A stretch of DNA of 64,000 bases. Origin: Chthoniobacteraceae bacterium. Its GTDB lineage: Bacteria; Verrucomicrobiota; Verrucomicrobiia; Chthoniobacterales; Chthoniobacteraceae. Numbering within the stretch: the first letter of the stretch is position 1; the number at the start of each line of letters is the position of its first letter. Below the pieces are notes generated by a model. That model did no database searches and had not been told where the DNA came from. It saw nothing but the letters and a program-made list of their open reading frames with translations. Position numbers and translations under genes: made by a program. Location of the stretch: the NCBI GenBank assembly GCA_028293625.1, contig JAQGOL010000040.1, positions 62,001 to 126,000 on the forward strand, given 5' to 3'. Shown here one piece after another: positions 1 through 64,000 of the stretch.

Positions 1-288
1 TTCGCCGAAGCGAAACGGGGTCTGGCGGCCACTGCTTCCTGTTTTGTCTTGCACCGCATGGGGTTTTTCGTGCCCCGGAGCTTGCGCGCCGGGCGGTGGG
101 CTCTTACCCCGCCTTTTCACCCTTACCCGTATTTTACGCGGGCGGTCTATTTTCTGTGACACTTTCCGTCACGCCGGACTTTGGCCCGACGTTCCCGTGT
201 GTTTTACGCGGCATGCTGCCAGAAGGTGTTCGGACTTTCCTCTGCACCGGTAAACCAGCACAGCGATCATCTGCCAACTCGCATCGCC
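1..288 (-). ncRNA. rnpB: RNase P RNA (bacterial type A), 3' part outside window
   Basis: Catalytic RNA of ribonuclease P, which matures tRNA 5' ends. Read on the minus strand, the sequence has the conserved core: GAGGAAAGTCCG (rc of about 230-241) near the 5' end, then ACAGAAAATAGACCGCC, then GTAAGGGTGAAAAGGCGGG followed by GTAAGAGCCCACCG, and later the GCAAGACAAAACAGGAAG block. These match conserved regions of the Escherichia coli RNA in the same order. The 5' end is set by analogy at the segment starting GAGTTGGCAGATGATCGC (rc of about 263-280), so it is uncertain by 10-30 bases. The 3' half of helix P1 and the last part of the RNA lie left of position 1. A plus-strand reading frame that crosses this region is not a gene. 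Confidence 0.92.
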
Positions 289-410
289 ACTCTGCGGAGC
301 CAAAGCAGACGGCGCAAGGAAAAGTATGTCGCGGACTGCCCGTCCGATCCGCTTTCACGCACTTCATCATTGTCTTGCCGCCCTTTGTCCCGATTCTGCA
401 CCTCCACCTC

Positions 411-1616
411 ATGTCGCCTACCGCACAATTCCTGCAGAAACTCCGCGCCGCGCTGGAGAGCGACGCCTTTGTAAAGATCACGCTGAGCCGGTATCACGGA
501 GAGGAAGCCGGATTGCGAAATATTTACGGCCGAATGGTGGAGTTAAAGGAGGGCCGTCTGCTCTCGTTGGTTTTTCATCACGCCACCCGCGATGTGACGA
601 AGAATTATTCAATTTCCGAGGCGGTTGATCAAATCATCGGACCTTCTTTGAGCATGGCGGGGTTTGAGAGCGCCCATCTGTTTACGACGACGGGCGACTG
701 GCAGTTGCGGTGCCATGTGCGGGAAGAAAAAAGCACGCTCAAGGCAAGTCGTCCCGTATTTACACTTGCGCCGGAGCCGGAGCATGATCGCCGGAAAGTG
801 CAATCGGTCGCTCAAAGCGCCCCTTTTCTTCAGGCGCTCGGCGTTGCCAATTCCGGCGGCGAGCCGCGCCCGGGAATGGCTGATAAACTGCGGCAAATTC
901 AGCGATTTGTGGAAATTCTCGGGCATCTCCTCGCTGACACCGCACTGCGGCCGGCAGACAGCCGCGAGCTGCGGGTGCTCGATATGGGCGCAGGCAAAGG
1001 TTACCTTACTTTTGCCACTTGTGAATTTCTTCAAAAACGCGGCTTGGATGCGCGTGTAACCGGGGTGGAGTTGCGCGCCGACCTCGTGGCGCTTACAAAT
1101 CAAACGGCCCGCCAGGTTGGTTATGAGAAACTGGAATTTGTGGAGGGTGCAATCGGCGCGTTCGAGGCCGGCCAGGTCGATATCCTAATCGCGTTGCATG
1201 CCTGCGATACCGCAACCGATGACGCCCTTTTTCAAGGAATCCGCGCCGGGGCATCGCTCATTGTAACTGCGCCATGCTGCCATAAAGAGATCCGTGCAAA
1301 ACTGACTCCGCCGGATGTGCTCCACGAGATAATGAGGCACGGAATCCTGCATGAACGTCAGGCTGAGATTGTGACCGATGCCATTCGCGCGCTGCTGCTG
1401 GAAATCCACGGCTACAAGGCGAGCGTCTTTGAATTTATTTCAAGTGAGCACACCGGCAAAAATTTGATGATAGCGGCCACTAAACGCCCGCATCCTCTTG
1501 CGCCGGATCTTTTAAGACGGCGGCTCCACGAGATGCTCGATTTTTACGGCATTCGAGAGCAGCACCTCGCCATGCTGCTTGGGGAATTGAACGGCGTCGA
1601 TTCGGCCCACTCCTAA
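411..1616 (+). CDS. SAM-dependent methyltransferase (Methyltransf_32-like)
   Basis: A 401-residue protein with a class I SAM-binding fold in its C-terminal half. Motif I is VLDMGAGKGYLTFA, followed by TGVELRADLV (acidic ribose contact), IALHACDTATDDA and TAPCCHKE. This ALHACDTATDDA/CCHK pattern is typical of the Methyltransf_32 family, several members of which act on RNA; the substrate here is not known. The N-terminal half (residues 1-140) carries no motif I recognise. The frame is open upstream to position 96, but that part runs antisense through RNase P RNA, so the ATG at 411 is preferred. The next methyltransferase starts 7 bases after the stop, which suggests one transcript. Confidence 0.8.
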   Translation: MSPTAQFLQKLRAALESDAFVKITLSRYHGEEAGLRNIYGRMVELKEGRLLSLVFHHATRDVTKNYSISEAVDQIIGPSLSMAGFESAHLFTTTGDWQLRCHVREEKSTLKASRPVFTLAPEPEHDRRKVQSVAQSAPFLQALGVANSGGEPRPGMADKLRQIQRFVEILGHLLADTALRPADSRELRVLDMGAGKGYLTFATCEFLQKRGLDARVTGVELRADLVALTNQTARQVGYEKLEFVEGAIGAFEAGQVDILIALHACDTATDDALFQGIRAGASLIVTAPCCHKEIRAKLTPPDVLHEIMRHGILHERQAEIVTDAIRALLLEIHGYKASVFEFISSEHTGKNLMIAATKRPHPLAPDLLRRRLHEMLDFYGIREQHLAMLLGELNGVDSAHS

Positions 1617-1623
1617 TTTTTCG

Positions 1624-2643
1624 ATGATCAAATACTGGACTCCTAGCGAACTCAAAACTTTGCGTCGTTTGCGCGAGGGATTTCTCAGCGGCACGGCCGG
1701 CAATGCCAATTACTGGCGCGCTGTTGAGGATTTGGCGCTCTACGACACGACGTTTGCCGAACGCATCGGTTGGAAATGGGACGGGGCGTTAAGGGAACTC
1801 ACCTTGCGCCAGTGGAGTCCTAAAAGCCGGCATATTCTCGATTGGGGTTGCGGCACCGGCATCGCAAGCCGCCGGGTCCTGGAATGGTGGCCGGACCAGT
1901 TTCGCTCCCTCTCTCTTCACGACCGCTCTTCAGCGGCCATGCGGTTTGCCGCCGAGCGCGCCCATCGTGAAAACCCGAAGTTGACCGTCCGGATGGGCGA
2001 ACAGATGGAGCCCGATACGCTGCTTGTCCTCAGCCACGTGATTAATGAACTGCCCTCGCGGGATCTGAGCCGTCTGATGGAACGAGCGCGCGAGGCCACG
2101 GAAATCATCTGGGTGGAAGCCGGCGCACGCGATGAAAGCCGGCGATTGAGCGAAGTGCGGGATCGGCTCCTGGGCGACGCCCGAGGATTTGTCGCGGTGG
2201 CACCATGCACTCACCAGGCGCGATGCGGCATGTTGACCGCCAAAAACGAGCAGCACTGGTGTCATCATTTTGCCCATCCTCCGAGCGAGATTTTCCAGAG
2301 TGCCTCCTGGCATCAATTCAGCCTCGAACTGGGAATCGATCTGCGATCGCTCCCCTACAGCTTCCTGGTTCTTCAAAAGTCGGACGAGCTGGCACCGACC
2401 GCGCCGGATTTCTCCCGGGTCATAGGCAAACCGCGGGAATTCAAGGGCCACGATAAAGTGCTGAGCTGCCATGAAGGCGGTGTAACGGAACTCATGCTCC
2501 AAAAGCGGGATGCGCCCGAATTGATGAAGGCGTTGAGAAAAGGCCCCGCGGCGCCCGTCTACCGCTGGACTCTTGAGGGAGGGAAAATTGTCGGAGCCGA
2601 AGAAATTGGCGGCGCAATGGACTCAACGAGCCTGCCAGAGTGA
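1624..2643 (+). CDS. Rsm22-family small-subunit ribosome methyltransferase-like protein
   Basis: A 339-residue protein with a SAM-binding core (ILDWGCGTGIASRRVLEWWP, residues about 70-90) and the signature LVLSHVINELPSRD. Further on it has a cysteine/histidine cluster: APCTHQARCGML followed by QHWCHHFAHPP. That arrangement is the hallmark of the Rsm22/METTL17 family, associated with assembly of the small ribosomal subunit in mitochondria; in METTL17 the equivalent cysteines hold a [4Fe-4S] cluster. The bacterial role is inferred: ribosome assembly or rRNA modification. The last 90 residues form a basic tail (RVIGKPREFKGHDKV). It sits just behind another methyltransferase and ahead of a secreted FKBP. 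Confidence 0.75.
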   Translation: MIKYWTPSELKTLRRLREGFLSGTAGNANYWRAVEDLALYDTTFAERIGWKWDGALRELTLRQWSPKSRHILDWGCGTGIASRRVLEWWPDQFRSLSLHDRSSAAMRFAAERAHRENPKLTVRMGEQMEPDTLLVLSHVINELPSRDLSRLMERAREATEIIWVEAGARDESRRLSEVRDRLLGDARGFVAVAPCTHQARCGMLTAKNEQHWCHHFAHPPSEIFQSASWHQFSLELGIDLRSLPYSFLVLQKSDELAPTAPDFSRVIGKPREFKGHDKVLSCHEGGVTELMLQKRDAPELMKALRKGPAAPVYRWTLEGGKIVGAEEIGGAMDSTSLPE

Positions 2644-2682
2644 TTGCGTGAATGCGGAATTCAATTATACCGTACGGCCCTT

Positions 2683-3147
2683 ATGAAATCGATCTCTTGG
2701 ACGAAAGTCTTCGCCGCAGCAATGCTGGCGATGTTACCCCTTTTGGTTATGGCTGAATCCCCAATCGAAAAAGGCGAAAAATACCTCGCCGAAAACGCAA
2801 AAAAAGAAGGTGTGAAAACCACCGCCAGCGGACTGCAATATAAGGTGCTCAAAGAAGGCGAAGGCAAAAGCCCAAAGGCCACGGATACCGTGCAGGTCCA
2901 CTATCGTGGGACGCTCCTTGACGGAACCGAGTTCGATAGCTCAATCAAACGCGGTCAGCCCGCCGAATTCCCGCTGAACCGGGTCATCAAAGGTTGGACA
3001 GAAGGCGTGCAGCTTATGAAGGAAGGCGCCAAGTATCAGTTCACGATCCCGCCTCAACTTGCTTATGGTGCAAGTGGAACTCCCGGAGGCCCGATCGGAC
3101 CGAATGAAACGCTGATTTTCGAGGTTGAACTTCTGAAAATTCGGTAG
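2683..3147 (+). CDS. Secreted FKBP-type peptidyl-prolyl isomerase
   Basis: A 154-residue protein that catalyses cis-trans isomerisation of proline bonds in exported proteins. Residues 1-25 are a signal peptide ([20 protein letters not shown] then VMA before the cut). A short Mip/FkpA-like linker ([16 protein letters not shown]) leads into one FKBP domain, residues about 45-154, with the expected [63 protein letters not shown] codon at 2644 extends the frame, but the ATG at 2683 gives the proper signal peptide. A strong hairpin follows 40 bases downstream. Confidence 0.92.
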
Positions 3148-3186
3148 CCTGTCTTTCAAAAAACGCAATCAATCCCCTCCCCTTGC

Positions 3187-3227
3187 ACGGCGCGGCCCCA
3201 TTTTTCGGGCGCCGCGCCGTCGCTTTT
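3187..3227 (+). terminator. Rho-independent terminator-like hairpin after the FKBP gene
   Basis: A perfect 10-bp stem, ACGGCGCGGC (3187-3196) and GCCGCGCCGT (3211-3220), is extended by C/G pairs around a loop containing five T. The tail (CGCTTTTCC) is short and T-rich. It separates the methyltransferase/FKBP group from the polysaccharide cluster. Confidence 0.7.
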
Positions 3228-3390
3228 CCAGTTCCCCGCCTAGCCCCGCCGTTGAGCGAACATCCAAGCTCCTAACAGCACCCCATTTTGAGGCGTTGCT
3301 ACGGCAGACTCAATCACCCTTTTTTTGTATGAAATTCACCCAGGCCACCAGCACGTCGAGTGGCGCCAAGAACTCCACCGACTCCGCGAT

Positions 3391-4629
3391 ATGAACGTGA
3401 TGCTTGATTCAGAAAACGCGGCCGTCGTTAACACCCATTTGGTCGGGAGTATCGACCTCTCGATTGTAATGCCATGTCTCAACGAGGCGGAGACTATCGA
3501 GCAATGCATCATAAAAGCTCAGGAAGGTATCAAAAACACCAACCTTCGCGGAGAGATCGTCATTGCCGATAACGGGAGCACGGATGGCTCAGTGGAGATA
3601 GCGACGCAGTTGGGGGCTCGGGTAGTAGCCGTTGCGGCAAAGGGCTATGGCAGCGCGTTGCGCGGCGGCATAGAGGCAGCCAGAGGCAGATGGATCATCA
3701 TGGGTGACGCGGATGACAGCTACGATTTCTCCTCGATCCATGGATTTATAGAGAAACTGCGCGAAGGATTTGTACTCGTCATGGGATGCCGACTGCCAAG
3801 TGGCAAAGGCACGATCATGCCGGGAGCCATGCCCTGGAAAAACCGATGGCTGGGCAATCCAGTCCTATCTTTCCTCGGACGCACATTTTTCAAGACACCC
3901 ATTCGCGATTTTCACTGCGGGCTCCGGGCTTTCTCCAAAACAGGTTACGATTCCTTGGGCTTGAAGACAACCGGCATGGAGTTCGCCTCTGAAATGGTAA
4001 TGAAGGCGACTCTAAAAGGGCTGCCCATTACTGAAGTGCCAATTACTCTCTACCGCGATGGCCGCTCCCGGCCGCCGCATCTCCGCGCTTGGCGGGACGG
4101 TTGGCGTCACCTGCGTTTCATGCTGATCTACTCGCCCCGGTGGCTCTTCCTTGTTCCAGGAATCGTCATCGCAATGCTCGGACTGATCTCCACCATTTTC
4201 CTCTGCTGGGCACCGCGTGAACTCTTCGGTATAGCGTTTGACGTAGGAACTCTGCTGGTTGCATCCATGTCTATTATTGCGGGCATCCAACTTGTCAGTT
4301 TGGCCTGCTTTACAAAAGTTTTCGGCATTGGGTCGGGATTGCTTCCGCAGGATCGCCAGTTCTCCACGGTGTTTAAGTTCCTCACCTTGGAGCGCGGGCT
4401 TGCGATTGGAGTTATGATTTTTCTCTTCGGTGGAGGCCTCTTGATTCGTGCCCTGAGTATCTGGCAGTCCGCCAGGTTTGGCATACTCTCCTACCCCGAT
4501 AATCTGCGTATGCTAACACCCGCAATGACGTCTATTATTGTCGGCCTTCAGGTCATCTCTTCAAGCTTCTTCATGAGCGTCCTTGGGCTCAATACGACCG
4601 AGCATCACCCGCCCTCGACGGACGCCTAA
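3391..4629 (+). CDS. GT2 glycosyltransferase, dolichol-phosphate-mannose-synthase-like, membrane bound
   Basis: A 412-residue transferase that probably moves a sugar from a nucleotide sugar to a polyprenyl carrier at the inner membrane. The GT-A domain covers residues about 20-240: LSIVMPCLNEAETIEQC, VIADNGSTDGSVEIA and the metal-binding MGDADDSYDF. The C-terminal third is hydrophobic, with about four membrane segments (WLFLVPGIVIAMLGLI; TLLVASMSIIAGIQLVSL; GVMIFLFGGGLLIRAL; a last one near the end). The frame extends upstream to a TTG at 3325, but ATG at 3391 leaves only a short lead before the fold. A 21-codon reading frame (3329-3394) ends in a 4-base ATGA overlap with this start. It is the first gene of the polysaccharide cluster; whether it is the initiating transferase is unknown. 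Confidence 0.85.
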   Translation: MNVMLDSENAAVVNTHLVGSIDLSIVMPCLNEAETIEQCIIKAQEGIKNTNLRGEIVIADNGSTDGSVEIATQLGARVVAVAAKGYGSALRGGIEAARGRWIIMGDADDSYDFSSIHGFIEKLREGFVLVMGCRLPSGKGTIMPGAMPWKNRWLGNPVLSFLGRTFFKTPIRDFHCGLRAFSKTGYDSLGLKTTGMEFASEMVMKATLKGLPITEVPITLYRDGRSRPPHLRAWRDGWRHLRFMLIYSPRWLFLVPGIVIAMLGLISTIFLCWAPRELFGIAFDVGTLLVASMSIIAGIQLVSLACFTKVFGIGSGLLPQDRQFSTVFKFLTLERGLAIGVMIFLFGGGLLIRALSIWQSARFGILSYPDNLRMLTPAMTSIIVGLQVISSSFFMSVLGLNTTEHHPPSTDA

Positions 4630-4979
4630 TAAGGCTTGTATTGTATGCCATCGGCCCCGGGTGGTCGGGGCATCATGGTTTGAAGTAGTAAAAGCAGCTT
4701 CTTAAGCGGCGTCTAATACGCTCCTCTAAAACTCAGCGCTTATGGGGCTTATAAGCCATTAGAGCGAGTCAAAAGCCGAGCCGTTTACTAATACCACCTG
4801 CGGTGTAGCTGGCAGCTCAGCTCAGCAATTCCCCCATGCCGGCCTCAGTAGCCGGTACGCATTGCCGCAAAACGAGTGAGCTGTTTAGATGCGCGCCGCA
4901 TGGAAAGCCCGTCCAGCCAAACCCAATTGGTATCGATTCGCGACTTTCTCGCGAAGATGAGCCACGGAAAGCTCCTGCC
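4630..4979 (+). other. 350-base leader region before the beta-barrel gene
   Basis: I see no gene here. It contains a hairpin (GGCCCCG near 4653 with CGGGGC at 4666-4671) just after the GT2 stop that lacks a T tail, an inverted repeat at 4739-4762, and a small hairpin near 4836-4862 (GCCGGC/GCCGG arms). A long untranslated leader ahead of wza/wzc-type genes is a plausible place for transcription control, but no known riboswitch pattern could be recognised. Confidence 0.4.
4739..4762. repeat. Inverted repeat centred on GGCTTATAAGCC, possible operator
   Basis: The core 4746-4757 is a perfect 12-base palindrome, GGCTTATAAGCC. With a GG bulge on the left, the pairing continues outward: CTTATGG (4739-4745) against CCATTAG (4756-4762). 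It lies about 220 bases before the start of the outer-membrane gene. A binding site for a dimeric regulator is inferred only from the symmetry. Confidence 0.3.
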
Positions 4980-6311
4980 ATGAGATGGCTCATCGTAGGA
5001 CTTTGTCCCTGGATTGTTTTCCGCAGCATCGAGCAAAACGTTTTTGCGCAAGAGCCGGTCGCCGAAGAACCCCTGCTATTTGACGTCGATACAGCCGCGG
5101 AAGCGGGCCAGATGGACGCCGTTCAGGAGGATGATCCACCCGATCGCTCGAACTTGGATGCCGCTGAATTTATCGGTCCACCGATAAAGTCCGTATCCGA
5201 AGGCCCTAGCGCACGATGGCAGGTGCATCCTCACTTCGATACCAGAATCACCTATGATGACAATATTTTCATCCAGCCAAACAATAAAAAACCGGATGTT
5301 AGTTTTGCCATTTCTCCAGGCTTGACAGTGGGGTACTTCGACTCACCCGAAACATCCGATTATCACCTCTCCCGAAGCAACAGAGCAAGTCGACTCAATC
5401 CCCCGACGGGCAGTTTTCTTTCTGCCGATTACACACTCACATTGCTGGAATTCGTCCACCATAGCTCTGAAAACTCCGTGGATCACGAGTTTCTCCTGGA
5501 CGGACAGTGGAGTGACAGCAAATGGCGATTCGGAATTCACTATCGATTCCTAAGCGGCGCTGGTGTTGATATCGATATTGGCGGACGTGTTAATCGTCAG
5601 GTCCAGACAGTCGCTATGGATGCGAGGTACGACTTGAGCGATAAGCTATTTCTGGAATCTAATTTCACCCGTATCAGCTCAGATCCAAAAGGCTTTGTCT
5701 CGGCAAAGGAAAACAGACTGACCAGCACTATAAATTATTCACTGACACCGCTATTTAGCGTCGGACTAGGAGGAGCCGTTGGAAATTTGAAAGTGGAACA
5801 TAGTCCGTCTGAAAGCGTTGAACAGATCCTGCTGCGCACACGGTATATGGCAACAGAAAAACTTGTATTTGATGCAACAGGCGGCATGGAGTTTCGTCAT
5901 ACCCACGACACAAATTCCCGGACAACACCTGTGGTGGATCTTGGCCTCTCATACATTCCATTCGAAGGCACGGAGTTTACAGGCAACGTTTTCAGGCGCA
6001 CCGAGAATTCCGCCCTGCAAGGTGGCAACGATTATACACTATTTGGCGTCAACTCCCGGATTTCCCATCTACTCTCCCGCGGTATCTATCTCACGCTGGG
6101 TGCGGGATATCGCCAGGCCGACTATATGGATGCCCCGGATGGAAATTCACGAAGCGACAAATACATTTATATTCAGCCAGGTATACTTTGGAATGTGAAC
6201 CGATGGTTTAATGTCCAATTGCTGTACATGCATGGCCGCAACCGCTCCAACGACCCCCAATTTGAATTCAGCAATAATCAGGTCGAGATACATGCCAGCT
6301 TTATATTCTAG
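4980..6311 (+). CDS. Outer-membrane beta-barrel protein of exopolysaccharide cluster
   Basis: A 443-residue secreted protein, probably an outer-membrane barrel that helps polymer export. The ATG at 4980 gives a signal peptide (MRWLIVGLCPWIVF, ending NVFAQ); the reading frame extends 48 codons further upstream without a membrane signal. After an acidic linker (residues 25-75), the sequence is a run of amphipathic strands with alternating aromatic and polar residues, for example FDTRITYDDNIFIQPN, LFLESNFTRISSDPKG, GIYLTLGAGYRQADY, and a final strand ending in Phe (VEIHASFIF), the usual barrel-assembly signal. It resembles the putative beta-barrel porin 2 (BBP2)/EpsL-type proteins seen in exosortase-linked polysaccharide operons. 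The exporter gene follows 9 bases later. Confidence 0.75.
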   Translation: MRWLIVGLCPWIVFRSIEQNVFAQEPVAEEPLLFDVDTAAEAGQMDAVQEDDPPDRSNLDAAEFIGPPIKSVSEGPSARWQVHPHFDTRITYDDNIFIQPNNKKPDVSFAISPGLTVGYFDSPETSDYHLSRSNRASRLNPPTGSFLSADYTLTLLEFVHHSSENSVDHEFLLDGQWSDSKWRFGIHYRFLSGAGVDIDIGGRVNRQVQTVAMDARYDLSDKLFLESNFTRISSDPKGFVSAKENRLTSTINYSLTPLFSVGLGGAVGNLKVEHSPSESVEQILLRTRYMATEKLVFDATGGMEFRHTHDTNSRTTPVVDLGLSYIPFEGTEFTGNVFRRTENSALQGGNDYTLFGVNSRISHLLSRGIYLTLGAGYRQADYMDAPDGNSRSDKYIYIQPGILWNVNRWFNVQLLYMHGRNRSNDPQFEFSNNQVEIHASFIF

Positions 6312-6320
6312 ATAGCTCGT

Positions 6321-6899
6321 ATGAAAATCCCTATTTTGTATTTATTTGCAATCGCAACCCTCGTATGTATTTCGCAAAGCTACTGCGCCAACAGTGCCGA
6401 TAACTACGTTCTTCGAGGCGACGATTTAGTTGAAATAAAAGTGTTTCAGGAGGATGATCTGACTACAAGGGTGCGGATACCGAGTGATGGTCAGATATCC
6501 TTCCCCTTAATTGGCAGCCTCAGAGTGGGTTCAAGAACAGTGAGGGAAGCGGAGGACCTGATTCGCAAAGAGCTAGGAGAACGCTTTCTAGTTCATCCCC
6601 AGGTAAACCTGTCAGTGCTGGAGTATGCACGGACCATATTTACCGTAATCGGACAAGTCCAACGCCCGGGAACTTATAAATTCCCCGACAGAAGCTCTCT
6701 CAATCTGGTCCAAGCCATTGGAATAGCTGGAGGCTATACGCGAATCGCCGATACAACTCGAATTACGCTCAAGCGGCGAACCGGCGGAAAAGAACTGGTC
6801 CAAAAACTTGACGCAAAACGGATGGCTAAAGAGAACACCACCGTGGCGTTCGAAATTAAAGCGGGCGATATAATCACAGTTGGCGAAAGAATATTCTGA
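6321..6899 (+). CDS. Wza-like polysaccharide export protein
   Basis: A 192-residue periplasmic/outer-membrane export protein. It has a signal peptide (residues 1-22), then a Poly_export domain (NYVLRGDDLVEIKVFQEDDL, VRIPSDGQISFPLIGSLRVG, TVREAEDLIRKELGERF) and one SLBB domain (IFTVIGQVQRPGTYKFPD, LVQAIGIAGGYTRIAD). It is shorter than Escherichia coli Wza (about 380 residues) and has no second SLBB domain or C-terminal barrel helix, so the neighbouring beta-barrel may supply the outer-membrane pore. There is a cysteine near the signal peptide end (SYCANS), so a lipoprotein is possible but no clear lipobox is visible. It lies directly before the chain-length gene. Confidence 0.88.
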   Translation: MKIPILYLFAIATLVCISQSYCANSADNYVLRGDDLVEIKVFQEDDLTTRVRIPSDGQISFPLIGSLRVGSRTVREAEDLIRKELGERFLVHPQVNLSVLEYARTIFTVIGQVQRPGTYKFPDRSSLNLVQAIGIAGGYTRIADTTRITLKRRTGGKELVQKLDAKRMAKENTTVAFEIKAGDIITVGERIF

Positions 6900-6900
6900 G

Positions 6901-9060
6901 ATGAATGCCGGACGCGAAACCTCCACAAAGTTCACCTTCTTGCATGATGTCCGAATGCTGTTCGATGCTTTGCGTCGAGGCAAAATGTTGATCGCGTTTT
7001 GCACGTTGACATGCGCTTCAGTCGGAGCGTATTACGCGTTCTCAAGTCCCAAGATTTACTCTGCAAGAGCTGTCATTCAGGTGGAACAGGAGGAGCAGAA
7101 ATTGATGAATATCGAAGGAATGAAGGCTGAAGACCTTAAAGCATTGGAGATCATCAAAACATTCGAGCAAAGTATCACCGCCCCTGAGGTCTTGCTACGT
7201 GTAATTCGGCATGAGAAGCTAAACGCTGACCCTGATTTCCTTCCCGAAATCAGCCCGAATGCGTCCGAAACTCTACTTCAGGAAACGCTGGCAAAACACA
7301 TTGATGCCAAAATTCGTAGAGGCACCCGGCTGATCGACATTACCGTTGAACACCGTGATCCCAAAATGGCTCAGCGAATTGCGGAAGGAGTACTTAAGGA
7401 ATTTGCGGGATGGAACTTCGAGATGGAACGCGAGGCGGGACAACTCGCAAATAATTTCTTAGTCAAAGAAGCTGAACGACTCAAGGGCCGTTTGGCAAAA
7501 TCTGAACAGTCGCTCCAGACATACAAGGAAGAAAACCGGGGTGTATCCCTGGAAGACAAGCAAAGTATCACACTGGAGAATCTGAAGTCATTAAATGCCC
7601 GAGTCACACTGGCCCGGGCCGAGCGCATCAAGCTCGAGGCAGACTGTAGTGAATTAACCGGAACCGAAAATCGTAATCCAACCGCGATGCAGATTAGCGG
7701 CGTAATTTCCACCACGCCCGCCATTGTCGAACTCAAAAAAACGATCGCTGAGCGGGAGGCACACTTCGCGACAATAGAGGAACGATATAAAGCCCAGCAT
7801 CCAAAATATATCGAAGCGCGGACTGAACTGGAAACACTAAGGAATGCATTGGAGCGAGCGGTTAAGGATGCCCGGGGCAATCTGGTTTCTTCCTACCAAG
7901 CTGCAGTCCTGACCGAACAGAAGCTACAGGACGCGCTTCGAGAACAGGAAACCCACGCCCTTGAACTCAATAAGATTCTGATGCCGTATGCCGCGTTTGT
8001 CCGCGACTTGGAATCAGATAGAGCGATTTTCGAATCGGTGCTGACACGCCTAAAACAAACCGATGTTATTAAAGATATATCGCAGGGCGCAATCAGAGTT
8101 GTGGCGAGACCTATGCTGCCAGAGCGGCCAGTCAGACCTAGAAAGGGTTTTATTTTGGTGCTGGCATCCTTAGCCGGATTATCCCTCGGTAGCTGCGCTG
8201 CGCTAGTCTCGTATGCTGCCGACTCTTCCCTGCGGACCGTCGAAAACGCCGAAGCGCTTCTTGAGATCCCGGTGCTGGGAGAAATTCCGAATACCAAACC
8301 ATCTAAAAGACTAACTAGACGGGGGCTGGATCCGTTCGCTTCATCCCCTATTACACTCGAGGCGTTTCATCACTTATCAATCGCCATTGCCTTCGAGCAA
8401 GATAAGGCATGTCGAAAGACGTTAATTTTCGCCAGTCCGTCTCCTGGGAAAGGTAAAACATATTGCTCAGTCAATTGCGCTGTTGCATTCGCACAGCAGG
8501 GAGCTAAAACATTGCTGGTCGATGCAGATTTTTCCAATCCGGAGATTAGTCGACTCTTTCTCACTGACGGGAAAATATCCGCAGCCACTCCCACGTCTGA
8601 CACGGGTAAAGATTCAGACTTCATATTCCAAAAGACACACATCGACAACTTATCGGTAATGGCACTATTTGCCGATGATACGACATCACGAAAATCGCTG
8701 AATTACAGAAATCTTCGTCAGCTATTGACTGTGGCTGAAGAGAAGTTTGATCGAGTGGTTATCGATAGCTCTCCCTTGCAGCGGACCAATGATGCAGTCA
8801 GCCTGTGTGATCTCGGGGGTGTGATCTGCTTGGTTGTTTGTGCTCGCACCAGCCCCAGTGAGGATACTATACGCGCCGTGAGTCGACTACGTGGAACGAA
8901 CGCATTAATTGCAGGTTTTGTCTGGAATCGATCAAATTTGCATAAAGATAATCGCTACCGCTCTCCATGGCCAATTCGAACACGGACAATCGAAAATCGT
9001 TTGCCAGAAAAGCGTGTATCCATCCCGGTAGCTCCCGCAAAAAAAACCGGGCGCATCTGA
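6901..9060 (+). CDS. Wzc-like chain-length determinant with cytoplasmic P-loop ATPase domain
   Basis: A 719-residue inner-membrane protein that sets polymer length together with the Wza-like exporter. Residues about 15-60 are a Wzz domain with the first membrane segment (MLIAFCTLTCASVGAYYAF). A long coiled coil follows (residues 170-380), then the second membrane segment (GFILVLASLAGLSLGSCAALV, near 415). The C-terminal ATPase domain has Walker A ASPSPGKGKTYCSVN, TLLVDADFSNPE and FDRVVIDSSPLQ. The BY-kinase Walker A' motif normally carries an Arg (DxDxR), which is absent, and there is no tyrosine-rich tail, so autokinase activity is doubtful. ATG at 6901 lies one base after the previous stop. 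Confidence 0.88.
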   Translation: MNAGRETSTKFTFLHDVRMLFDALRRGKMLIAFCTLTCASVGAYYAFSSPKIYSARAVIQVEQEEQKLMNIEGMKAEDLKALEIIKTFEQSITAPEVLLRVIRHEKLNADPDFLPEISPNASETLLQETLAKHIDAKIRRGTRLIDITVEHRDPKMAQRIAEGVLKEFAGWNFEMEREAGQLANNFLVKEAERLKGRLAKSEQSLQTYKEENRGVSLEDKQSITLENLKSLNARVTLARAERIKLEADCSELTGTENRNPTAMQISGVISTTPAIVELKKTIAEREAHFATIEERYKAQHPKYIEARTELETLRNALERAVKDARGNLVSSYQAAVLTEQKLQDALREQETHALELNKILMPYAAFVRDLESDRAIFESVLTRLKQTDVIKDISQGAIRVVARPMLPERPVRPRKGFILVLASLAGLSLGSCAALVSYAADSSLRTVENAEALLEIPVLGEIPNTKPSKRLTRRGLDPFASSPITLEAFHHLSIAIAFEQDKACRKTLIFASPSPGKGKTYCSVNCAVAFAQQGAKTLLVDADFSNPEISRLFLTDGKISAATPTSDTGKDSDFIFQKTHIDNLSVMALFADDTTSRKSLNYRNLRQLLTVAEEKFDRVVIDSSPLQRTNDAVSLCDLGGVICLVVCARTSPSEDTIRAVSRLRGTNALIAGFVWNRSNLHKDNRYRSPWPIRTRTIENRLPEKRVSIPVAPAKKTGRI

Positions 9061-9095
9061 GTTTCACAAATTGGATTTGGATTGCCGTTTGAAAT

Positions 9096-10400
9096 ATGAG
9101 AGGCGTCGGATTCTCTCCCTCCGCTTCGGAGGAACACCCGCTTCTTAAAGCTTCGCACGGAATACTGCTCATTTATCTGGCCGTTATCTATGCAGGATGC
9201 CTCCAATTTTTCATAACATTTTCTTCGGCATTACTCTACGGAACTTACCTGGTCATCGTCGGCTGCTTAACGATATCGCTTTTTATCAACTGGCACGTTA
9301 TTCGCCAATTGAAATCTATCGTTATTTATCTCATATGGATTTTTGCATATTTATTATGGGCGTCATTGGCAAGTGCAGACAACGTGGTCTTCTTCGAAGG
9401 AGTCAGGCTTTTCATAAAAAATGTTCTTTTGATTTCTGCTCTCGCTATAGCACTCACTTACAATACGATTCGACGTTTTTCGGGTTTTGTACAGCTTGCA
9501 GTTGTTGGCAATTGTTGTCTTTCTGTATGGGAGGCTTTTGATCCGGAATTGGTTCGGGCAATCGCACTTACCCGACAAGAAGATGCGACGGCTTTCAACG
9601 TGCTTCGTCCGGCGGGACTTTGGAGTAATCCGGACGAAGCAGCATTCGCGATTATATTTGCACTCTTACTATCGCGCTGGGCAAGCCCAAGGCTCGCGGC
9701 ACTAGGTCGTATAGCGGGCCTAACCGCTTTGATTTTAACCGCGTCGCGCACCGGGACTTACCTAACTGTATTTTGCATGCTAATATTGGCTGCTGAACGA
9801 CTTCGTAGTCTAAGACCCGCGTATCAACTTTTGATATTAGCATCCATTCTGCCTGCAATCGCAGCAATTTTGTTGACCGTCCAAGGTCTTTCGGTTCCAG
9901 ACATTAATGAGCACGGGCAGATTAGCCGGATCTTTGACATTAACGAGAGTACTCGTGACCCCGATGCTGCCTCGCGTCTTGAAATCGCTATAACAGCCGT
10001 CACCACTGCCCTCGATCATCCGTGGTATGGGTCGGGCCTGTTTACCTTTCAGTGCGAAGGCACGTTTCCTGCCGTTCTGGACGTTCCATCGCACAATGTT
10101 TACTTAACCGTTTGGGGTGAGGCAGGTCCGGTGGTTTTCGCCACCTATTTATTTATCCTAGCATACGGGTTATTTAAAAGTTACTTAACTCTATCTCCTA
10201 GCAGAGATTGCACAACTTTAATGCTTATGTGGATATGCTATCTCATAATTGGCATAACCTGGCATAACCAGTTCACATCGTTTTCCGGCATGCTATATAT
10301 ATCATTGCTGCTGCACCTGCATACAGTAATTCATCCATTCAAAAACCTATACTTTGCGATAGGTGATCAACGGAATAATGCAAATAGCTTCGAGCAATGA
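9096..10400 (+). CDS. O-antigen ligase/polymerase (Wzy-like) membrane protein
   Basis: A 434-residue protein with about ten membrane segments, probably joining repeat units in the periplasm. The Wzy_C family pattern is visible: ALILTASRTGTYLTVF (the SRTG turn), a large loop with DPDAASRLEIAITAVTTALDHPWYGSGLFTF, then PSHNVYLTVWGEAGPVVFATYLF. The arginine of SRTG and the histidine of HN are the residues usually conserved in this family. Polymerase and ligase cannot be told apart by sequence alone; the context (flippase, exporter, chain-length protein) favours a polymerase. The next gene overlaps by 4 bases. Confidence 0.85.
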   Translation: MRGVGFSPSASEEHPLLKASHGILLIYLAVIYAGCLQFFITFSSALLYGTYLVIVGCLTISLFINWHVIRQLKSIVIYLIWIFAYLLWASLASADNVVFFEGVRLFIKNVLLISALAIALTYNTIRRFSGFVQLAVVGNCCLSVWEAFDPELVRAIALTRQEDATAFNVLRPAGLWSNPDEAAFAIIFALLLSRWASPRLAALGRIAGLTALILTASRTGTYLTVFCMLILAAERLRSLRPAYQLLILASILPAIAAILLTVQGLSVPDINEHGQISRIFDINESTRDPDAASRLEIAITAVTTALDHPWYGSGLFTFQCEGTFPAVLDVPSHNVYLTVWGEAGPVVFATYLFILAYGLFKSYLTLSPSRDCTTLMLMWICYLIIGITWHNQFTSFSGMLYISLLLHLHTVIHPFKNLYFAIGDQRNNANSFEQ

Positions 10401-11800
10401 ACTTAAAACTCAAAGCTCTTAAGTTGAATATTGACTCGGCAAGGGGAAAACCTTCACTCGGTTGGTGCGATCGCGTATTCATGCGGTCAGTTAATCGCCA
10501 CATCTACAGTTCTGCTGCCTTTGTGGGAATAGCTACGAGCGCGACTAAAATCGTCGGCATGACGAAAGAAATTTTAGTCGCTGCCTTCTTCGGAATGAGC
10601 GGTGACCTAGACGCGTATCTGCTGGCAGTTCTGCTTCCGACATACATAATAAATGTTATCACCGGTTCAATTGATGCGTCATTTATCCCAGTGTATATCC
10701 AAGTAAGGGAGAACTTAGGCATCCAGGCCGCGCAACGGCTGTTTTGCGAAGTATTAATAATCACCACTCTCGCGCTTGTGATCGCGTCTATGGTTATGGC
10801 CACCACCGTTCCCTCGGCACTTTCCCTAGCATATTCTCAGTATCCCGCTAATCGCATCGAATTGATCCTAGGCTTATTTTATCTGACTTTGCCGTGTATC
10901 GTTCTGACCGGATTATGTGGGATATGCGAAGCCGTCCTCAATGCCAGCGAAAAATTTATATTCACTGCACTAGCCCCGTGCATAGTTCCAGTGATGACAA
11001 TCGCTTCGCTTCTCCTATTCGGATCTCGTGCCGGAATTTATTCGATCGCTTTAGGAGTAATAAGTGGGCTGGTCGCGCATCTATTAATTTTGACATATGC
11101 TGTAATCTCCCGTTCCATCAAGATGACATTGATGCCACATTTACGAGATCCGGCAATCATAAGAGTTTCCCGCCAATACTTTCCAACCATGGCAGCGTCA
11201 GCCATGATGTGCAGTACCGCGTTGATAGATCAATCAATGGCTAGCATGCTTGTCGCAGGAAGCGTGTCGGCTCTGAATTTTGGGAATAAAATCGTCGCCT
11301 TTGTTCTTACAATCGAGACCGCCGCAATTGGCACTGTTGTTCTTCCATATTTTTCCAGATTGGCCGCAACATCAGACTGGAGCGCACTGAAACGGACATT
11401 AATTACTTATGTGAAGCTGATTCTCCTAACAACGATTCCAATCACGATAATAGGAATGATGTTTTCTGAAAAACTCGTCGCGCTTTTATTTGAAAGGGGA
11501 AAGTTTGGGAGTGACGACACCGCGCGAGTTGCTTGGGTTCAGATGATGTTTTTCATCCAGATCCCGTTCTACAGTGTCTCGATCCTGATGGTTAAATTAA
11601 TTTCCTCACTTCAAGCCAATAAAATCTTGCTATGGGGCACAATAATCAGCGTGAGCTTAAACATTTTGCTCAATTTCATATTAGCAAAGAGCATGGGTGC
11701 AGCAGGAATTGCTCTGTCTACGAGCGTTGTATACGCCGTTTCTGCATTATACTTGACGATTATGGCGAGAAAGGCATTGGAGCAGCTGTCAATTAAGTAA
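10397..11800 (+). CDS. MurJ/Wzx-like lipid-linked oligosaccharide flippase
   Basis: A 467-residue polytopic protein of the MviN/MurJ branch of the MOP superfamily. It has GIATSATKIVGMTKEILVAAFFG in its first helix (broken by the usual G/K-rich patch), GDLDAYLLAVLLP, SIDASFIPVYIQV, ALNFGNKIVAFVLTIETAA, TVVLPYFSRLAA and VALLFERGKFGSDD; the LFERGKF element is characteristic of MurJ. Within this cluster it most likely flips the repeat unit, acting as the Wzx, rather than lipid II. It overlaps the polymerase stop by ATGA, which supports this start; an in-frame ATG at 10481 would remove a 28-residue lead. Confidence 0.85.
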   Translation: MNLKLKALKLNIDSARGKPSLGWCDRVFMRSVNRHIYSSAAFVGIATSATKIVGMTKEILVAAFFGMSGDLDAYLLAVLLPTYIINVITGSIDASFIPVYIQVRENLGIQAAQRLFCEVLIITTLALVIASMVMATTVPSALSLAYSQYPANRIELILGLFYLTLPCIVLTGLCGICEAVLNASEKFIFTALAPCIVPVMTIASLLLFGSRAGIYSIALGVISGLVAHLLILTYAVISRSIKMTLMPHLRDPAIIRVSRQYFPTMAASAMMCSTALIDQSMASMLVAGSVSALNFGNKIVAFVLTIETAAIGTVVLPYFSRLAATSDWSALKRTLITYVKLILLTTIPITIIGMMFSEKLVALLFERGKFGSDDTARVAWVQMMFFIQIPFYSVSILMVKLISSLQANKILLWGTIISVSLNILLNFILAKSMGAAGIALSTSVVYAVSALYLTIMARKALEQLSIK

Positions 11801-11804
11801 ATAC

Positions 11805-12899
11805 ATGCGTATCAGCATCATAATCTATTCACTTGGGAGCGGAGGCGCAGAACGTGTAGCGACAACGCTAGCAAATTATTGGGCGGCGAAACACTGGGAG
11901 ATTAATTTGATGGTATTGCAAGATGGGTTGAACATACCATTTTACGAATTGCATTCAGATGTATCTTATCACCCATTAGGAGTGTCCTGCAAGTCTGCTA
12001 ATTTACTCCAAGCTATTAGCCTGAATATTCATCGCGTCAGGGTTTTAAGGGCCTCTATACTCAATTTGTCGCCAGATGTGATCATCTCATTCATGTGCGA
12101 GACCAATGTAATTACTTTAATGGCGTCGGCTGGGTTAGGAATTCCAGTGATTGTACGCGAGGCAAACGATCCAAGAAACGAACCAATCGGGAGAATCTGG
12201 CAGGTCCTGCGGCGGCTAACCTATACGTCTGCCAAAAGTGTTATCCTTTTGAATAAACAGTCATTAAATTATTTTTCCGTCTCCATACGACGTCAGGTTG
12301 AAATAATTCCAAACGCGGTTAATGCATTTAAGTCATATAATTACTGTTCCGATACACACATCTCTAAAACAATAGTGTCTGTCGGACGACTCGTTAGACA
12401 GAAAGGGTATGATATACTTCTTGAAGCATTTAATCTCGTTGCCTGGAGAAATCCTGATTGGACACTCAGAATCTATGGAGATGGGCCGTTGCGTTCGTCG
12501 ATAGAAGCGCAGATCAAAGCTCTGGGATTGAGTGATCGTGTTTATCTTGAGGGGGTTACAAAAAATATTTCGGATGCTTACCGTTCCTCGGATCTGTTTG
12601 TTATGTCATCTCGATTTGAGGGATTTCCTAATTCTCTTTGCGAGGCTATGGCAGCAGGTCTGCCTGTCATCAGTTTCGACTGTCCGACGGGTCCGTCCGT
12701 CATAATCCGCCATGGCATTGATGGCCTCTTGGTTCCCCAGGAGGATACATGGGCGCTGGCAGAAGCGATGGAGAATTTAATAGCCGATAGAGACCGGCGT
12801 GAGGCGTTTGGAGAGAAAGCAAAAGAGGTTACCCTGCGTTTCAGCACGCCACAGATTATGAGCAAATGGGAGGAAATAATAGGTAGATTAGTACAATGA
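11805..12899 (+). CDS. GT4 glycosyltransferase (first of four)
   Basis: A 364-residue GT-B fold enzyme. The N-terminal half opens with IIIYSLGSGGAERVATTLANYW, the donor half has TIVSVGRLVRQKGYDILLEAF and the E-x7-E motif in SRFEGFPNSLCEAMAAGLP, followed by FDCPTGPSVIIRHGIDGLLV. The CPTGP pattern is common in AmsD/PglH-like transferases that add sugars to lipid-linked repeat units. Donor and acceptor cannot be told. It starts 4 bases after the flippase and its stop overlaps the next gene by ATGA. AT-rich with many ATA and TTA codons. Confidence 0.85.
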   Translation: MRISIIIYSLGSGGAERVATTLANYWAAKHWEINLMVLQDGLNIPFYELHSDVSYHPLGVSCKSANLLQAISLNIHRVRVLRASILNLSPDVIISFMCETNVITLMASAGLGIPVIVREANDPRNEPIGRIWQVLRRLTYTSAKSVILLNKQSLNYFSVSIRRQVEIIPNAVNAFKSYNYCSDTHISKTIVSVGRLVRQKGYDILLEAFNLVAWRNPDWTLRIYGDGPLRSSIEAQIKALGLSDRVYLEGVTKNISDAYRSSDLFVMSSRFEGFPNSLCEAMAAGLPVISFDCPTGPSVIIRHGIDGLLVPQEDTWALAEAMENLIADRDRREAFGEKAKEVTLRFSTPQIMSKWEEIIGRLVQ

Positions 12900-13678
12900 A
12901 AACCGATAAGAAGATGGAAAAAATAGGTTTGAGGGAGAAGGTGAGGAAAGAGGAATTTGAATCGATTCAGCACTTGTTCATACCTCAAACCCGTGTGCTT
13001 GAGCTCGGCGGCGGAAGCGGCTACCAGGCGGCGTTAATAGCGTCACTGGGTTGCGAGGTGTTGTCAATTGACGTGGAGCAGCGTGTCATGCCCCGGAGCT
13101 TGGTCTTCCCAGTGCAAAACTACAATGGAAAGGATATTCCTGCGGATGACGAAACATTTGATATAATATACTCTTCTAACGTTCTGGAGCATATTAAAGA
13201 TGTTGATTACACCCTGAAAGAAGTTCGTAGAGTATTAAAGCCGGAAGGAACGGTGATTCACTTTCTCCCGAGCCCTACGTGGCGGTTTTGGAACAGCGTA
13301 GCTCATTACGTGAATGTTATTCAGCGGCTCTTCGGCGGTCATCATAAATCGATCAACCAATCAGAAACCAGTTCTCATTCTTTGCCTCTAACTAATCCGC
13401 CGCAACGACACTCGCTCACTGAAGTGCTATCTTGGTGCTTTTTGGGAGCATTTAAACCGCATGGAGAATATCAAAATGCGGTAGTAGAACTGTTTTCTTA
13501 TCGCAGATCCCGATGGCGCACTGTATTCGAAGATGCGGGATTCAATATATCGGCCGTAGGTGGAAATGGTCTGTTTTACAGCGGTTACTTCTTATCTGGA
13601 TTGAGTATTAATACGCGTCGGCGCGCTTGCCGATTAATGGGCCATAGCTGCAATGTATTTATCATGAAACTGCGATAA
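12896..13678 (+). CDS. SAM-dependent methyltransferase (type 11) in polysaccharide cluster
   Basis: A 260-residue class I methyltransferase. SAM-binding motif I is VLELGGGSGYQAALIASLGC (residues 34-53), followed by VLSIDVEQ, FDIIYSSNVLEHI and a post-motif EVRRVLKPEGTVIHFLPSP, as in the Methyltransf_11 family. An insert rich in His and Ser (HHKSINQSETSSHSLPLT) sits in the substrate half. In this cluster it probably methylates a sugar hydroxyl, carboxyl or a polymer end, but nothing in the sequence tells which. It overlaps the preceding transferase by 4 bases and is followed one base later by the next. Confidence 0.75.
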   Translation: MKTDKKMEKIGLREKVRKEEFESIQHLFIPQTRVLELGGGSGYQAALIASLGCEVLSIDVEQRVMPRSLVFPVQNYNGKDIPADDETFDIIYSSNVLEHIKDVDYTLKEVRRVLKPEGTVIHFLPSPTWRFWNSVAHYVNVIQRLFGGHHKSINQSETSSHSLPLTNPPQRHSLTEVLSWCFLGAFKPHGEYQNAVVELFSYRRSRWRTVFEDAGFNISAVGGNGLFYSGYFLSGLSINTRRRACRLMGHSCNVFIMKLR

Positions 13679-13679
13679 C

Positions 13680-14888
13680 ATGAATAATAATCACATGCCA
13701 ATAACTGCAACCACGGACAAGCCATATTTGCGACCTGCCAAAGAGGCGCCTATGTCTAAGTTGCCTCATCTGTTTTTTTTAATCCGATCACTCGGGCACG
13801 GCGGTTCGGAGAGGCAACTCATTGAATTGGTTAAAGCGCTTGATACCACAAGTTTTAGAATTACCGTTGCGACATTCTACGACGGGGGACTACTGAGATC
13901 AGAGATGGAAGCATTGCCTGGTGTAAGCGTTTTGTCGTTTGGAAAAAGGAGCCGATGGGACGTTTTATCGCTTTTATGGAGAGTTTTCCGGACGGTGCGC
14001 CAAGAAAGACCTGATATCTTGTGGGCATATATCGGAATCGCATACGAACTCGTAGCTTTGCTCGGACTCGTTCTCCGCGTTCGCGTTGTCTGGGGTCTTG
14101 GAATGTCTGAAACTGATCAATCAAGGGAAGGCTGGGCAACGGTTGCGAGTTTCCGGCTGTGCGCGTGGATGTCACGACTTACCGACTTGATGATAGCAAA
14201 TTCATATTCTGGAATGTGTCACTATGCCAAAGAAGGTTATGCAAGTGAACGGTTGGCTGTCGTTTCCAATGGGATAGATACTGATCGCTTTCAACCAAAC
14301 CAAGTGGCACGTGTGCGCATCCGGGCCTCTTGGAGTGTTAGTGAATCTGAACTGCTAATCGGTATGGTCGGCCGTCTTGACCCGCAGAAAGATCATCCCA
14401 CCTTTTTGAGGGCTGCTGCTATACTTGCTTCCCAAAACCCGACAATTCGATTCGTGTGTGTAGGAGATGGGCCGAGCGTTTATCGGCAGCGGCTAATGCA
14501 GCTGGCACACGAGCTCGGTTTAGCAGATCGACTTATATGGATTCGCTCGTCAAATGACATGCCAGACATATACAACGCCTTCGATCTTGCAACACTCCCC
14601 TCTGCATATGGAGAAGGATTTGCCAATGTTGTAGGGGAGGCAATGTCATGCGGAATCCCAGTTGTTGCGACGGATGTGGGTGACTCCGCCTTCGTGGTGG
14701 ACAATCCGGAACAAATCGTCCCAAGAAATGATCCTGTAGCATTAGCCGCCGCATGGGAGCGATATTTTAAGATGTCGTCGGAGGAAAAAGTCACGATATC
14801 CCGAAAGGGTCGTGAACGGATTGTAAGCGAATTCGGCATCGCTCAACTTCGCGACCGAACGATTGCATTGATTCAAGGAATCCGATGA
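13680..14888 (+). CDS. GT4 glycosyltransferase (second of four)
   Basis: A 402-residue GT-B enzyme. The acceptor half contains LFFLIRSLGHGGSERQLIELV, the donor half LIGMVGRLDPQKDHPTFLRAA and an E-x7-E region AYGEGFANVVGEAMSCGIP followed by VVATDVGDSAFVV. The ATG at 13680 lies one base after the methyltransferase stop; a second in-frame ATG at 13752, just before the fold starts, could be the true start because the first 24 residues look unstructured. The stop overlaps the next transferase (14885) by 4 bases. The two transferases 13680 and 14885 share the VVxTDVGDS element and look like relatives. Confidence 0.84.
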   Translation: MNNNHMPITATTDKPYLRPAKEAPMSKLPHLFFLIRSLGHGGSERQLIELVKALDTTSFRITVATFYDGGLLRSEMEALPGVSVLSFGKRSRWDVLSLLWRVFRTVRQERPDILWAYIGIAYELVALLGLVLRVRVVWGLGMSETDQSREGWATVASFRLCAWMSRLTDLMIANSYSGMCHYAKEGYASERLAVVSNGIDTDRFQPNQVARVRIRASWSVSESELLIGMVGRLDPQKDHPTFLRAAAILASQNPTIRFVCVGDGPSVYRQRLMQLAHELGLADRLIWIRSSNDMPDIYNAFDLATLPSAYGEGFANVVGEAMSCGIPVVATDVGDSAFVVDNPEQIVPRNDPVALAAAWERYFKMSSEEKVTISRKGRERIVSEFGIAQLRDRTIALIQGIR

Positions 14889-16015
14889 GTAGAATAAAAA
14901 TCGTTCATGTAATCACGGGCCTCACTATAGGAGGAGCTGAAATGATGCTATTAAACCTTCTGTCTCGGATGGAAGATAGTCGATTTGAGACTAGTGTTAT
15001 TTCACTGACTGCCGGTGGAAGAATCTGCACGGCGATTGAGGCGCTCGGAATCAACGTCATGTCACTTGAAATGCAGCAGGGCCGTCCGTCGATCAAGGCT
15101 GCGGCATTACTTCTGAAATATCTCCGCTCGCAGAAGCCCGATCTCATTCAAGGCTGGATGTATCATGGCAATTTGGCGGCGCAGTTATGCGGCACGCTGC
15201 TCCGTATTCCGGTCTGTTGGTGCATTCAAAATTCATTCTGTTCTTTTGCATCAGAGAAGCCGCTTACCAGATTAGTAATTAAAATAATGGCGCGGCTGTC
15301 GGGGTCGGCGGCAAAAATCGTGTTTGTGTCGCATGTCGCTCGTTCTCAGCATGCCCGACTTGGGTTTCAGACTCGAAGCTCATGCGTGATCCCCAACGGA
15401 GTCGATCCAAGTATTTTTGAACCGGATTTTTCAGCAAGGCTAAGCGTTCGCGAAGAACTTGGCGTTTCATCCGCCGCCCGTCTCATAGGGCTAATTGGAC
15501 GCTACCATCCGCAGAAAGATCATGAAACCTTCCTTAGGGCGGCAGAATTTCTAGCGAGTACACGGAACGATGTTCATTTTGTGCTTGCAGGGACTAATGT
15601 TGATAATGACAACCCGGCGTTCAAACGATTTTTGAGCTCGCCATCCCTCCTGGGGCGGCTCCACTTAATGGGAGAGCGCTCAGACATGGCTCGCTTAATG
15701 GCGGGACTAGATATCGCCACATCGTCTTCCAGCTATGGCGAGGCCTTATCGTTAGCTGTAGCAGAGTCGATGGCGTGTGCGGTACCATGCGTAGTTACCG
15801 ATGTGGGTGACAGCGGATCTTTGGTTGGTGACACAGGAATTATAGTGCCTCCGAGAGATGCGCGCATGTTGAGCCAAGGTTGGGAACAGCTGCTGGCAAT
15901 CGGTGATAGCGCGCTCCGATCAATGGGTGAGGCTGCGCGTAGAAGAATTGAAGAACACTACAGCCTAAACGGGATTTCACACATGTATTGTGAGATGTAC
16001 AATTCATTAATATAA
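14885..16015 (+). CDS. GT4 glycosyltransferase (third of four)
   Basis: A 376-residue GT-B enzyme opening with KIVHVITGLTIGGAEMMLLN, with the donor-site pattern LIGLIGRYHPQKDHETFLRAA and SSSYGEALSLAVAESMACAVP, then CVVTDVGDSGSLVGDTGIIV. It belongs to the same broad group as the transferase before it. It overlaps that gene by ATGA and its TAA stop shares one base with the ATG of the following amidotransferase, so the three are almost certainly co-translated. Sugar specificity is not visible. Confidence 0.84.
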   Translation: MSRIKIVHVITGLTIGGAEMMLLNLLSRMEDSRFETSVISLTAGGRICTAIEALGINVMSLEMQQGRPSIKAAALLLKYLRSQKPDLIQGWMYHGNLAAQLCGTLLRIPVCWCIQNSFCSFASEKPLTRLVIKIMARLSGSAAKIVFVSHVARSQHARLGFQTRSSCVIPNGVDPSIFEPDFSARLSVREELGVSSAARLIGLIGRYHPQKDHETFLRAAEFLASTRNDVHFVLAGTNVDNDNPAFKRFLSSPSLLGRLHLMGERSDMARLMAGLDIATSSSSYGEALSLAVAESMACAVPCVVTDVGDSGSLVGDTGIIVPPRDARMLSQGWEQLLAIGDSALRSMGEAARRRIEEHYSLNGISHMYCEMYNSLI

Positions 16016-17910
16016 TGTGTGGATGGACCGGATATTTTAAGCCGAATTCCGGCAGCGAATTCGAGATGCGGAACATGACTTCAAGGATGACGGATACGCT
16101 TTCGCATCGCGGCCCCGATGATTCCGGAGTCTGGGTTGACGCGCAAGTCGGTATAGCTCTCGGTTTTCGCCGACTTTCGATCATGGATCTGTCGCCGGCA
16201 GGGCATCAACCAATGCTATCGTCCAGCGCCCGTTATGTCATTGTTTTCAATGGCGAGATATATAACTTTGCAGAGTTACGAACCGTTCTCCGCCTAGCAG
16301 GCCATGCCTTTCGGGGAGGCTCGGACACGGAAGTACTTCTCGCTGCGGTAGAAGAATGGGGAGCGGAGGTAGCAACTAAGAAATTGTCCGGGATGTTCTC
16401 ATTCGCCCTGTTCGACAAAAAGGAGCGGAGTTTGTTTCTAGCTCGTGATCCGCTAGGAAAAAAGCCACTATATTATGGCCAGATTGGGCGGACACTATTA
16501 TTTGGATCCGAACTTAAAGCTTTACGACAACACGAGGATTTTCAAGCCGATATAGACCTTGGCGCATTGAGTCTTTATCTCCGCCGCAATGCAGTACCGG
16601 CTCCGGTTTGTATATATAAAGGGATCCACCAGTTGCAGCCTGGTCATATGCTTGCAATCCCGGCTGATGCACAATCGTTGCCGGAACCTATCCCATATTG
16701 GTCATTACAAAAAATTGCAGAAAGTGGCATGGCAAACTGCCTTGATGTTTCGGAGAAGGAAGCTACCGATCAGCTAGATGGGCTATTAAGAAAGGCAGTC
16801 TCCTCTCGTATGATCGCTGATGTTCCTTTAGGCGCCTTTTTATCAGGAGGTATTGATTCATCTACGATTGTCGCCTTAATGCAGGCGCAGAATCATCGAC
16901 CTGTTAAAACCTTTAGTATCGGGTTTGACGAATGTACATTTAATGAGGCGCAGCATGCTAAACAGGTTGCCGGTCACCTTGGGACTGACCATTCGGAACT
17001 TTATCTTACGGCCGCTGATGCTCTTGAGCTTATTCCACGCCTGCCAGACATATACGACGAACCGTTTGCCGATATGTCGCAGATCCCAACCCATTTGCTT
17101 TGTAAACTCGCACGGAGTAGCGTGGCAGTCAGTTTGTCTGGGGACGGAGGCGATGAGCTTTTTGCGGGTTATCCGCGATACCGCGAAGCGGAGCGGATTT
17201 GGCGCGCTCTGGACATTTTTCCGGCCCAAATCCGCAAGCAAGTAGCGACCAGACTCATGTTAATGACTCCGAATACAATTTTGGGCAACCGGATTGGGAG
17301 TATTTTGGACATGTGCAAGAGCAGTACCCCCGAGGAACTGTATCACTGGAGGGTATCTCATTATAAAACACCTAGTGATATCGTCATTAATGGATTTGAA
17401 CCGCCTACTCCTTTTACTGAATCAAAATCCTGGCCGTCCTGGAGTAATTTTACAGAACGAATGCTTTTTTTGGATTCAATAAGCTATCTCCCAGATGATA
17501 TTTTTACAAAAGTAGACCGCGCCAGCATGGCGGTAGGCCTTGAGGTGCGTGTTCCAATGGTTGACACGCGAGTTCTGGAGTTTGCTTGGCAACTTCCCCT
17601 CAAAATGAAAATGCGTCGGGGTCAGGGGAAATGGATTCTTCGCCAAGTTCTTGACCGCTATGTGCCACGAACGCTTGTGGATAGGCCAAAAATGGGATTT
17701 GCAGTTCCAATTGGAGCTTGGCTCCGTGGTCCTCTTCGAGTTTGGGCTGAAGAATTGTTAGATGAAAACAGGCTTAGACGAGAAGGCTATTTTCATCCAC
17801 AGATTATTCGTCAAAAGTGGACTCAGCATCTTAGCGCTCAATACAATTGGGAATACTTCTTGTGGACTATATTGATGTTTCAAGCATGGCGGCATCGCTG
17901 GCACTGCTAA
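16015..17910 (+). CDS. asnB: AsnB-type glutamine-dependent amidotransferase, copy 1
   Basis: A 631-residue enzyme of the glutamine-hydrolysing asparagine synthetase family. It starts MCGWTGYF, so Cys2 becomes the N-terminal nucleophile after Met removal. The glutaminase domain (residues 1-210) has the HRGPDDSG and FNGEIYNFAELR blocks; the synthetase domain has the PP-loop AFLSGGIDSSTIVALM, then VSLSGDGGDELFAGYPRY and TKVDRASMAVGLEVRVP. Inside a polysaccharide cluster such enzymes are thought to amidate a sugar carboxyl or a peptide substituent rather than make free asparagine; that is inference. A second copy follows directly. Confidence 0.88.
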   Translation: MCGWTGYFKPNSGSEFEMRNMTSRMTDTLSHRGPDDSGVWVDAQVGIALGFRRLSIMDLSPAGHQPMLSSSARYVIVFNGEIYNFAELRTVLRLAGHAFRGGSDTEVLLAAVEEWGAEVATKKLSGMFSFALFDKKERSLFLARDPLGKKPLYYGQIGRTLLFGSELKALRQHEDFQADIDLGALSLYLRRNAVPAPVCIYKGIHQLQPGHMLAIPADAQSLPEPIPYWSLQKIAESGMANCLDVSEKEATDQLDGLLRKAVSSRMIADVPLGAFLSGGIDSSTIVALMQAQNHRPVKTFSIGFDECTFNEAQHAKQVAGHLGTDHSELYLTAADALELIPRLPDIYDEPFADMSQIPTHLLCKLARSSVAVSLSGDGGDELFAGYPRYREAERIWRALDIFPAQIRKQVATRLMLMTPNTILGNRIGSILDMCKSSTPEELYHWRVSHYKTPSDIVINGFEPPTPFTESKSWPSWSNFTERMLFLDSISYLPDDIFTKVDRASMAVGLEVRVPMVDTRVLEFAWQLPLKMKMRRGQGKWILRQVLDRYVPRTLVDRPKMGFAVPIGAWLRGPLRVWAEELLDENRLRREGYFHPQIIRQKWTQHLSAQYNWEYFLWTILMFQAWRHRWHC

Positions 17911-17931
17911 GTGAGAAACTACAAGTTATTT

Positions 17932-19827
17932 ATGTGTGCGATCTACGGGCAATTAGGGTTTCAATATAACGCGAAAACGCAGGCGGACAACGCAACGGAT
18001 ATGATGGCTCACCGGGGGCCGGACGCACGAGGAACCTGGCACGGCGCCAATATTTTTCTTGGAATGCGCCGCCTTAGTGTAATTGATATCAATGGCGGGC
18101 ATCAGCCGATTTGGAATGAGTCCAAGACGTCCTGCATTGTATTTAATGGGGAGATATACAATTTCCACGAATTGCGGCGGCTTCTTGAGACAAAAGGGCA
18201 TTCATTTAGCACGGCAAGCGATACTGAAGTGATCCTCCACGCATATGACGAGTGGGATGTCGATTGCTTGCGCAGGCTAAATGGGATGTTTGCAATTGCA
18301 ATATGGGATCAAAAACAAAAACGGCTCCTTATAGCTCGGGATCGAATCGGCGAAAAGCCGCTTTATTATTACCGTAAACCCAACGGGGTGATATTCGCTT
18401 CGGAAATAAAATCGATCTTAAGCCATTGCGATATATCCCGGGAGATCAATCCACGGGGTTTGTCTAACTTTTTTGCGTTTGGACATTCTATGGCGCCCGA
18501 GACCATATATAAGGGCATTTTCAAACTTCTGCCTGGGCATTATATTTTGGCTACAGAGCAAAGCTTTGATATAAAAGAGTATTGGGATATTGGTGCCGAA
18601 ATGCAGCTCTTGGAATATGGAAAGCTCAGTGCGGCAGATTACGGCGAAACAATTTTGCGCTTATTAGACGACTCAGTGCGTCGAAGGATGATTGCGGATG
18701 TTCCAGTTGGAGCATTTCTGAGCGGCGGGGTTGACTCTACTGCCATCGTCGCTCTTATGCAGCGTCATGCCAGTGTCCCGGTGAAAACCTTCTCGCTCGG
18801 TTTCTCAATTGGGGGAAGCTATAACGAACTACAGGACGCCCGAGCTGTAGCAGCTCATTTCGACACCGAGCATCATGAATTACTCGTTGAGCACGTTGAC
18901 CTCGTTGAAACTCTGCGCCGGCTAGTTTATCATTACGATGAACCATTCGGAGACGCTGCGTGTTTCCCTCTCTATCTCCTTAGTAACTTTGCAAGAGAGC
19001 ACGTTAAAGTTGTTCTTTCAGGAGACGGTGGAGACGAGCTTTTCGGTGGCTACCGGAGGTATGCGGTTGACCGGTTAGCCTCGCGCTATCAGATGCTGCC
19101 GAATAAATTAATTGACAGGCTAATTCCGATGCTTGCAGATCGCATGCCTCGTCTGCGTCGGCTTAAGCGGACCGTTCATACGCTACCGCTTTGCAGCCAA
19201 GCTGAGAGATATGCTTCATGGCTTGTCTTGTTTGACCCTGAGATGCAGAGCGAGTTGCTTTCCACGGGTTCCATAGCGCATGAGATCAATTATAATCCAG
19301 CTTCGATAACCAGTCCGTATATCGATAGATTTCACCACAGCCAAGGGATTGGATCCGCTAACAAGATGATGTACGCGGACCTTAAGACGCTTTTGCCAGA
19401 CGGTTACATGGAAAAAACGGATAAAGCGACGATGGCATGCAGTTTGGAAGCACGCTTGCCTATTCTCGATCATAGACTTGTTGAGTTGGCGTTCGGCATT
19501 CCAGACGAATTCAAGATTCGCGGGAGGAGTCTGAAATGGATTTTTAAGCAAGCTCTCCGCAGGTTGGTACCGCCTAAGGTGATAGCCCGACCCAAACATG
19601 GCTTTGCCGTTCCACTCGATCCTTGGTTCAGGGGCGAGCTTAAAGAGTTTGCTTATGACGTGATTCTCGATGAACGAACCCGGCGTCGCGGATACTTTGA
19701 TGTCACGTTCGTTGAGCGATTGTGGCGTGAGCATAAGAGTGGGCGAAACGTCTGGGACTCGCAGCTGTGGTTATTGCTTAACTTCGAACTCTGGAGCCGA
19801 ATTTATCTGGATGGTGATGCGTTATGA
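17932..19827 (+). CDS. asnB: AsnB-type glutamine-dependent amidotransferase, copy 2
   Basis: A second member of the same family, also 631 residues when started at the ATG at 17932. This start is chosen because it places the nucleophile Cys at position 2 (MCAIYGQLGF); a GTG at 17911 would add seven residues and block the active site. Key blocks are MMAHRGPDARG, FNGEIYNFHELRRLL, AFLSGGVDSTAIVALM, VVLSGDGGDELFGGYRRY and EKTDKATMACSLEARLP. Its sequence differs clearly from copy 1, so it is a divergent paralogue rather than a recent duplicate. The stop overlaps the next transferase by 4 bases. Confidence 0.88.
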   Translation: MCAIYGQLGFQYNAKTQADNATDMMAHRGPDARGTWHGANIFLGMRRLSVIDINGGHQPIWNESKTSCIVFNGEIYNFHELRRLLETKGHSFSTASDTEVILHAYDEWDVDCLRRLNGMFAIAIWDQKQKRLLIARDRIGEKPLYYYRKPNGVIFASEIKSILSHCDISREINPRGLSNFFAFGHSMAPETIYKGIFKLLPGHYILATEQSFDIKEYWDIGAEMQLLEYGKLSAADYGETILRLLDDSVRRRMIADVPVGAFLSGGVDSTAIVALMQRHASVPVKTFSLGFSIGGSYNELQDARAVAAHFDTEHHELLVEHVDLVETLRRLVYHYDEPFGDAACFPLYLLSNFAREHVKVVLSGDGGDELFGGYRRYAVDRLASRYQMLPNKLIDRLIPMLADRMPRLRRLKRTVHTLPLCSQAERYASWLVLFDPEMQSELLSTGSIAHEINYNPASITSPYIDRFHHSQGIGSANKMMYADLKTLLPDGYMEKTDKATMACSLEARLPILDHRLVELAFGIPDEFKIRGRSLKWIFKQALRRLVPPKVIARPKHGFAVPLDPWFRGELKEFAYDVILDERTRRRGYFDVTFVERLWREHKSGRNVWDSQLWLLLNFELWSRIYLDGDAL

Positions 19828-21053
19828 ATCGTCTCAAAATCGCCCATGTAACAACTGTTGATTATTCGCTTCGTGATTTACTGCTAAATCAATTACAGAG
19901 TTTGCAATCGACGGGGTTTGAGGTTGTTGGCATTTCGTCAAGTGGAACCGAGGTGGCTGCTATTGAGGCAGCCGGGATCCGTCACATTGCTGTCTCGATG
20001 AGTCGCCGTCTGACACCATTGGCGGATATGGTGTCGACATGGAAACTTTGCCAAGTAATGCGACGAGAACGTTTTTGTGTTGTCCATACGCATACGCCGA
20101 AAGCCGGACTATTAGGGCAGATGGCAGCAAAGATGGCCGGGGGAGCTATAGTAATAAATACGGTTCACGGTTTTTATTTCCACGAACATATGACCGGACG
20201 GACTCGCCATTTTTTTATTCAGGTCGAAAAAGCAGGCGCATTCTGTTCGGATCTCATTTTGTCCCAAAACATGGAGGACATTTACACGGCTGTTGGTGAG
20301 AAGATCTGTACATTACCAAAAATCAGATATATAGGAAACGGTATCGATCTGCGCCAGTTTCACCCCAGCGCGGTTACAGAAAAAAAGACACGCGACCTTC
20401 GCCAGCAGCTCAATATCCCCTTGGAGAGCCCCGTCATTGGATTCGTAGGTCGACTCGCCGCACGCAGAAAGGGTTTTTCCGATTTTCTTGCTGCTGCTAC
20501 GATTTTGAGCGAAAAATTTCCAACTGCTCGATTTCTAATTGTCGGGGATCCGGATATTGGAAAGTCTGACGCTGTATTCCCTTCCGCCGCCGAAGATTAT
20601 GGCATTGCCGATCAATGCGTTTTTACCGGTCTTTCGCCAAATGCCGATTTGCCCGCTATTTATAGCTTGATGAATGTGCTCGTTTTGCCGTCCTTATTCG
20701 AAGGTGTCCCAAGGGTAGTAATGGAAGCTTCTGCTATGGGCATTCCGAGCGTTGTAAGTGACGTGAAAGGAAATCGCGAGGCAGTGGTGCATGCCAAAAC
20801 CGGATTTATAGTTCCCCTTGGCGATGTGCAGGCCATAGTCGCTGCAATCTCTCAGGTTATATCGGATGAAAACTTACAGCAGCAGCTAAGTAAAGCCGGG
20901 CGAATATTCGCCAGCGAACACTTCGATGAGCAGATGGTTTTCAATCGGATTCGCTCAGAATACGCTGCGCTGCTTAGAGCAAAGCGCGGAATTGATATTC
21001 TATCACTTCCCAATGATCCCCCGGCCTGTTCGGTGGCTGCGGCTTTCCAATAA
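19824..21053 (+). CDS. GT4 glycosyltransferase (fourth of four), last gene of the cluster
   Basis: A 409-residue GT-B enzyme. The acceptor half has KIAHVTTVDYSLRDLLLNQL, VVHTHTPKAGLLGQMAAKMA and INTVHGFYFHEH, a pattern found in WbpH/PglA-like N-acetylhexosamine transferases; the donor half has VIGFVGRLAARRKGFSDFLAA and SLFEGVPRVVMEASAMGIP. It overlaps the AsnB stop by ATGA. A hairpin terminator begins 4 bases after its stop codon, so this gene ends the polysaccharide transcription unit. Confidence 0.85.
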   Translation: MNRLKIAHVTTVDYSLRDLLLNQLQSLQSTGFEVVGISSSGTEVAAIEAAGIRHIAVSMSRRLTPLADMVSTWKLCQVMRRERFCVVHTHTPKAGLLGQMAAKMAGGAIVINTVHGFYFHEHMTGRTRHFFIQVEKAGAFCSDLILSQNMEDIYTAVGEKICTLPKIRYIGNGIDLRQFHPSAVTEKKTRDLRQQLNIPLESPVIGFVGRLAARRKGFSDFLAAATILSEKFPTARFLIVGDPDIGKSDAVFPSAAEDYGIADQCVFTGLSPNADLPAIYSLMNVLVLPSLFEGVPRVVMEASAMGIPSVVSDVKGNREAVVHAKTGFIVPLGDVQAIVAAISQVISDENLQQQLSKAGRIFASEHFDEQMVFNRIRSEYAALLRAKRGIDILSLPNDPPACSVAAAFQ

Positions 21054-21057
21054 ACAC

Positions 21058-21083
21058 AAAAGGCGCGATTACTCGCGCCTTTT
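21058..21083. terminator. Bidirectional Rho-independent terminator
   Basis: A perfect 10-bp stem with a 6-base loop: AAAAGGCGCG (21058-21067), loop ATTACT, CGCGCCTTTT (21074-21083). The A run on one side and T run on the other make it work for both strands. It lies between the convergent ends of the polysaccharide cluster and the cyclase-fold gene. Confidence 0.92.
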
Positions 21084-21107
21084 GGTTGAAACTGTTTCTT
21101 AGGCGGC

Positions 21108-22568
21108 TTACTTCGTCGTTGGCATGTAACGATAGAATACTTCCAGCATCAGAACGCAAAGTGATGTGCGATAGAATGGACCTGCCCCGTCATTCTTGAG
21201 TTCGAGGCCGCCAGGATTGTCTTTGGCACCCGTACGTGGCCAAGAACCATCTTTACTTTGACTGGTGGCAATCTCATCCTGAAACAAGCGATTCCACTTA
21301 CTCCATGTACTACCGCCATACATCAGGCAAGCTTGCGTATTATAATACCACGCATAAAGATTGGCATCCTTACCATTGTATTTGACCGGGTATTTCTCAT
21401 CGGTTTCCTTAAGCATGAACTCAATGCCTTCGCGCACCACTTTATCCTTATCCTGTTTCCAGAAATAGGTGCAAAGAACGCCCACACCCGTTAGGCTATA
21501 CCTGTCTTCCGGAGTGCGGTAACCAAAGCCGCCATTTTTTCCCTGCACCCGCTTTAGATTAACCATCGCTTTGTCGAGTGCCTCATCGACACCGGCAATG
21601 TTTAATCCGGACAGATGGGCGGCTTTCAAAGCCTGGATCTGCCAGCCTGCAACCGAAGTATCACTGTTAGGTTCCTTGCGGTAGCCGTAGTTCCATCCGC
21701 CATCCGGTGCCTGACCATCCACAATATACTTCACCGCCTGCTTCAGGAGCTCGGCATAACGATCGTCCTTGGTCATCGTATAATATTCGCCCATCGCATA
21801 CGTCGCGATTGCATGCTGATAGACTCCATCGTTTCCACCCCATCCATCTTTGGTAAGGGACATGCGGCCTTGGAATTCTCCGCCGCGCTGCAACAACCAA
21901 TCGAGCCCCTTCTTAACAGTGGGGCCAAATTCGGGCGACTCAGGCGTCTCGCCGTGGCCCAGGAAGCATAGAATAGCAAAGCCTGTCATCGACGGAGTAA
22001 ATTCCGGACTCCACGAGCCATCTTCACTTTGGTGCTGTTTAAGCCAGCGCAACCCTGCCATCACTGCCTTCTCGCTCGAATCTTTCCCCTTGTTCTTGTC
22101 CATCATCATCGTGCGGGCAGTACCGCCCATTCGGCCGGCCATCGTGGACGGAAGTCCTTTGCCGGGAACCGAATTCATCGCCTTCGGCAGCTCGTTCATC
22201 TTTACATCTCCCATTGCTTTAACGACCGGCACAGGCACCGACGCCATTTGAAAACTAGCCGAAGTCGTGTTGGTAGACGTAATCGCGCTGATTGTCGGAG
22301 CACTAACCGATGGAGTCTCGGGCGTAAAAGTTTGCACAGTCGGATCCGGCAGCTGGTCGACCTGCGGCGCTACCGCGGTATCAGCGCCAACCACCCCGCC
22401 TTCCGCAGTAAAATCAACTTTTGCACGGCTCTGATGGAAAAGCACCACCTTGAAGCCCATGGCAATGATGATGACGTGGATCAAAAACGAAAAAGTGAAA
22501 AAGCGCGAAGCCGCCAGCTTTTCCTGGAGTCGCTGACTGAGGGGCTTTTTGGGAGGGAACTGGTCCAT
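21108..22568 (-). CDS. Membrane-anchored prenyltransferase/squalene-cyclase-repeat protein
   Basis: A 486-residue protein with a TonB-like N-terminus: a short cytoplasmic stretch, one membrane helix (FFTFSFLIHVIIIAMGF, about residues 24-40), then a periplasmic linker rich in Pro, Thr and Ser. Residues 165-480 form an alpha/alpha-barrel of the terpenoid cyclase fold with QW-like repeats (QSEDGSWSPEF, QAPDGGWNYGY, GKNGGFGYR, SQSKDGSWPRT). The DxDD motif of true squalene-hopene cyclases is absent, so a binding or structural role outside the inner membrane is more likely than cyclisation. Similar proteins occur widely in Planctomycetes and Verrucomicrobia, with no function that I know of. ATG at 22568 is preferred over a TTG two codons upstream. 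Confidence 0.75.
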   Translation of the reverse strand: MDQFPPKKPLSQRLQEKLAASRFFTFSFLIHVIIIAMGFKVVLFHQSRAKVDFTAEGGVVGADTAVAPQVDQLPDPTVQTFTPETPSVSAPTISAITSTNTTSASFQMASVPVPVVKAMGDVKMNELPKAMNSVPGKGLPSTMAGRMGGTARTMMMDKNKGKDSSEKAVMAGLRWLKQHQSEDGSWSPEFTPSMTGFAILCFLGHGETPESPEFGPTVKKGLDWLLQRGGEFQGRMSLTKDGWGGNDGVYQHAIATYAMGEYYTMTKDDRYAELLKQAVKYIVDGQAPDGGWNYGYRKEPNSDTSVAGWQIQALKAAHLSGLNIAGVDEALDKAMVNLKRVQGKNGGFGYRTPEDRYSLTGVGVLCTYFWKQDKDKVVREGIEFMLKETDEKYPVKYNGKDANLYAWYYNTQACLMYGGSTWSKWNRLFQDEIATSQSKDGSWPRTGAKDNPGGLELKNDGAGPFYRTSLCVLMLEVFYRYMPTTK

Positions 22569-22728
22569 AATCAAAGAAGAAAAGGGTTCGGGTTGGGACT
22601 GTCAATGCGAGAGGAAACGTTCATGAAGTAATCTGCTTTCAACAGCCATACGGGGGACGCACCCCGGAACTTAGGCCAATTCGGGATATTTCGTATTTTA
22701 AACCCAACACGTGCCACGCTCGAGTGCC

Positions 22729-23193
22729 CTACAGTTTGGCTTCCAGGCGCGAGAGGATCTCCACGAAACCAGCCGGCGTTTTTGCTTCTTTAAGCTGCGC
22801 CTCCACCTCAGGCGCCTTGAGGATGCGTGCCAGCAGGCCGACAACGCGCAGGTAGTCGGCATCGAGCGCCACAGGCACGCCAATACAGAATAAATAGCGC
22901 GCCGGATCCGCACACTGCCCAAAGGCAATGCCCAAGTCGGAACGGCCAACACTCATGACCATGTCAGTCACGGCGCTGCTTCGGGCGTGTGCAAGGCAAA
23001 GGGAGAAAGCGCGGTCTGGCTGGGAAACGCACGGGGTGGTCAATTTCAGGGCGGCGTATAATTTCTCCCAGTCCATCACCTCGGGATCGTTGCGCAGCAG
23101 GGCGGCCACTTCAAGCACTGCGGCTTCGCCGGTGGTTGCCTGCAGTTTTAACTGCACGTTTCCTGGTTTGAGCATGTCGGCAATGGTCGTCAT
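22729..23193 (-). CDS. PTS EIIA (fructose/nitrogen type) domain protein
   Basis: A 154-residue stand-alone EIIA domain. The phosphorylated histidine lies in FSLCLAHARSSAV, matching the PHAR block of fructose-type and PtsN-type EIIA; later VMSVGRSDLGIAFG and RYLFCIGVPVALDADYLRVVGLLARIL follow the family pattern. No other PTS component is in the window, so a regulatory PtsN-like role is more likely than sugar uptake, but this is inference. The start at 23193 forms an ATGA overlap with the NAD kinase stop; another ATG at 23211 is possible. Third gene of the tlyA-nadK-EIIA operon. Confidence 0.8.
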   Translation of the reverse strand: MTTIADMLKPGNVQLKLQATTGEAAVLEVAALLRNDPEVMDWEKLYAALKLTTPCVSQPDRAFSLCLAHARSSAVTDMVMSVGRSDLGIAFGQCADPARYLFCIGVPVALDADYLRVVGLLARILKAPEVEAQLKEAKTPAGFVEILSRLEAKL

Positions 23194-24056
23194 ATCGCCG
23201 TGCCGCTCCATTTCAGTTTATGGCGCATCACTTCAAAAAAAGTTAGTCCCGGCAGCATTGCTAGGGAAAGCCGGTGCGCAGCCTTGCTGACACGGATCTG
23301 GTCGCCACTCTCCACGCGAATCGCGTTTTGTCCATCGAGTGTCAGGAATATGTCCGATTGGTCGCGGGACTGCACAATTTCAATAAATGATTCGTCGCTG
23401 ACAATCATCGGACGCATCGTAAGCACATGGGGGCAAATCGGCGTGATAACAAAAACACCGCTGTCCGGTGTCAATACCGGCCCACCCGCGCTGAGCGAAT
23501 AAGCGGTTGAGCCGGTCGGAGTCGCCACAATTAAACCATCCGCATTATATTCGCTGAGGCTTTCTCCATCAATTAGCACATCGATTTTGATCAGGCGCGA
23601 AAGCTCGCCCCGGCTCACTACCGCGTCATTGAGTGCCGTTTCCATAAAAAGCGGTTCGCCATGACGCAGCACCTCCACCGAAAGCATGGTCCTCTCGCTT
23701 AGGGTGTAATTGCCGGCAACCAGCTTCTCCACGGCTTTGCTTCCGGCCTCCGAGCTCACCGAAGTAAGAAATCCAAGTGACCCCAAATTGATGCCAAAGA
23801 GCGGCGGCAGGCGCGAACCGAGTTCCCTGACCGCCTGCAGAAGCGTGCCATCGCCTCCAAGCACAATCACCAGGTCACATTCGCGCCCAAGATCAGAAAC
23901 TGAAAACGTCGAGGTGGCTCCCACAAATTTTGCGGTCCGCTCATCGATCAAAAGCGCGCAATCAAACCGCCTGAACTCTTCACAAAGTCCCGCGAGGAGA
24001 CGTTGCGCCCCTGCCTTGGTTGTATTGGCGATTAAACCGATCCGGCGCGTAGACAT
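23190..24056 (-). CDS. nadK: NAD kinase
   Basis: A 288-residue cytoplasmic enzyme that phosphorylates NAD to NADP. Diagnostic motifs: LVIVLGGDGTLLQAVREL (GGDG, residues about 60-75), FGINLGSLGFLT, LNDAVVSRG and NADGLIVATPTGSTAYSLSAGGP, followed by ITPICPHVLTMRPMI. Start ATG at 24056 gives MSTRRIGLIANTTK, the usual first strand; the frame stays open to 24116. It overlaps the end of tlyA by 25 bases and the EIIA gene by 4, so the three are co-transcribed. Confidence 0.95.
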   Translation of the reverse strand: MSTRRIGLIANTTKAGAQRLLAGLCEEFRRFDCALLIDERTAKFVGATSTFSVSDLGRECDLVIVLGGDGTLLQAVRELGSRLPPLFGINLGSLGFLTSVSSEAGSKAVEKLVAGNYTLSERTMLSVEVLRHGEPLFMETALNDAVVSRGELSRLIKIDVLIDGESLSEYNADGLIVATPTGSTAYSLSAGGPVLTPDSGVFVITPICPHVLTMRPMIVSDESFIEIVQSRDQSDIFLTLDGQNAIRVESGDQIRVSKAAHRLSLAMLPGLTFFEVMRHKLKWSGTAI

Positions 24057-24778
24057 GCGAGGAACTCCTTGTTGCCTTCTCCCCCGAGAATCGGCGATTC
24101 GATACAGTCGCACCATTGGTGTCTGAGCGTTTCGAGGACAAACGATCGGATTTTTTCCACGGCCCGGACATGGAGAGCCGGATCACGAACAACGCCGCCT
24201 CTTCCAATCTCTTCTTTGCGAAGCTCAAACTGCGGTTTGATGAGGGGAATGATCACCCCTTCAGGACGCAACAGTTCAAATGCGCGCGGCAAGATCAAAG
24301 TCAGAGAGATAAATGATACGTCGATCACACAAATATCGATTGGCTCGGCAATGTCCGCGCAACTCAGGTATCGTGCATTGAGTTTTTCGCGCACCACCAC
24401 ACGGGGATCGCTCCGGATTTTCCAGTCAAGCTGCGAGTGCCCCACATCGATCGCATATACCTTGGCGGCACCATGCTGGAGCAAACAATCGGTGAACCCT
24501 CCCGTCGATGCGCCGATATCGAGGCACGTGGCCCCTTTCGGCACGATGGAAAATGCGCCTAGGGCCGCCTCCATCTTGAGCCCGCCCCGTCCCACATAAC
24601 GGTCGGCCGCCTTCACGACAACAAGCGCGTCTTCATTGACCTTCGTGCCAGGTTTATCAATCACCCGATCGGCCACCATCACCGCCCCCGCCATGATCGC
24701 ACGCTGCGCCTTTTCGCGGCTTTCACACAAACCACGGGCCACAAGGAGCAGATCAAGGCGTTGTTTGGGAGAAGGCAC
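24032..24778 (-). CDS. tlyA: TlyA-family rRNA 2'-O-methyltransferase
   Basis: A 248-residue protein with an S4 RNA-binding domain (RLDLLLVARGLCESREKAQR, then GAVMVADRVIDKPGTKV, residues 6-60) and an FtsJ-like methyltransferase domain (TCLDIGASTGGFTDCLLQHG, VYAIDVGHSQLDWKIR, CVIDVSFISLTLILP, IIPLIKPQFELRKEEIGRGG). In Mycobacterium TlyA methylates 16S and 23S rRNA; the name haemolysin often given to this family is historical. The start codon is GTG. First gene of the operon with nadK. Confidence 0.92.
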   Translation of the reverse strand: MPSPKQRLDLLLVARGLCESREKAQRAIMAGAVMVADRVIDKPGTKVNEDALVVVKAADRYVGRGGLKMEAALGAFSIVPKGATCLDIGASTGGFTDCLLQHGAAKVYAIDVGHSQLDWKIRSDPRVVVREKLNARYLSCADIAEPIDICVIDVSFISLTLILPRAFELLRPEGVIIPLIKPQFELRKEEIGRGGVVRDPALHVRAVEKIRSFVLETLRHQWCDCIESPILGGEGNKEFLACLRAGSV

Positions 24779-25062
24779 GGCGGAAGCTTTGCGCGACGGT
24801 TAATGAGCCAGTAACCTGGCTTCGACGAGACTTTTTCGAAGAACTTTGCCTCTGCCGGCTCTCCCGATGATGCCGGAAGCAGGTTCCGACGCCTCTTCTT
24901 ACAGAGTAAAACGTTGTGAAATCCGGACGTGAACAGGCCTTTGCTTAACGGCAGATACCACCGTTCGCATCGCGCTCCCCCGCCCTTCCAGAAGCGTGGC
25001 GTTTTTTCCACCAATGATGCTTCTTGAATGAGCTTCGAGCGGGGTAGATTAAAGACATCCCT

Positions 25063-25395
25063 ATGATTCAAGACCACATCGCGCAAATCCAGGCCAGGGT
25101 AGAAAACTCCGCCGGCATGCCTGCTGAAACCAAAGCAGATCTCCTTAACCTGCTTGCGGCGCTCAAGTCCGAGGTCGGCACCCTTTCCGAAACGCACGAG
25201 GAAGCTGCCTCCAGTGTGGCGCGTTTTGCCGCCGCATCCGCCCATGAAGCCACGCGTACAGAACAAAAGCCCGAGCTGCTTGAAGCCGCGCTCTCAGGGT
25301 TGACCAAATCGGTTGATGGACTCGAAAACTCCAATCCCGAGCTCACGCAGATCGTTAACCGCATCGCCGTGACGCTCTCGAACATGGGGATCTAA
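25063..25395 (+). CDS. Small DUF4404-like protein
   Basis: A 110-residue acidic, helical protein without signal peptide or membrane segment. The pattern is LLNLLAALKSEV in the first half and a C-terminus NPELTQIVNRIAVTLSNMGI, which fits the DUF4404 family (short proteins ending HPxLxxxLNRIxxxLxxxGI). Function is unknown in the family. It is the first of three very small plus-strand genes in 25063-25816. The 284 bases before it hold no gene that I can see. Confidence 0.6.
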   Translation: MIQDHIAQIQARVENSAGMPAETKADLLNLLAALKSEVGTLSETHEEAASSVARFAAASAHEATRTEQKPELLEAALSGLTKSVDGLENSNPELTQIVNRIAVTLSNMGI

Positions 25396-25435
25396 AAAGC
25401 CGCCCTGTACCTCAGCTGCTCGTTCCCTCCAAAAC

Positions 25436-25594
25436 ATGAAACTTTGCATCTTCATCGGATTAAATGTCGGCGGCGCGGTCGGCTGGTGGGCGGGCGAATA
25501 TTTCGGCCTTATGCAGGCCTTCATCGGCAGCTCGATCGGCAGTTTGCTGGGCGTCTACGGCGGCTGGCGGTTCGCCCGGGAATACCTTCAATAG
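25436..25594 (+). CDS. 52-residue glycine-rich membrane protein
   Basis: An ATG-started frame encoding 52 residues with two short hydrophobic stretches packed with glycine: CIFIGLNVGGAVGWWAGEYF and MQAFIGSSIGSLLGVYGGW, ending RFAREYLQ. Glycine spacing suggests a helical hairpin in the membrane. It is not similar to any family I can name with confidence. Its support is codon-like composition, position between two other small genes, and conservation of the Gly pattern; a homology search would be decisive. Confidence 0.55.
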   Translation: MKLCIFIGLNVGGAVGWWAGEYFGLMQAFIGSSIGSLLGVYGGWRFAREYLQ

Positions 25595-25624
25595 AATTTT
25601 TCAAAGCGACGTCTCTTTTTCTCC

Positions 25625-25816
25625 ATGCTCGTTACCATCGCAGTCCTTCTCGCCATCCTTTGGGTCGGCTGTCTTTTTGCCCGCATCATCGGCACCCTGG
25701 TTCATCTGATCCTCGTTGCCGCGGTCGTAATGTTTGTTTTTCATTTCATCCAGCATCGCGGCCTTGCCCGGCCGTGGAAGGAACCGGCACCCGTGCGGCA
25801 TTCGCAGCTTAGATAA
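25625..25816 (+). CDS. Lmo0937-like small membrane protein (DUF5670)
   Basis: A 63-residue protein with two hydrophobic helices: MLVTIAVLLAILWVGCLF and LVHLILVAAVVMFVFHFI, then a short basic tail. The start MLxTIAVxLxILW and the second helix LxHLILVxAVVM match the lmo0937/DUF5670 family of small membrane proteins, often found with stress-related genes. Role unknown. It starts 30 bases after the 52-residue gene. Confidence 0.6.
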   Translation: MLVTIAVLLAILWVGCLFARIIGTLVHLILVAAVVMFVFHFIQHRGLARPWKEPAPVRHSQLR

Positions 25817-25930
25817 AGCTCCGGAAGCCTTGGAGCCGGCGCAAAAAAAGTCCGCCGCGCGGCTTTGCTCTCCGACAAATAAGCGGATCGGGATTGTTCC
25901 GTGACTCGAAGCCAACTAAGAGTCGCTTTC

Positions 25931-28483
25931 ATGCGCCCCCGCTATTTCCTCCCTGCCGCGTGTTTGTGTCTAAATGCCGCACTTGCCGCGCCTGAAGCGC
26001 CAAAGGCCGTCCCCGCCGGGATGACTGTGCAGCTGTCGGCCATTGAACCGAGTATCCGCACTCCGACCGCTCTCGCCATCGATGCGCGGGGCCGCGTTTG
26101 GGTCCTGGAAAACAACACGCATTTCCGCCCGAAAAACTACACCGGCCCGGCTGCGGACCGCATCGTGGTGCTCGAAGACTTCGGCCCGGATGGGCTGGCT
26201 AAAAAGCTGACCACGTTTGCCGATGATTTCCACGATGGGATGGGCCTTTGCATTCTATCCAATGGCGACGTCATCCTCTCCACCCGTATGGAGACCTGGC
26301 GTTTGCGCGACACCGATCATGATGGGCATTGCGACCAACGCACCCGGCTGCTTCAGCTCAGCACCGCCGATACGTATCCCCACAACGGACTTTCCAGTGT
26401 GACCGTCGATTCCGCCGGCCTGCTTTATATCGGCCTTGGTGAAAATCATGGGATGCCTTGGACTTTGACGGGTGTCGATGGTGCGACAGTCAAAGGCTCC
26501 GATGAAGGTGGCATTTTCCGCTGCGACGCCGATGGCAACCATCTGGAACGCTGGGCGCTCGGTTTGTGGAATCCGTTCGGTCTCGCTTTTGACGCCCAGG
26601 GGCGTCTTTTTGCTCTCGATAACGATCCGGGCGCGGGTTCCAACTGCCGGCTTTTACACATCGTCAAAGGCGGCGATTACGGATTTCGTTACCGCTATGG
26701 CAGGACCACGCAGCATCCCTTTCTTGCGTGGACGGGCGAGCTGCCCGGTACGCTTCCCCCGGTTTGCCTTTCCGGCGAGGCCCCTGTTGGTTTGCTTGCC
26801 CGCGGCGGGGAACTTCTTGGCTGCACCTGGAACGATCACGGTGTGCAGCGTTTCCCCTTGAGCCCGCATGGCGCTTCCTGGGTTTCCACACCCACCTGGC
26901 TCGTCAATGGAGGGCCCGATTTCCGTCCAACAGGCATCGCCGCCGCGTCCGACGGAACTCTTTACGTTGGCGATTGGGTCGATGGCGCTTATGAAGTCCA
27001 TGGAAAAGGCCGCCTTTGGCGGATCAGCGCGCCGGCCCAACCTGCGGCCCCGGTTTCGGCCTTGAGGCCGGCCGAGTCGGAACTTGCCGGTTTGTTAAAT
27101 GGCAAAATCACGGGTCCGGCCGCGCTTCAATATTTGAAAAATGCGGATCCTTTCCTGATCCATGGCGGCATCGAGGCGCTCGTGCACGGCGACAACCTGG
27201 CGTTGCTCCAGGAGCACATTGCCGATCCCGACCCGAAAATCAGGCTTGGAGTGCTCATCGCAATGCGACGCCGGGGCGCTCCCGAGGGGATTGCGGCGAT
27301 TCCCGCATGGCTGAAGGATTCAAGCCCCCAGGTAAAACGATCCGCGTTGCAATGGATCGGAGAAGAACAATTAAAAGACCTTCGTCCCACTTTGGAGTCG
27401 GCGTTGGATGAACCGCTTTCACGCACCGTATTTGAAGCGTACGTCGCCGCCCTTCAACTCATCAAAACCGGCAAACCTGATCCCAGCGCGGCCACGCAGG
27501 AAATGGTGAATGTCGCGCTCGATCCCGCCCGCAGCCCCGCAGTGCGCTCAATGGCGTTGCGGCTGATTCCAAACGGAACGGCCGCGCTTTCGATGCCTCT
27601 CCTTGCCGGCATCATGAAGAACGATGGCCCTTCAGTTTTGAGCGAAGCCGTCACCCGGATCCTGGCCTCCCGCTCCGACGAACCCGCGCAGGCGGAGTTG
27701 CGCCGCATCGCGGCTTCGACCCAGGCTGCCATTACCGTAAAACTTGAAGCCCTCGCCGGTTTGGTCCATTCCGTTGGGAACCCGGAAACCCGCGCCGTGC
27801 TGAACGCAGCGCTCCAAAGCGGTCAAAGTCCTTTGATTCGCGAAGCATTGCGCTCCCTTCGCGGCCGATTGGAAGCAAGTGAAGTGGAGTTTGTTTTAAA
27901 ACAGATTGCAGCCGATCCAGGCGCGGCGGAGGAACTTGGCGAACAACTTCTCTTCGCCGCCCGCGCGACTCCCCTCGCCGGTCTTGCCGACTCAGTCACG
28001 GCTAAACTCCCCGCTCATATCCCCGCCGCCCCGGAAACCGATGCGGCGTTTTTGGGCAAAGGCGATCCCGCCGCCGGCCGCCGTCTGATCTTTCATCCCA
28101 GCGGCCCTCTTTGCTCAGCCTGCCATTCCGTGGAAGGCCGCGGCGGCGCGGTCGGACCCGACCTTTCCGATATGAGCAAGCTGACGCCGACGCAGCTTCT
28201 CGAGTCCATTCGCGAACCAAGCAAGGAAATCGCGCCCGCTTTCACCACATTCCACCTGACGCTGCGCGATGGCCGTGAAGCCTACGGGATCGACCTTTTT
28301 CAGGACGATAAATCCGCCGTCACTCTTCGTGATGCCACAGGAGCGACTGCGAAGTATAAAAATAGTGACATCGTCACCCGCGAACCGCTGCCCGTCTCGA
28401 TGATGCCGCCTGGTCTTGGCGCTTTGATGACAACCCAGGAGCTCCGCGACGTCATTGCGTTTCTCCACGAGAGCCGCCAGTAA
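25931..28483 (+). CDS. PVC-type secreted haem protein: beta-propeller, HEAT repeats, cytochrome c
   Basis: An 850-residue exported protein. The ATG at 25931 opens a signal peptide (MRPRYFLPAACLCLNAALA). Residues about 30-370 form a sugar-dehydrogenase-like beta-propeller (PTALAIDARGRVWVLENN, GLLYIGLGENHGMPWTL, WNPFGLAFDAQGRLFALDND, GTLYVGDWVDGAYEV). Residues 390-690 are helical repeats of HEAT type. Near residue 728 is the haem-binding CSACH in a cytochrome c domain (GRGGAVGPDLSDMSK), followed by EPSKEIAPAFTTFHLTL and a C-terminal PPGLGALMTTQELRDVIAFL. This is the PVC membrane-bound dehydrogenase/haem-binding layout; substrates are unknown. The frame also contains a GTG 10 codons upstream. 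Confidence 0.85.
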   Translation: MRPRYFLPAACLCLNAALAAPEAPKAVPAGMTVQLSAIEPSIRTPTALAIDARGRVWVLENNTHFRPKNYTGPAADRIVVLEDFGPDGLAKKLTTFADDFHDGMGLCILSNGDVILSTRMETWRLRDTDHDGHCDQRTRLLQLSTADTYPHNGLSSVTVDSAGLLYIGLGENHGMPWTLTGVDGATVKGSDEGGIFRCDADGNHLERWALGLWNPFGLAFDAQGRLFALDNDPGAGSNCRLLHIVKGGDYGFRYRYGRTTQHPFLAWTGELPGTLPPVCLSGEAPVGLLARGGELLGCTWNDHGVQRFPLSPHGASWVSTPTWLVNGGPDFRPTGIAAASDGTLYVGDWVDGAYEVHGKGRLWRISAPAQPAAPVSALRPAESELAGLLNGKITGPAALQYLKNADPFLIHGGIEALVHGDNLALLQEHIADPDPKIRLGVLIAMRRRGAPEGIAAIPAWLKDSSPQVKRSALQWIGEEQLKDLRPTLESALDEPLSRTVFEAYVAALQLIKTGKPDPSAATQEMVNVALDPARSPAVRSMALRLIPNGTAALSMPLLAGIMKNDGPSVLSEAVTRILASRSDEPAQAELRRIAASTQAAITVKLEALAGLVHSVGNPETRAVLNAALQSGQSPLIREALRSLRGRLEASEVEFVLKQIAADPGAAEELGEQLLFAARATPLAGLADSVTAKLPAHIPAAPETDAAFLGKGDPAAGRRLIFHPSGPLCSACHSVEGRGGAVGPDLSDMSKLTPTQLLESIREPSKEIAPAFTTFHLTLRDGREAYGIDLFQDDKSAVTLRDATGATAKYKNSDIVTREPLPVSMMPPGLGALMTTQELRDVIAFLHESRQ

Positions 28484-28569
28484 CCCGTCCGGATTTGCGC
28501 TCCGGCTTCGGCCCATGAAGCAGTATCTTGTTTTCCAGCCGCTCCGTAACCGCGCCGGCAGCATAACAA

Positions 28570-29499
28570 TTGTCTTCTCATGCGCAGCGCGACGCGTTAT
28601 CGGCTTCTCCTGTGGCATCTGGCAACGAGCGACGTTTGAAATATCGCTTCCCCTCGGGAATGGGCCTCGTCGACCTCCTGTGTGGCGGATGGAGCACGCT
28701 CGTCTTTCTCTTTCTTTATTTGCCCATACTTCTCCTCGTCGTCTTCTCTTTTAATAAAGCCAAAGGCGGCGCCGAATGGACCGGCTTCACTTTCCATTGG
28801 TATTCCATCCTTTGGCAGAATGAATCGCTCATTGAAGCGGCGCGAAATAGCCTTCTGATTGCCTCAATCACGACTTTGGTTTCCGTCGTGATTGGCACCG
28901 TAGGAGCGTGGTTGCTGCATCGCTACCAATTTCCCGGAACGCGCGCGCTCAATACTCTGATTCTTGTTCCCGTAATCATCCCCGAGGTGATTATGGGAGT
29001 AAGTCTGTTAATCCTCTTTTCCATCTTACAGGCGCCCCTCAATGCGTGGCTGGCTACTTTCACAGAAGCCGAATTTGAGCGCGGTCTGCTGACCGTCATT
29101 ATCTCGCACGTGACCTTCTGCTTTCCATTCGTCCTCGTGGCGGTCCAGGCGAGACTATCGGACATCGATCCTTTTCTGGAAGAAGCCGCGCTTGATCTTG
29201 GTGCGACTCCGCTTCAAGCCTTCTGGCTTGTGATAGTCCCCTATCTTTTCCCGGCGATTATCTCCGGCGCACTGATGTCTTTTACCCTTTCCCTGGATGA
29301 AGTCATTGTCACTTTTTTCACCAGCGGTCCCGGCTCGCAAACGCTCCCATTGAAAATATTCGGCCTGGCAAAAAAGGGGCTCGACCCGTCGCTCAATGCG
29401 ATTTCAGCCATCTTCATCGCCATCACCATCCTGTTGGTTGTATTGGCTGAAAAAGCCCGCAAGCTCAATCGCCCTGCTCCGTTCAAACCATCCACATGA
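28570..29499 (+). CDS. potC: Polyamine ABC transporter permease PotC
   Basis: Inner-membrane permease of the spermidine/putrescine importer, 309 residues if started at TTG 28570. It has six membrane helices and the EAA loop contacting the ATPase, EEAALDLGATPLQAFWLVIVP, plus the PotC-like SFNKAKGGAEWTGFTFHWYSIL after helix 1. An in-frame ATG at 28660 (MGLVDLLCGG) would shorten it to 279 residues, close to the size of Escherichia coli PotC, and may be the real start. It overlaps potD by 4 bases (ATGA). Confidence 0.85.
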   Translation: MSSHAQRDALSASPVASGNERRLKYRFPSGMGLVDLLCGGWSTLVFLFLYLPILLLVVFSFNKAKGGAEWTGFTFHWYSILWQNESLIEAARNSLLIASITTLVSVVIGTVGAWLLHRYQFPGTRALNTLILVPVIIPEVIMGVSLLILFSILQAPLNAWLATFTEAEFERGLLTVIISHVTFCFPFVLVAVQARLSDIDPFLEEAALDLGATPLQAFWLVIVPYLFPAIISGALMSFTLSLDEVIVTFFTSGPGSQTLPLKIFGLAKKGLDPSLNAISAIFIAITILLVVLAEKARKLNRPAPFKPST

Positions 29500-30530
29500 A
29501 AACAACTCGCCATACTTTCCTGCTAACCCTGGCCATTGCCGTGCTTGCACTCCCCGCCATGGCAGCGCCTAAAAAGAAAGTCCTTAACCTCTTTTGCTGG
29601 TCGGAATATGTTCCCGATTCAGTCATAAAAGGATTCACCAAAGAGACCGGCATTAAGGTCAACGTTGAGAATTATGCATCGAATGAAGAGATGCTTTCCA
29701 AACTCCTTGTTGCCGGATCCAAGTATGACCTGATCCAGCCCTCCGAATATACAATCGAAGCGCTGGCAAAAGCCAACAAGCTTGAAACGCTCGATCTCTC
29801 CAGGATCCCGAACTTCAAAAACATAGGCGCCCCATTCAAAAGCCTGCCCCACGATCCTGACAACAAGTTTAGCGTCCCATGGATGACCGGCTCGGTCGGC
29901 ATCGTTATTAACACCAGGAAGGTTAAGGACGAGATCAAGGGGTACGCCGATGTTTTTTCGGGCAAATACAAAAACCGGATTGTCGTGCTGGATGACAATC
30001 GGGAAATGGTAAGCTGGGCGCTTGCCACCCTCGGGCTTGGTGTCAATGACATTACCAGCGAGAACCTTGCGAAGGTGAAGCCGATACTTCAAGGGTGGAT
30101 TCCGCAGATCAAGGTTTACAATTCAGATAGTCCAAAGACCCCGCTGGCCAACGGCGATGTTGACCTTGGCATTGTCTGGAGCGGTGAAGCTGCAATCCTC
30201 ATCAAGGAACACGGCGAAAAATTCAAGTATGTGCTCCCCGAAAACGCGCACATGTTTATCGACAGCCTTGCCATTCCCAAAGGAGCACCGAACGCAGACG
30301 CCGCCCATCAGTTTATCGATTATATCCTGCGGCCCGAGGTCAGCAAAATCATCTCGGAAAATTTCCCATATACAAATCCCAACATGGAAGCGCGCAAACT
30401 GCTTCCTGAAGCCCAGCTCAAAAATACCGCGAGTTATCCCGCGGGCGATCCCAAGCTCGATACATTTAAAGACATCGGAAAAGTTACCAAAGAAATCGAC
30501 AAACTGGTTACCGATCTGAAAAACAAGTAG
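29496..30530 (+). CDS. potD: Spermidine/putrescine-binding periplasmic protein PotD
   Basis: A 344-residue solute-binding protein with a signal peptide (residues 1-23, ending ALPAMA). The family pattern is clear: VLNLFCWSEYVPDSVIKGFTKETGIKV, YDLIQPSEYTIEALAKA, FSVPWMTGSVGIVINTRKV, VLDDNREMVSWALATLG, DLGIVWSGEAAILIKE and FIDSLAIPKGAPNADAAHQFIDYIL. Trp and Asp/Glu residues in these blocks line the polyamine site in PotD/PotF. Placed between the two permease genes, which is not the usual order. Confidence 0.92.
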   Translation: MKTTRHTFLLTLAIAVLALPAMAAPKKKVLNLFCWSEYVPDSVIKGFTKETGIKVNVENYASNEEMLSKLLVAGSKYDLIQPSEYTIEALAKANKLETLDLSRIPNFKNIGAPFKSLPHDPDNKFSVPWMTGSVGIVINTRKVKDEIKGYADVFSGKYKNRIVVLDDNREMVSWALATLGLGVNDITSENLAKVKPILQGWIPQIKVYNSDSPKTPLANGDVDLGIVWSGEAAILIKEHGEKFKYVLPENAHMFIDSLAIPKGAPNADAAHQFIDYILRPEVSKIISENFPYTNPNMEARKLLPEAQLKNTASYPAGDPKLDTFKDIGKVTKEIDKLVTDLKNK

Positions 30531-30554
30531 GACGCTGCCCGGCAATTCCCTGCC

Positions 30555-31472
30555 ATGCAGACTCCTCTGGCACTATTACAGCCGGCTCACGGAGCCGCAC
30601 GCCGGCCCGGCTTTATCGGCTGGCTCCTGATTGCTCCTTTGATAGCCTGGTTGGTTGCATTTGTTGTTATCCCGGCGTTGATTCTGCTCGTTTACAGCTT
30701 TTGCCAGCGAGACGAGTTGGGTGAGCTGGTCTTTAGCTTTTCATTGGAAAATTACTGGCGGGTTTTCGGCTATGTCCACGACGAAAGCGGCGCGTTTGCC
30801 TGGGACCCCACCTATCTGCAAATTTTTGGCCGCTCATTGGGGTGCGCCGGCCTGACGACCATTCTATGCGTGCTGATCGGCTATCCCGTTGCCTGGACCC
30901 TCGGGCGCGCCCCGGATTCACGGCGCAATCTGCTTCTCACCCTCGTGATGATTCCCTTCTGGACCAGTTTCCTTATCCGCACCTATGCGTGGATTATCAT
31001 TCTAAGCGAAAATGGCCTGCTAAACGGTCTCCTGCAATACAGCCGGCTGATCTCGGAGCCTTTTCCAATGCTATACACTCCGGGTGCCGTCATTGTAGGA
31101 TTGGTCTATTCCTATCTCCCCTTCATGATCCTTCCAATCTATGGGAGTGTGGAAAAACTCGACAACTCGATTGTGGAAGCCGCGCTTGATCTTGGAGCCG
31201 GCCCGCTTCAAGCCTTTCTGAACGTGATTTTGCCGCTCACGCGCCCCGGCGTGCTGGCAGGGATACTTCTCGTCTTCATTCCGGCCATGGGCATGTTTGC
31301 TATCAGCGATCTTATGGGTGGAAAACGAGTGCCGCTGATCGGCAATGTCATCCAGGATCAATTTTCCGGACAAGCCCGGGACTGGCCCTTCGGTTCGGCG
31401 CTCGGCATGAGCGTTGTAGTCCTTTTCTCGATTGCCTTCTGGCTTGGCACGCGGAGGCAACCCGAATCCTAA
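30555..31472 (+). CDS. potB: Polyamine ABC transporter permease PotB
   Basis: A 305-residue inner-membrane permease with six helices. Family features are LVAFVVIPALILLVYSFCQRDE, FLIRTYAWIIILSENGLLNGLLQ (PotB/PotH signature) and the EAA loop VEAALDLGAGPLQAFLNVILP. It pairs with PotC as the heterodimeric channel. It starts 24 bases after potD and the ATPase gene begins one base after its stop. Confidence 0.9.
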   Translation: MQTPLALLQPAHGAARRPGFIGWLLIAPLIAWLVAFVVIPALILLVYSFCQRDELGELVFSFSLENYWRVFGYVHDESGAFAWDPTYLQIFGRSLGCAGLTTILCVLIGYPVAWTLGRAPDSRRNLLLTLVMIPFWTSFLIRTYAWIIILSENGLLNGLLQYSRLISEPFPMLYTPGAVIVGLVYSYLPFMILPIYGSVEKLDNSIVEAALDLGAGPLQAFLNVILPLTRPGVLAGILLVFIPAMGMFAISDLMGGKRVPLIGNVIQDQFSGQARDWPFGSALGMSVVVLFSIAFWLGTRRQPES

Positions 31473-31473
31473 G

Positions 31474-32547
31474 ATGGTTGAACTACGAAACGTCACTAAA
31501 AAGTTCGGGAACTTTCATGCCATCCGCGGCGTTGACCTCAATGTTCGGGCCGGTGAGTTTTTAACGCTCCTTGGCCCATCAGGCTGTGGCAAGACGACGC
31601 TGCTCCGAATGATTTCCGGTTTTGACGCGCCAACGGAAGGGAGTGTCTGGCTCGGGGGAGAAGATGTCACCCATCTCCCTCCCTACCGCAGGAACGTCAA
31701 TCAGGTCTTCCAAAGTTACGCCCTCTTTCCACACCTTACGGTTGAAGAAAACATCGGCTTTGGGCTCCGGATGCAGAAGTTGCCCAGGTTGGAAATCGCC
31801 GGGCGCGTACAATCAGCAATCGCGCTTGTTTCGCTCCAGGGCCTTGAAGCGCGCAAGCCAGGGCAGCTTTCCGGCGGCCAACGACAGCGGGTCGCCTTGG
31901 CCAGGGCACTCATTTGCCAACCCAAAGTGCTCCTTCTCGATGAACCGCTTTCGGCCCTCGATGCGAAGCTCCGCCACCAGATGCAAGGAGAACTCAAGCG
32001 GCTCCAGAAGATGCTCGGGATTACTTTCGTCTTTGTAACCCACGACCAGGAGGAGGCGCTTACAATGTCCGATCGCATTGCCGTTGTAAATCAAGGCCGC
32101 ATCGAACAGCTCGGCGACTCGGCGGCTATCTATCACGCACCGCAAACTGCGTTTGTAGCCAACTTCATTGGCCGGGCAAATATTCTTGAAGCCAATGCAG
32201 TTGGAGTGGAAGGCGGCTTCATCAGACTTCGCATTGCTTCCGGCGTCGAGGTTCTCGTGCCGAATCCAAATCCTTCACCAACAACCTCCCGGTTGGTTGT
32301 CTCCATCCGCCCGGAGAAAATCCATCTTCAATCACAAAGACCGACCCAGGAAAATGTTTTTGAAGCCGTGGTGGAAGAGGAACTATTCAAAGGACCCACT
32401 CACCAATTGGAAATTAAAACAGCAAGCGGCCTGTCGCTCTCTGTGATGGCTGCCAGCCAGAGTATAATGCAAACGGCCTTTCATAAAGGCGACAGGGTCT
32501 GGTGCGCGGTACATCCTAACGATATCGTTATTCTCCGGGCGGATTAA
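31474..32547 (+). CDS. potA: Polyamine ABC transporter ATPase PotA
   Basis: A 357-residue ATPase. It contains Walker A GPSGCGKTTLLRMI, Q-loop VFQSYALFPHLTVEENIGFG, signature LSGGQRQRVALARAL, Walker B VLLLDEPLSALDAKL and switch VTHDQEEALTMSD. Residues 235-357 form the C-terminal TOBE regulatory domain (ANFIGRANILEANAVG, SIRPEKIHL). ATG at 31474 is taken because the fold begins there (MVELRNVTKKFG). Last gene of potC-potD-potB-potA. Confidence 0.93.
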   Translation: MVELRNVTKKFGNFHAIRGVDLNVRAGEFLTLLGPSGCGKTTLLRMISGFDAPTEGSVWLGGEDVTHLPPYRRNVNQVFQSYALFPHLTVEENIGFGLRMQKLPRLEIAGRVQSAIALVSLQGLEARKPGQLSGGQRQRVALARALICQPKVLLLDEPLSALDAKLRHQMQGELKRLQKMLGITFVFVTHDQEEALTMSDRIAVVNQGRIEQLGDSAAIYHAPQTAFVANFIGRANILEANAVGVEGGFIRLRIASGVEVLVPNPNPSPTTSRLVVSIRPEKIHLQSQRPTQENVFEAVVEEELFKGPTHQLEIKTASGLSLSVMAASQSIMQTAFHKGDRVWCAVHPNDIVILRAD

Positions 32548-32599
32548 CGGTTGGCGCAAATTGCGTTCGGCGCGAGCCCGCAGGAAACCTGATGTGACC

Positions 32600-34156
32600 T
32601 CAGAGCGTCTCAAGGTTTGAAATCGAGGGGCCGCTGATCACGGTCCCCAAGGCATCGAACCGTGAGCCGTGACACGGACAATCCCAGATACGCTCGGCGG
32701 AATTCCAGTTGACCACACACTTTAAATGAGGGCAGATCGCCGAGAGCCGGTGCACCACCCCGTCGTCATCGCGGTAAATGGCCACTTTGGAAAGCCCTTC
32801 GCGAACAACCGCCCCGCAGCCGGCTTCAACCTCGTTGGCCGATGCGACATCGCCCTTTGTTACATAGTGGCGAAGTTGAGCGGCAACATTAAGATTCTCA
32901 CGCAGGAATTCCCCGGCTGCTTTCGGCGTAATTCGGCCGGGCTCGTACAATTCCTTCCACGGATTTGGGTGGCCCGTGATCAAGTCGCGGATCAGCATTC
33001 CGGCTATAACTCCATGGGTGATTCCAGTTCCTGAGTCGCCTGTGACAAGATAGACGTTTTCGTCATCTGCAGGATTGTGCCCAATGAACGCCATCCCATC
33101 GAGCGGCTCCATCACCTGACCTGACCATCGGTATTCGACGTCCCCCACGCAGGGGAAGCGGGAGCGTGCCCACGATTCAAGCCGTTGGAAGTGCGCCTCA
33201 AAATCGTCCGTCTGCCCTGTTTTATGATCTTCACCACCTACGATGAGCACATCATGATCGCCCGCCCGCTGGAGCCTGACATAATGATAAGCCACAGGAC
33301 CGCCATGCTTCTGCTGGCCGGCTTCCTGCGCGGTATCCCAGTAAAGCGCATGCCGCACCGTGCCGTGCAGCACCGGAATCCCGATCACATAAGTTGTGTA
33401 AGGAGCTTGTTTGGTGTGGATGACATAGCGGTCATTGACGGGCGTATTCGTCGCCACTACCACGCTGCCAGCCGTGATCGCATGCCCGTTTGCAGTGGTC
33501 ACTCGCGCCGTCTTGCCCCCTTCAATCTTTACCGCGTGCGTTCCCGTATAGATTCTGCCTCCACGCCGTTCGATTGCGGCGGCCAGCCCTGTTAGATATT
33601 TGATGGGATGAAACTGGCCCTGACTTAAAAAGCGAAGTGCCGGCCCGGTGTTAAAGTCACCCATCGGCGCGCGCTCGACACGTTGGATCGAGACTCCGGC
33701 ACGTGTTGCCGCCTCAAATTCCCGCTCAAGCAGATCGCCTGATTCCCCGGGTGGATTAAAGAGATAACCTTCGAGCCGTTCGAAATCGCAATCGATCTTC
33801 TCTTCCCTGACGATCGCGCTGATCCGCTCAATCGCCGCGGTATGACTTTGCGCGGCGAGCCGCGTTTTCTCTTCACCGTGCAGCCGCTCCAATTCGTAAT
33901 AGCGATCATCGAGCGCGTTTACCAAGTGCGCGGTCGTTCGGCCTGTCATTCCGGCTCCGATCCGGCTGTCGTCAATGACGATGACCGATCGTCCCGAGGC
34001 CACTATCTCGTATGCCACCGATAAGCCGGCAATACCGGCTCCTACCACGCAAACATCGGCAAATGCGGAAGTATCCAACGAAGCAAACTCCACCGGCTCA
34101 GCCGTCAGTTGCCAGATTGAAAGACTTTGTTCACGGTGTTCTGGATTGATACTCAT
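32600..34156 (-). CDS. FAD-dependent oxidoreductase with C-terminal Rieske [2Fe-2S] domain
   Basis: A 518-residue cytoplasmic flavoprotein. The DAO-type FAD domain begins with VCVVGAGIAGLSVAYEIVASG (residues 34-54) and contains TGRTTAHLVNALDDRYYEL and VYLVTGDSGTGITHGVIAGML. Residues about 415-518 are a Rieske domain with the cluster ligands CPHLKCVVNWN and WDCPCHGSRFD (C-x-H, C-x2-H), ending GTVISGPSISNLETL. Such FAD/Rieske fusions are known from many genomes; substrates are unknown, and an electron-transfer or amine/amino-acid oxidation role has been proposed by similarity only. Start at ATG 34156; the longer frame would overlap the glucosidase gene. Confidence 0.88.
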   Translation of the reverse strand: MSINPEHREQSLSIWQLTAEPVEFASLDTSAFADVCVVGAGIAGLSVAYEIVASGRSVIVIDDSRIGAGMTGRTTAHLVNALDDRYYELERLHGEEKTRLAAQSHTAAIERISAIVREEKIDCDFERLEGYLFNPPGESGDLLEREFEAATRAGVSIQRVERAPMGDFNTGPALRFLSQGQFHPIKYLTGLAAAIERRGGRIYTGTHAVKIEGGKTARVTTANGHAITAGSVVVATNTPVNDRYVIHTKQAPYTTYVIGIPVLHGTVRHALYWDTAQEAGQQKHGGPVAYHYVRLQRAGDHDVLIVGGEDHKTGQTDDFEAHFQRLESWARSRFPCVGDVEYRWSGQVMEPLDGMAFIGHNPADDENVYLVTGDSGTGITHGVIAGMLIRDLITGHPNPWKELYEPGRITPKAAGEFLRENLNVAAQLRHYVTKGDVASANEVEAGCGAVVREGLSKVAIYRDDDGVVHRLSAICPHLKCVVNWNSAERIWDCPCHGSRFDALGTVISGPSISNLETL

Positions 34157-34242
34157 AGGATTACAAAGGGTGGACGGCGAACTGCTGCCCTCTGTAACGC
34201 GGCCGCACCTGGAAATGGCCGGGAGAAACCGCTTCGGTTTTC

Positions 34243-36915
34243 CTAGTCGGATTCTTCTTCCTCGCGCGCCACCATGTTCATGCAACGCGTGATCAATGCC
34301 GTCCATCCTGTTTGATGGGTTGCTCCAAGCCCGCGCCCGGTTTCCCCGCAGAAATGTTCATGGAAAAGCACGAGATCTTTCCAGTACGGATCATTGGCAT
34401 AACGTGAATCGCCGCCAAAGCAGGGCCGTTTTCCTTCTTCATCGGGAAGGAAAAGCATTGTAAGCCGCCTGGCAATCTCGTGGGCGACTTGCGCAAGGTT
34501 CATCAAATGGCCGGAACCGGTTGGGAACTCCACCTGCAAGTCGTCCCCCCAGTAATGGTGATAACGTTCCAGCGCTTCAATTAGAAGGTAGTTCATCGGA
34601 ACCCAGATCGGCCCCCGCCAGTTTGAGTTGCCGCCAAACATGCCGGTTTCCGATTCCCCGGGTTCGTAACTGATTCGGTAGCTATCGTCGTCTATATTGA
34701 GATGATACGGGTTTTCCTTGTAAGCACGCGACAGTGAACGGATGCCATGAGGCGAAAGAAACTCGTTTTCATCGAGCAGATACTTCAGCACGCGGATCAA
34801 CCTTTCCCTCGACGGGATCGCCAGCAAGCGCTGGATATGATGCCCATCGGAGGTGCTTCGTTTTTTATAAGAAATGTTCTGCGCGATATCATAGCGATTC
34901 TTCACATACCACTTGAGGCGCTTCTTAAATCCCGGGAGCTTGTTGATGACGTTCTGCTCAAGAATTTCAACCGCGAAAAGCGGAAGCAATCCCACCAGCG
35001 AACGCACCCTAAGCGGCACGCATTGACGGCCTTCGATCAAAAGCTGGTCATAATAAAAGCCGTCTTCCTCGTCCCATAATCCGCCGCCGCCAACGTCGTT
35101 CATTGCGTCCACAATTTCCACGAGATGCTCAAGGAACTTGGAGGCGATGTCTTCGTACACCGGATTGGCGCGCGCAAGCTCAATGGCAATCGAGAGCATG
35201 GTGCCGCAATAAAACGCCATCCACGCCGTCCCGTCGGCCTGCGCCAGCGTCTGACCACTTGGCAGCGGGCGCGACCGGTCAAAGAGCCCGATGTTATCAA
35301 GGCCAAGGAAGCCGCCCGAAAAGATATGTTTACCCTGCACATCCTTGCGATTCACCCACCATGTAAAATTAATCAGCAGCTTCTGGAATGCGCGCTCAAG
35401 AAATTGCCGGTCGCGCGCGCCTGGCGCACCGCTGATTTTATAAACCCGCCAGCAAGCCCAGGCATGCACCGGCGGATTGACGTCCCTCAAATTCCACTCG
35501 TATGCAGGCATCGCACCGCTTGGATGCATATACCATTCGCGAAGAAACAGCAGGAGCTGTTGCTTGGCGAAATCCGGGTCCACTCGCGCCATCGGGATCA
35601 TGTGGAAAGCGAGATCCCACGCCGCATACCACGGATACTCCCACTTATCAGGCATCGAAATAATGTCGGCATTAAAAAGATGCTGCCAATCGTGGTTGCG
35701 ACCTCGGAGTCGTTCATTAGGCGGTTCCGAAAAGTTGGGATCTCCGGTTAGCCAGTCTTTTACAACGTAATGATAGAATTGCTTGGACCAGAGTAATCCC
35801 GCATACGCCTGCCGCACGACATTACGTTGCTCGGCTGATAATTCGCGGGCGTATTTGGTTTCATAAAACGCATTTGCCTCAGCGATCCGCATTGCGAAAA
35901 TCTCATCAAACTCCGCGAATGGCACAGCCGGCCAATCGGTGGCGAGCGCAAGCCGAAACCGTAGCACCACTTCGGCACCAGTCGCTATCTTCAAGCGGTA
36001 ATGCGGTGCCGCCTTGGTGCCGGTGCACCTCGCGTTGACTGCGTATGGATTGCCGCCAATTACCGCCTGATGAAAGGCATCCTTAACATACGACGAATCA
36101 TTGGAGGTGCCGAAAATGAGTTCGTTATTTGATTCGTTCTCGGTAAAGAGCCACGGCGCACCGGTCTCAATGGCAAACTGGAAAGCATCAAGCGTCTGAT
36201 GATTCGCGCTCAGCAGCTGATCGTTCACCAGTGAAATGTTCGGCTTTAATGTGCAGCCTTCATGCGTGCATCCCCATGACCAGGTATTCCTGAACCAAAG
36301 TGTTGGAAGCACGTGCAACTCCGCTGCCTCCGGTCCGCGGTTGGCTAAAGTAATGCGGATTAGCAGATCGTTAGCATCCGCCTTCGCATACTCGGCTATG
36401 ACATCAAAGTAACGGCTCTCATCGAAGATACCTGTATCTTCAAGCTCAAATTCGCGTTCCAATTTCGAGCGGCGCGCATTTTCGGCAACCAACTGTGCGT
36501 AAGGAAATTCAGCCTGCGGATACTTATAAAGGGCGCGCATGTAAGAATGCGTCGGAGTCGAGTCGAGGTAATGCCAAACCTCTTTCGGATCTTCGCCGTG
36601 ATTACCCTGCGGATTGGAGAGGCCGTAAAGGCGCTCCTTTAAAATCGGGTCCCGCCCATTCCATAATGCGAGCCCAAAACAAAGCCGGCACTGGCGGTCA
36701 CTGATTCCAAGCAACCCATCCTCTCCCCAGCGATACGCCCGGCTGCGCGCATGCTCGTGAGTAAAATAATTCCAGGCATCACCGTGCGCGGAATAGTCTT
36801 CGCGCACCGTTCCCCACTGCCGCTCCGACAAGTAGGGTCCCCATCTTTTCCAGTTTTTTAAGCGTCGTATATCTTCGTCAAGGCGGAGGTGTTCAGGCGT
36901 TTGGATCAACGGCAT
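34243..36915 (-). CDS. GH63-type glucosidase (MGH1-like)
   Basis: An 890-residue cytoplasmic protein without signal peptide. The N-terminal beta-sandwich (residues 1-330) has the family start KRWGPYLSERQWGTVREDYS; the catalytic (alpha/alpha)6 barrel (residues about 350-880) includes GRNHDWQHLFNADIISMPDKW, EYPWYAAWDLAFHMIPMAR, LNIDDDSYRISYEPGESETG, MFGGNSNWRGPIWVPMNYLL and HQTGWTALITRCM. Bacterial GH63 members act on alpha-glucosides or mannosylglycerate/glucosylglycerate; the substrate here is not clear. Its stop is 86 bases before the FAD/Rieske start on the same strand. Confidence 0.82.
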   Translation of the reverse strand: MPLIQTPEHLRLDEDIRRLKNWKRWGPYLSERQWGTVREDYSAHGDAWNYFTHEHARSRAYRWGEDGLLGISDRQCRLCFGLALWNGRDPILKERLYGLSNPQGNHGEDPKEVWHYLDSTPTHSYMRALYKYPQAEFPYAQLVAENARRSKLEREFELEDTGIFDESRYFDVIAEYAKADANDLLIRITLANRGPEAAELHVLPTLWFRNTWSWGCTHEGCTLKPNISLVNDQLLSANHQTLDAFQFAIETGAPWLFTENESNNELIFGTSNDSSYVKDAFHQAVIGGNPYAVNARCTGTKAAPHYRLKIATGAEVVLRFRLALATDWPAVPFAEFDEIFAMRIAEANAFYETKYARELSAEQRNVVRQAYAGLLWSKQFYHYVVKDWLTGDPNFSEPPNERLRGRNHDWQHLFNADIISMPDKWEYPWYAAWDLAFHMIPMARVDPDFAKQQLLLFLREWYMHPSGAMPAYEWNLRDVNPPVHAWACWRVYKISGAPGARDRQFLERAFQKLLINFTWWVNRKDVQGKHIFSGGFLGLDNIGLFDRSRPLPSGQTLAQADGTAWMAFYCGTMLSIAIELARANPVYEDIASKFLEHLVEIVDAMNDVGGGGLWDEEDGFYYDQLLIEGRQCVPLRVRSLVGLLPLFAVEILEQNVINKLPGFKKRLKWYVKNRYDIAQNISYKKRSTSDGHHIQRLLAIPSRERLIRVLKYLLDENEFLSPHGIRSLSRAYKENPYHLNIDDDSYRISYEPGESETGMFGGNSNWRGPIWVPMNYLLIEALERYHHYWGDDLQVEFPTGSGHLMNLAQVAHEIARRLTMLFLPDEEGKRPCFGGDSRYANDPYWKDLVLFHEHFCGETGRGLGATHQTGWTALITRCMNMVAREEEESD

Positions 36916-37076
36916 TAAAAAGACGCATAGAGGAGGCGGCCGAATCTCTCCATCCTTTTCTTGAACTCATCCTCACTCAGAGATGCGGGTTCGCGCAGGC
37001 CTCACCTATTTGCAGAAGGAGCGTGCGCGCACGTTTTAGTTCAATTGATTCTCCATAACATATAGTCTATTTTTAT

Positions 37077-38417
37077 ATGGTATCTTCAATGCCACAGCCC
37101 AGCGCTGACGCCGCCCGCTTCTCCAACGGGATCAACCTGATCCTTTACGGACCAAGCGGCACGGGAAAGACGCATTGGCTTCATGAAAAATCGTTGGAAT
37201 ATAGCGATGCCGTTGAGGCCGCAGATGAGGAGGGTTGGCGCGATGAACTCCTCGCACGCTACGGATGGCGTGCGGTCATCGCGGCGGCGCTTGCTTTCCT
37301 TGGAAACGCATCCGATTTATCGGAGCTTTCCGGCCACACTTTAATAATGGCCAAAGCTCGGCAACACGGCAGGACGCCAGCTCCCATTCAATCAACGTTG
37401 CTCGGTTACCTTGAGCAGCATACCTTGAAAACGGCGGCGGACAGCGATGCGAGCATCCGCCGTGCTCCGTTCATTTTTTCCACGAATCAGGACGGCACTT
37501 GGGAGCTTCAGTCCAATTGGGAGGAACTCGATAAGGAAGCAGTCGAACTTGTCCAGTTGCTCAAGGTCGGAGAAGAGACCGGCGCGGAGCCAGTGGGCCG
37601 TTTTCGATTCGTGACATTTTACCCGGCAATCACTTATGCCGATTTTGTGGGCGGAATTCAGCCCGTCGGCGAAGCCGGGATTGCGCAGTTTCGGTGGGTC
37701 GATGGACCGTTCAAACAGATCTGTGATGAAGCCCGCAAAAATCCGGGTCAACGCCATGCGCTTTTGATTGATGAGATCGGCTCGGTCGACCTGGGCCAGG
37801 TGCTCGGCGCTCTGGTTCGCCTGATCGAGCCTGGCAATCGGGCGGTATTTGATCCAATGGGCCGCCTGGTTGCGGGCGCGACCATGCAATTGTCCGGCTG
37901 TGAGGATGAACCACCATTCGCAGTGCCGGCCAACCTTGACATCTTTGGCACAATGAACACCACGGATTGGCCCGCGCCGTCCCGCCAGCCCGCATTGCGT
38001 AGCCGGTTTGATTTTAAGGAATTGGAGCCTGATTATGATCTGCTTAATTGCCAGATCGGCTCCGTGAATCTGGCCGGGTTGCTCAAGCGCCTAAACGATC
38101 GCATCGAGTATCTCCTCGACCGTGATCACCGGATCGGGCATGGCTTTTTTATAGCCGTAAAGTCATTCCCTGATCTGCGGAGGCTCTTCAGCAGGCGGCT
38201 CATTCCGCTCCTTCAGGAATATTTTCGCGGCGATCTTTCTCGAGTTGCAATGGTGCTCAGCACAGGACCAACAGGCTCCGCATTCATTGAACGGACGCCA
38301 CGGAGTTTCGACTCACTCTTCGACGAGGCGTTGCCGGATGGTATTGCCGCGGCGTGTTTCAGCTACACAGTGACCGATCCGGAGAGTTGGACCGAGACCG
38401 ACTTTCGCGCGCTTTGA
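37077..38417 (+). CDS. McrB-like AAA+ ATPase, orphan
   Basis: A 446-residue AAA+ protein of the McrB clade. Walker A is YGPSGTGKTHWL (residues 24-35), directly at the N-terminus. A winged-helix-like insert (YGWRAVIAAALAFLGNAS, then SLLGYLEQ-type helices up to residue about 165) is followed by the McrB block FVTFYPAITYADFVGGIQP, Walker B HALLIDEIGSVDLGQVLGAL and the sensor region LDIFGTMNTTDWPAPSRQPALRSRF. Typical McrB proteins have DEINRGN and MNTADR here, so both are altered. In McrBC systems this motor drives the McrC nuclease, but no McrC lies next to it; the neighbouring genes are convergent and unrelated. No N-terminal DNA-recognition domain is present. Confidence 0.75.
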   Translation: MVSSMPQPSADAARFSNGINLILYGPSGTGKTHWLHEKSLEYSDAVEAADEEGWRDELLARYGWRAVIAAALAFLGNASDLSELSGHTLIMAKARQHGRTPAPIQSTLLGYLEQHTLKTAADSDASIRRAPFIFSTNQDGTWELQSNWEELDKEAVELVQLLKVGEETGAEPVGRFRFVTFYPAITYADFVGGIQPVGEAGIAQFRWVDGPFKQICDEARKNPGQRHALLIDEIGSVDLGQVLGALVRLIEPGNRAVFDPMGRLVAGATMQLSGCEDEPPFAVPANLDIFGTMNTTDWPAPSRQPALRSRFDFKELEPDYDLLNCQIGSVNLAGLLKRLNDRIEYLLDRDHRIGHGFFIAVKSFPDLRRLFSRRLIPLLQEYFRGDLSRVAMVLSTGPTGSAFIERTPRSFDSLFDEALPDGIAAACFSYTVTDPESWTETDFRAL

Positions 38418-38420
38418 AGT

Positions 38421-39149
38421 TCACTTGGGCCGGCTGGTTTTCACAGGTGGAACCGGTTCCCCAACCGCACGCTGCTCAGCCACGTAAATACGGTGGGCCG
38501 CTCTTTTTGCGCGCTCGTGGGCTTTGGCTTCATATGCTTTCACCTCGAATCCTGCCTGATTGAGACGGGGAATAAAGCCGGGCTCTTCGGTAGCTGACCA
38601 GAACGCGGCGCGTCCGGCGGGTTTTAAGGCCTTGGCGAGAAGCGCGTAGCCGTGGCGATCGTAAAGACGGGCGTTTTTTGCCTGCACTAACGAGGCCGGC
38701 GTGTGGTCGACATCGAGCAGGATGGCATTATAGCGGCCCGCTGTCGCAGCTTCCCGGATAACTTGGAAGACGTCCTGAACGAGCACTTTGACGCGGCGAT
38801 CATCGAGCAGCTTACCGTTGAGCGCGCCCAGATATTGCCGGTTCCATTCGACGACTTCGGGAAACAACTCAGCCACATGCACGACGGCGGTCGGCACGAC
38901 GATTTCGAGCACACGTTTGAGCGTGTAACCGAGGCCGAGTCCGCCAATCAGAATGCGCGGGCGGTCATGGTCCCGGAGATGTTCGCAGCCCAGGTCCGCC
39001 AGGAGCAGTTCGGAAGCGGTCGCCGTGCTGCTCATGAGCTGGCGCCCGTTGTGCTTCATGAAATACTCGCCGTCGTGCTCGTGAAGGGTGATATGGGAGC
39101 CGTCCGGAGTCCGGATCTGGGCGAGTGTTTGAAATGGAATCATGGGCAT
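38421..39149 (-). CDS. Spermidine-synthase-like protein
   Basis: A 242-residue SAM-fold protein. SAM-site region ILIGGLGLGYTLKRVLE (residues about 66-82) and VHVAELFPEVVEWNRQY, then YNAILLDVDHTPASL match the aminopropyltransferase family. The catalytic Asp block (usually DxxDP) reads LDVDHTP, so activity as a true spermidine synthase is uncertain. Start ATG at 39149 with alternatives at 39143. Its 3' end is 3 bases from the end of the McrB-like gene (convergent). Confidence 0.72.
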   Translation of the reverse strand: MPMIPFQTLAQIRTPDGSHITLHEHDGEYFMKHNGRQLMSSTATASELLLADLGCEHLRDHDRPRILIGGLGLGYTLKRVLEIVVPTAVVHVAELFPEVVEWNRQYLGALNGKLLDDRRVKVLVQDVFQVIREAATAGRYNAILLDVDHTPASLVQAKNARLYDRHGYALLAKALKPAGRAAFWSATEEPGFIPRLNQAGFEVKAYEAKAHERAKRAAHRIYVAEQRAVGEPVPPVKTSRPK

Positions 39150-39222
39150 CGGCAACCTATGCGGGCTCGGCCGGTGCAGAAAGCAGGAATTGAGGCCGGT
39201 GGCTCAGCTACTGTTCTTTTAA

Positions 39223-39285
39223 CTCTTAATCGTAGTCGTAATCGTAATCCTCCGAAACGATTATGATTAAGATTACGATTAAGAG
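39223..39285. repeat. 27-bp imperfect inverted repeat of TAATCG-like units
   Basis: Left arm 39223-39249 starts CTCTTAATCGTAGTCG and ends GTAATC; right arm 39259-39285 starts GATTATGATTAAG and ends GATTAAGAG; spacer CTCCGAAAC. Arms match at 24 of 27 positions, and two of the three mismatches are G-U compatible in RNA. Each arm consists of repeated near-hexamers (TAATCG, GATTAC). It sits between the spermidine-synthase-like gene and the end of the oxidoreductase gene. A transcription terminator or a dispersed repeat of REP type are both possible. Confidence 0.75.
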
Positions 39286-39299
39286 GGGAGGCGGAGTGG

Positions 39300-40649
39300 C
39301 TACGCCACTTTCCACTCGCCGCGGTAGGGGCGAGTCAACCACGACGGATCCCCTGTTCCGCCCGCAAAGCTGTTCGCATCCGGATTCCACCGGAGCTTCT
39401 GACCGTGGTAATAAGCGAGATTGGCCAAGTGACAGCACGTGACTGTCCGCGCCCCGATTTCTACGTCGGCGATCGGCTGTTTTCGGTTCCGGATACTCGA
39501 TATAAAGTCCGCTTTGTGGTCGTTGCTGGCGTAAAGCTTTACTTTGGCGTCGGATAGAAATTCCTTCTCAACCAAATCCAACTGGGCGGCAAGCGAAGGC
39601 TGATCGTCTTTGCTTAAAGATTTTGCCTTATCCGTGCCGTGCAAGGTGAGCCGGAACTTGCCTCGGTTGACGTGGATCTCGCCATCGCTGCCAAAGAAGG
39701 TGACCCCATTTTCTTTGATATGGATGACTTCCACGCCATCGGCATACACCAGCTTCGCGCCGGCCTCGGCTTTGGCCCAATCGGCCGGTGGGATCACTTC
39801 CACTGGTCCGCTTGCGTCCATGCCGAGGCCCCATTGCGCGATGTCGAGGTGATGGGCGCCCCAATCGGTCACCATCCCGCCGCCGAACTCACGATATTGA
39901 CGCCACATCGGAAAATGGGAGTGGATGCCGCGCGGACTAAGGATCGCATTGTAATCACGCATTGGCGCCGGACCAATCCACATCTCCCAATCAAGGCCGG
40001 CCTGAAGCGGTTCTCCGGGGAGGTCGCACGGAACGCCCGGGCCGCCAAAGCCCGCTTCCACCCGTGAAATCCTGCCGATCACCCCGTTGCGCGCGAGCTC
40101 GCATGCAACACGGAATTCGCGCGAGGAACGCTGCATCGAGCCAGTCTGAAACACGCGGTTGTGAACTCGAACTGCGTCGACCAGGGCGCGCGCTTCGTGA
40201 ATCGTGTTAGTGAGCGGTTTCTCGCAGTAGATATCCTTCCCGGCAGCCGCGGCTGCGATGCCAATGATGGCGTGCCAATGATCAGGCGTGGCAATGACGA
40301 CCGCGTCGATATCTTTGCGGGCGAGCAATTCGCGAAAGTCGTTATAAACGGCGCATCCCTTGAAGTCGGAGTCCGTTTTTTTCGCATAGAAATCCTGGGC
40401 GATCTTCTGGTGGTTCTCACGGCGCGCAGTGTCGACGTCGCACACGGCGACTGTCTGCGTGTCGGCCTTGCTTAAAAAACCGCCAAGCAATCCTCGGGAC
40501 TGGATCCCGCAGCCAATGAATCCGAGATTGATGCGGCTGCCTGGCTTGGTTTCCGCCGACCAAAGGCGCGAGGGAAGAAAAAGCGGCGCAATGCCTGCGG
40601 CGAGCGTCGACTTAAGGAAGGAACGGCGGGAGGAACGTGGGGAGTGCAT
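39300..40649 (-). CDS. Exported Gfo/Idh/MocA-family oxidoreductase
   Basis: A 449-residue NAD(P)-dependent sugar oxidoreductase with a Tat-type signal: SRRSFLKSTLAAGIAPLFLP (twin Arg, residues 8-9). Rossmann domain: INLGFIGCGIQSRGLLGGF, TQTVAVCDVDTARR, IDAVVIATPDHWHAIIGIAAAAAGKDIYCEKPLTNTIHEA; the EKP lysine is the family catalytic residue. The C-terminal domain contains GGGMVTDWGAHHLDIAQWGLG. It is probably exported folded with its bound cofactor, as is known for related proteins in Planctomycetes and Verrucomicrobia. Divergent from the two very large secreted protein genes at 40795 and 43161. Confidence 0.9.
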   Translation of the reverse strand: MHSPRSSRRSFLKSTLAAGIAPLFLPSRLWSAETKPGSRINLGFIGCGIQSRGLLGGFLSKADTQTVAVCDVDTARRENHQKIAQDFYAKKTDSDFKGCAVYNDFRELLARKDIDAVVIATPDHWHAIIGIAAAAAGKDIYCEKPLTNTIHEARALVDAVRVHNRVFQTGSMQRSSREFRVACELARNGVIGRISRVEAGFGGPGVPCDLPGEPLQAGLDWEMWIGPAPMRDYNAILSPRGIHSHFPMWRQYREFGGGMVTDWGAHHLDIAQWGLGMDASGPVEVIPPADWAKAEAGAKLVYADGVEVIHIKENGVTFFGSDGEIHVNRGKFRLTLHGTDKAKSLSKDDQPSLAAQLDLVEKEFLSDAKVKLYASNDHKADFISSIRNRKQPIADVEIGARTVTCCHLANLAYYHGQKLRWNPDANSFAGGTGDPSWLTRPYRGEWKVA

Positions 40650-40794
40650 GCGGCCGGGTTAATCCGCGACAACCCGCTCTTCTTATTTGGAATCGTCCGG
40701 ACAATCGCACAACGATCGCGCTCGCGTTTTTTTCGCCTTCTCCCCGGCTTTTATCCAAGGGTCCGGGAGCGGGCGGGTTCATCTCTTACCTCCT

Positions 40795-43137
40795 GTGTTT
40801 TACCTGCCATTTCCCCGCCCCCTGTTCGCCGCTGCGGTTTCCGCGCTGCTTTTATCTGTCACTGCGCGAGCCGGCGAACGCTGGGAGGAGATGGATTACG
40901 GGCCGTTTTTTTCGTCCTCGGTTACGATGCAATACGCCAAAAATGGCGAGGATGTGGCAGGCATTGTCACAAAAGGAATCACAGTGCCGTTAAAACGAGC
41001 CGGGAAAGTTTCCGCACAGGCCTGCTTTGATACGATGCTTTGCCGCTGGGCGGGGGCCTGGGTCGCCGGTGAAAAGGCCGGACTCAAACTTTACGGACCG
41101 CCATTTGACGGGACGCATCGGCCGCCCGAACGCTCGCGTCCGGCGGCGGGAGGCGAACTTATTTTTCAAACAGCGGCCGTCCCCGGCTGGGCGAAGGAGG
41201 GCACCCTGGCCGACGTTCGCGATAATTCGTATGTGCCGCTTCCAAAAGAGTGGGCGCACTGGCGCGGACTTTATGTTCAAGGCGACGACATCGTATTGAG
41301 CTACACAGTTCAGGGGACGGGCGTGCTGGAAAAGGCCGCGTATAAAAACGGGAACGGCATCGACTGGTTTGAGCGGGTATTGGAAATTGAACCGTCCAAA
41401 GGGCTGCTTACCATGGTCGTTTGCGACGCGCCGGCCAATGCCAACGCGCGCGAGGACGTCGCCGAATTCGAGGACGACAAGAATGCCACCATCGTCCTCT
41501 GGGACAGCCCTCACGGCGAAGCGCATTTGCTCTCCTGGCAGCGGATCGGGAACGAACTTTGTGTCGAGATCCCGCCACTTGAAAAAACCTCTCACTTTGC
41601 CATCCGCATCTGGCATGGGCCGGTTGCACAGAAGCCGGATCGCGGCGCATGGGAGGCGGCGGCCGGCGCGCGCACGCCGTTGCAGGAACTTTCGACACTC
41701 ACACACGGTGGACCCGGTCATTATCCACAGCCGATCGTCACTGCCGGCAAAGTCGGCAACACCGGCGCCGCGTATGAAGTCGATGTCCTGACTCTTCCCA
41801 ACGAAAACCCGTGGAAAGCGTGGATGCGGCCTGGCGGCTTCGATTTTTTTGCTGATAAAAAAAGCGCCGCGATTTGCACGTGGAGCGGCGACGTCTGGAG
41901 CGTGAGTGGCATTGACGAAACGTTGGAGAAATTGGTCTGGCGGCGGATCGCAACGGGGCTGTTCCAGCCGCTTGGACTGAAGATTGTGGATGATCAGGTC
42001 TACGTCCTGGGGCGCGATCAAATCACCCGGCTCCACGACCTGAATGGCGATGGGGAAACCGATTTTTACGAGAACTTCAATAACGACGTCAGTTGCACGC
42101 CGAACTTTCACGAGTTCTGTACCGACCTGCACACCGACGCGGCCGGCAACTTCTATTTTGTCAAAGGCGGCCCGCTCCTGGGGACCGCGAAATGGGATCC
42201 GGCCGGTCCGCATAACGGCTGCCTGCTCCGGGTGAGCAAGGATGGATCAAAACTTGAAACCGTAGCCACCGGATTGCGCGCCCCAAACGGATGCGGGGTC
42301 GGTCCGAACGGCGAACTGACAACAGGCGACAATGAAGGCATCTGGACCCCGGTCTGCCGCATCAATTGGGTGAGCCAGCCGGGAATGTTTCTCGGGGCTG
42401 TTGGGATGGACCATCGCAAAATAACGCCGACCACCTACGATGCCCCGCTCTGCTGGATTCCGTGGAGCATGGATAACTCGGCGGCGGGCCAGGTCTGGGC
42501 ACCCGCGAACTTCGGGCCGCTCAGTGGGAGCCTGCTTCATCTGAGTTATGGCAAATGCGCGGTGTTCCAAGTGCTCAAGGAAGAAGTCAATGGCATCGCT
42601 CAGGCGGGCATCGTGAAGTTGCCGTGGAAGTTTGAGAGCTCCTGCATGCGCGCCCGAGTCAACGGCGACGCGCTTTACATCGCCGGGCTGCGCGGCTGGC
42701 AGACTACCGCCGCGCGCGACGGCGCTTTTCATCGGGTGCGTTACACGGGACTTCCTTCCGAGGGCCTCGCGGCATTGCACGTCAAACAGGGCGCCCTTGA
42801 ACTGACTTTCAGCACCGCCCTCGATCCCGTCTCAGCGACTGATCCCGGCAACTACGATGTCGAGCAATGGAACTATCGCTGGACTGAATCCTACGGAAGC
42901 GATCTCTACAGTGCCACTGATCCAAAAAAAGTGGTCGGCAAAAAAGGCGAACTCAAAGGCGAATTGGTGGAGATCGGCGCCATTACGCTTTCCACAGATT
43001 GCAAAACCGTCAGACTGACAGCCCCCAACCTCCAGCCAGTGATGCAGATGGTCACCCGAGCCAGGATCAAGACCGCCGCCGGTCGCGACCTTTCCCTTGA
43101 GCTTGCACAAACCATTAACGCCGTCCCTGCCCGTTAA
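40795..43137 (+). CDS. Secreted DUF6797-like beta-propeller protein
   Basis: A 780-residue exported protein if started at GTG 40795, which gives a good signal peptide (FYLPFPRPLFAAAVSALLL, cut after ARA). The open frame extends to a TTG at 40687, but that lead is not signal-like. The N-terminal region WEEMDYGPFFSSSVTM, IVTKGITVPL and CFDTMLCRWAGAWV fits DUF6797; a beta-propeller follows (residues about 330-640; GLFQPLGLKIVDDQVYVLGRD, LNGDGETDFYENF, LRAPNGCGVGPNGELTTGDN). The C-terminal 130 residues look like a beta-sandwich. No CxxCH haem site is present. The next gene starts 23 bases later; probably one operon. Function unknown; a role in sugar or polymer breakdown is inferred from neighbours. 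Confidence 0.75.
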   Translation: MFYLPFPRPLFAAAVSALLLSVTARAGERWEEMDYGPFFSSSVTMQYAKNGEDVAGIVTKGITVPLKRAGKVSAQACFDTMLCRWAGAWVAGEKAGLKLYGPPFDGTHRPPERSRPAAGGELIFQTAAVPGWAKEGTLADVRDNSYVPLPKEWAHWRGLYVQGDDIVLSYTVQGTGVLEKAAYKNGNGIDWFERVLEIEPSKGLLTMVVCDAPANANAREDVAEFEDDKNATIVLWDSPHGEAHLLSWQRIGNELCVEIPPLEKTSHFAIRIWHGPVAQKPDRGAWEAAAGARTPLQELSTLTHGGPGHYPQPIVTAGKVGNTGAAYEVDVLTLPNENPWKAWMRPGGFDFFADKKSAAICTWSGDVWSVSGIDETLEKLVWRRIATGLFQPLGLKIVDDQVYVLGRDQITRLHDLNGDGETDFYENFNNDVSCTPNFHEFCTDLHTDAAGNFYFVKGGPLLGTAKWDPAGPHNGCLLRVSKDGSKLETVATGLRAPNGCGVGPNGELTTGDNEGIWTPVCRINWVSQPGMFLGAVGMDHRKITPTTYDAPLCWIPWSMDNSAAGQVWAPANFGPLSGSLLHLSYGKCAVFQVLKEEVNGIAQAGIVKLPWKFESSCMRARVNGDALYIAGLRGWQTTAARDGAFHRVRYTGLPSEGLAALHVKQGALELTFSTALDPVSATDPGNYDVEQWNYRWTESYGSDLYSATDPKKVVGKKGELKGELVEIGAITLSTDCKTVRLTAPNLQPVMQMVTRARIKTAAGRDLSLELAQTINAVPAR

Positions 43138-43160
43138 ATTTCCCGCCTCTCATTCTCCCC

Positions 43161-46100
43161 ATGAAGATCACCAAATCAGCCTGTATCGCGCTCGGCCTTG
43201 CCGCATCGATCGCCTCGGCCGCCGACCCTGTTCTGCACAGCTTTAAAAAGATCCAGCTTAACGAACATTTCTGGAGCGAAGGCGCCACGTTCGGCGACTT
43301 CAATAAGGACGGCAAAACGGACATCGTTTCCGGGCCGTTCTGGTATGAAGGACCGGACTTCAAATCCCGGCACGAAATCTATCCGGCGACGCGCACCTTC
43401 AAGCATAAGAAAGCAGATGGAACCGAAGAGACCATTCCCGGTTTTGAGGGAGCTCTCGGTGAAAACAATGTCTATTCAGACAACTTTTTCGCTTTTACCC
43501 GCGACTTTAATAAAGACGGCTGGCCCGATATTCTTATCTACGGATTTCCAGGCAAGGACGCCTCGTGGTTTGAAAATCCTCAGGGAAAAGAAGGACCGTG
43601 GCAGCGGCATATCATCTTTGACAAGGTGGATAACGAGTCGCCCACTTTCGCCGATCTCAATGGCGACGGGAAACCAGACATCGTTTGCAATTCAGCCGGG
43701 TTTTTTGGATACGCCACCGAGGAATCCGACGATCCGGCGAAGCCGTGGAAGTTCCATCCGATCAGCCAAAACAACGGATACGGCCAGTTCACGCACGGAC
43801 TCGGCCTGGGCGATGTTAACGGCGATGGGCGGCCCGATATCATCGAAGGGACCGGCTGGTGGGAGCAGCCTGCGTCGCTAAATGGCGATCCCGTTTGGGA
43901 AAAGCACACGGCGAACTTCGGTGGCGGCGCACAATACTATGCTTATGACGTGAATGGCGATGGGCTCGCGGACGTGGTTGGCAGCGTGGCGGCGCATGGT
44001 TACGGCGTGGCGTGGTGGGAACAGGTGAAGGACGCCGGCAAAACCACTTTTCGCAAGCATGTGATCGTCGGCCAGAAACCGGAGGAGAACCGGTACGGCG
44101 TCATCTTCTCACAACCGCACGCGGTTGAACTCGTTGACATGGATGGTGATGGACTCAAGGACATCGTCACCGGCAAACGATTCTGGGCGCACGGGAATAA
44201 GGGCGATGCTGATCCCAACGGCGCTTCTGTCCTTTACTGGTTTAAACTGGTCCGCAACAGCAAGTCAGTCGATTTCGTTCCCCATCTCGTTGATGACAAC
44301 TCGGGCGTTGGAACGCAAGTGGTGGTTGGGGATGTTAATGGCGATACGTTGCCCGACATTGTTGTCGGCAACAAAAGAGGCAGCTTTGTTCATCTGGCCG
44401 AGAAAAAAACCGTCAGCCAGGAAGCGTGGGAAAAAGCGCAGCCGAAGGCTAATCCGGCGTATGTGGAACCGGGCATCGCCCCGGCGCCTTCCGCCGCAGC
44501 CAATGGCCCCGTCGGCACGTTGCCGCTCGGAAAGGATGGGAAACCGCTCAACCTCGATTTTGAGGATGGCACATTGCGCGATTGGACCGCCACGGGTGAA
44601 GCGTTCAAAGGCCAGCCGTATAAAGGGCCGATCGACCAAAACCGCGATTTTGGAGAAGGAAAATTCGCCAATCACCAGGGCGCATTCTGGATTGGCGGCT
44701 ATGAGCTGCTAAAAGATGCGCCTCAGGGAACCCTGACCAGCGCCCCTTTTAAAGTCACCCAGCCGTATGCCGCATTCCGGCTCGCTGGCGGCGTCGCGCA
44801 AGGTGAGCGCGTGGAGCTTATCGACATGGGGACAGGTAAAGTATTCTTCACCGCCAGTGGCCGCGACACGGAAACAATGCTGCCGGTTGTCGTTGATCTT
44901 CAGTCGCTTAAAGAAAAGGAAATCAGTATCCGGATTGTCGACGAACTCAGTGTCGGCTGGGGACACATCAATTTTGATGATTTCCGGTTTTATGATAAAA
45001 AGCCGGTTTTTGCCAATGCGGCGCCGCCCGCGGCCTCGACGCTCCCGGCCGATAAAACCAAATTCGCCGGCCTCTCGCCGGAGGAGGCAGTTAAAGCAAT
45101 GACCTTGCCGCCGGGGTTTGCGGCGAAACTCTACGCAGGCGAGCCCGACGTGAAACAGCCGATCGCTTTTGCCATCGATGACCGCGGCCGGATTTGGGTC
45201 GCGGAAGCTTATTCGTATCCGAAGCGCCAGCCGGAAGACCAGGGCAAGGACCGAATCGTGGTGTTTGAAGACGTGGATGGCGACGGCAAGTTCGACAAGC
45301 AGACCGTCTTCATGGAGGGGTTGAATCTGGTGAGCGGACTGGAAGTGGGCTTTGGCGGTGTCTGGGTCGGCGCGGCACCTTACCTGATGTTCATCCCAAT
45401 GAAGGATGGAGATGAGCCAAAACCGTCAGGCCCGCCACAAATCCTTCTCGATGGCTTCGGATTCGGCGACACGCACGAGACACTCAACACCTTCACGTGG
45501 GGACCGGACGGCTGGCTCTACGGCTGTCACGGCGTATTTACTTTTAGCAATGCAGGCAAGCCGGGTGCGCCCGAGAGCGAACGGACAAAGATTAATGCCG
45601 GCGTCTGGCGTTTTCATCCGACCAAGCACAAATTTGAGCTCTTTGCCGAAGGGACAAGCAATCCGTGGGGAATCGACTTCGATGAGCACGGCCAATGCAT
45701 TACCGAAGGGTGCGTGATTCCGCATCTCTGGCACATGATCCAAAACGCGCATTATCAGCGGCAAGGCGGCCAGCATTTTAACCCGAACGTGTTCGATGAT
45801 ATTAAGACGATCGCCGATCACGTCCATTGGGTCGGCGGTAACGGGCCGCACGCAGGCAATGGCAAGAGCGATTCGGCGGGCGGCGGTCATGCTCATGCGG
45901 GGCTGATGGTTTATCTCGGAGGCAGCTGGCCTGCGCAATATCGCGGACAAGCCTTCATGAACAATATCCACGGCGCCCGGCTCAACATGGACATCTTGGA
46001 GCCGGCAGGAAGCGGGTTTGTGGGCCATCACGGCGCCGACTTCATGGCGTTCAACGATCTTTGGTCGCAAATCGTCAACCTGCAATACGATCAGGATGGC

Positions 46101-47936
46101 TCGCTCTTCCTCATTGATTGGTATGACAAAAACCAATGCCATAACAATGACGTCAATGCGCACGACCGCACCAATGGGCGCATCTTTAAGGTCGTTTACA
46201 ACGAGCAAAAGACCACGCACGTTGATCTTCAGAAACTGAGCAATGCCGAGCTGGTCAATCTGCAACTCAACGCCAACGACTGGTGGGTCCGCCATTCACG
46301 CCGGATTTTACAGGAACGCGGCCCGAACCCGGAAGTGCACGCCGCGTTGCGCAAGATGCTCGTTGAAAACAGCGATCCGACCCGCCGTTTACGCGCGCTT
46401 TGGGCATTGCACGCAACCGGCGGCCTGAGCGAGGAAATCGCGCTTGCCGCATTAAATGAAAAAGATCAATACGTCCGTGCTTGGGCGATCCAGTTGCTCT
46501 GCGAGAATGGGGAGCCATCCAAAACCGTCGTGCAGGAATTTGGCAGGCTCGCAAAAACAGATCCGTCGGCTGTGGTGCGTCTTTACATCGCCTCCGCGGC
46601 GCAACGCATCGCCCCGGAGTCGCGCTGGGAAATTGCCGCCGCGCTGAACGGCCATGCGGAAGATGCCGCTGATCACAACCTGCCGCTGATGGGGTGGTAT
46701 GCATTGGAATCACTCGCCCCAACCGACCTGAACCGGACACTTGCCATCGCCCTTGATTCCAAACTGCCGCGCATCCTGGAGTTCACGTCGCGCCGTCTCG
46801 CTGCGCTGAATGGCGGTCTCGACGCCCTGGCGGTCGCTTTGCAGCAATCCGGGGATGACGCCCGGCAAATGGCCATCCTCACCGGGATCGGCACTGCGTT
46901 AAAAGGCCAGCGCACGGTGGCCGAGCCGAAAGGTTGGGCCGCGGTCGAGGCAAAACTTGGCGGGACCTCCAAAAATGAGATTCGCACCCTGGTACAATCG
47001 CTCTCATTGACCTTCGGAAGCAGCCTTTCGCTCGACGCGACCAGGCTCGTGGTCGCCAACACCGATGCGAGGCCGAAGGATCGTCTGGCGGCACTTGATT
47101 CACTTCTCAATATCAAAGATGCCGCGCTGCCTTCCGTGCTTTTGAAATTGATTCAGCGCGACACCGAATTGCGTGCCGCCGCAATTCGGGGACTTGCAGT
47201 TTACGCCGATCCAAAAACGCCCGATGCCGTCCTTGCCGTCTACGCTTCGCTCCCGGCTCCCGAAAAACGCGATGCGTTGTTAACCCTTGCCTCTCGCGCC
47301 ACTTACGCGGCTCCCCTACTCGCGGCCGTCGGCGACGGTCGAATTCCCGTGCGCGATGTCTCGGCTGACATTGCCCGCCAGATTCGCGGGCTTAACGACG
47401 CCGGTGTCACCCAGCAGCTTGAAAAAGTCTGGGGCGCGACCAAAGAGAGTTCTGCCGACCGCGTCCAGGCGCAGGCAAAATACAAGGCGCTCGTTCTGGC
47501 CAAAGATCCGCCGGTCAGCGCCGGACGCGGACGCGCCCTCTTTAATCGGACTTGTGCGCAGTGCCACACGCTATTTGCCGAAGGCGGCAGGATCGGACCC
47601 GATATCACGGGTGCGAACAGAAACGACGTCGATTACCTCCTGCACAACATTCTCGACCCGAACGCCGAGATTCCCAACCAATACCGCACAACGGTTTTGG
47701 AGTTAAAGGAAGGCCGTGTCATCGCCGGCATTGCCAATCAGCAGGATCCGAAAGTGATTTCAATCGCGGCCCTCAACGAGACAGCGACCATCCCGCGCTC
47801 GGAGATCAAAGCGATCACCGTGACGGATTTCTCGATGATGCCTGAAGGATTGCTCACCCAGTTCAACGATCAGGAAGTCCGCGACCTGCTGGCATACCTT
47901 CGGAGCGCTGCACAAGTTCCCCTGCCCTTGAATTAG
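43161..47936 (+). CDS. 1591-residue secreted PVC haem protein: FG-GAP propeller, jelly-roll, dehydrogenase propeller, HEAT, cytochrome c
   Basis: A very large exported protein with signal peptide (residues 1-20, IASA). Residues about 30-410 carry seven FG-GAP/VCBS-like calcium-binding repeats (DFNKDGKTDIVSG, DLNGDGKPDIV, DVNGDGRPDII, DMDGDGLKDIV). Residues 455-610 resemble a carbohydrate-binding beta-sandwich (LNLDFEDGTLRDWTATGEAF). Residues about 640-1030 form a PVC dehydrogenase-like propeller (FAIDDRGRIWVAEAYSYP, VFEDVDGDGKFDKQTVFMEG, TFTWGPDGWLYGCHGVFTF). Residues 1040-1450 are HEAT repeats. Near residue 1463 is the haem site CAQCH, then GRIGPDITGANRNDVDYLL. The four-module layout suggests a substrate-binding oxidase passing electrons to its own haem; this is inference. 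Confidence 0.85.
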   Translation: MKITKSACIALGLAASIASAADPVLHSFKKIQLNEHFWSEGATFGDFNKDGKTDIVSGPFWYEGPDFKSRHEIYPATRTFKHKKADGTEETIPGFEGALGENNVYSDNFFAFTRDFNKDGWPDILIYGFPGKDASWFENPQGKEGPWQRHIIFDKVDNESPTFADLNGDGKPDIVCNSAGFFGYATEESDDPAKPWKFHPISQNNGYGQFTHGLGLGDVNGDGRPDIIEGTGWWEQPASLNGDPVWEKHTANFGGGAQYYAYDVNGDGLADVVGSVAAHGYGVAWWEQVKDAGKTTFRKHVIVGQKPEENRYGVIFSQPHAVELVDMDGDGLKDIVTGKRFWAHGNKGDADPNGASVLYWFKLVRNSKSVDFVPHLVDDNSGVGTQVVVGDVNGDTLPDIVVGNKRGSFVHLAEKKTVSQEAWEKAQPKANPAYVEPGIAPAPSAAANGPVGTLPLGKDGKPLNLDFEDGTLRDWTATGEAFKGQPYKGPIDQNRDFGEGKFANHQGAFWIGGYELLKDAPQGTLTSAPFKVTQPYAAFRLAGGVAQGERVELIDMGTGKVFFTASGRDTETMLPVVVDLQSLKEKEISIRIVDELSVGWGHINFDDFRFYDKKPVFANAAPPAASTLPADKTKFAGLSPEEAVKAMTLPPGFAAKLYAGEPDVKQPIAFAIDDRGRIWVAEAYSYPKRQPEDQGKDRIVVFEDVDGDGKFDKQTVFMEGLNLVSGLEVGFGGVWVGAAPYLMFIPMKDGDEPKPSGPPQILLDGFGFGDTHETLNTFTWGPDGWLYGCHGVFTFSNAGKPGAPESERTKINAGVWRFHPTKHKFELFAEGTSNPWGIDFDEHGQCITEGCVIPHLWHMIQNAHYQRQGGQHFNPNVFDDIKTIADHVHWVGGNGPHAGNGKSDSAGGGHAHAGLMVYLGGSWPAQYRGQAFMNNIHGARLNMDILEPAGSGFVGHHGADFMAFNDLWSQIVNLQYDQDGSLFLIDWYDKNQCHNNDVNAHDRTNGRIFKVVYNEQKTTHVDLQKLSNAELVNLQLNANDWWVRHSRRILQERGPNPEVHAALRKMLVENSDPTRRLRALWALHATGGLSEEIALAALNEKDQYVRAWAIQLLCENGEPSKTVVQEFGRLAKTDPSAVVRLYIASAAQRIAPESRWEIAAALNGHAEDAADHNLPLMGWYALESLAPTDLNRTLAIALDSKLPRILEFTSRRLAALNGGLDALAVALQQSGDDARQMAILTGIGTALKGQRTVAEPKGWAAVEAKLGGTSKNEIRTLVQSLSLTFGSSLSLDATRLVVANTDARPKDRLAALDSLLNIKDAALPSVLLKLIQRDTELRAAAIRGLAVYADPKTPDAVLAVYASLPAPEKRDALLTLASRATYAAPLLAAVGDGRIPVRDVSADIARQIRGLNDAGVTQQLEKVWGATKESSADRVQAQAKYKALVLAKDPPVSAGRGRALFNRTCAQCHTLFAEGGRIGPDITGANRNDVDYLLHNILDPNAEIPNQYRTTVLELKEGRVIAGIANQQDPKVISIAALNETATIPRSEIKAITVTDFSMMPEGLLTQFNDQEVRDLLAYLRSAAQVPLPLN

Positions 47937-47945
47937 GCTGCTATT

Positions 47946-48656
47946 TCAGCCCGCTTTGGTCTCCGGTGGTTCGATCTGACCACGGGATTGAAGCCAGCGG
48001 GCGGCAGTGACGCAGAGAGTAGCCCATGCGACGCCGGCGCACCACCCGGCCAGGACGTCAGTGGGGAAATGAACGCCGAGAAAAACCCGGCTCAGGCCGA
48101 TCAAAAAAGAGAGAAAAACAGCCACACCCAGACAATAGACTTTGGTCGGACGATGGGTGGTGATCTGTCCAAGCAGGACACCCAAGGTAATATAGGTGAC
48201 CGCGGAAAGCATTGAATGACCGCTTGGAAATGAAAGCGATGTCACGTGGGCAAGATGCGGAACCACTGATGGACGCTCCCGTGCAAAGAGAGTCTTCAGA
48301 AGGCTCGAAAGCAGGCTGCCGCCTATCACGGAGACAAATACCAGCGCCATCACATGCGGCTTGCGTTGCAACTTCAGAAACCCGAGCACCACCGCGGTTA
48401 TCAGTGCCAGAACCGTCGTACCGCCAAGGGCCGAAATGTCCCGGGCTGCGTCTAAAATCCATGCGGGACCAATCGTGACCGACAAGTCGTTTGGTTGCCG
48501 GAATGCCGTCAGGAGCCAGCGATCAAAACGATGACTTCCACCACCGGTCGCGTTGTCCTCGATAAGCTCAAACGCCAGGATGCTGCATCCAATGAGCAAC
48601 AAAAGCAGCAGGATTTTACGTTCGGGAAATCTAATGCGGGATAGGAAACCAATCAC
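47946..48656 (-). CDS. PAP2-family membrane phosphatase
   Basis: A 236-residue inner-membrane protein with six helices. It contains the three phosphatase motifs: KTLFARERP, FPSGHSMLSAV and SRVFLGVHFPTDVLAGW, with the conserved Lys, Arg, His and His residues. Likely substrates are undecaprenyl pyrophosphate or phosphatidic/phosphatidylglycerol phosphate; sequence does not decide. The start is GTG at 48656. It lies downstream of the cardiolipin-synthase-like gene on the same strand, which would fit a phospholipid role. Confidence 0.87.
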   Translation of the reverse strand: MIGFLSRIRFPERKILLLLLLIGCSILAFELIEDNATGGGSHRFDRWLLTAFRQPNDLSVTIGPAWILDAARDISALGGTTVLALITAVVLGFLKLQRKPHVMALVFVSVIGGSLLSSLLKTLFARERPSVVPHLAHVTSLSFPSGHSMLSAVTYITLGVLLGQITTHRPTKVYCLGVAVFLSFLIGLSRVFLGVHFPTDVLAGWCAGVAWATLCVTAARWLQSRGQIEPPETKAG

Positions 48657-48708
48657 AAGGAAACAGGGTTAAAAAATCGAGGCCTGTTTCCAGGCAAAAA
48701 TGAAACAA

Positions 48709-50019
48709 TCAAAGTTGCGAATGGAATGGTGCAATGGCCCATTCCGCGAGCCGTTCCCAGGCCGAGCGTTTCTTGAACTCCACAAGCGTATACGGCTTTG
48801 AATGTTTAAGATCTTCCTCAAATGCAGTGGTCATCTGTTTCCCAAAAGCAGCGTTATAAACAGTAACATCAAGCTCTTCATTCAAAGCGGCGGAGCGCGA
48901 GTCGAGGTTTGAAGATCCGAACATCGAGAAGAGGCTGTCCACGACCATTGTCTTGGTATGAATCATGGCTGGTTCGTATTCGTAAATTTTGACGCCGCAT
49001 TCAAGCAGCTGGCCATAGGCATTGCGCCCGGCCGCCTTGGTCATCGGCTGATCATTATGTTTGCCAGGCACGAGCAGGCAAACGTTCACCCCGCGTTGCA
49101 CAGCCCGTTTTAAAAGCTCAACCTGATCCTTGTTCGGCGTGCAGTATGCATTGGTGATAAACACACTTTTTTCCGCCGCAGCAATCGAGATGGCCTGAAC
49201 CAGCGGCAATGGCGCGATAGCAAAAGAATGCGACGCGGTAACCTGGCCCGTCAGGTCGCCAACGGGAGCAAGTTCCGGAAATTCATCGGCGCCACTGAGG
49301 CCTTGGCCGGTCTCCTTCATCCAATGCTGCTGGAAAGCGCCTTGCAGTTCTCCCACAAGCGGGCCTTCAATCCTGGCGTGCACGTCGCGCCAATGATTCT
49401 CGGCATCGCCGTTTCCCTGCCATTCATCAGCAAAACCGACACCTCCTGCAAACCCGAGTTTCCCATCAACGACAAGAATTCGACGATGCGAACGGCGATT
49501 GGTGCGATCAATGCGCCAGGAGCGTGTGGGATGATAATAGGCAAACTGGCAACCTGCCCTCTTCATCGTCTCGACATCCTCATCATCCAGCTTCGTGCCT
49601 GAGCCGACGCCATCCAGCAGGATGCGAACGATGACCCCGGCTTTGGCGCGCTCGCAGAAAGCATCCCGAAACTGGCTGCCGACCTGGCCGGAATGGAATA
49701 AGAACGTCTCAAAATTCACGCTTTTTTTCGCCGATTTGATCGCGCCCAAAAGCGCTGGGAAAATCTGATTGCCGTTATTCAGGAGCTCGATTTTATTTCC
49801 CTTGATCGGAACCGGCACTCCCAAGGCGTGCGCCGAGGCGAAAAACGCGGGATCACTGACGCTAAAAGTATGTTCCGGAAGGAATTGCACCACTTCGCGG
49901 CGAATAAAAAAGAAGCAAAAAATAACGATCCCAATCAGGAGCGAAAAAATGCCAATGAGCCAGACGCCGATTGGAAATTTCCACCAACGTTTTTGGAGCC
50001 AGGTGCGGACGCGAGACAT
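48709..50019 (-). CDS. Cardiolipin-synthase-like phospholipase D family protein
   Basis: A 436-residue protein with one N-terminal membrane helix (WLIGIFSLLIGIVIFCFFFI) and two PLD domains. The second catalytic motif is complete: MIHTKTMVVDSLFSMFGSSN (HxKxxxxD). The first reads HRRILVVDGKLGFAGG, with Arg in place of the usual Lys. Similar HxR variants appear in a branch of ClsB-like proteins, so activity may be kept, but this should be treated as a deviation. Expected reaction: phosphatidyl transfer to make cardiolipin. Confidence 0.8.
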   Translation of the reverse strand: MSRVRTWLQKRWWKFPIGVWLIGIFSLLIGIVIFCFFFIRREVVQFLPEHTFSVSDPAFFASAHALGVPVPIKGNKIELLNNGNQIFPALLGAIKSAKKSVNFETFLFHSGQVGSQFRDAFCERAKAGVIVRILLDGVGSGTKLDDEDVETMKRAGCQFAYYHPTRSWRIDRTNRRSHRRILVVDGKLGFAGGVGFADEWQGNGDAENHWRDVHARIEGPLVGELQGAFQQHWMKETGQGLSGADEFPELAPVGDLTGQVTASHSFAIAPLPLVQAISIAAAEKSVFITNAYCTPNKDQVELLKRAVQRGVNVCLLVPGKHNDQPMTKAAGRNAYGQLLECGVKIYEYEPAMIHTKTMVVDSLFSMFGSSNLDSRSAALNEELDVTVYNAAFGKQMTTAFEEDLKHSKPYTLVEFKKRSAWERLAEWAIAPFHSQL

Positions 50020-50095
50020 AATGGGGGTGGTGAATTGGGGGGAGTGACGCCTTTAATTCGGCGGGAGAAGATTGATTGGTGGTGCGTGGCGGCCG

Positions 50096-50962
50096 CTAAC
50101 CTCGGGAAGAAGTGCGCGCATGGGCGAGCAGTTCAACCGTCACGGTTTTTGGAGCGGAATAATGGACACAGTGCGCTTCGCCGGGAATGCTTATAAACCG
50201 GGAATTGGGTGTCAACTCAGCGGCTTCCTGAGCCCAGCGCATTGGCATGGTGGGATCGTTCTCGCCGCGAATAATGAGAGTGGGTGCCGGGATGAGTGGA
50301 AGCACCTTTTCAATCCGATCCTTGAACATGTGGCGCACCGTGCCAAGCGCCAGGCCGAGGCCGGCACGGCCGAAATCGAATAGCCAGCTGCTCCAAAGCC
50401 GCGGAGGTTCACGCAGGGCATCTTTGAGGAGGCGGAAAATCTGAAGCGCCAATCCCGGTGCATCCGGATCGATGGTGGCGCCAATCAAGGTAAGCGACAC
50501 GACCCGGGAAGGATATTCAGCGGCCAGGTGCGCGCAGATCTGGCAGCCGAGCGAGTTTGCAACCAGGTGGCATTTCTCAATGCCACGCGCATCCATCCAA
50601 TCGACAACGGCCTGCGCAAGTTCAGGAATGCTCAATGCACTCGCGGAGCCGTCACTTTTACCGAACCCCGGAAGGTCCAAAGCATGCACCGAATGATGCA
50701 CGGCAAGGCATTCGGCCAATGGAATCATGTAGAGGCTCGAAATCACGAGGCCGTGAATGAGAAGAAAAGGAACGCCTTGAACGCGCGCCGATTCGCGGCT
50801 GTGAAGGCGCAACCCATTGAGCGTTGTCCAGTGGCTCGACAACCGGCTTTTCACCGGAATACCGCAGTCCCGCAGGAACTCAGGAATGTGAGAGAGAAAT
50901 GGTTCGTCGATGCGGGGTGGAATGGAAGCGGATGCTGTTGAAAGAGGAGCGCCTTTGAACAT
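50096..50962 (-). CDS. Alpha/beta hydrolase
   Basis: A 288-residue hydrolase, ATG at 50962. Oxyanion loop VPFLLIHGLVISSLYMIP, nucleophile elbow HLVANSLGCQICAHLAAEYP (Ser; the first Gly of GxSxG is Ala), acid in LIIRGENDPTMPM and catalytic His in SIPGEAHCVHYSAP. The order and spacing fit the lipase/C-C hydrolase branch; substrate unknown. The frame is open to 51460 but then overlaps the divergent SEC-C gene, so the shorter start is preferred. Confidence 0.82.
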   Translation of the reverse strand: MFKGAPLSTASASIPPRIDEPFLSHIPEFLRDCGIPVKSRLSSHWTTLNGLRLHSRESARVQGVPFLLIHGLVISSLYMIPLAECLAVHHSVHALDLPGFGKSDGSASALSIPELAQAVVDWMDARGIEKCHLVANSLGCQICAHLAAEYPSRVVSLTLIGATIDPDAPGLALQIFRLLKDALREPPRLWSSWLFDFGRAGLGLALGTVRHMFKDRIEKVLPLIPAPTLIIRGENDPTMPMRWAQEAAELTPNSRFISIPGEAHCVHYSAPKTVTVELLAHARTSSRG

Positions 50963-51172
50963 GGAAGTGAATCGTTTTTCATCCAGTGAAATAAGAGGCT
51001 TTCCGTTTTTCGCGATGCGACGGGAAGAAACGAGGCGGGCTTGGTGAAAATGAAGAAAAAAGGAGTATTGCTTTAGTTCAACAAAATGCGCGCGATCAGG
51101 TGACTCGCTCGATCTCTCCGAAATGAGAAACAGAGACTCTTTTTCCCCGGGGCTCGGCGCCTCCCAAAACCG

Positions 51173-53254
51173 ATGATGCGCCAGGAGCTGCGCGAGTTGA
51201 TTGACCGCTCCCGATTTCATCAAGGCGCGGTACGTGAAGTGGCCGCGATGCTGCCGGCCGACGATGCGGAATTGGATCGTTGGATAGATGATGTGGTGCT
51301 TGATAATGATCAGCCCGGCTTTGTTTACGGCGTCGTCGCCGCCTTGAGCTGCGGACGCCGTGTTGACGCGCGGCACCTGACTAAAGGCACGTTGCTGATG
51401 CCCAACATTCTTACCCTGGGCTGCGTGGCGTGGCACATGGATGGCGATGTGGCTGAACACCTGTTGACCGCGGTGCAGCGAACCCTGGTCGCAAGAGAGA
51501 GCCAGGCGTCCGCTCTGCTCGTTGCTGCGGCGTGGTGCCTGGAAAGACGCAACGGTGAATTGCCAAGCGGCCTCATCACCGAGGCGCGGCTGCTCGCACG
51601 CACAAAGGAGCTGAGCAAAACGGGAATGGAAATGTTATGCGCCCTGGCCGGGATTATAAGGGATGACGGCTTCTCGGCGGTCCTGGCTCAGCACGACAAA
51701 TGGAAACTCGACCAGAGCGACATGCTCGAAGCCCAAAGCATGGGACAACGCATGCTCCGTTTATGCCGTGCCCCGATCCTCGACATCGTTCCACAGAATG
51801 CCAGCAACGATCTTGCCCGGGGATTTACGATGCGCAGGGCGGTGGCAAGAATCGGGCGCAATGAAAGCTGCCCGTGCGGCAGTAATGAAAAATACAAACG
51901 CTGCTGCTTTGATAAAGATCAGCAGCGCCTTCATCTGTCGTGCGATGTGGCCGGAAAAACGGCCGCCGAAGTCCGGGCAGATCCCGAGCGTTACCTGACC
52001 AAGGCCCGCCTCGACAAGACCCAGCCTTATGAACTCGCGCGGCTCGATCCGTGTAAAATCGATCCGCAACTGCTTCAAACCTATACCGTTCGGCTCGCTG
52101 CATTCTCTCTTTTTGAACGGATCGCCGAAGCCTACGAAAAACTCGGATGCCCGGAACCACTCAAAGAAGTTTGGGCCTTCATCCTCTTTTACGTCACCCG
52201 CGCCGGTCGCAAGGACATTGTTGAACGGCTCATGAAAACCGGGCTCGAATTCGGATGCGATCCCGCTGAAGTGCATCCCGGCACGCGGTTGCTGATGAGG
52301 CGGGATGAGCCGGCGGCTTTTTTATCACTCCTGGATGAACTGGCGCGGGAAGCGGTGATGAACAACAACGCGGAAACGCTTTCGAGGTTCGCCACGGGTA
52401 TCATGACCTCCGATCAGCGCGCTCTGGGAATCCTGATCGCGCGTGGAATTTTACCGATCACCGATAAAAAAGACGCGCTCTATCTGTTTGAGCAGATGCT
52501 TGAGGGCCGCGACAAACTCAATCTTTCCCCCGACGACCCCTTTAGCGACCTTATCGACGCGCGCTTTATGGAAGAGGAATCGGAGCCGAGCGCAGACGCT
52601 GAAGCGTTGCGAGTGGCGCGGCATCGGCTCGAATCCAAAGCGGCCGAGGTGCGGCAATTAAAAGAAGCGCTCGAACAGTTGCGCGGTGAAATCGAGCATC
52701 GGGAAGAGAAGGCGCCGGCTGCTGTGCAATCTTGCAACCTGTTGGCGCCCTTGGATGAGAGTGCCTTGCATCTGTTACGCGAAAAAGTGAACTCGCTAAA
52801 ATGTGAACTTAAACAGCGGCACAACGAGCGCGCTGTCCTGCGGCGGGAGCTGGAAAAAATGCACACGGACCTTGAAAGCCTCAAGCAATTCCAAGCCCGG
52901 CACGATACGCAGGAGCATGAGGAGGTCGACGAGGAGGAAGCGTTCATTCTGCCAAGCGGCGTCAGCGCCAATCAACCGGTTCGGCTGATTGAATTTCCCC
53001 GCAAATTCCACCAGGCCCTTGCCCTGATTCCCCGGCAAACAGCTCGCGCGACGCTTGCCATCCTCGGACGGTTGGCGGGTGGCGAGCCCGCGGCGTTTGT
53101 GGGCGTGGTCCGGCTCAAAGCGTGTCCCGACATCCTGCGTCAGCGCATTGGAATTCATCACCGGCTGCTGTTCCGGCTGCTGCCTGAACAGGTCCAAGTG
53201 GTCGACGTGATCAATCGCAAGGATCTCTCACGGCGAATCAAGTCACTGGGATGA
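51173..53254 (+). CDS. SEC-C zinc-motif protein with coiled coil and RelE-like C-terminal fold
   Basis: A 693-residue cytoplasmic protein. Residues 1-215 are helical with no motif I recognise. Residues 225-247 hold a SEC-C metal site, IGRNESCPCGSNEKYKRCC, of the type found at the end of SecA that binds zinc and contacts SecB or ribosomes. A helical segment (260-470) and a Glu/Arg-rich coiled coil (about 475-590) follow. The last 90 residues (605-692) look like a RelE/ParE-type fold: FPRKFHQALALIPRQTARAT, VRLKACPDILRQRIGIHHRL, VQVVDVINRKDLSRRI. The RQRIGxxxRLLF stretch is characteristic of RelE-family toxins. No antitoxin gene is adjacent. Function unknown; SEC-C is clear, the RelE-like part is moderate. 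Confidence 0.75.
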   Translation: MMRQELRELIDRSRFHQGAVREVAAMLPADDAELDRWIDDVVLDNDQPGFVYGVVAALSCGRRVDARHLTKGTLLMPNILTLGCVAWHMDGDVAEHLLTAVQRTLVARESQASALLVAAAWCLERRNGELPSGLITEARLLARTKELSKTGMEMLCALAGIIRDDGFSAVLAQHDKWKLDQSDMLEAQSMGQRMLRLCRAPILDIVPQNASNDLARGFTMRRAVARIGRNESCPCGSNEKYKRCCFDKDQQRLHLSCDVAGKTAAEVRADPERYLTKARLDKTQPYELARLDPCKIDPQLLQTYTVRLAAFSLFERIAEAYEKLGCPEPLKEVWAFILFYVTRAGRKDIVERLMKTGLEFGCDPAEVHPGTRLLMRRDEPAAFLSLLDELAREAVMNNNAETLSRFATGIMTSDQRALGILIARGILPITDKKDALYLFEQMLEGRDKLNLSPDDPFSDLIDARFMEEESEPSADAEALRVARHRLESKAAEVRQLKEALEQLRGEIEHREEKAPAAVQSCNLLAPLDESALHLLREKVNSLKCELKQRHNERAVLRRELEKMHTDLESLKQFQARHDTQEHEEVDEEEAFILPSGVSANQPVRLIEFPRKFHQALALIPRQTARATLAILGRLAGGEPAAFVGVVRLKACPDILRQRIGIHHRLLFRLLPEQVQVVDVINRKDLSRRIKSLG

Positions 53255-53268
53255 TCCCGCGCTTGCGA

Positions 53269-54045
53269 TTAGCGGATAATGCCGCGCGGACTGTTGGTCA
53301 CAAATTCAATCAAAAGCTCAAGCTCCGGCGAATCGGCCAGATCGACCCGGATTTGCTCAACGGCTTGCTGAAGGTTGAGCTTTGAGCGGTAGATAAGCCG
53401 GTAAGCTTCTTTGATGCGCCGGATCGCCTCCTCGGAAAAACCGTGCCGTTCGAGTCCCACTTTGTTGAAGCTGCGGACTTTCGCGGGGTTCCCATCGGCA
53501 ATCATGTAAGGCGGGACATCCTGCACGATCTTTGAACAACCGCCGGTCAGTGCATGGGCGCCAATCCGGCAGAACTGATGGATCGCGGTCAGCCCGCCGA
53601 TTACCGCGTAATCTCCCACTTCCACATGGCCGGCCAGGGTGCCGTTGTTGGAAAAAATAACATGATCGCCAACCACGCAATCGTGGGCCACATGGGAATA
53701 GGACAAAAGGTAGCAGTGGCTGCCGATCCGTGTGACCGACCCGGGCGCGGTGCCGCGGTGCAGCGTCACAAATTCCCTGAAAACATTATTCTCCCCAATC
53801 TCAAGGTGCGTCGGTTCGCCCGCATATTTGAGATCCTGGGTGACCTGGCCGATTGAGCCGAAGCTGAAAAAGCGGTTGCCCGGCCCGATTTTGGTCGGCC
53901 CGCAGACAGTCACATGGTTCTGAAACCAGCAGCCGTCCCCGATAATTACCTTCTCTTCAATCACGCAATACGGGCCGATCACGACGTTCTCGCCGATTTG
54001 GGCGCCGGGATCGACGACTGCGGTGGGATGAATCTTGGAAGTCAC
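53269..54045 (-). CDS. lpxA: UDP-N-acetylglucosamine acyltransferase LpxA
   Basis: A 258-residue enzyme that starts lipid A synthesis by acylating UDP-GlcNAc. The left-handed beta-helix hexapeptide repeats run from IHPTAVVDPGAQIGENVVIG to IGAHALTGGCSKIVQDVPP; the catalytic His is in YSHVAHDCVVGDHV, and the C-terminal helical domain contains LERHGFSEEAIRRIKEAYRLIYRS. Start codon is GTG at 54045 and overlaps the lpxC-fabZ stop as GTGA, so translation is coupled. Confidence 0.95.
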   Translation of the reverse strand: MTSKIHPTAVVDPGAQIGENVVIGPYCVIEEKVIIGDGCWFQNHVTVCGPTKIGPGNRFFSFGSIGQVTQDLKYAGEPTHLEIGENNVFREFVTLHRGTAPGSVTRIGSHCYLLSYSHVAHDCVVGDHVIFSNNGTLAGHVEVGDYAVIGGLTAIHQFCRIGAHALTGGCSKIVQDVPPYMIADGNPAKVRSFNKVGLERHGFSEEAIRRIKEAYRLIYRSKLNLQQAVEQIRVDLADSPELELLIEFVTNSPRGIIR

Positions 54046-55352
54046 GGATCGATAAATCCGAACATCAGTTCAGCCTGGGAAACCACCTCGCCGTTCACCA
54101 CGCAACGGCCGCGGCACTTGGCGATGCTCTTTTTTCGCTGCGTGACTTCCACCTCAATAAACAAGGTGTCGCCGGGCATCACCGGCTTGCGGAACTTGAC
54201 CGCATCGGCGCTCATGAAGTAACCGATGCGTCCGGCCTGACCCGGCAGACGCAAACTGAGAATGCTGCCAACCTGCGCCATCGCCTCCAGCTGCAGGACG
54301 CCAGGCATCACGGGATGATTGGGGAAATGACCCTGGAAATACGGCTCGTTGATCGTAACCGATTTCACGCCCGTGCATTTGTTTTCACCTTCAAAATTGA
54401 TGACGCGGTCCACCATCAGGAACGGGTAACGATGCGGCAGAAGGCGCATCACATCGTTGACGTCAAGCACGTCGCCGCCCTTTGGCGTCACGGCCGGAGG
54501 CACCAACGCCATCGTCTTGGCAAATTGTTTACTCAAGGCACGCGCGAGGTCCGTATTGGCGCCGTGCCCCGGTTTAATCGCGATGACGTGCCCTTTAAAA
54601 GCGCGTCCGAACAGCGCGAGATCACCGACGATATCGAGGATCTTATGCCGGGCGAACTCCTCCTTGAAACGCATCGGCTCTTTGCCAAGCACCGAGTCGC
54701 CTTTGACCACCACGGCGTTCTCCAGACTGCCGCCTTTGATCAGCCCCTTGTCGATAAGCGACTTCACATCCTCGTAAAAAACAAAGGTGCGCGCCGCGGC
54801 GATCTCTTTCTCGTAGATCGCGGGCGTGATTTCAGTCGAATAATACTGCGTAAAGCGGCCGTCAGGGCCGACTTGTGTGCATGAGACCCGGAACGTCTCA
54901 TCGGGCACAATCGTCATGAGCGAGCCGCTTTTGGTCTCAAGATGAATCGTCTCGGTTACTTCATACACGGGACGCTGGGCCGCCTGTTCAATGACGCCCG
55001 CTTTTTTGATCAGCTCCACAAAAGGCCGCGCGCTGCCGTCGCCGATGGGCGGCTCATTAGCGTCCATCTCGATAAGCACATTGTCAACGCCCATGCCCGC
55101 GAGGGCGCTAAGCACGTGCTCGATGGTATGCACCTTGACACTTCCCTCGGCAATGGTCGTCGAACGCTCAACCGTTTTGACGTGCTCAATCCGCGCGTCG
55201 ATGATCGGTTCATCCGGCAGGTCACTCCGCTTGAATTTGCGTCCATGGCCGGGCGGGGCGGGATGCAGGGTAAGAGTGACTTCTTCGCCGGTATGCAGGG
55301 AGGATCCACTGATACTGGCGCTTTTGGCGAGCGTGTGTTGCAACGAGGTCAT
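54042..55352 (-). CDS. lpxC-fabZ: Bifunctional LpxC deacetylase/FabZ dehydratase
   Basis: A 436-residue fusion. Residues 1-285 are LpxC (UDP-3-O-acyl-GlcNAc deacetylase), with zinc ligands in HTIEHVLSALAGMGVDN, RHKILDIVGDLALFG and the catalytic GHGANTDLARAL. Residues 290-436 are FabZ (3-hydroxyacyl-ACP dehydratase), with the active-site His in HFPNHPVMPGVLQLEAMAQ and the PF block LLPHRYPFLMVDRV. This fusion is known from Bacteroidota, Chlamydiae and Verrucomicrobia and supports the PVC placement of the window. LpxA follows in the same operon with a 4-base overlap, so lipid A and fatty-acid supply are produced together. Confidence 0.96.
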   Translation of the reverse strand: MTSLQHTLAKSASISGSSLHTGEEVTLTLHPAPPGHGRKFKRSDLPDEPIIDARIEHVKTVERSTTIAEGSVKVHTIEHVLSALAGMGVDNVLIEMDANEPPIGDGSARPFVELIKKAGVIEQAAQRPVYEVTETIHLETKSGSLMTIVPDETFRVSCTQVGPDGRFTQYYSTEITPAIYEKEIAAARTFVFYEDVKSLIDKGLIKGGSLENAVVVKGDSVLGKEPMRFKEEFARHKILDIVGDLALFGRAFKGHVIAIKPGHGANTDLARALSKQFAKTMALVPPAVTPKGGDVLDVNDVMRLLPHRYPFLMVDRVINFEGENKCTGVKSVTINEPYFQGHFPNHPVMPGVLQLEAMAQVGSILSLRLPGQAGRIGYFMSADAVKFRKPVMPGDTLFIEVEVTQRKKSIAKCRGRCVVNGEVVSQAELMFGFIDP

Positions 55353-55466
55353 TAAAAATAAGGAACGGAAAAAAGGAGAGGCAGCCGGGAGGCGCCGAAA
55401 ACGGGAGGGTTGTCGTGCCGGGAGAGTTTCCCGGCGGGAGGATCAGCACGGATCCAACGGTGCGGA

Positions 55467-55942
55467 TCAATCTTTTCCAGCGATGGGAAAGAGAAGCGAA
55501 TCGACGTACCGCTGATTACTTTGACGCAGCCGTTCCACCATAAGCCGGCCGATGGCGATCAGGAATTTGAATGCGGCAGTCGGATAAACGCCCGCCAGCG
55601 CCGAGAGCGACGCCTGGGTGATTTTTAAGAGCATGCAGTCGTCGGTGGCGATGACATCGGCCGAACGCGGACCGGCGTCGACCAGTGAGATCTCGCCAAA
55701 AAAACTGCCCGCCTTGAGCACTGCAAGGTCGATGCTGTGGCCATCCTTGTGATGAAGCACTTTGGCGTTGCCTGTCACGAGAACATACATGCAATCGCCT
55801 ACATCGTCCTGGCGCACGATCACGTCGCCTTTTGAAAACTCCTCGGGATCGAGCAACGCAAAAAACTCGTCCATTTCCTCGTCGGAAAATTCCGCGAAAA
55901 GGACTTTATCGCGCAGGGTCTCTCGGATCTCATCGGTAGTGA

Positions 55943-55946
<4 letters not shown>
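55467..55946 (-). CDS. Stand-alone cyclic-nucleotide-binding protein
   Basis: A 159-residue protein made of one cNMP-binding domain. The phosphate-binding cassette is GSFFGEISLVDAGPRSADVIA (FGE...R-S-A), as in domains that bind cAMP or cGMP. No helix-turn-helix follows; the C-terminus is a short helical tail (LIAIGRLMVERLRQSN). It overlaps the ABC ATPase gene by 4 bases, so the two are co-translated. It may sense cyclic nucleotide made by the cyclase at 61371, but that is only inference. Confidence 0.85.
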
Positions 55947-56611
<665 letters not shown>

Positions 56612-56709
56612 TCAGTTGGAGATTGCGGATTGGGAATTATGGGGACAGGGATTGCCCCCCGCCACAAGCTTGGCCATCCTTTCTCCGTAATTCACAATCT
56701 GCAACCCCG

Positions 56710-57477
56710 TTGTCCCGCTTCGTCCATTCCTCAAGCCTCCAGCCGCATTCGGACATCATCGCGGAATCCGCGGATTGGATAGCTGTAAACAAACCGGCTT
56801 TTATGGAAGCGCACCCGAGCAAGCCGAACGGTCGCCGGACGCTTTGGCATGAGCTGCGCGACATCCTCGCATTCGAAATTGCCAACGGCGGGCAGGTTTC
56901 CATCATCAACCGCCTCGATCGAGAGACCAGCGGGCTGACCCTTGTCGCCAAATCGCATGCAGCAGCCCGCACTTTCCACCAGATCATGGAGCAGCGCGGA
57001 ATTGAAAAGGAATATCTGGCGCTTGTCTGGGGCTGGCCGATTCACGATGAATTTACCATCGAGGTTCCCCTGCTCCATCAACGCGATGTGGAGCCGTTTC
57101 GAATTTACCTCAAACAGATCGGGCACCCGGACGGCGCACTGGCCAGCACACGGTTCAAAGTGGAGCGCCGATTTTCCAAAGCCACTTCCAATGGCGATCA
57201 ATTTGCGATCGTGCGTTGTTTTCCTAAAACCGGGCGCATGCACCAGATCCGTGTCCATCTTTCCGAATACGGGCATCCGATCGTGGGCGACAAAATCTAC
57301 GGCCCTGATGAAGGGTGCTATTTGGAATTCATTGAGACCGGCTGGACCGACGCGCTGGCCCGGCGCTTGATTCTGCCGCGCCAGGCGCTTCATTCAGCCG
57401 CGCTGCACGTTGCTGCTCACGCACTTTCCTTTAAATCGCCGCTGCCGGAAGATCTCGCGTCCTGGATTAAAGAGTGA
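56710..57477 (+). CDS. RluA-family pseudouridine synthase
   Basis: A 255-residue enzyme isomerising uridine in rRNA or tRNA. The catalytic Asp is in IINRLDRETSGLTLVAK; other family blocks are IAVNKPAFMEAHPSK, IEKEYLALVWGWP and FPKTGRMHQIRVHLSEYGHPIVGD, and LHSAALHVAAH near the end. No S4 domain. No ATG exists before the fold, so a TTG at 56710 is proposed; the frame stays open to 56545 on the divergent side, overlapping the ABC ATPase start. Confidence 0.85.
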   Translation: MSRFVHSSSLQPHSDIIAESADWIAVNKPAFMEAHPSKPNGRRTLWHELRDILAFEIANGGQVSIINRLDRETSGLTLVAKSHAAARTFHQIMEQRGIEKEYLALVWGWPIHDEFTIEVPLLHQRDVEPFRIYLKQIGHPDGALASTRFKVERRFSKATSNGDQFAIVRCFPKTGRMHQIRVHLSEYGHPIVGDKIYGPDEGCYLEFIETGWTDALARRLILPRQALHSAALHVAAHALSFKSPLPEDLASWIKE

Positions 57478-57525
57478 TCTATGTGGGAACTTGCTCGCCA
57501 AGCGCAGACTCTATAACCAACTCCT

Positions 57526-58359
57526 ATGAAGGTGATCGCCAAATGCCATAATTACTCGGGTTGTCTTAAAGCCTACCGCGGAGAATCCATCGAAATAGCC
57601 TCCGACGCTCCATTGGTTTGTCCGGAATGCAGCAAACCGCTCACCCCGGCCACCTCCAGCGGAGCACGTGCTGCCAAGTTGATTGCAGTCGTGATCCTCG
57701 CCGCCGCTCTCCTTGGCGGAGCCGTCTATTACGGCATGCCCTTCCTCAAAAGCAAAACGGCGGTTCCGGCGGTTCCGGGTGAAAAAAGCGCCACCAGCCC
57801 GGCGAATTCCACCGGTAGCGGAACAACGGCGCAAACGGCCGCTGAACCCGCTGAGCCGCCTCCCGCAATCGTCGCGCCCGAAAAACTCGATCTCGCCGTG
57901 GCGAGCGCGGAGAATAAAAAGATCAAATCAGAAGTGCTTACGCGCATCGATCTGATGCCCAACATTAGCCGTTCAAGTAAGGATAAGCTTTATGCCAGTG
58001 TGGAACGCGCCCGCAGCATGGGCAAGGTGCTCACCATTCCCTTTGGTCCGGGTAAAGTCAGCCTGAGCCAGGACGACGTCGATACGCTCAAGAGCCAACT
58101 TGGCTCGCCGGAACTGCTCAAATTACGCGACGATCCAACCGCGGTATTTGTGCTTCTCGGTTATGCCGATCCCAAGGGCGACAAACAGAAAAATGTCTCC
58201 GTCTCCCAGGCACGCGCCGACATGGTGCTTGCTGCGATGAAAGACAAATGCGGGGTGACAAACGTCATGCATTCGGTGGCGATGGGCAGCTCGGCCATTT
58301 TGAACGCGCAAAACCTCGAGAAGAATCGGATCGTGGAGATCTGGGCCGTCCTCCCGTAA
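57526..58359 (+). CDS. Zinc-ribbon, membrane and OmpA-like domain protein
   Basis: A 277-residue protein. Residues 1-40 have four cysteines in a zinc-ribbon spacing (C7, C13, C32, C35; the last pair reads CPEC), then a membrane helix (LIAVVILAAALLGGAVYYG, near 50-68), a Pro/Ala/Thr-rich linker and a C-terminal OmpA-like domain (VFVLLGYADPKGDKQKNVSVSQARADMV, residues about 195-277). The zinc-ribbon would lie in the cytoplasm and the OmpA-like part in the periplasm, where such domains bind peptidoglycan. It is followed 43 bases later by the FHA-ABC transporter. Role unknown. Confidence 0.7.
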   Translation: MKVIAKCHNYSGCLKAYRGESIEIASDAPLVCPECSKPLTPATSSGARAAKLIAVVILAAALLGGAVYYGMPFLKSKTAVPAVPGEKSATSPANSTGSGTTAQTAAEPAEPPPAIVAPEKLDLAVASAENKKIKSEVLTRIDLMPNISRSSKDKLYASVERARSMGKVLTIPFGPGKVSLSQDDVDTLKSQLGSPELLKLRDDPTAVFVLLGYADPKGDKQKNVSVSQARADMVLAAMKDKCGVTNVMHSVAMGSSAILNAQNLEKNRIVEIWAVLP

Positions 58360-58402
58360 GTCCTCCGCGGAATCTTCTCCGCTGTTCACGCCGCATTTTT
58401 CA

Positions 58403-60664
58403 ATGCCCTATCTTGCTGTCACGGGTGGTTTGCCCGGCCGGGTTTTTGTCTTGGACGAAGGCGCGTATGTCGCCGGCCGCTCGCCCGAAGCGGCCCTCGA
58501 GCTGAGCCACGTGGAGATTTCCCGGCAGCATTGCTGTTTTACGTGGGATGGTGAACGTTGCGCGGTTGAAGATCTCGGCAGCGTGGGCGGCACACGCGTC
58601 AATGGCGAGCGCATCTATTCCATCACCAAACTCAAAAATGGGGACCGGGTCGGCATCGGGCCGGTCTTTATTGAGTTCGGAATGGGAGAGCCGCCGGTGG
58701 TGGAACTCACCGATTCCAGCCTCCCCGCCGTCACTTCAACCATGCTGGTGCGCGGCATCCCCGCCGAGCGCATTCCCCTCGACACCGCCCTCGTTATCGG
58801 CCGCGATTCAGCCGCCGATGTGGTTTTAAGCAATCCGGCCATCTCGCGCCGGCACGCCCAGGTCGGACCAAAAGCGGGTGGCGGATGCGAGGTGTGCGAT
58901 CTCAACAGTTCCTCCGGCTCCTTCGTTAATGGGCATCGCTTTGATAAGCATGAATTAACCGTCGGGGACCGTCTCCAGATCGGGCCTTTCTATTTTCATT
59001 TTAATGGGCGTGCGCTGGTGCGCGTCGCCAACGCGGCAGGCGGATCGCTCCAAACCGCCCATATTTTCTCCCGCTTCGGTCCGCTGACCATTCTCGATGA
59101 TGTCACCATCGAGTTTCCCGCCTCGCGATTTATTGGAATTATCGGGCCAAGCGGCGCCGGCAAATCGTCACTTTTGCATGCCATTTCCGGTCTGAGGCAG
59201 CCGGATGAAGGAGGCGTTTTTGCCGATCATGCCGACATCTATGCGGCCGGCGCGGCGCCATCCTTTGGCTTTGTGCCGCAGGAAGACATCGTGCATCCGG
59301 AGTTGACCGTGATGGAGGCGCTCCGATTTGCCGCGCGACTGCGTCTGCCCAAGGAGACGCCGGGAATTGAGCTCCAAAAGCTCCTCCTTCAGACCATGGA
59401 ACAGCTGAGCCTGCGCCAACGGGCCGGGATTCCCATTTCCAGGCTCTCGGGCGGCCAGCGCAAAAGGGTCAGTGTCGGAGTCGAATTGCTGGCCCGGCCA
59501 GCAATCCTCTTTCTGGACGAGCCGACTTCGGGACTCGATCCGGCGACCGAATTCCAGTTGATGGAACTGTTGCGCGATCTGGCGGACACGGGCTGCACGA
59601 TCGTCTGCACAACCCACATCATGGAGAACGCTTACCTGATGGATCAGGTCGTCGTGCTTGTGGCAGGCTGTGTCGCGTTTCAGGGGTCGCCAAAGGAAGC
59701 GCGCGATTACTTCAATGTCGCCAAGCTGAGCGCCCTCTACGACAAGCTTCTCGATCGGCCGGCCAAGGAATGGCAGAGCGAGTTCCGTGAAAAATCGCCC
59801 ATCCCCGAGTTACTGCCAGCCGGAAGTGGCACCCAGCGCTTGTCCGGCAATGAGGAACGCCGCGCGCTGGCCCTGCCAATCCTTCTTCAACGACAGTGGG
59901 CGATCCTGAGTTCGGACTGGCGCAATTTCATCATTCTTGCCGGTCAGCCGCTTATCATTGCCGCGTTGGTATCGTGGGTGACCGATGAGCGGGCGCTCGT
60001 CATGTTTTTTGCATACCTCGCCACGCTCTGGTTTGGTTGCAGCAACGCGGCGCAGGAAATCGTCAAGGAAATCGCCATCTACCGGCGGGAACGGCTGATT
60101 GGCGTCGGGCCACACGCTTATTTGACGAGCAAATTCCTGTTCCTGACCGCGATTACCGGCACCCAGGCGCTGCTGCTCTACGGCGCTTTGATCCTTGGCG
60201 AAGGAGGACGCGACGGATCGGTGGCGTGGCAGCTGGCGGCCGTGCTTGGCACAGCGCTGGCGGCGGTCGGCATTGGGACGGCAATTTCGGCATTCTCACG
60301 CACGGTCATGCAAGCTGTCATGATCGTGCCATTGATCCTGATCCCGCAGATTGTCTTCTCGGGTTACACCGTCTCCGCGAGCGGAATGTCCGACTCGGTG
60401 CTTCGCACCAGCCGGCTGATGCCAAGTTTTTCCGCGCAGGTGATGATGGATACGAGCTTTCTTTGGAAAAGAAAACTCACCGGCGACACCATCAGCGATC
60501 ACGGCCAATCGTATCGCAATCTTGATCCCGAACGCGAGCTCGGTTCAGACGACACGTATGAACGTCCCGGCCCGGGATTAAAGGCCGCCATGGGCCATGG
60601 CTTGTGGGCGGTGGGAACTTATCTCGCCTCCTGGGTCGCGCTGCGTCGCAGAGAACGAACGTAG
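58403..60664 (+). CDS. Double-FHA ABC transporter (ABCG-type ATPase plus membrane domain)
   Basis: A 753-residue fusion. Residues 1-90 and 115-200 are two FHA domains that bind phospho-Thr peptides: GRSPEAALELSHVEISRQHC with GSVGGTRVNG, and IGRDSAADVVLSNPAISRRH with NSSSGSFVNG. Residues 215-450 form an ATPase with Walker A IGPSGAGKSSLLHAISGL, signature RLSGGQRKRVSVGVELLA, Walker B ILFLDEPTSGLDP and THIMENAYLMD. The rest (about 490-750) is an ABC2-type membrane domain with six helices (for example IVPLILIPQIVFSGYTV). The FHA regions suggest control by a Ser/Thr kinase, and one lies at 62415. Cargo unknown. Confidence 0.88.
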   Translation: MPYLAVTGGLPGRVFVLDEGAYVAGRSPEAALELSHVEISRQHCCFTWDGERCAVEDLGSVGGTRVNGERIYSITKLKNGDRVGIGPVFIEFGMGEPPVVELTDSSLPAVTSTMLVRGIPAERIPLDTALVIGRDSAADVVLSNPAISRRHAQVGPKAGGGCEVCDLNSSSGSFVNGHRFDKHELTVGDRLQIGPFYFHFNGRALVRVANAAGGSLQTAHIFSRFGPLTILDDVTIEFPASRFIGIIGPSGAGKSSLLHAISGLRQPDEGGVFADHADIYAAGAAPSFGFVPQEDIVHPELTVMEALRFAARLRLPKETPGIELQKLLLQTMEQLSLRQRAGIPISRLSGGQRKRVSVGVELLARPAILFLDEPTSGLDPATEFQLMELLRDLADTGCTIVCTTHIMENAYLMDQVVVLVAGCVAFQGSPKEARDYFNVAKLSALYDKLLDRPAKEWQSEFREKSPIPELLPAGSGTQRLSGNEERRALALPILLQRQWAILSSDWRNFIILAGQPLIIAALVSWVTDERALVMFFAYLATLWFGCSNAAQEIVKEIAIYRRERLIGVGPHAYLTSKFLFLTAITGTQALLLYGALILGEGGRDGSVAWQLAAVLGTALAAVGIGTAISAFSRTVMQAVMIVPLILIPQIVFSGYTVSASGMSDSVLRTSRLMPSFSAQVMMDTSFLWKRKLTGDTISDHGQSYRNLDPERELGSDDTYERPGPGLKAAMGHGLWAVGTYLASWVALRRRERT

Positions 60665-60700
60665 GTTTTTTCCGGAACCCGGGGCATCTCAGCCGCGATT

Positions 60701-61255
60701 TTATTTCGCCTTTTCCACCACGACCTCAACCCGGCGGTTTTGCTGGCGGCCTTCCTCGGTGTCGTTTGACGCAATCGGCTTCGTTTCACCGAGGCCGCGG
60801 GTGGTAAAGTGGATTCCGGATAACTCGGCCCGCTTCTTAAGGAATTCCTGCACGGCCAACGCACGCTTCTCAGAAAGCTCCAGATTTACCGCCGGTTTGC
60901 CTTTTGAGTCGGTATGTCCTTCGATGAGCACCGCGGCGCTCGGAAATTGCACAAGCACGGCGGCGATTTTTTCAAGCGAACTTTGAGCTTCGGGCCGGAG
61001 CTGCGCTTTTCCGGAATCAAAGAGCGCATCGCCTTCGAGGCGCATCGTCACCCGTTGTGCGGTCTCTTCAAGCTTCAGTTGTTTTTTTGCCGCTTCGAGC
61101 TCAAGGCGCTGCCTTTCAAGTTCGGCTTCCTTTTTCTCGAGCTGAAGCTCCTTTTTTTGGAGCTCCTTGATCTGCTCGGAGGCGGGTGCTACCGGTGCGG
61201 CATTCAGCACACCGCCGAGGCAGAATAGAGCGACAACGTAAATGTTGGTTTTCAT
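60701..61255 (-). CDS. OmpA-family periplasmic protein with coiled coil
   Basis: A 184-residue protein with signal peptide (IYVVALFCLGGVLNA), a Glu/Leu/Lys-rich coiled coil (residues about 25-70) and an OmpA domain (residues 80-184): GDALFDSGKAQLRPEAQSSL, AVLIEGHTDSKGKPAVNLEL, LSEKRALAVQEFL and GRQQNRRVEVVVEK. The Asp and Arg in these blocks bind peptidoglycan diaminopimelate in OmpA/Pal. No barrel and no lipobox, so it is probably a soluble periplasmic protein like YiaD. ATG at 61255; GTG two codons upstream. It lies head-to-tail with the FHA-cyclase gene. Confidence 0.85.
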   Translation of the reverse strand: MKTNIYVVALFCLGGVLNAAPVAPASEQIKELQKKELQLEKKEAELERQRLELEAAKKQLKLEETAQRVTMRLEGDALFDSGKAQLRPEAQSSLEKIAAVLVQFPSAAVLIEGHTDSKGKPAVNLELSEKRALAVQEFLKKRAELSGIHFTTRGLGETKPIASNDTEEGRQQNRRVEVVVEKAK

Positions 61256-61370
61256 TGCCACCTTCTTCGCTTGATGGCGTGCAAGTGGTTTGTGAATTCT
61301 CTCTTTCGAAAAGAACCGTGCGCCCGATCCGCCGGGAAAAACAGTCAGAACCCCAGGGCGTCCCTGGATA

Positions 61371-62279
61371 TCAGTCGCCCAGACCGTAGACGCGGACAGC
61401 CTGTTTTTTTCCTTTCAACGCCCGTTCGCCGAAATCAGTGAATTTACCGATCAACGGCAGGTGCGCTGCGAGATCGCCCGAGACGACCATCTGCTGGGAA
61501 AGCTCTTTGGCGACCGACTCAAGCCGGAAAACCGTGTTCACCGCGTCGCCAATAATCGTCGCGTCGCGCTCGACGGAGACGCCGATATTGCTGCAGGTCA
61601 CCGTGCCGTAATGCATGGAGACAGCGACGCGGAATGGATCGCCATTGGGCCATTTGCGCACGGCGGCTAAGGCGAGAATTTTTTGAGCGGTGGAGAATGC
61701 GGCGCCGCAATTGCCGGCGCCGTCCGCCATCGCGCCCCAATAAGCGAGCACAGCGTCCCCAATGAATTTGTCGATGGTGCCCTCGGACTGTGCAACGAGG
61801 TTCCCCATTTCCCGGAACCACGCGCCGAGGACCTGGGCCAGATCGGCGCTTGCGGTCCGTTCGGACATGGTGCTGAAGCCGCGGATATCGCAAACGAGCA
61901 ACGCGACAGGCCGTGCATTGACGGCGCTGGTATCCATGCCGCCAACCACCGTGAGCCGCAGGTTTTCCTCGCACGCTTCGTCCACACCCTCGTTAAAAGT
62001 GAGCGAGGTATCGCCGACCCGGATCTGGGCACCGTCCTGAAGGGTGACAGGCATGACCACGCGTTGATTGTTGATATAAGTGCCGTTCCGGCTGCCAAGA
62101 TCAATAAGCTGGTACTGGTAACCATTATGACAACGGATCAATGCGTGCTGACGAGAAACCTGTGGACTGAAACTTAAACAAACCGTGTTCTCGCGTGTGC
62201 GTCCGATCGTGGCAGTATTACCAATCGGCACTTCAAATGCATCGAGATTGGCCGGATTAACGTAAAGCTTGGCACCCAT
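61371..62279 (-). CDS. FHA-domain class III adenylate/guanylate cyclase
   Basis: A 302-residue protein. Residues 1-100 form an FHA domain (IGRTRENTVCLSFSPQVSRQ and LGSRNGTYINNQRV). Residues about 125-300 are a class III nucleotidyl cyclase domain with both metal-binding aspartates (VCDIRGFSTMSER and FIGDAVLAYWG), the purine-selecting Lys (DKFIGD) and the Asn/Arg pair in GDAVNTVFRLES, so it looks active; an adenylyl cyclase is more likely than a guanylyl one. The ATG at 62279 is preferred over a GTG at 62297. It is divergent from the kinase gene. Confidence 0.88.
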   Translation of the reverse strand: MGAKLYVNPANLDAFEVPIGNTATIGRTRENTVCLSFSPQVSRQHALIRCHNGYQYQLIDLGSRNGTYINNQRVVMPVTLQDGAQIRVGDTSLTFNEGVDEACEENLRLTVVGGMDTSAVNARPVALLVCDIRGFSTMSERTASADLAQVLGAWFREMGNLVAQSEGTIDKFIGDAVLAYWGAMADGAGNCGAAFSTAQKILALAAVRKWPNGDPFRVAVSMHYGTVTCSNIGVSVERDATIIGDAVNTVFRLESVAKELSQQMVVSGDLAAHLPLIGKFTDFGERALKGKKQAVRVYGLGD

Positions 62280-62414
62280 GGCCCGCACATTGAACACATT
62301 GGATTGTCCAAAAAAAAGCGATTAGTCGATTGATGCAAATTTGGATTCGCGAGAGAGCTGCCAATTGCCGAAACTGATCAACTTCCCACAGTGATGCCTG
62401 ATCCCCTTCCCTAG

Positions 62415-64000
62415 ATGCCTGCGACCCTCAAATTTGACCATTACGAGGTGCTTACCCGCGATGACGGTTCGCCGTTTGAACTGGGTCGTGGCGCCATGGG
62501 AATCACCTACAAAGCCTTCGACACGAGCCTGCGCATTCCGGTGGCCCTCAAGGTCATCAATGGCACGTATCTCGACAGCGAAGTGGCACGACAGCGCTTT
62601 ATCCGCGAGGCGCGCTCGGCCGCCAAATTGCGCCACCGGCATGTCGCTTCCGTGTTCCATCTCGGCATCGATGGGGACGCCTATTTTTACGCGATGGAAC
62701 TCATCGATGGCGAAACCGTCGAGGCGCTCACCAAACGCCAGGGCGCGCTCAGCCTGGCGCTGGCCTTGCAGATCGCCGATCAGGTGGCGCGCGCCTTCAA
62801 CGCGGCCCAGCCGCATGGCTTGGTTCATCGCGATATCAAACCGGCCAATCTGATGCTCGTTCGCGAAGACGACGAGCTGGTCACCAAAGTCATCGATTTC
62901 GGACTGGCCAAAAGTTGTTTCCCCGAGGATGGCGTCGAAGCGGCCGCCACCCTTTCGATGGGCGGTTTTGTCGGGACACCCCATTTTGCGAGTCCCGAGC
63001 AGCTCGACGAACTGGAGATCGACGTCCGATCCGACATCTATTCCCTTGGCATCACGCTCTGGTATATGATCTCCGGGCAGACCCCTTTCACCGGCTCCAT
63101 GGCCCAGGTGATGAGCCAGCATCTCTCAAAACCACCTCCTTTTGAGAAACTCGGCCCGATGCCCGCCCCGATGGCGGCTCTTCTGGCGCGGATGCTTGAA
63201 AAAGATCCCGCGCTCCGGCCGCAGACACCGGCGGCGTTGCGCAAGGAAATCGAGGAATGTTCAAACGCCCTGCGCGGTCTGAGCGCCACGGTCAGTTCGC
63301 CCATCGCCAGCGAGGAAAACTACGAGACGCTGCTTGAGAATTTCGCCACCGACGCGCAGGGCGCCGAGGCGGAAGTCAAATTTGAAATCGGCGAGACAAT
63401 CGGCCGCCGCTACGCGATCACGGGAATCCTCGGAGAAAGCAATACCGGGCGCATTTTCCAAGCCCGGGATTTGAACGGAGCGCGCGAGGTGCGGCTGCTT
63501 TTGCTCAATCGCGAGCTCCTGGAAGATCCGGGCACGCTGGCGCAGATCGAGCGCGACGTGGAACGGATCGGCGCGGTGCAGCATTCCAACCTGCTTCAGA
63601 TTCATGCGCTTGAAACGGTTGGCGACGCCACGTTCATTGCGATGGAATGGACCAGCGGGTTCACACTGGTTGAGTTGCTCCGGGCGCGGCGGGAATTGAG
63701 TGCTGAGGAAGCGCTCAAGCTCCTTCCACAGGCCGCCAATGGCATCGATCACGCGCTCGCCTCGGGACTGACCCGGCTAGATCTTGCGCTCCACCAGATA
63801 TTTATCCATTTCGACGGGCAGCCAATCACCAAGGATGAACTGCTCCATCGCCCGGTGGAAAGCTGGCCGCCGTTTTCGCTAAAGCTGAATCCACTCGGCA
63901 TTACGCACGAACTTTCCCTCTCGGCAACCTGGGCCGGGCGGCAAACCATCGTCGGCGGCATGGCGGCCGGGGCGCGTGAGGATGAAAACATCAGTTGCCG
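62415..64000 (+). CDS. Ser/Thr protein kinase with a second, degenerate kinase domain (runs off window)
   Basis: A frame open to the window end, at least 528 residues. The first domain (about 8-275) is a complete Hanks-type kinase: FELGRGAMGITYKAF, VALKVI (ATP Lys), FIREARSAAK (alpha-C Glu), VHRDIKPANLML, VIDFGLAKS and FVGTPHFASPEQLDEL. A second kinase-like stretch starts near residue 333 (YAITGILGESNTGRIFQARD, LLLLNRELLEDPG, ATFIAMEWTSGFTLVELLRA) but lacks the Lys, and the HRDxKxxN loop reads TRLDLALHQ. It therefore appears to be a pseudokinase. C-terminal part unknown because of the cut. Divergent from the FHA-cyclase. Confidence 0.88.
   Translation, partial: MPATLKFDHYEVLTRDDGSPFELGRGAMGITYKAFDTSLRIPVALKVINGTYLDSEVARQRFIREARSAAKLRHRHVASVFHLGIDGDAYFYAMELIDGETVEALTKRQGALSLALALQIADQVARAFNAAQPHGLVHRDIKPANLMLVREDDELVTKVIDFGLAKSCFPEDGVEAAATLSMGGFVGTPHFASPEQLDELEIDVRSDIYSLGITLWYMISGQTPFTGSMAQVMSQHLSKPPPFEKLGPMPAPMAALLARMLEKDPALRPQTPAALRKEIEECSNALRGLSATVSSPIASEENYETLLENFATDAQGAEAEVKFEIGETIGRRYAITGILGESNTGRIFQARDLNGAREVRLLLLNRELLEDPGTLAQIERDVERIGAVQHSNLLQIHALETVGDATFIAMEWTSGFTLVELLRARRELSAEEALKLLPQAANGIDHALASGLTRLDLALHQIFIHFDGQPITKDELLHRPVESWPPFSLKLNPLGITHELSLSATWAGRQTIVGGMAAGAREDENISC

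Follow-up and report, generated by a model that had tools for sequence, protein, structure and literature searches.

The 64,000-nucleotide stretch of a Chthoniobacteraceae genome analysed here (the window) encodes a 693-residue protein that we place, as a variant form, among the multidomain members of the RelE/ParE superfamily, with a SEC-C zinc motif in mid-chain and a predicted RelE/ParE-type fold at its C-terminus. The usual picture of RelE-family toxins is of a two-gene system in which the toxin is restrained by an antitoxin. As no antitoxin gene was recognised alongside this ORF, its product has the look of a so far uncharacterised relative of RNA-cutting toxins, one that controls itself, and it is best read as an effector of RelE fold that is directed to the ribosome, regulated in cis and altered in its active site, or else as a non-catalytic RNA-binding descendant. 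The architecture, fold, conservation and charge pattern of the protein, like the lack of a recognisable antitoxin gene, were established by computation, and its parts are as follows.

51173 to 53254, plus strand: whole ORF, an uninterrupted reading frame of 693 aa
51182 to 51787, plus strand: N-terminal all-helical, repeat-like block, residues 4-205 (full-length model)
51848 to 51910, plus strand: SEC-C metal-binding motif, residues 226-246, with C233, C235, C244 and C245
51911 to 52576, plus strand: second all-helical block, residues 247-468 (full model), TPR/HAT-like at best, with weak structural matches
52592 to 52894, plus strand: coiled coil, residues 474-574, of two long helices, 474-513 and 529-574 (full model)
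52895 to 52972, plus strand: acidic disordered linker, residues 575-600, net charge -7
52973 to 53251, plus strand: RelE/ParE-fold domain, residues 601-693, net charge +11 (fold model and structural searches)

Judged by sequence comparison, the ORF is not a product of chance, since 5 of the 56 other related genomes hold seven further full-length copies, 40-49% identical, and the homologues suggest that translation may truly start at the second methionine (51176). The initial annotation had described a 693-residue protein with a SEC-C site near residue 233, a coiled coil and a RelE/ParE-type C-terminus, all of which were borne out; its one long helical part, however, resolved in the full model into two repeat-like blocks plus the coiled coil. 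The first of these blocks is modelled with ten-residue pLDDT means of 72-96 and has a weak armadillo-like structural match (Z 7.9, below the level that is trustworthy for helical repeats), while no Pfam family was matched at E<=5 in residues 1-226 or 250-476.

The SEC-C motif has the CXCX8C[C/H] metal site and matches Pfam PF02810 over residues 229-246 (E 5.5e-7; score 29.8 bits, cut-off 20.4), and it aligns with the solved SecA and YchJ peptides in the PDB. All four cysteines are invariant in 20/20 aligned sequences, the window's included, and 11 positions between 226 and 249 are invariant across 20 sequences; histidine stands in place of C245 in a few members at a greater distance (L130, L218 and L219). 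The motif and its conserved basic residues are shared with the SecA C-terminal tail, YecA and YchJ, but here SEC-C lies mid-chain in a protein that also has repeats and a tail of RelE fold. The proposal that SEC-C is a ribosome contact stands for SecA itself: in the portion of PMC6620043 consulted, the isolated SEC-C domain (MBD) co-sediments with 70S ribosomes and modification of the cysteines in the C-terminal tail disrupts co-sedimentation, although ribosome binding by the MBD on its own is weak and SecA from which it is missing shows tighter binding. SEC-C also binds SecB, according to the consulted part of PMC8076867. Binding of the ribosome or SecB by SEC-C is known here for SecA only, other SEC-C proteins being without a demonstrated ribosome link.

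Structure prediction followed by structural searching had been set beforehand as the test of the C-terminal domain, and it returned a fold of the RelE/YafQ/YoeB/ParE type. Residues 601-693 were modelled at a pLDDT of 89.5 from a 25-row alignment, and the predicted model has the N-terminal strand, helices, antiparallel sheet and C-terminal helix of the BECR fold. The top Foldseek matches were Thermus thermophilus RelE (E 1.4e-4), a RelBE2 toxin, ParE2 and YafQ, together with Cami1, both alone and on the 70S ribosome, and in the VIA structural search the best 50 of 243 matches with Z>=2 were all toxins of the RelE/ParE superfamily or proteins with a toxin domain (Z 10.8-7.8). In sequence, the tail matches PF24732 ('ParE_like') at E 0.0064 with 16.6-16.9 bits, under the cut-off of 24.4 (12.6 bits for the full-length protein); the same model matches 21/25 family tails at E<=0.1, the best at 1e-8, and one family member (L216) passes the cut-off with 24.7 bits. 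That the RelE resemblance is chance or an over-predicted fold would fit with the sub-threshold score of the window domain alone and with a PDB sequence search using the tail profile in which no toxin was matched, yet the model confidence, the uniform toxin matches, the score of L216 and the fact that the profile, in the genome of origin as in the family sample, next matches ordinary stand-alone toxins of PF24732 and PF05016 make this barely credible. The RelE domain is second only to SEC-C in conservation, with a mean pairwise identity of 0.49 against 0.27-0.38 in the helical parts (20 sequences). Designed armadillo repeats, matched to the tail at E 2e-6, were rejected as homologues: the value is a summed artefact, and in each of the three alignments shown every single repeat scores under 5 bits with an i-E of 300 or more. 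A PHROGs search with the tail had no match, and a fold search of BFVD gave a single match under E 1e-3, which has no name.

The fold does not by itself tell ParE from RelE, and the tail could in principle be a ParE-type inhibitor of DNA gyrase with no action on RNA. The nearest Pfam model is named ParE_like, ParE2 complexes rank high in the Foldseek search, and ParE toxins are described, in the part of PMC11980606 at hand, as having no RNase residues. Against this, the RelE, YafQ and YoeB structures score equally well or better, SEC-C points to the ribosome or Sec, RelE-type arginines are retained, and the stand-alone PF24732 toxin of the same genome (L112) has the H..Y of the RNase types, so that gyrase inhibition appears quite improbable. 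Matches to PF05016 (ParE_toxin) were found in 8/14 control genomes and none in the protein's own genome.

Four positions of the tail bear on its possible activity.

53144 to 53146, plus strand: R658, invariant in 51/51 tails, aligned with RelE K54
53162 to 53164, plus strand: R664, invariant in 51/51, aligned with RelE R61
53216 to 53218, plus strand: R682, invariant in 51/51, aligned with YoeB H83
53228 to 53230, plus strand: S686, at the place (R+4) of the tyrosine in the observed stand-alone RelE-type ORFs

R664 thus corresponds to RelE R61 by alignment, and R682 to RelE R81 by way of YoeB H83, the two being equated in the consulted part of PMC12620021. The second assignment depends on this chain through YoeB, because R81 of E. 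coli RelE, when aligned directly and without gaps, falls in the D684 column, two beyond R682, and hmmalign does not align the C-terminal helices of the E. coli proteins RelE, YoeB, YafQ and HigB; comparison by eye with the stand-alone toxins L118 and L250 completes its basis. In the accessible text of PMC2807027, R61 and R81 of RelE are critical, K52 and K54 are not needed in vitro, and the Y87F variant of the E. coli protein retains activity. The initial interpretation is supported in part, the RelE-like domain being borne out by its predicted fold and its conserved arginines, but the missing catalytic tyrosine speaks against a plain RelE reading. At the candidate places for Y87 the window has K683, S686 and R688. 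Position 683 is K/R/Q/E in 27/27 sequences, position 686 is Asp/Glu in 49 of the 51 family tails and tyrosine in none, and position 688 is aromatic in only 5/31 SEC-C members and R/K/A/C in the other 26. Members of a related group without SEC-C have an aromatic residue at R+6 in 20/20 cases, with the spacing of R81 and Y87 in E. coli RelE.

These substitutions are what would be expected of a non-catalytic RelE fold that has lost its toxicity and serves, in a translation or export accessory factor, to bind rRNA, tRNA or mRNA through its arginine face, a reading with which the lack of a recognised antitoxin also agrees. The R+6 aromatic of the SEC-C-less members is, however, what a stacking role would need, the Y87F variant is still active, and catalysis would account for the complete conservation of R664 and R682 just as well as binding would; we hold this reading to be possible but doubtful.

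The gene stands by itself among its neighbours.

50096 to 51460 as listed, minus strand: alpha/beta hydrolase ORF, with a Pfam match from residue 231 onward only, so that its real start probably lies downstream of the mechanical one
50528 to 50941, plus strand: upstream ORF of 137 aa, antisense within the hydrolase ORF
53269 to 54045, minus strand: LpxA-type acyltransferase, 14 bases from the 693-aa ORF

The gene for a type II antitoxin is adjacent to that of its toxin and usually overlaps it. Here both annotatable neighbours are on the opposite strand, and the three plus-strand ORFs upstream (137, 44 and 45 aa) have no Pfam match at E<=0.1, so among the flanking genes and these ORFs no antitoxin was recognised by Pfam, as the initial annotation had noted, although one of an undescribed type may be present. 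A sigma-70 scan gave no site. A conserved operon partner was also rejected: when the flanking ORFs of 27 distinct loci (29 entries with two duplicates) were compared crudely, all against all, no neighbour proved common to many relatives, the ORFs having been chosen by length, a choice that is unreliable in high-GC DNA. Three clusters spanned at least three loci: the largest (7 loci) chains apparently antisense frames and, on visual inspection, was taken to be spurious, and the other two, of 3 loci each, hold NB-ARC/TPR-type proteins and a Fic-like ORF. No Ser/Thr kinase was found beside the loci by a regex search run without a positive control, and no CRISPR gene was seen among the neighbours looked at.

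The three-part layout recurs in other genomes of the Verrucomicrobiota and in the Kiritimatiellota, Acidobacteriota and Myxococcota, with taxa taken from record titles. Homologues without the tail are not equally common, 24/25 genome loci (L022-L046) keeping it; the exception, L045 (326 aa, the N-terminal part plus SEC-C), was rejected as an independent tail-less family, since a remnant of the tail lies out of frame directly downstream. In a sample of Myxococcota the tail was found in 45/195 genomes, and in at least 23 of those 45 it occurs without SEC-C (one more is cut by a contig end and 15 fall outside this count). Flanking ORFs around one such locus, L236, are common to 4-6 other loci, which suggests ordinary inheritance of the SEC-C-less form; both observations also favour the non-catalytic reading.

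A different role, that of an abortive-infection or phage-competition effector in which a phage signal would act through a sensor-toxin fusion to shut off translation, draws on the patchy occurrence of the full-length form (6/40 family genomes and 0/3 congeners), on one member in a tailed-phage (contractile-tail) contig between primase and terminase genes, on NB-ARC/TIR, SMEK or DUF4062 repeat proteins near 3/27 loci, and on the structural match to the CARF-RelE protein Cami1. It sits poorly, however, with a window copy that adjoins hydrolase and lipid A synthesis genes, with PADLOC models that match only the SEC-C and coiled-coil stretches, with the seemingly ordinary inheritance in part of the Myxococcota, and with the recovery of just one phage-borne member by three viral scans (80 of 252 loci being kept in the first), and we consider it unlikely. 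Among individual searches, a viral scan with profile A4 alone, a plasmid tblastn with the tail and a first contig search with a single sequence had no match; a phage tblastn with the tail had one, at E 0.9 in a terminase, and tblastn of L130 against phages and plasmids returned SEC-C stretches only.

Returning to the cis-regulated effector, a feature that may explain control within one chain is the acidic linker ahead of the basic tail, an order seen in 34/34 members measured (20/20 SEC-C members and the 14/14 measurable of 20 SEC-C-less members). The linker carries a net charge of -3 to -9 in 20/20 SEC-C sequences, although its acidity is not extreme everywhere (in L043, 198/620 equal windows are as acidic) and the tail is not always the most basic part (in L026, 96/505 windows are as basic). 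Residues 576-599 have a pLDDT under 50 in the full-length AlphaFold model, so contact between the linker and the RelE domain is not predicted with confidence.

From this arrangement we infer docking on the ribosome, autoinhibition, RNA as the target and any cleavage. SEC-C would serve as the docking point, on either the ribosome or the Sec machinery; a partner or nascent chain would be sensed by the two helical blocks, and the coiled coil and flexible acidic linker would bring the RelE-like domain to ribosome-bound RNA. At rest the linker would mask the basic RNA-binding face in cis, taking the antitoxin's role; upon a signal it would be released, and the freed domain would cut or clamp RNA through R664 and R682, with R656/R658; where RelE has its tyrosine, most relatives have an acidic residue. 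The ribosomal exit side lies a long way from the A site, and the docking geometry is therefore unproven. For such an effector we count the SEC-C cysteines, the fold matches and conservation of the tail, the invariant arginines, the acidic linkers and the lack of an antitoxin or shared neighbour; against it count the absence of tyrosine at every candidate position, an R682-R81 equivalence by the YoeB chain only, SecB binding by SEC-C, other SEC-C proteins with no demonstrated ribosome link, weak MBD-ribosome binding, the low-pLDDT linker and charges that are not always extreme. We give a little less than an even chance to an effector of the RelE/ParE (BECR-fold) superfamily that is encoded by one gene without an antitoxin, docks by SEC-C, is autoinhibited in cis by its acidic linker and cuts or clamps RNA. 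Rather less likely is the broader proposition of a whole class of ribosome-tethered RelE-fold effectors without an antitoxin gene, neutralised in cis by the linker, brought to translating ribosomes by SEC-C or a coiled coil, with an acidic residue replacing the tyrosine, and acting as a co-translational surveillance or shut-off device that is chromosomal in parts of the Myxococcota, patchy in the Verrucomicrobiota and occasionally phage-borne.

The protein shares with RelE/ParE toxins (E. coli RelE, YafQ and YoeB; PF24732 and PF05016) the fold of residues 601-693 and the arginines read as R61 and R81, but differs in its 600 fused residues, its lack of a recognised antitoxin gene, its replaced catalytic tyrosine and its score below the Pfam cut-off. 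Cami1 (PDB 8phb and 8phj), seen on the 70S ribosome according to a PDB entry title, likewise has a RelE fold C-terminal to a longer N-terminal part; the window protein, in contrast, has SEC-C and no recognised CARF domain, CARF being absent among the matches to residues 1-226 and 250-476 (Pfam, E<=5; the full-model structural search was unfocused there). A RelE-like domain within a larger protein is also the hallmark of the multidomain BECR-fold toxins surveyed in 2025 by Gerdes (PMC11980606), where, in the consulted part of section 20, many multidomain proteins were set aside with an antitoxin that could not be identified or with too few members, a class into which this family falls; the words SEC-C, zinc and coiled are absent from the main text of the survey. 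The family comes with a testable list of residues, namely R664, R682, D/E686, the aromatic at 688 and C233/C235. Conserved as it is, with the RelE fold and key arginines kept, the active site changed, a docking motif of ribosome or Sec type and no recognisable antitoxin gene, such a family would show how RelE toxins become domesticated or controlled within one chain.

The 693-residue protein carries on one chain a SEC-C motif, long helices (residues 474-574) and a RelE-type C-terminus, as the initial annotation had rightly observed. A Pfam search with the full protein places SEC-C at residues 229-246 (E 5.5e-7) and gives a weak match to PF24732 (ParE_like) at the C-terminal end, which for the tail alone (E 0.0064) scores 16.9 bits, below the cut-off of 24.4; for residues 1-226 and 250-476 Pfam gives no match at E<=5. 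The parts of the protein listed here are those of a full-length AlphaFold model built from 20 sequences (pLDDT 83.6, pTM 0.62).

Gene, and parts of its product by residue
51173-53254, plus strand, single open frame of 693 residues
Residues 4-205, helical block 1
Residues 247-468, helical block 2
Residues 474-513 and 529-574, two long helices
Residues 576-599, disordered stretch
Residues 601-693, alpha/beta domain

The two helical blocks give weak armadillo- and TPR/HAT-like structural matches at Z 7.4-9.1, a range in which helical repeats match anything. Several PADLOC models (E2, E1-E2 proteins, PDC-S12) match residues 204-268 through the SEC-C stretch, and SEC-C tails thus seem, at the level of these models, to recur among proteins modelled as defence components. 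The SEC-C domain of SecA binds ribosomes, according to extracts of PMC6620043.

The initial annotation had proposed a ribosome-associated protein in which a long helical part controls a RelE-like domain, and the structural half of this interpretation is supported by the structure prediction and structural search that it suggested for the C-terminus, which returned a RelE-like fold. Modelled alone from 25 sequences (pLDDT 89.5, pTM 0.80), the tail finds RelE/ParE-type toxins with both Foldseek and VIA-align 2. Foldseek matches in the PDB include Thermus thermophilus RelE (E 1.4e-4), the Mycobacterium tuberculosis RelBE2 toxin (5.4e-4), PaaA2-ParE2 (5.8e-4), Vibrio cholerae YafQ (6.2e-4) and Cami1 (1.8e-3), and the best VIA-align 2 match is a Helicobacter pylori toxin (Z 10.8, rmsd 2.0 over 83 residues), followed by YafQ (10.7), YoeB (9.8), Escherichia coli RelE (9.6) and Cami1 on the 70S ribosome, so described in PDB entry titles (9.6). 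The best 50 of 243 chains at Z>=2 are all toxin-antitoxin toxins or toxin-domain proteins, Cami1 and Txp40 among them. When PDB sequences were searched with the tail profile no toxin came up, which counts against the RelE-type assignment; other profile searches agree with the structural matches. The tail-alignment profile has one other match at E<=1 in the same genome, a stand-alone 86-residue toxin (L112, E 0.006) that lies above the PF24732 cut-off, and one other at E<=1e-5 in the family sample, an 88-residue PF05016 toxin with a 62-residue ORF upstream (L118), while one SEC-C family member (L216) itself exceeds the PF24732 cut-off (24.7 vs 24.4).

Activity of E. coli RelE requires R61, R81 and Y87, as judged from alanine mutants, whereas K52A, K54A and Y87F stay active (extracts of PMC2807027), and M. 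tuberculosis RelE1 requires R60, R65, R85 and Y89 (extracts of PMC12620021). Across 51 tails, 31 from SEC-C proteins (the window's included) and 20 from relatives with the coil, linker and tail but no SEC-C motif, R658, R664 and R682 are invariant. R664 aligns with RelE R61 and R682 with YoeB H83; as PMC12620021 equates the latter with RelE1 R85, R682 would correspond to RelE R81, although a direct sequence alignment to E. coli RelE places R81 two columns beyond R682. Three stand-alone RelE-type ORFs met in this work end N/H-R-R-[DE]-x-Y, so that their tyrosine falls at position 686, which is Asp/Glu in 49 of the 51 family tails, Ser in the window protein and His in L033. Position 688, six beyond the arginine as in E. 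coli RelE, is aromatic in all 20 SEC-C-less tails; in the SEC-C group it is aromatic in 5/31 (all Trp) and Lys/Arg in 20/31. Position 683, the place of YoeB Y84, is K, R, Q or E in 27/27. As read from these alignments, the putative RelE site is one in which the arginine half is retained and the tyrosine half altered.

The linker ahead of the tail (residues 575-600) has a net charge of -3 to -9 in 20/20 sequences despite poor conservation (mean identity 0.27), and the tail one of +5 to +11 in the same proportion. In most rows the linker ranks with the most acidic windows of its length in its own protein, the exceptions being L043, L046 and L030 (198/620, 104/620 and 81/640 windows as acidic); in L026 (96/505 windows as basic) and L031 (50/507) the tail is not the most basic stretch. 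Position 588 is Asp/Glu in 16/16 core members, followed by Leu and Pro at 593 and 594 in 13 and 14 of them. Among SEC-C-less members, the 14/20 that could be placed by pattern carry -2 to -7 in the 30 residues before the tail and +2 to +7 in the tail. This charge pattern suggests that the acidic linker masks the basic tail in cis.

The layout recurs in Verrucomicrobiota, as the homologue search proposed in the initial annotation brought out. Six of 57 related genomes (own included) carry full-length copies, eight in all with the window's own, to which the other seven are 40-49% identical. Of 59 loci from a profile scan of genome contigs, 25 (L022-L046) belong to the family and the others align only near the SEC-C motif; the tail is present in 24 of the 25, so that tail-less homologues are not equally common, and since the scan patterns sat in the SEC-C and middle regions, its conservation does not stem from the way these loci were found. 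Frames are broken in three of these loci (L039 and L040, with the tail in a different frame from the N-terminal part; L045, with an out-of-frame remnant after SEC-C), and L041 has a large internal deletion (about residues 267-474) with SEC-C, coil and tail kept; all four may reflect errors in metagenome-assembled genomes. In the family sample the tail occurs in 7/40 genomes (E<=1e-5), within full-length proteins in six of them and as the stand-alone toxin L118 in one; in the window's genus (four genomes) it occurs only in the window's own, in the phylum sample in 4/387 (E<=1e-7, with at most 12 candidates per genome scored) and in Acidobacteriota in 3/347 (E<=1e-6; up to 13 scored), as two SEC-C proteins and one 107-residue stand-alone frame. 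A 24-sequence tree, its taxa those of record titles, has three branches: Myxococcota with a phage sequence, which is long-branched and unsurely placed, one of Kiritimatiellota type, and a large one of Verrucomicrobiota and Acidobacteriota.

Several loci show further peculiarities. On an Acidobacteriaceae contig (L033:6918-9419) the frame runs continuously from what we take to be a SecA-like C-terminal part through the SEC-C motif into the family protein (residues 222-692 matched), with two short N runs upstream and none at the junction; either the two proteins were naturally exchanged at the motif they have in common, or the assembly joined them. At L125:1481-1590 (G285:C2) a 110-base copy of the gene's 3' end (105/110 identical) is found some 20 kb away from the intact one, with further stretches near both alike at 72-76%, as if a duplicated unit had taken the 3' end along; the adjoining ORFs resemble an ECF sigma factor and a Ser/Thr kinase. 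At 3/27 loci (L029, L031, L036) the family gene has a large repeat protein in its vicinity, with DUF4062/TPR, SMEK/NB-ARC/TPR or TIR/NB-ARC/TPR domains.

The phage sequence (L130:4728-6809, profile E 7e-100) comes from a 64.7-kb IMG/VR contig (G445), the genome of a contractile-tailed phage, where it sits between primase and terminase genes, preceded by a Sak4-like protein, helicase and primase and followed by terminase, portal, head protease, tape measure and baseplate, with an eCIS_core protein nearby. The profiles found no further phage-borne members in the loci of three viral scans (80 of 252 loci in the first).

Among Myxococcota, the phylum of G440 (Archangiaceae by its record title), 45/195 genomes hold the tail (E<=1e-6, with at most 24 candidates scored). 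In the 30 of these that were covered it occurs in six as SEC-C proteins (L213, L214, L216-L219), in 23 as open frames without the SEC-C pattern (20 loci, L229-L248, two of which repeat L220 and L221, plus L223-L225) and in one as a frame cut by a contig end (L222). This SEC-C-less type consists of a coiled-coil stretch, acidic linker and highly conserved RelE-like tail (L220-L225, L229-L248), measures 414-985 residues at the 20 loci (most 414-480) and matches no Pfam family of its own. ORFs flanking L236, which we take to include LexA, Lon and MutS, are also present at 4-6 of the other loci, which suggests ordinary inheritance, at least in part.

The window's own genome (6.83 Mb, 43 contigs, 96.4% complete) has one copy of the full gene, and two further matches each cover only a short stretch about the SEC-C motif. 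The annotatable neighbours of the gene all lie on the opposite strand.

Neighbours of the gene
50096-51460, minus strand, alpha/beta hydrolase, upstream; the mechanically listed ORF overlaps the gene's start, its Pfam match beginning only at its residue 231
53269-54045, minus strand, LpxA-type acyltransferase, downstream after a gap of 14 bases
Downstream, minus strand, LpxC-FabZ-type protein

Three plus-strand ORFs upstream (137, 44 and 45 residues) have no Pfam match at E<=0.1, and there is therefore no recognisable antitoxin beside the gene, in line with the initial annotation; a small, undescribed one may lie nearby. A scan of the gene's region found no sigma-70-like promoter. Elsewhere in this genome, L112:1284-1743 (G000:C40:139754) is an ordinary stand-alone PF24732 toxin, with an 83-residue ORF upstream, without Pfam match, as its possible antitoxin, and an adjoining minus-strand ORF that is presumably Cas3-like.

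A search of open-licence PMC papers brought up no title or abstract that describes this architecture. SEC-C occurs together with ParE or RelE in PMC10878067 and PMC3877243, and a survey of multidomain RelE/ParE proteins, which omitted many proteins with no identifiable antitoxin or too few members, mentions neither SEC-C nor PF24732 in its main text (PMC11980606). The absence of the tyrosine, and of any antitoxin that could be recognised, favours a regulated or repurposed RelE fold over a plain toxin.
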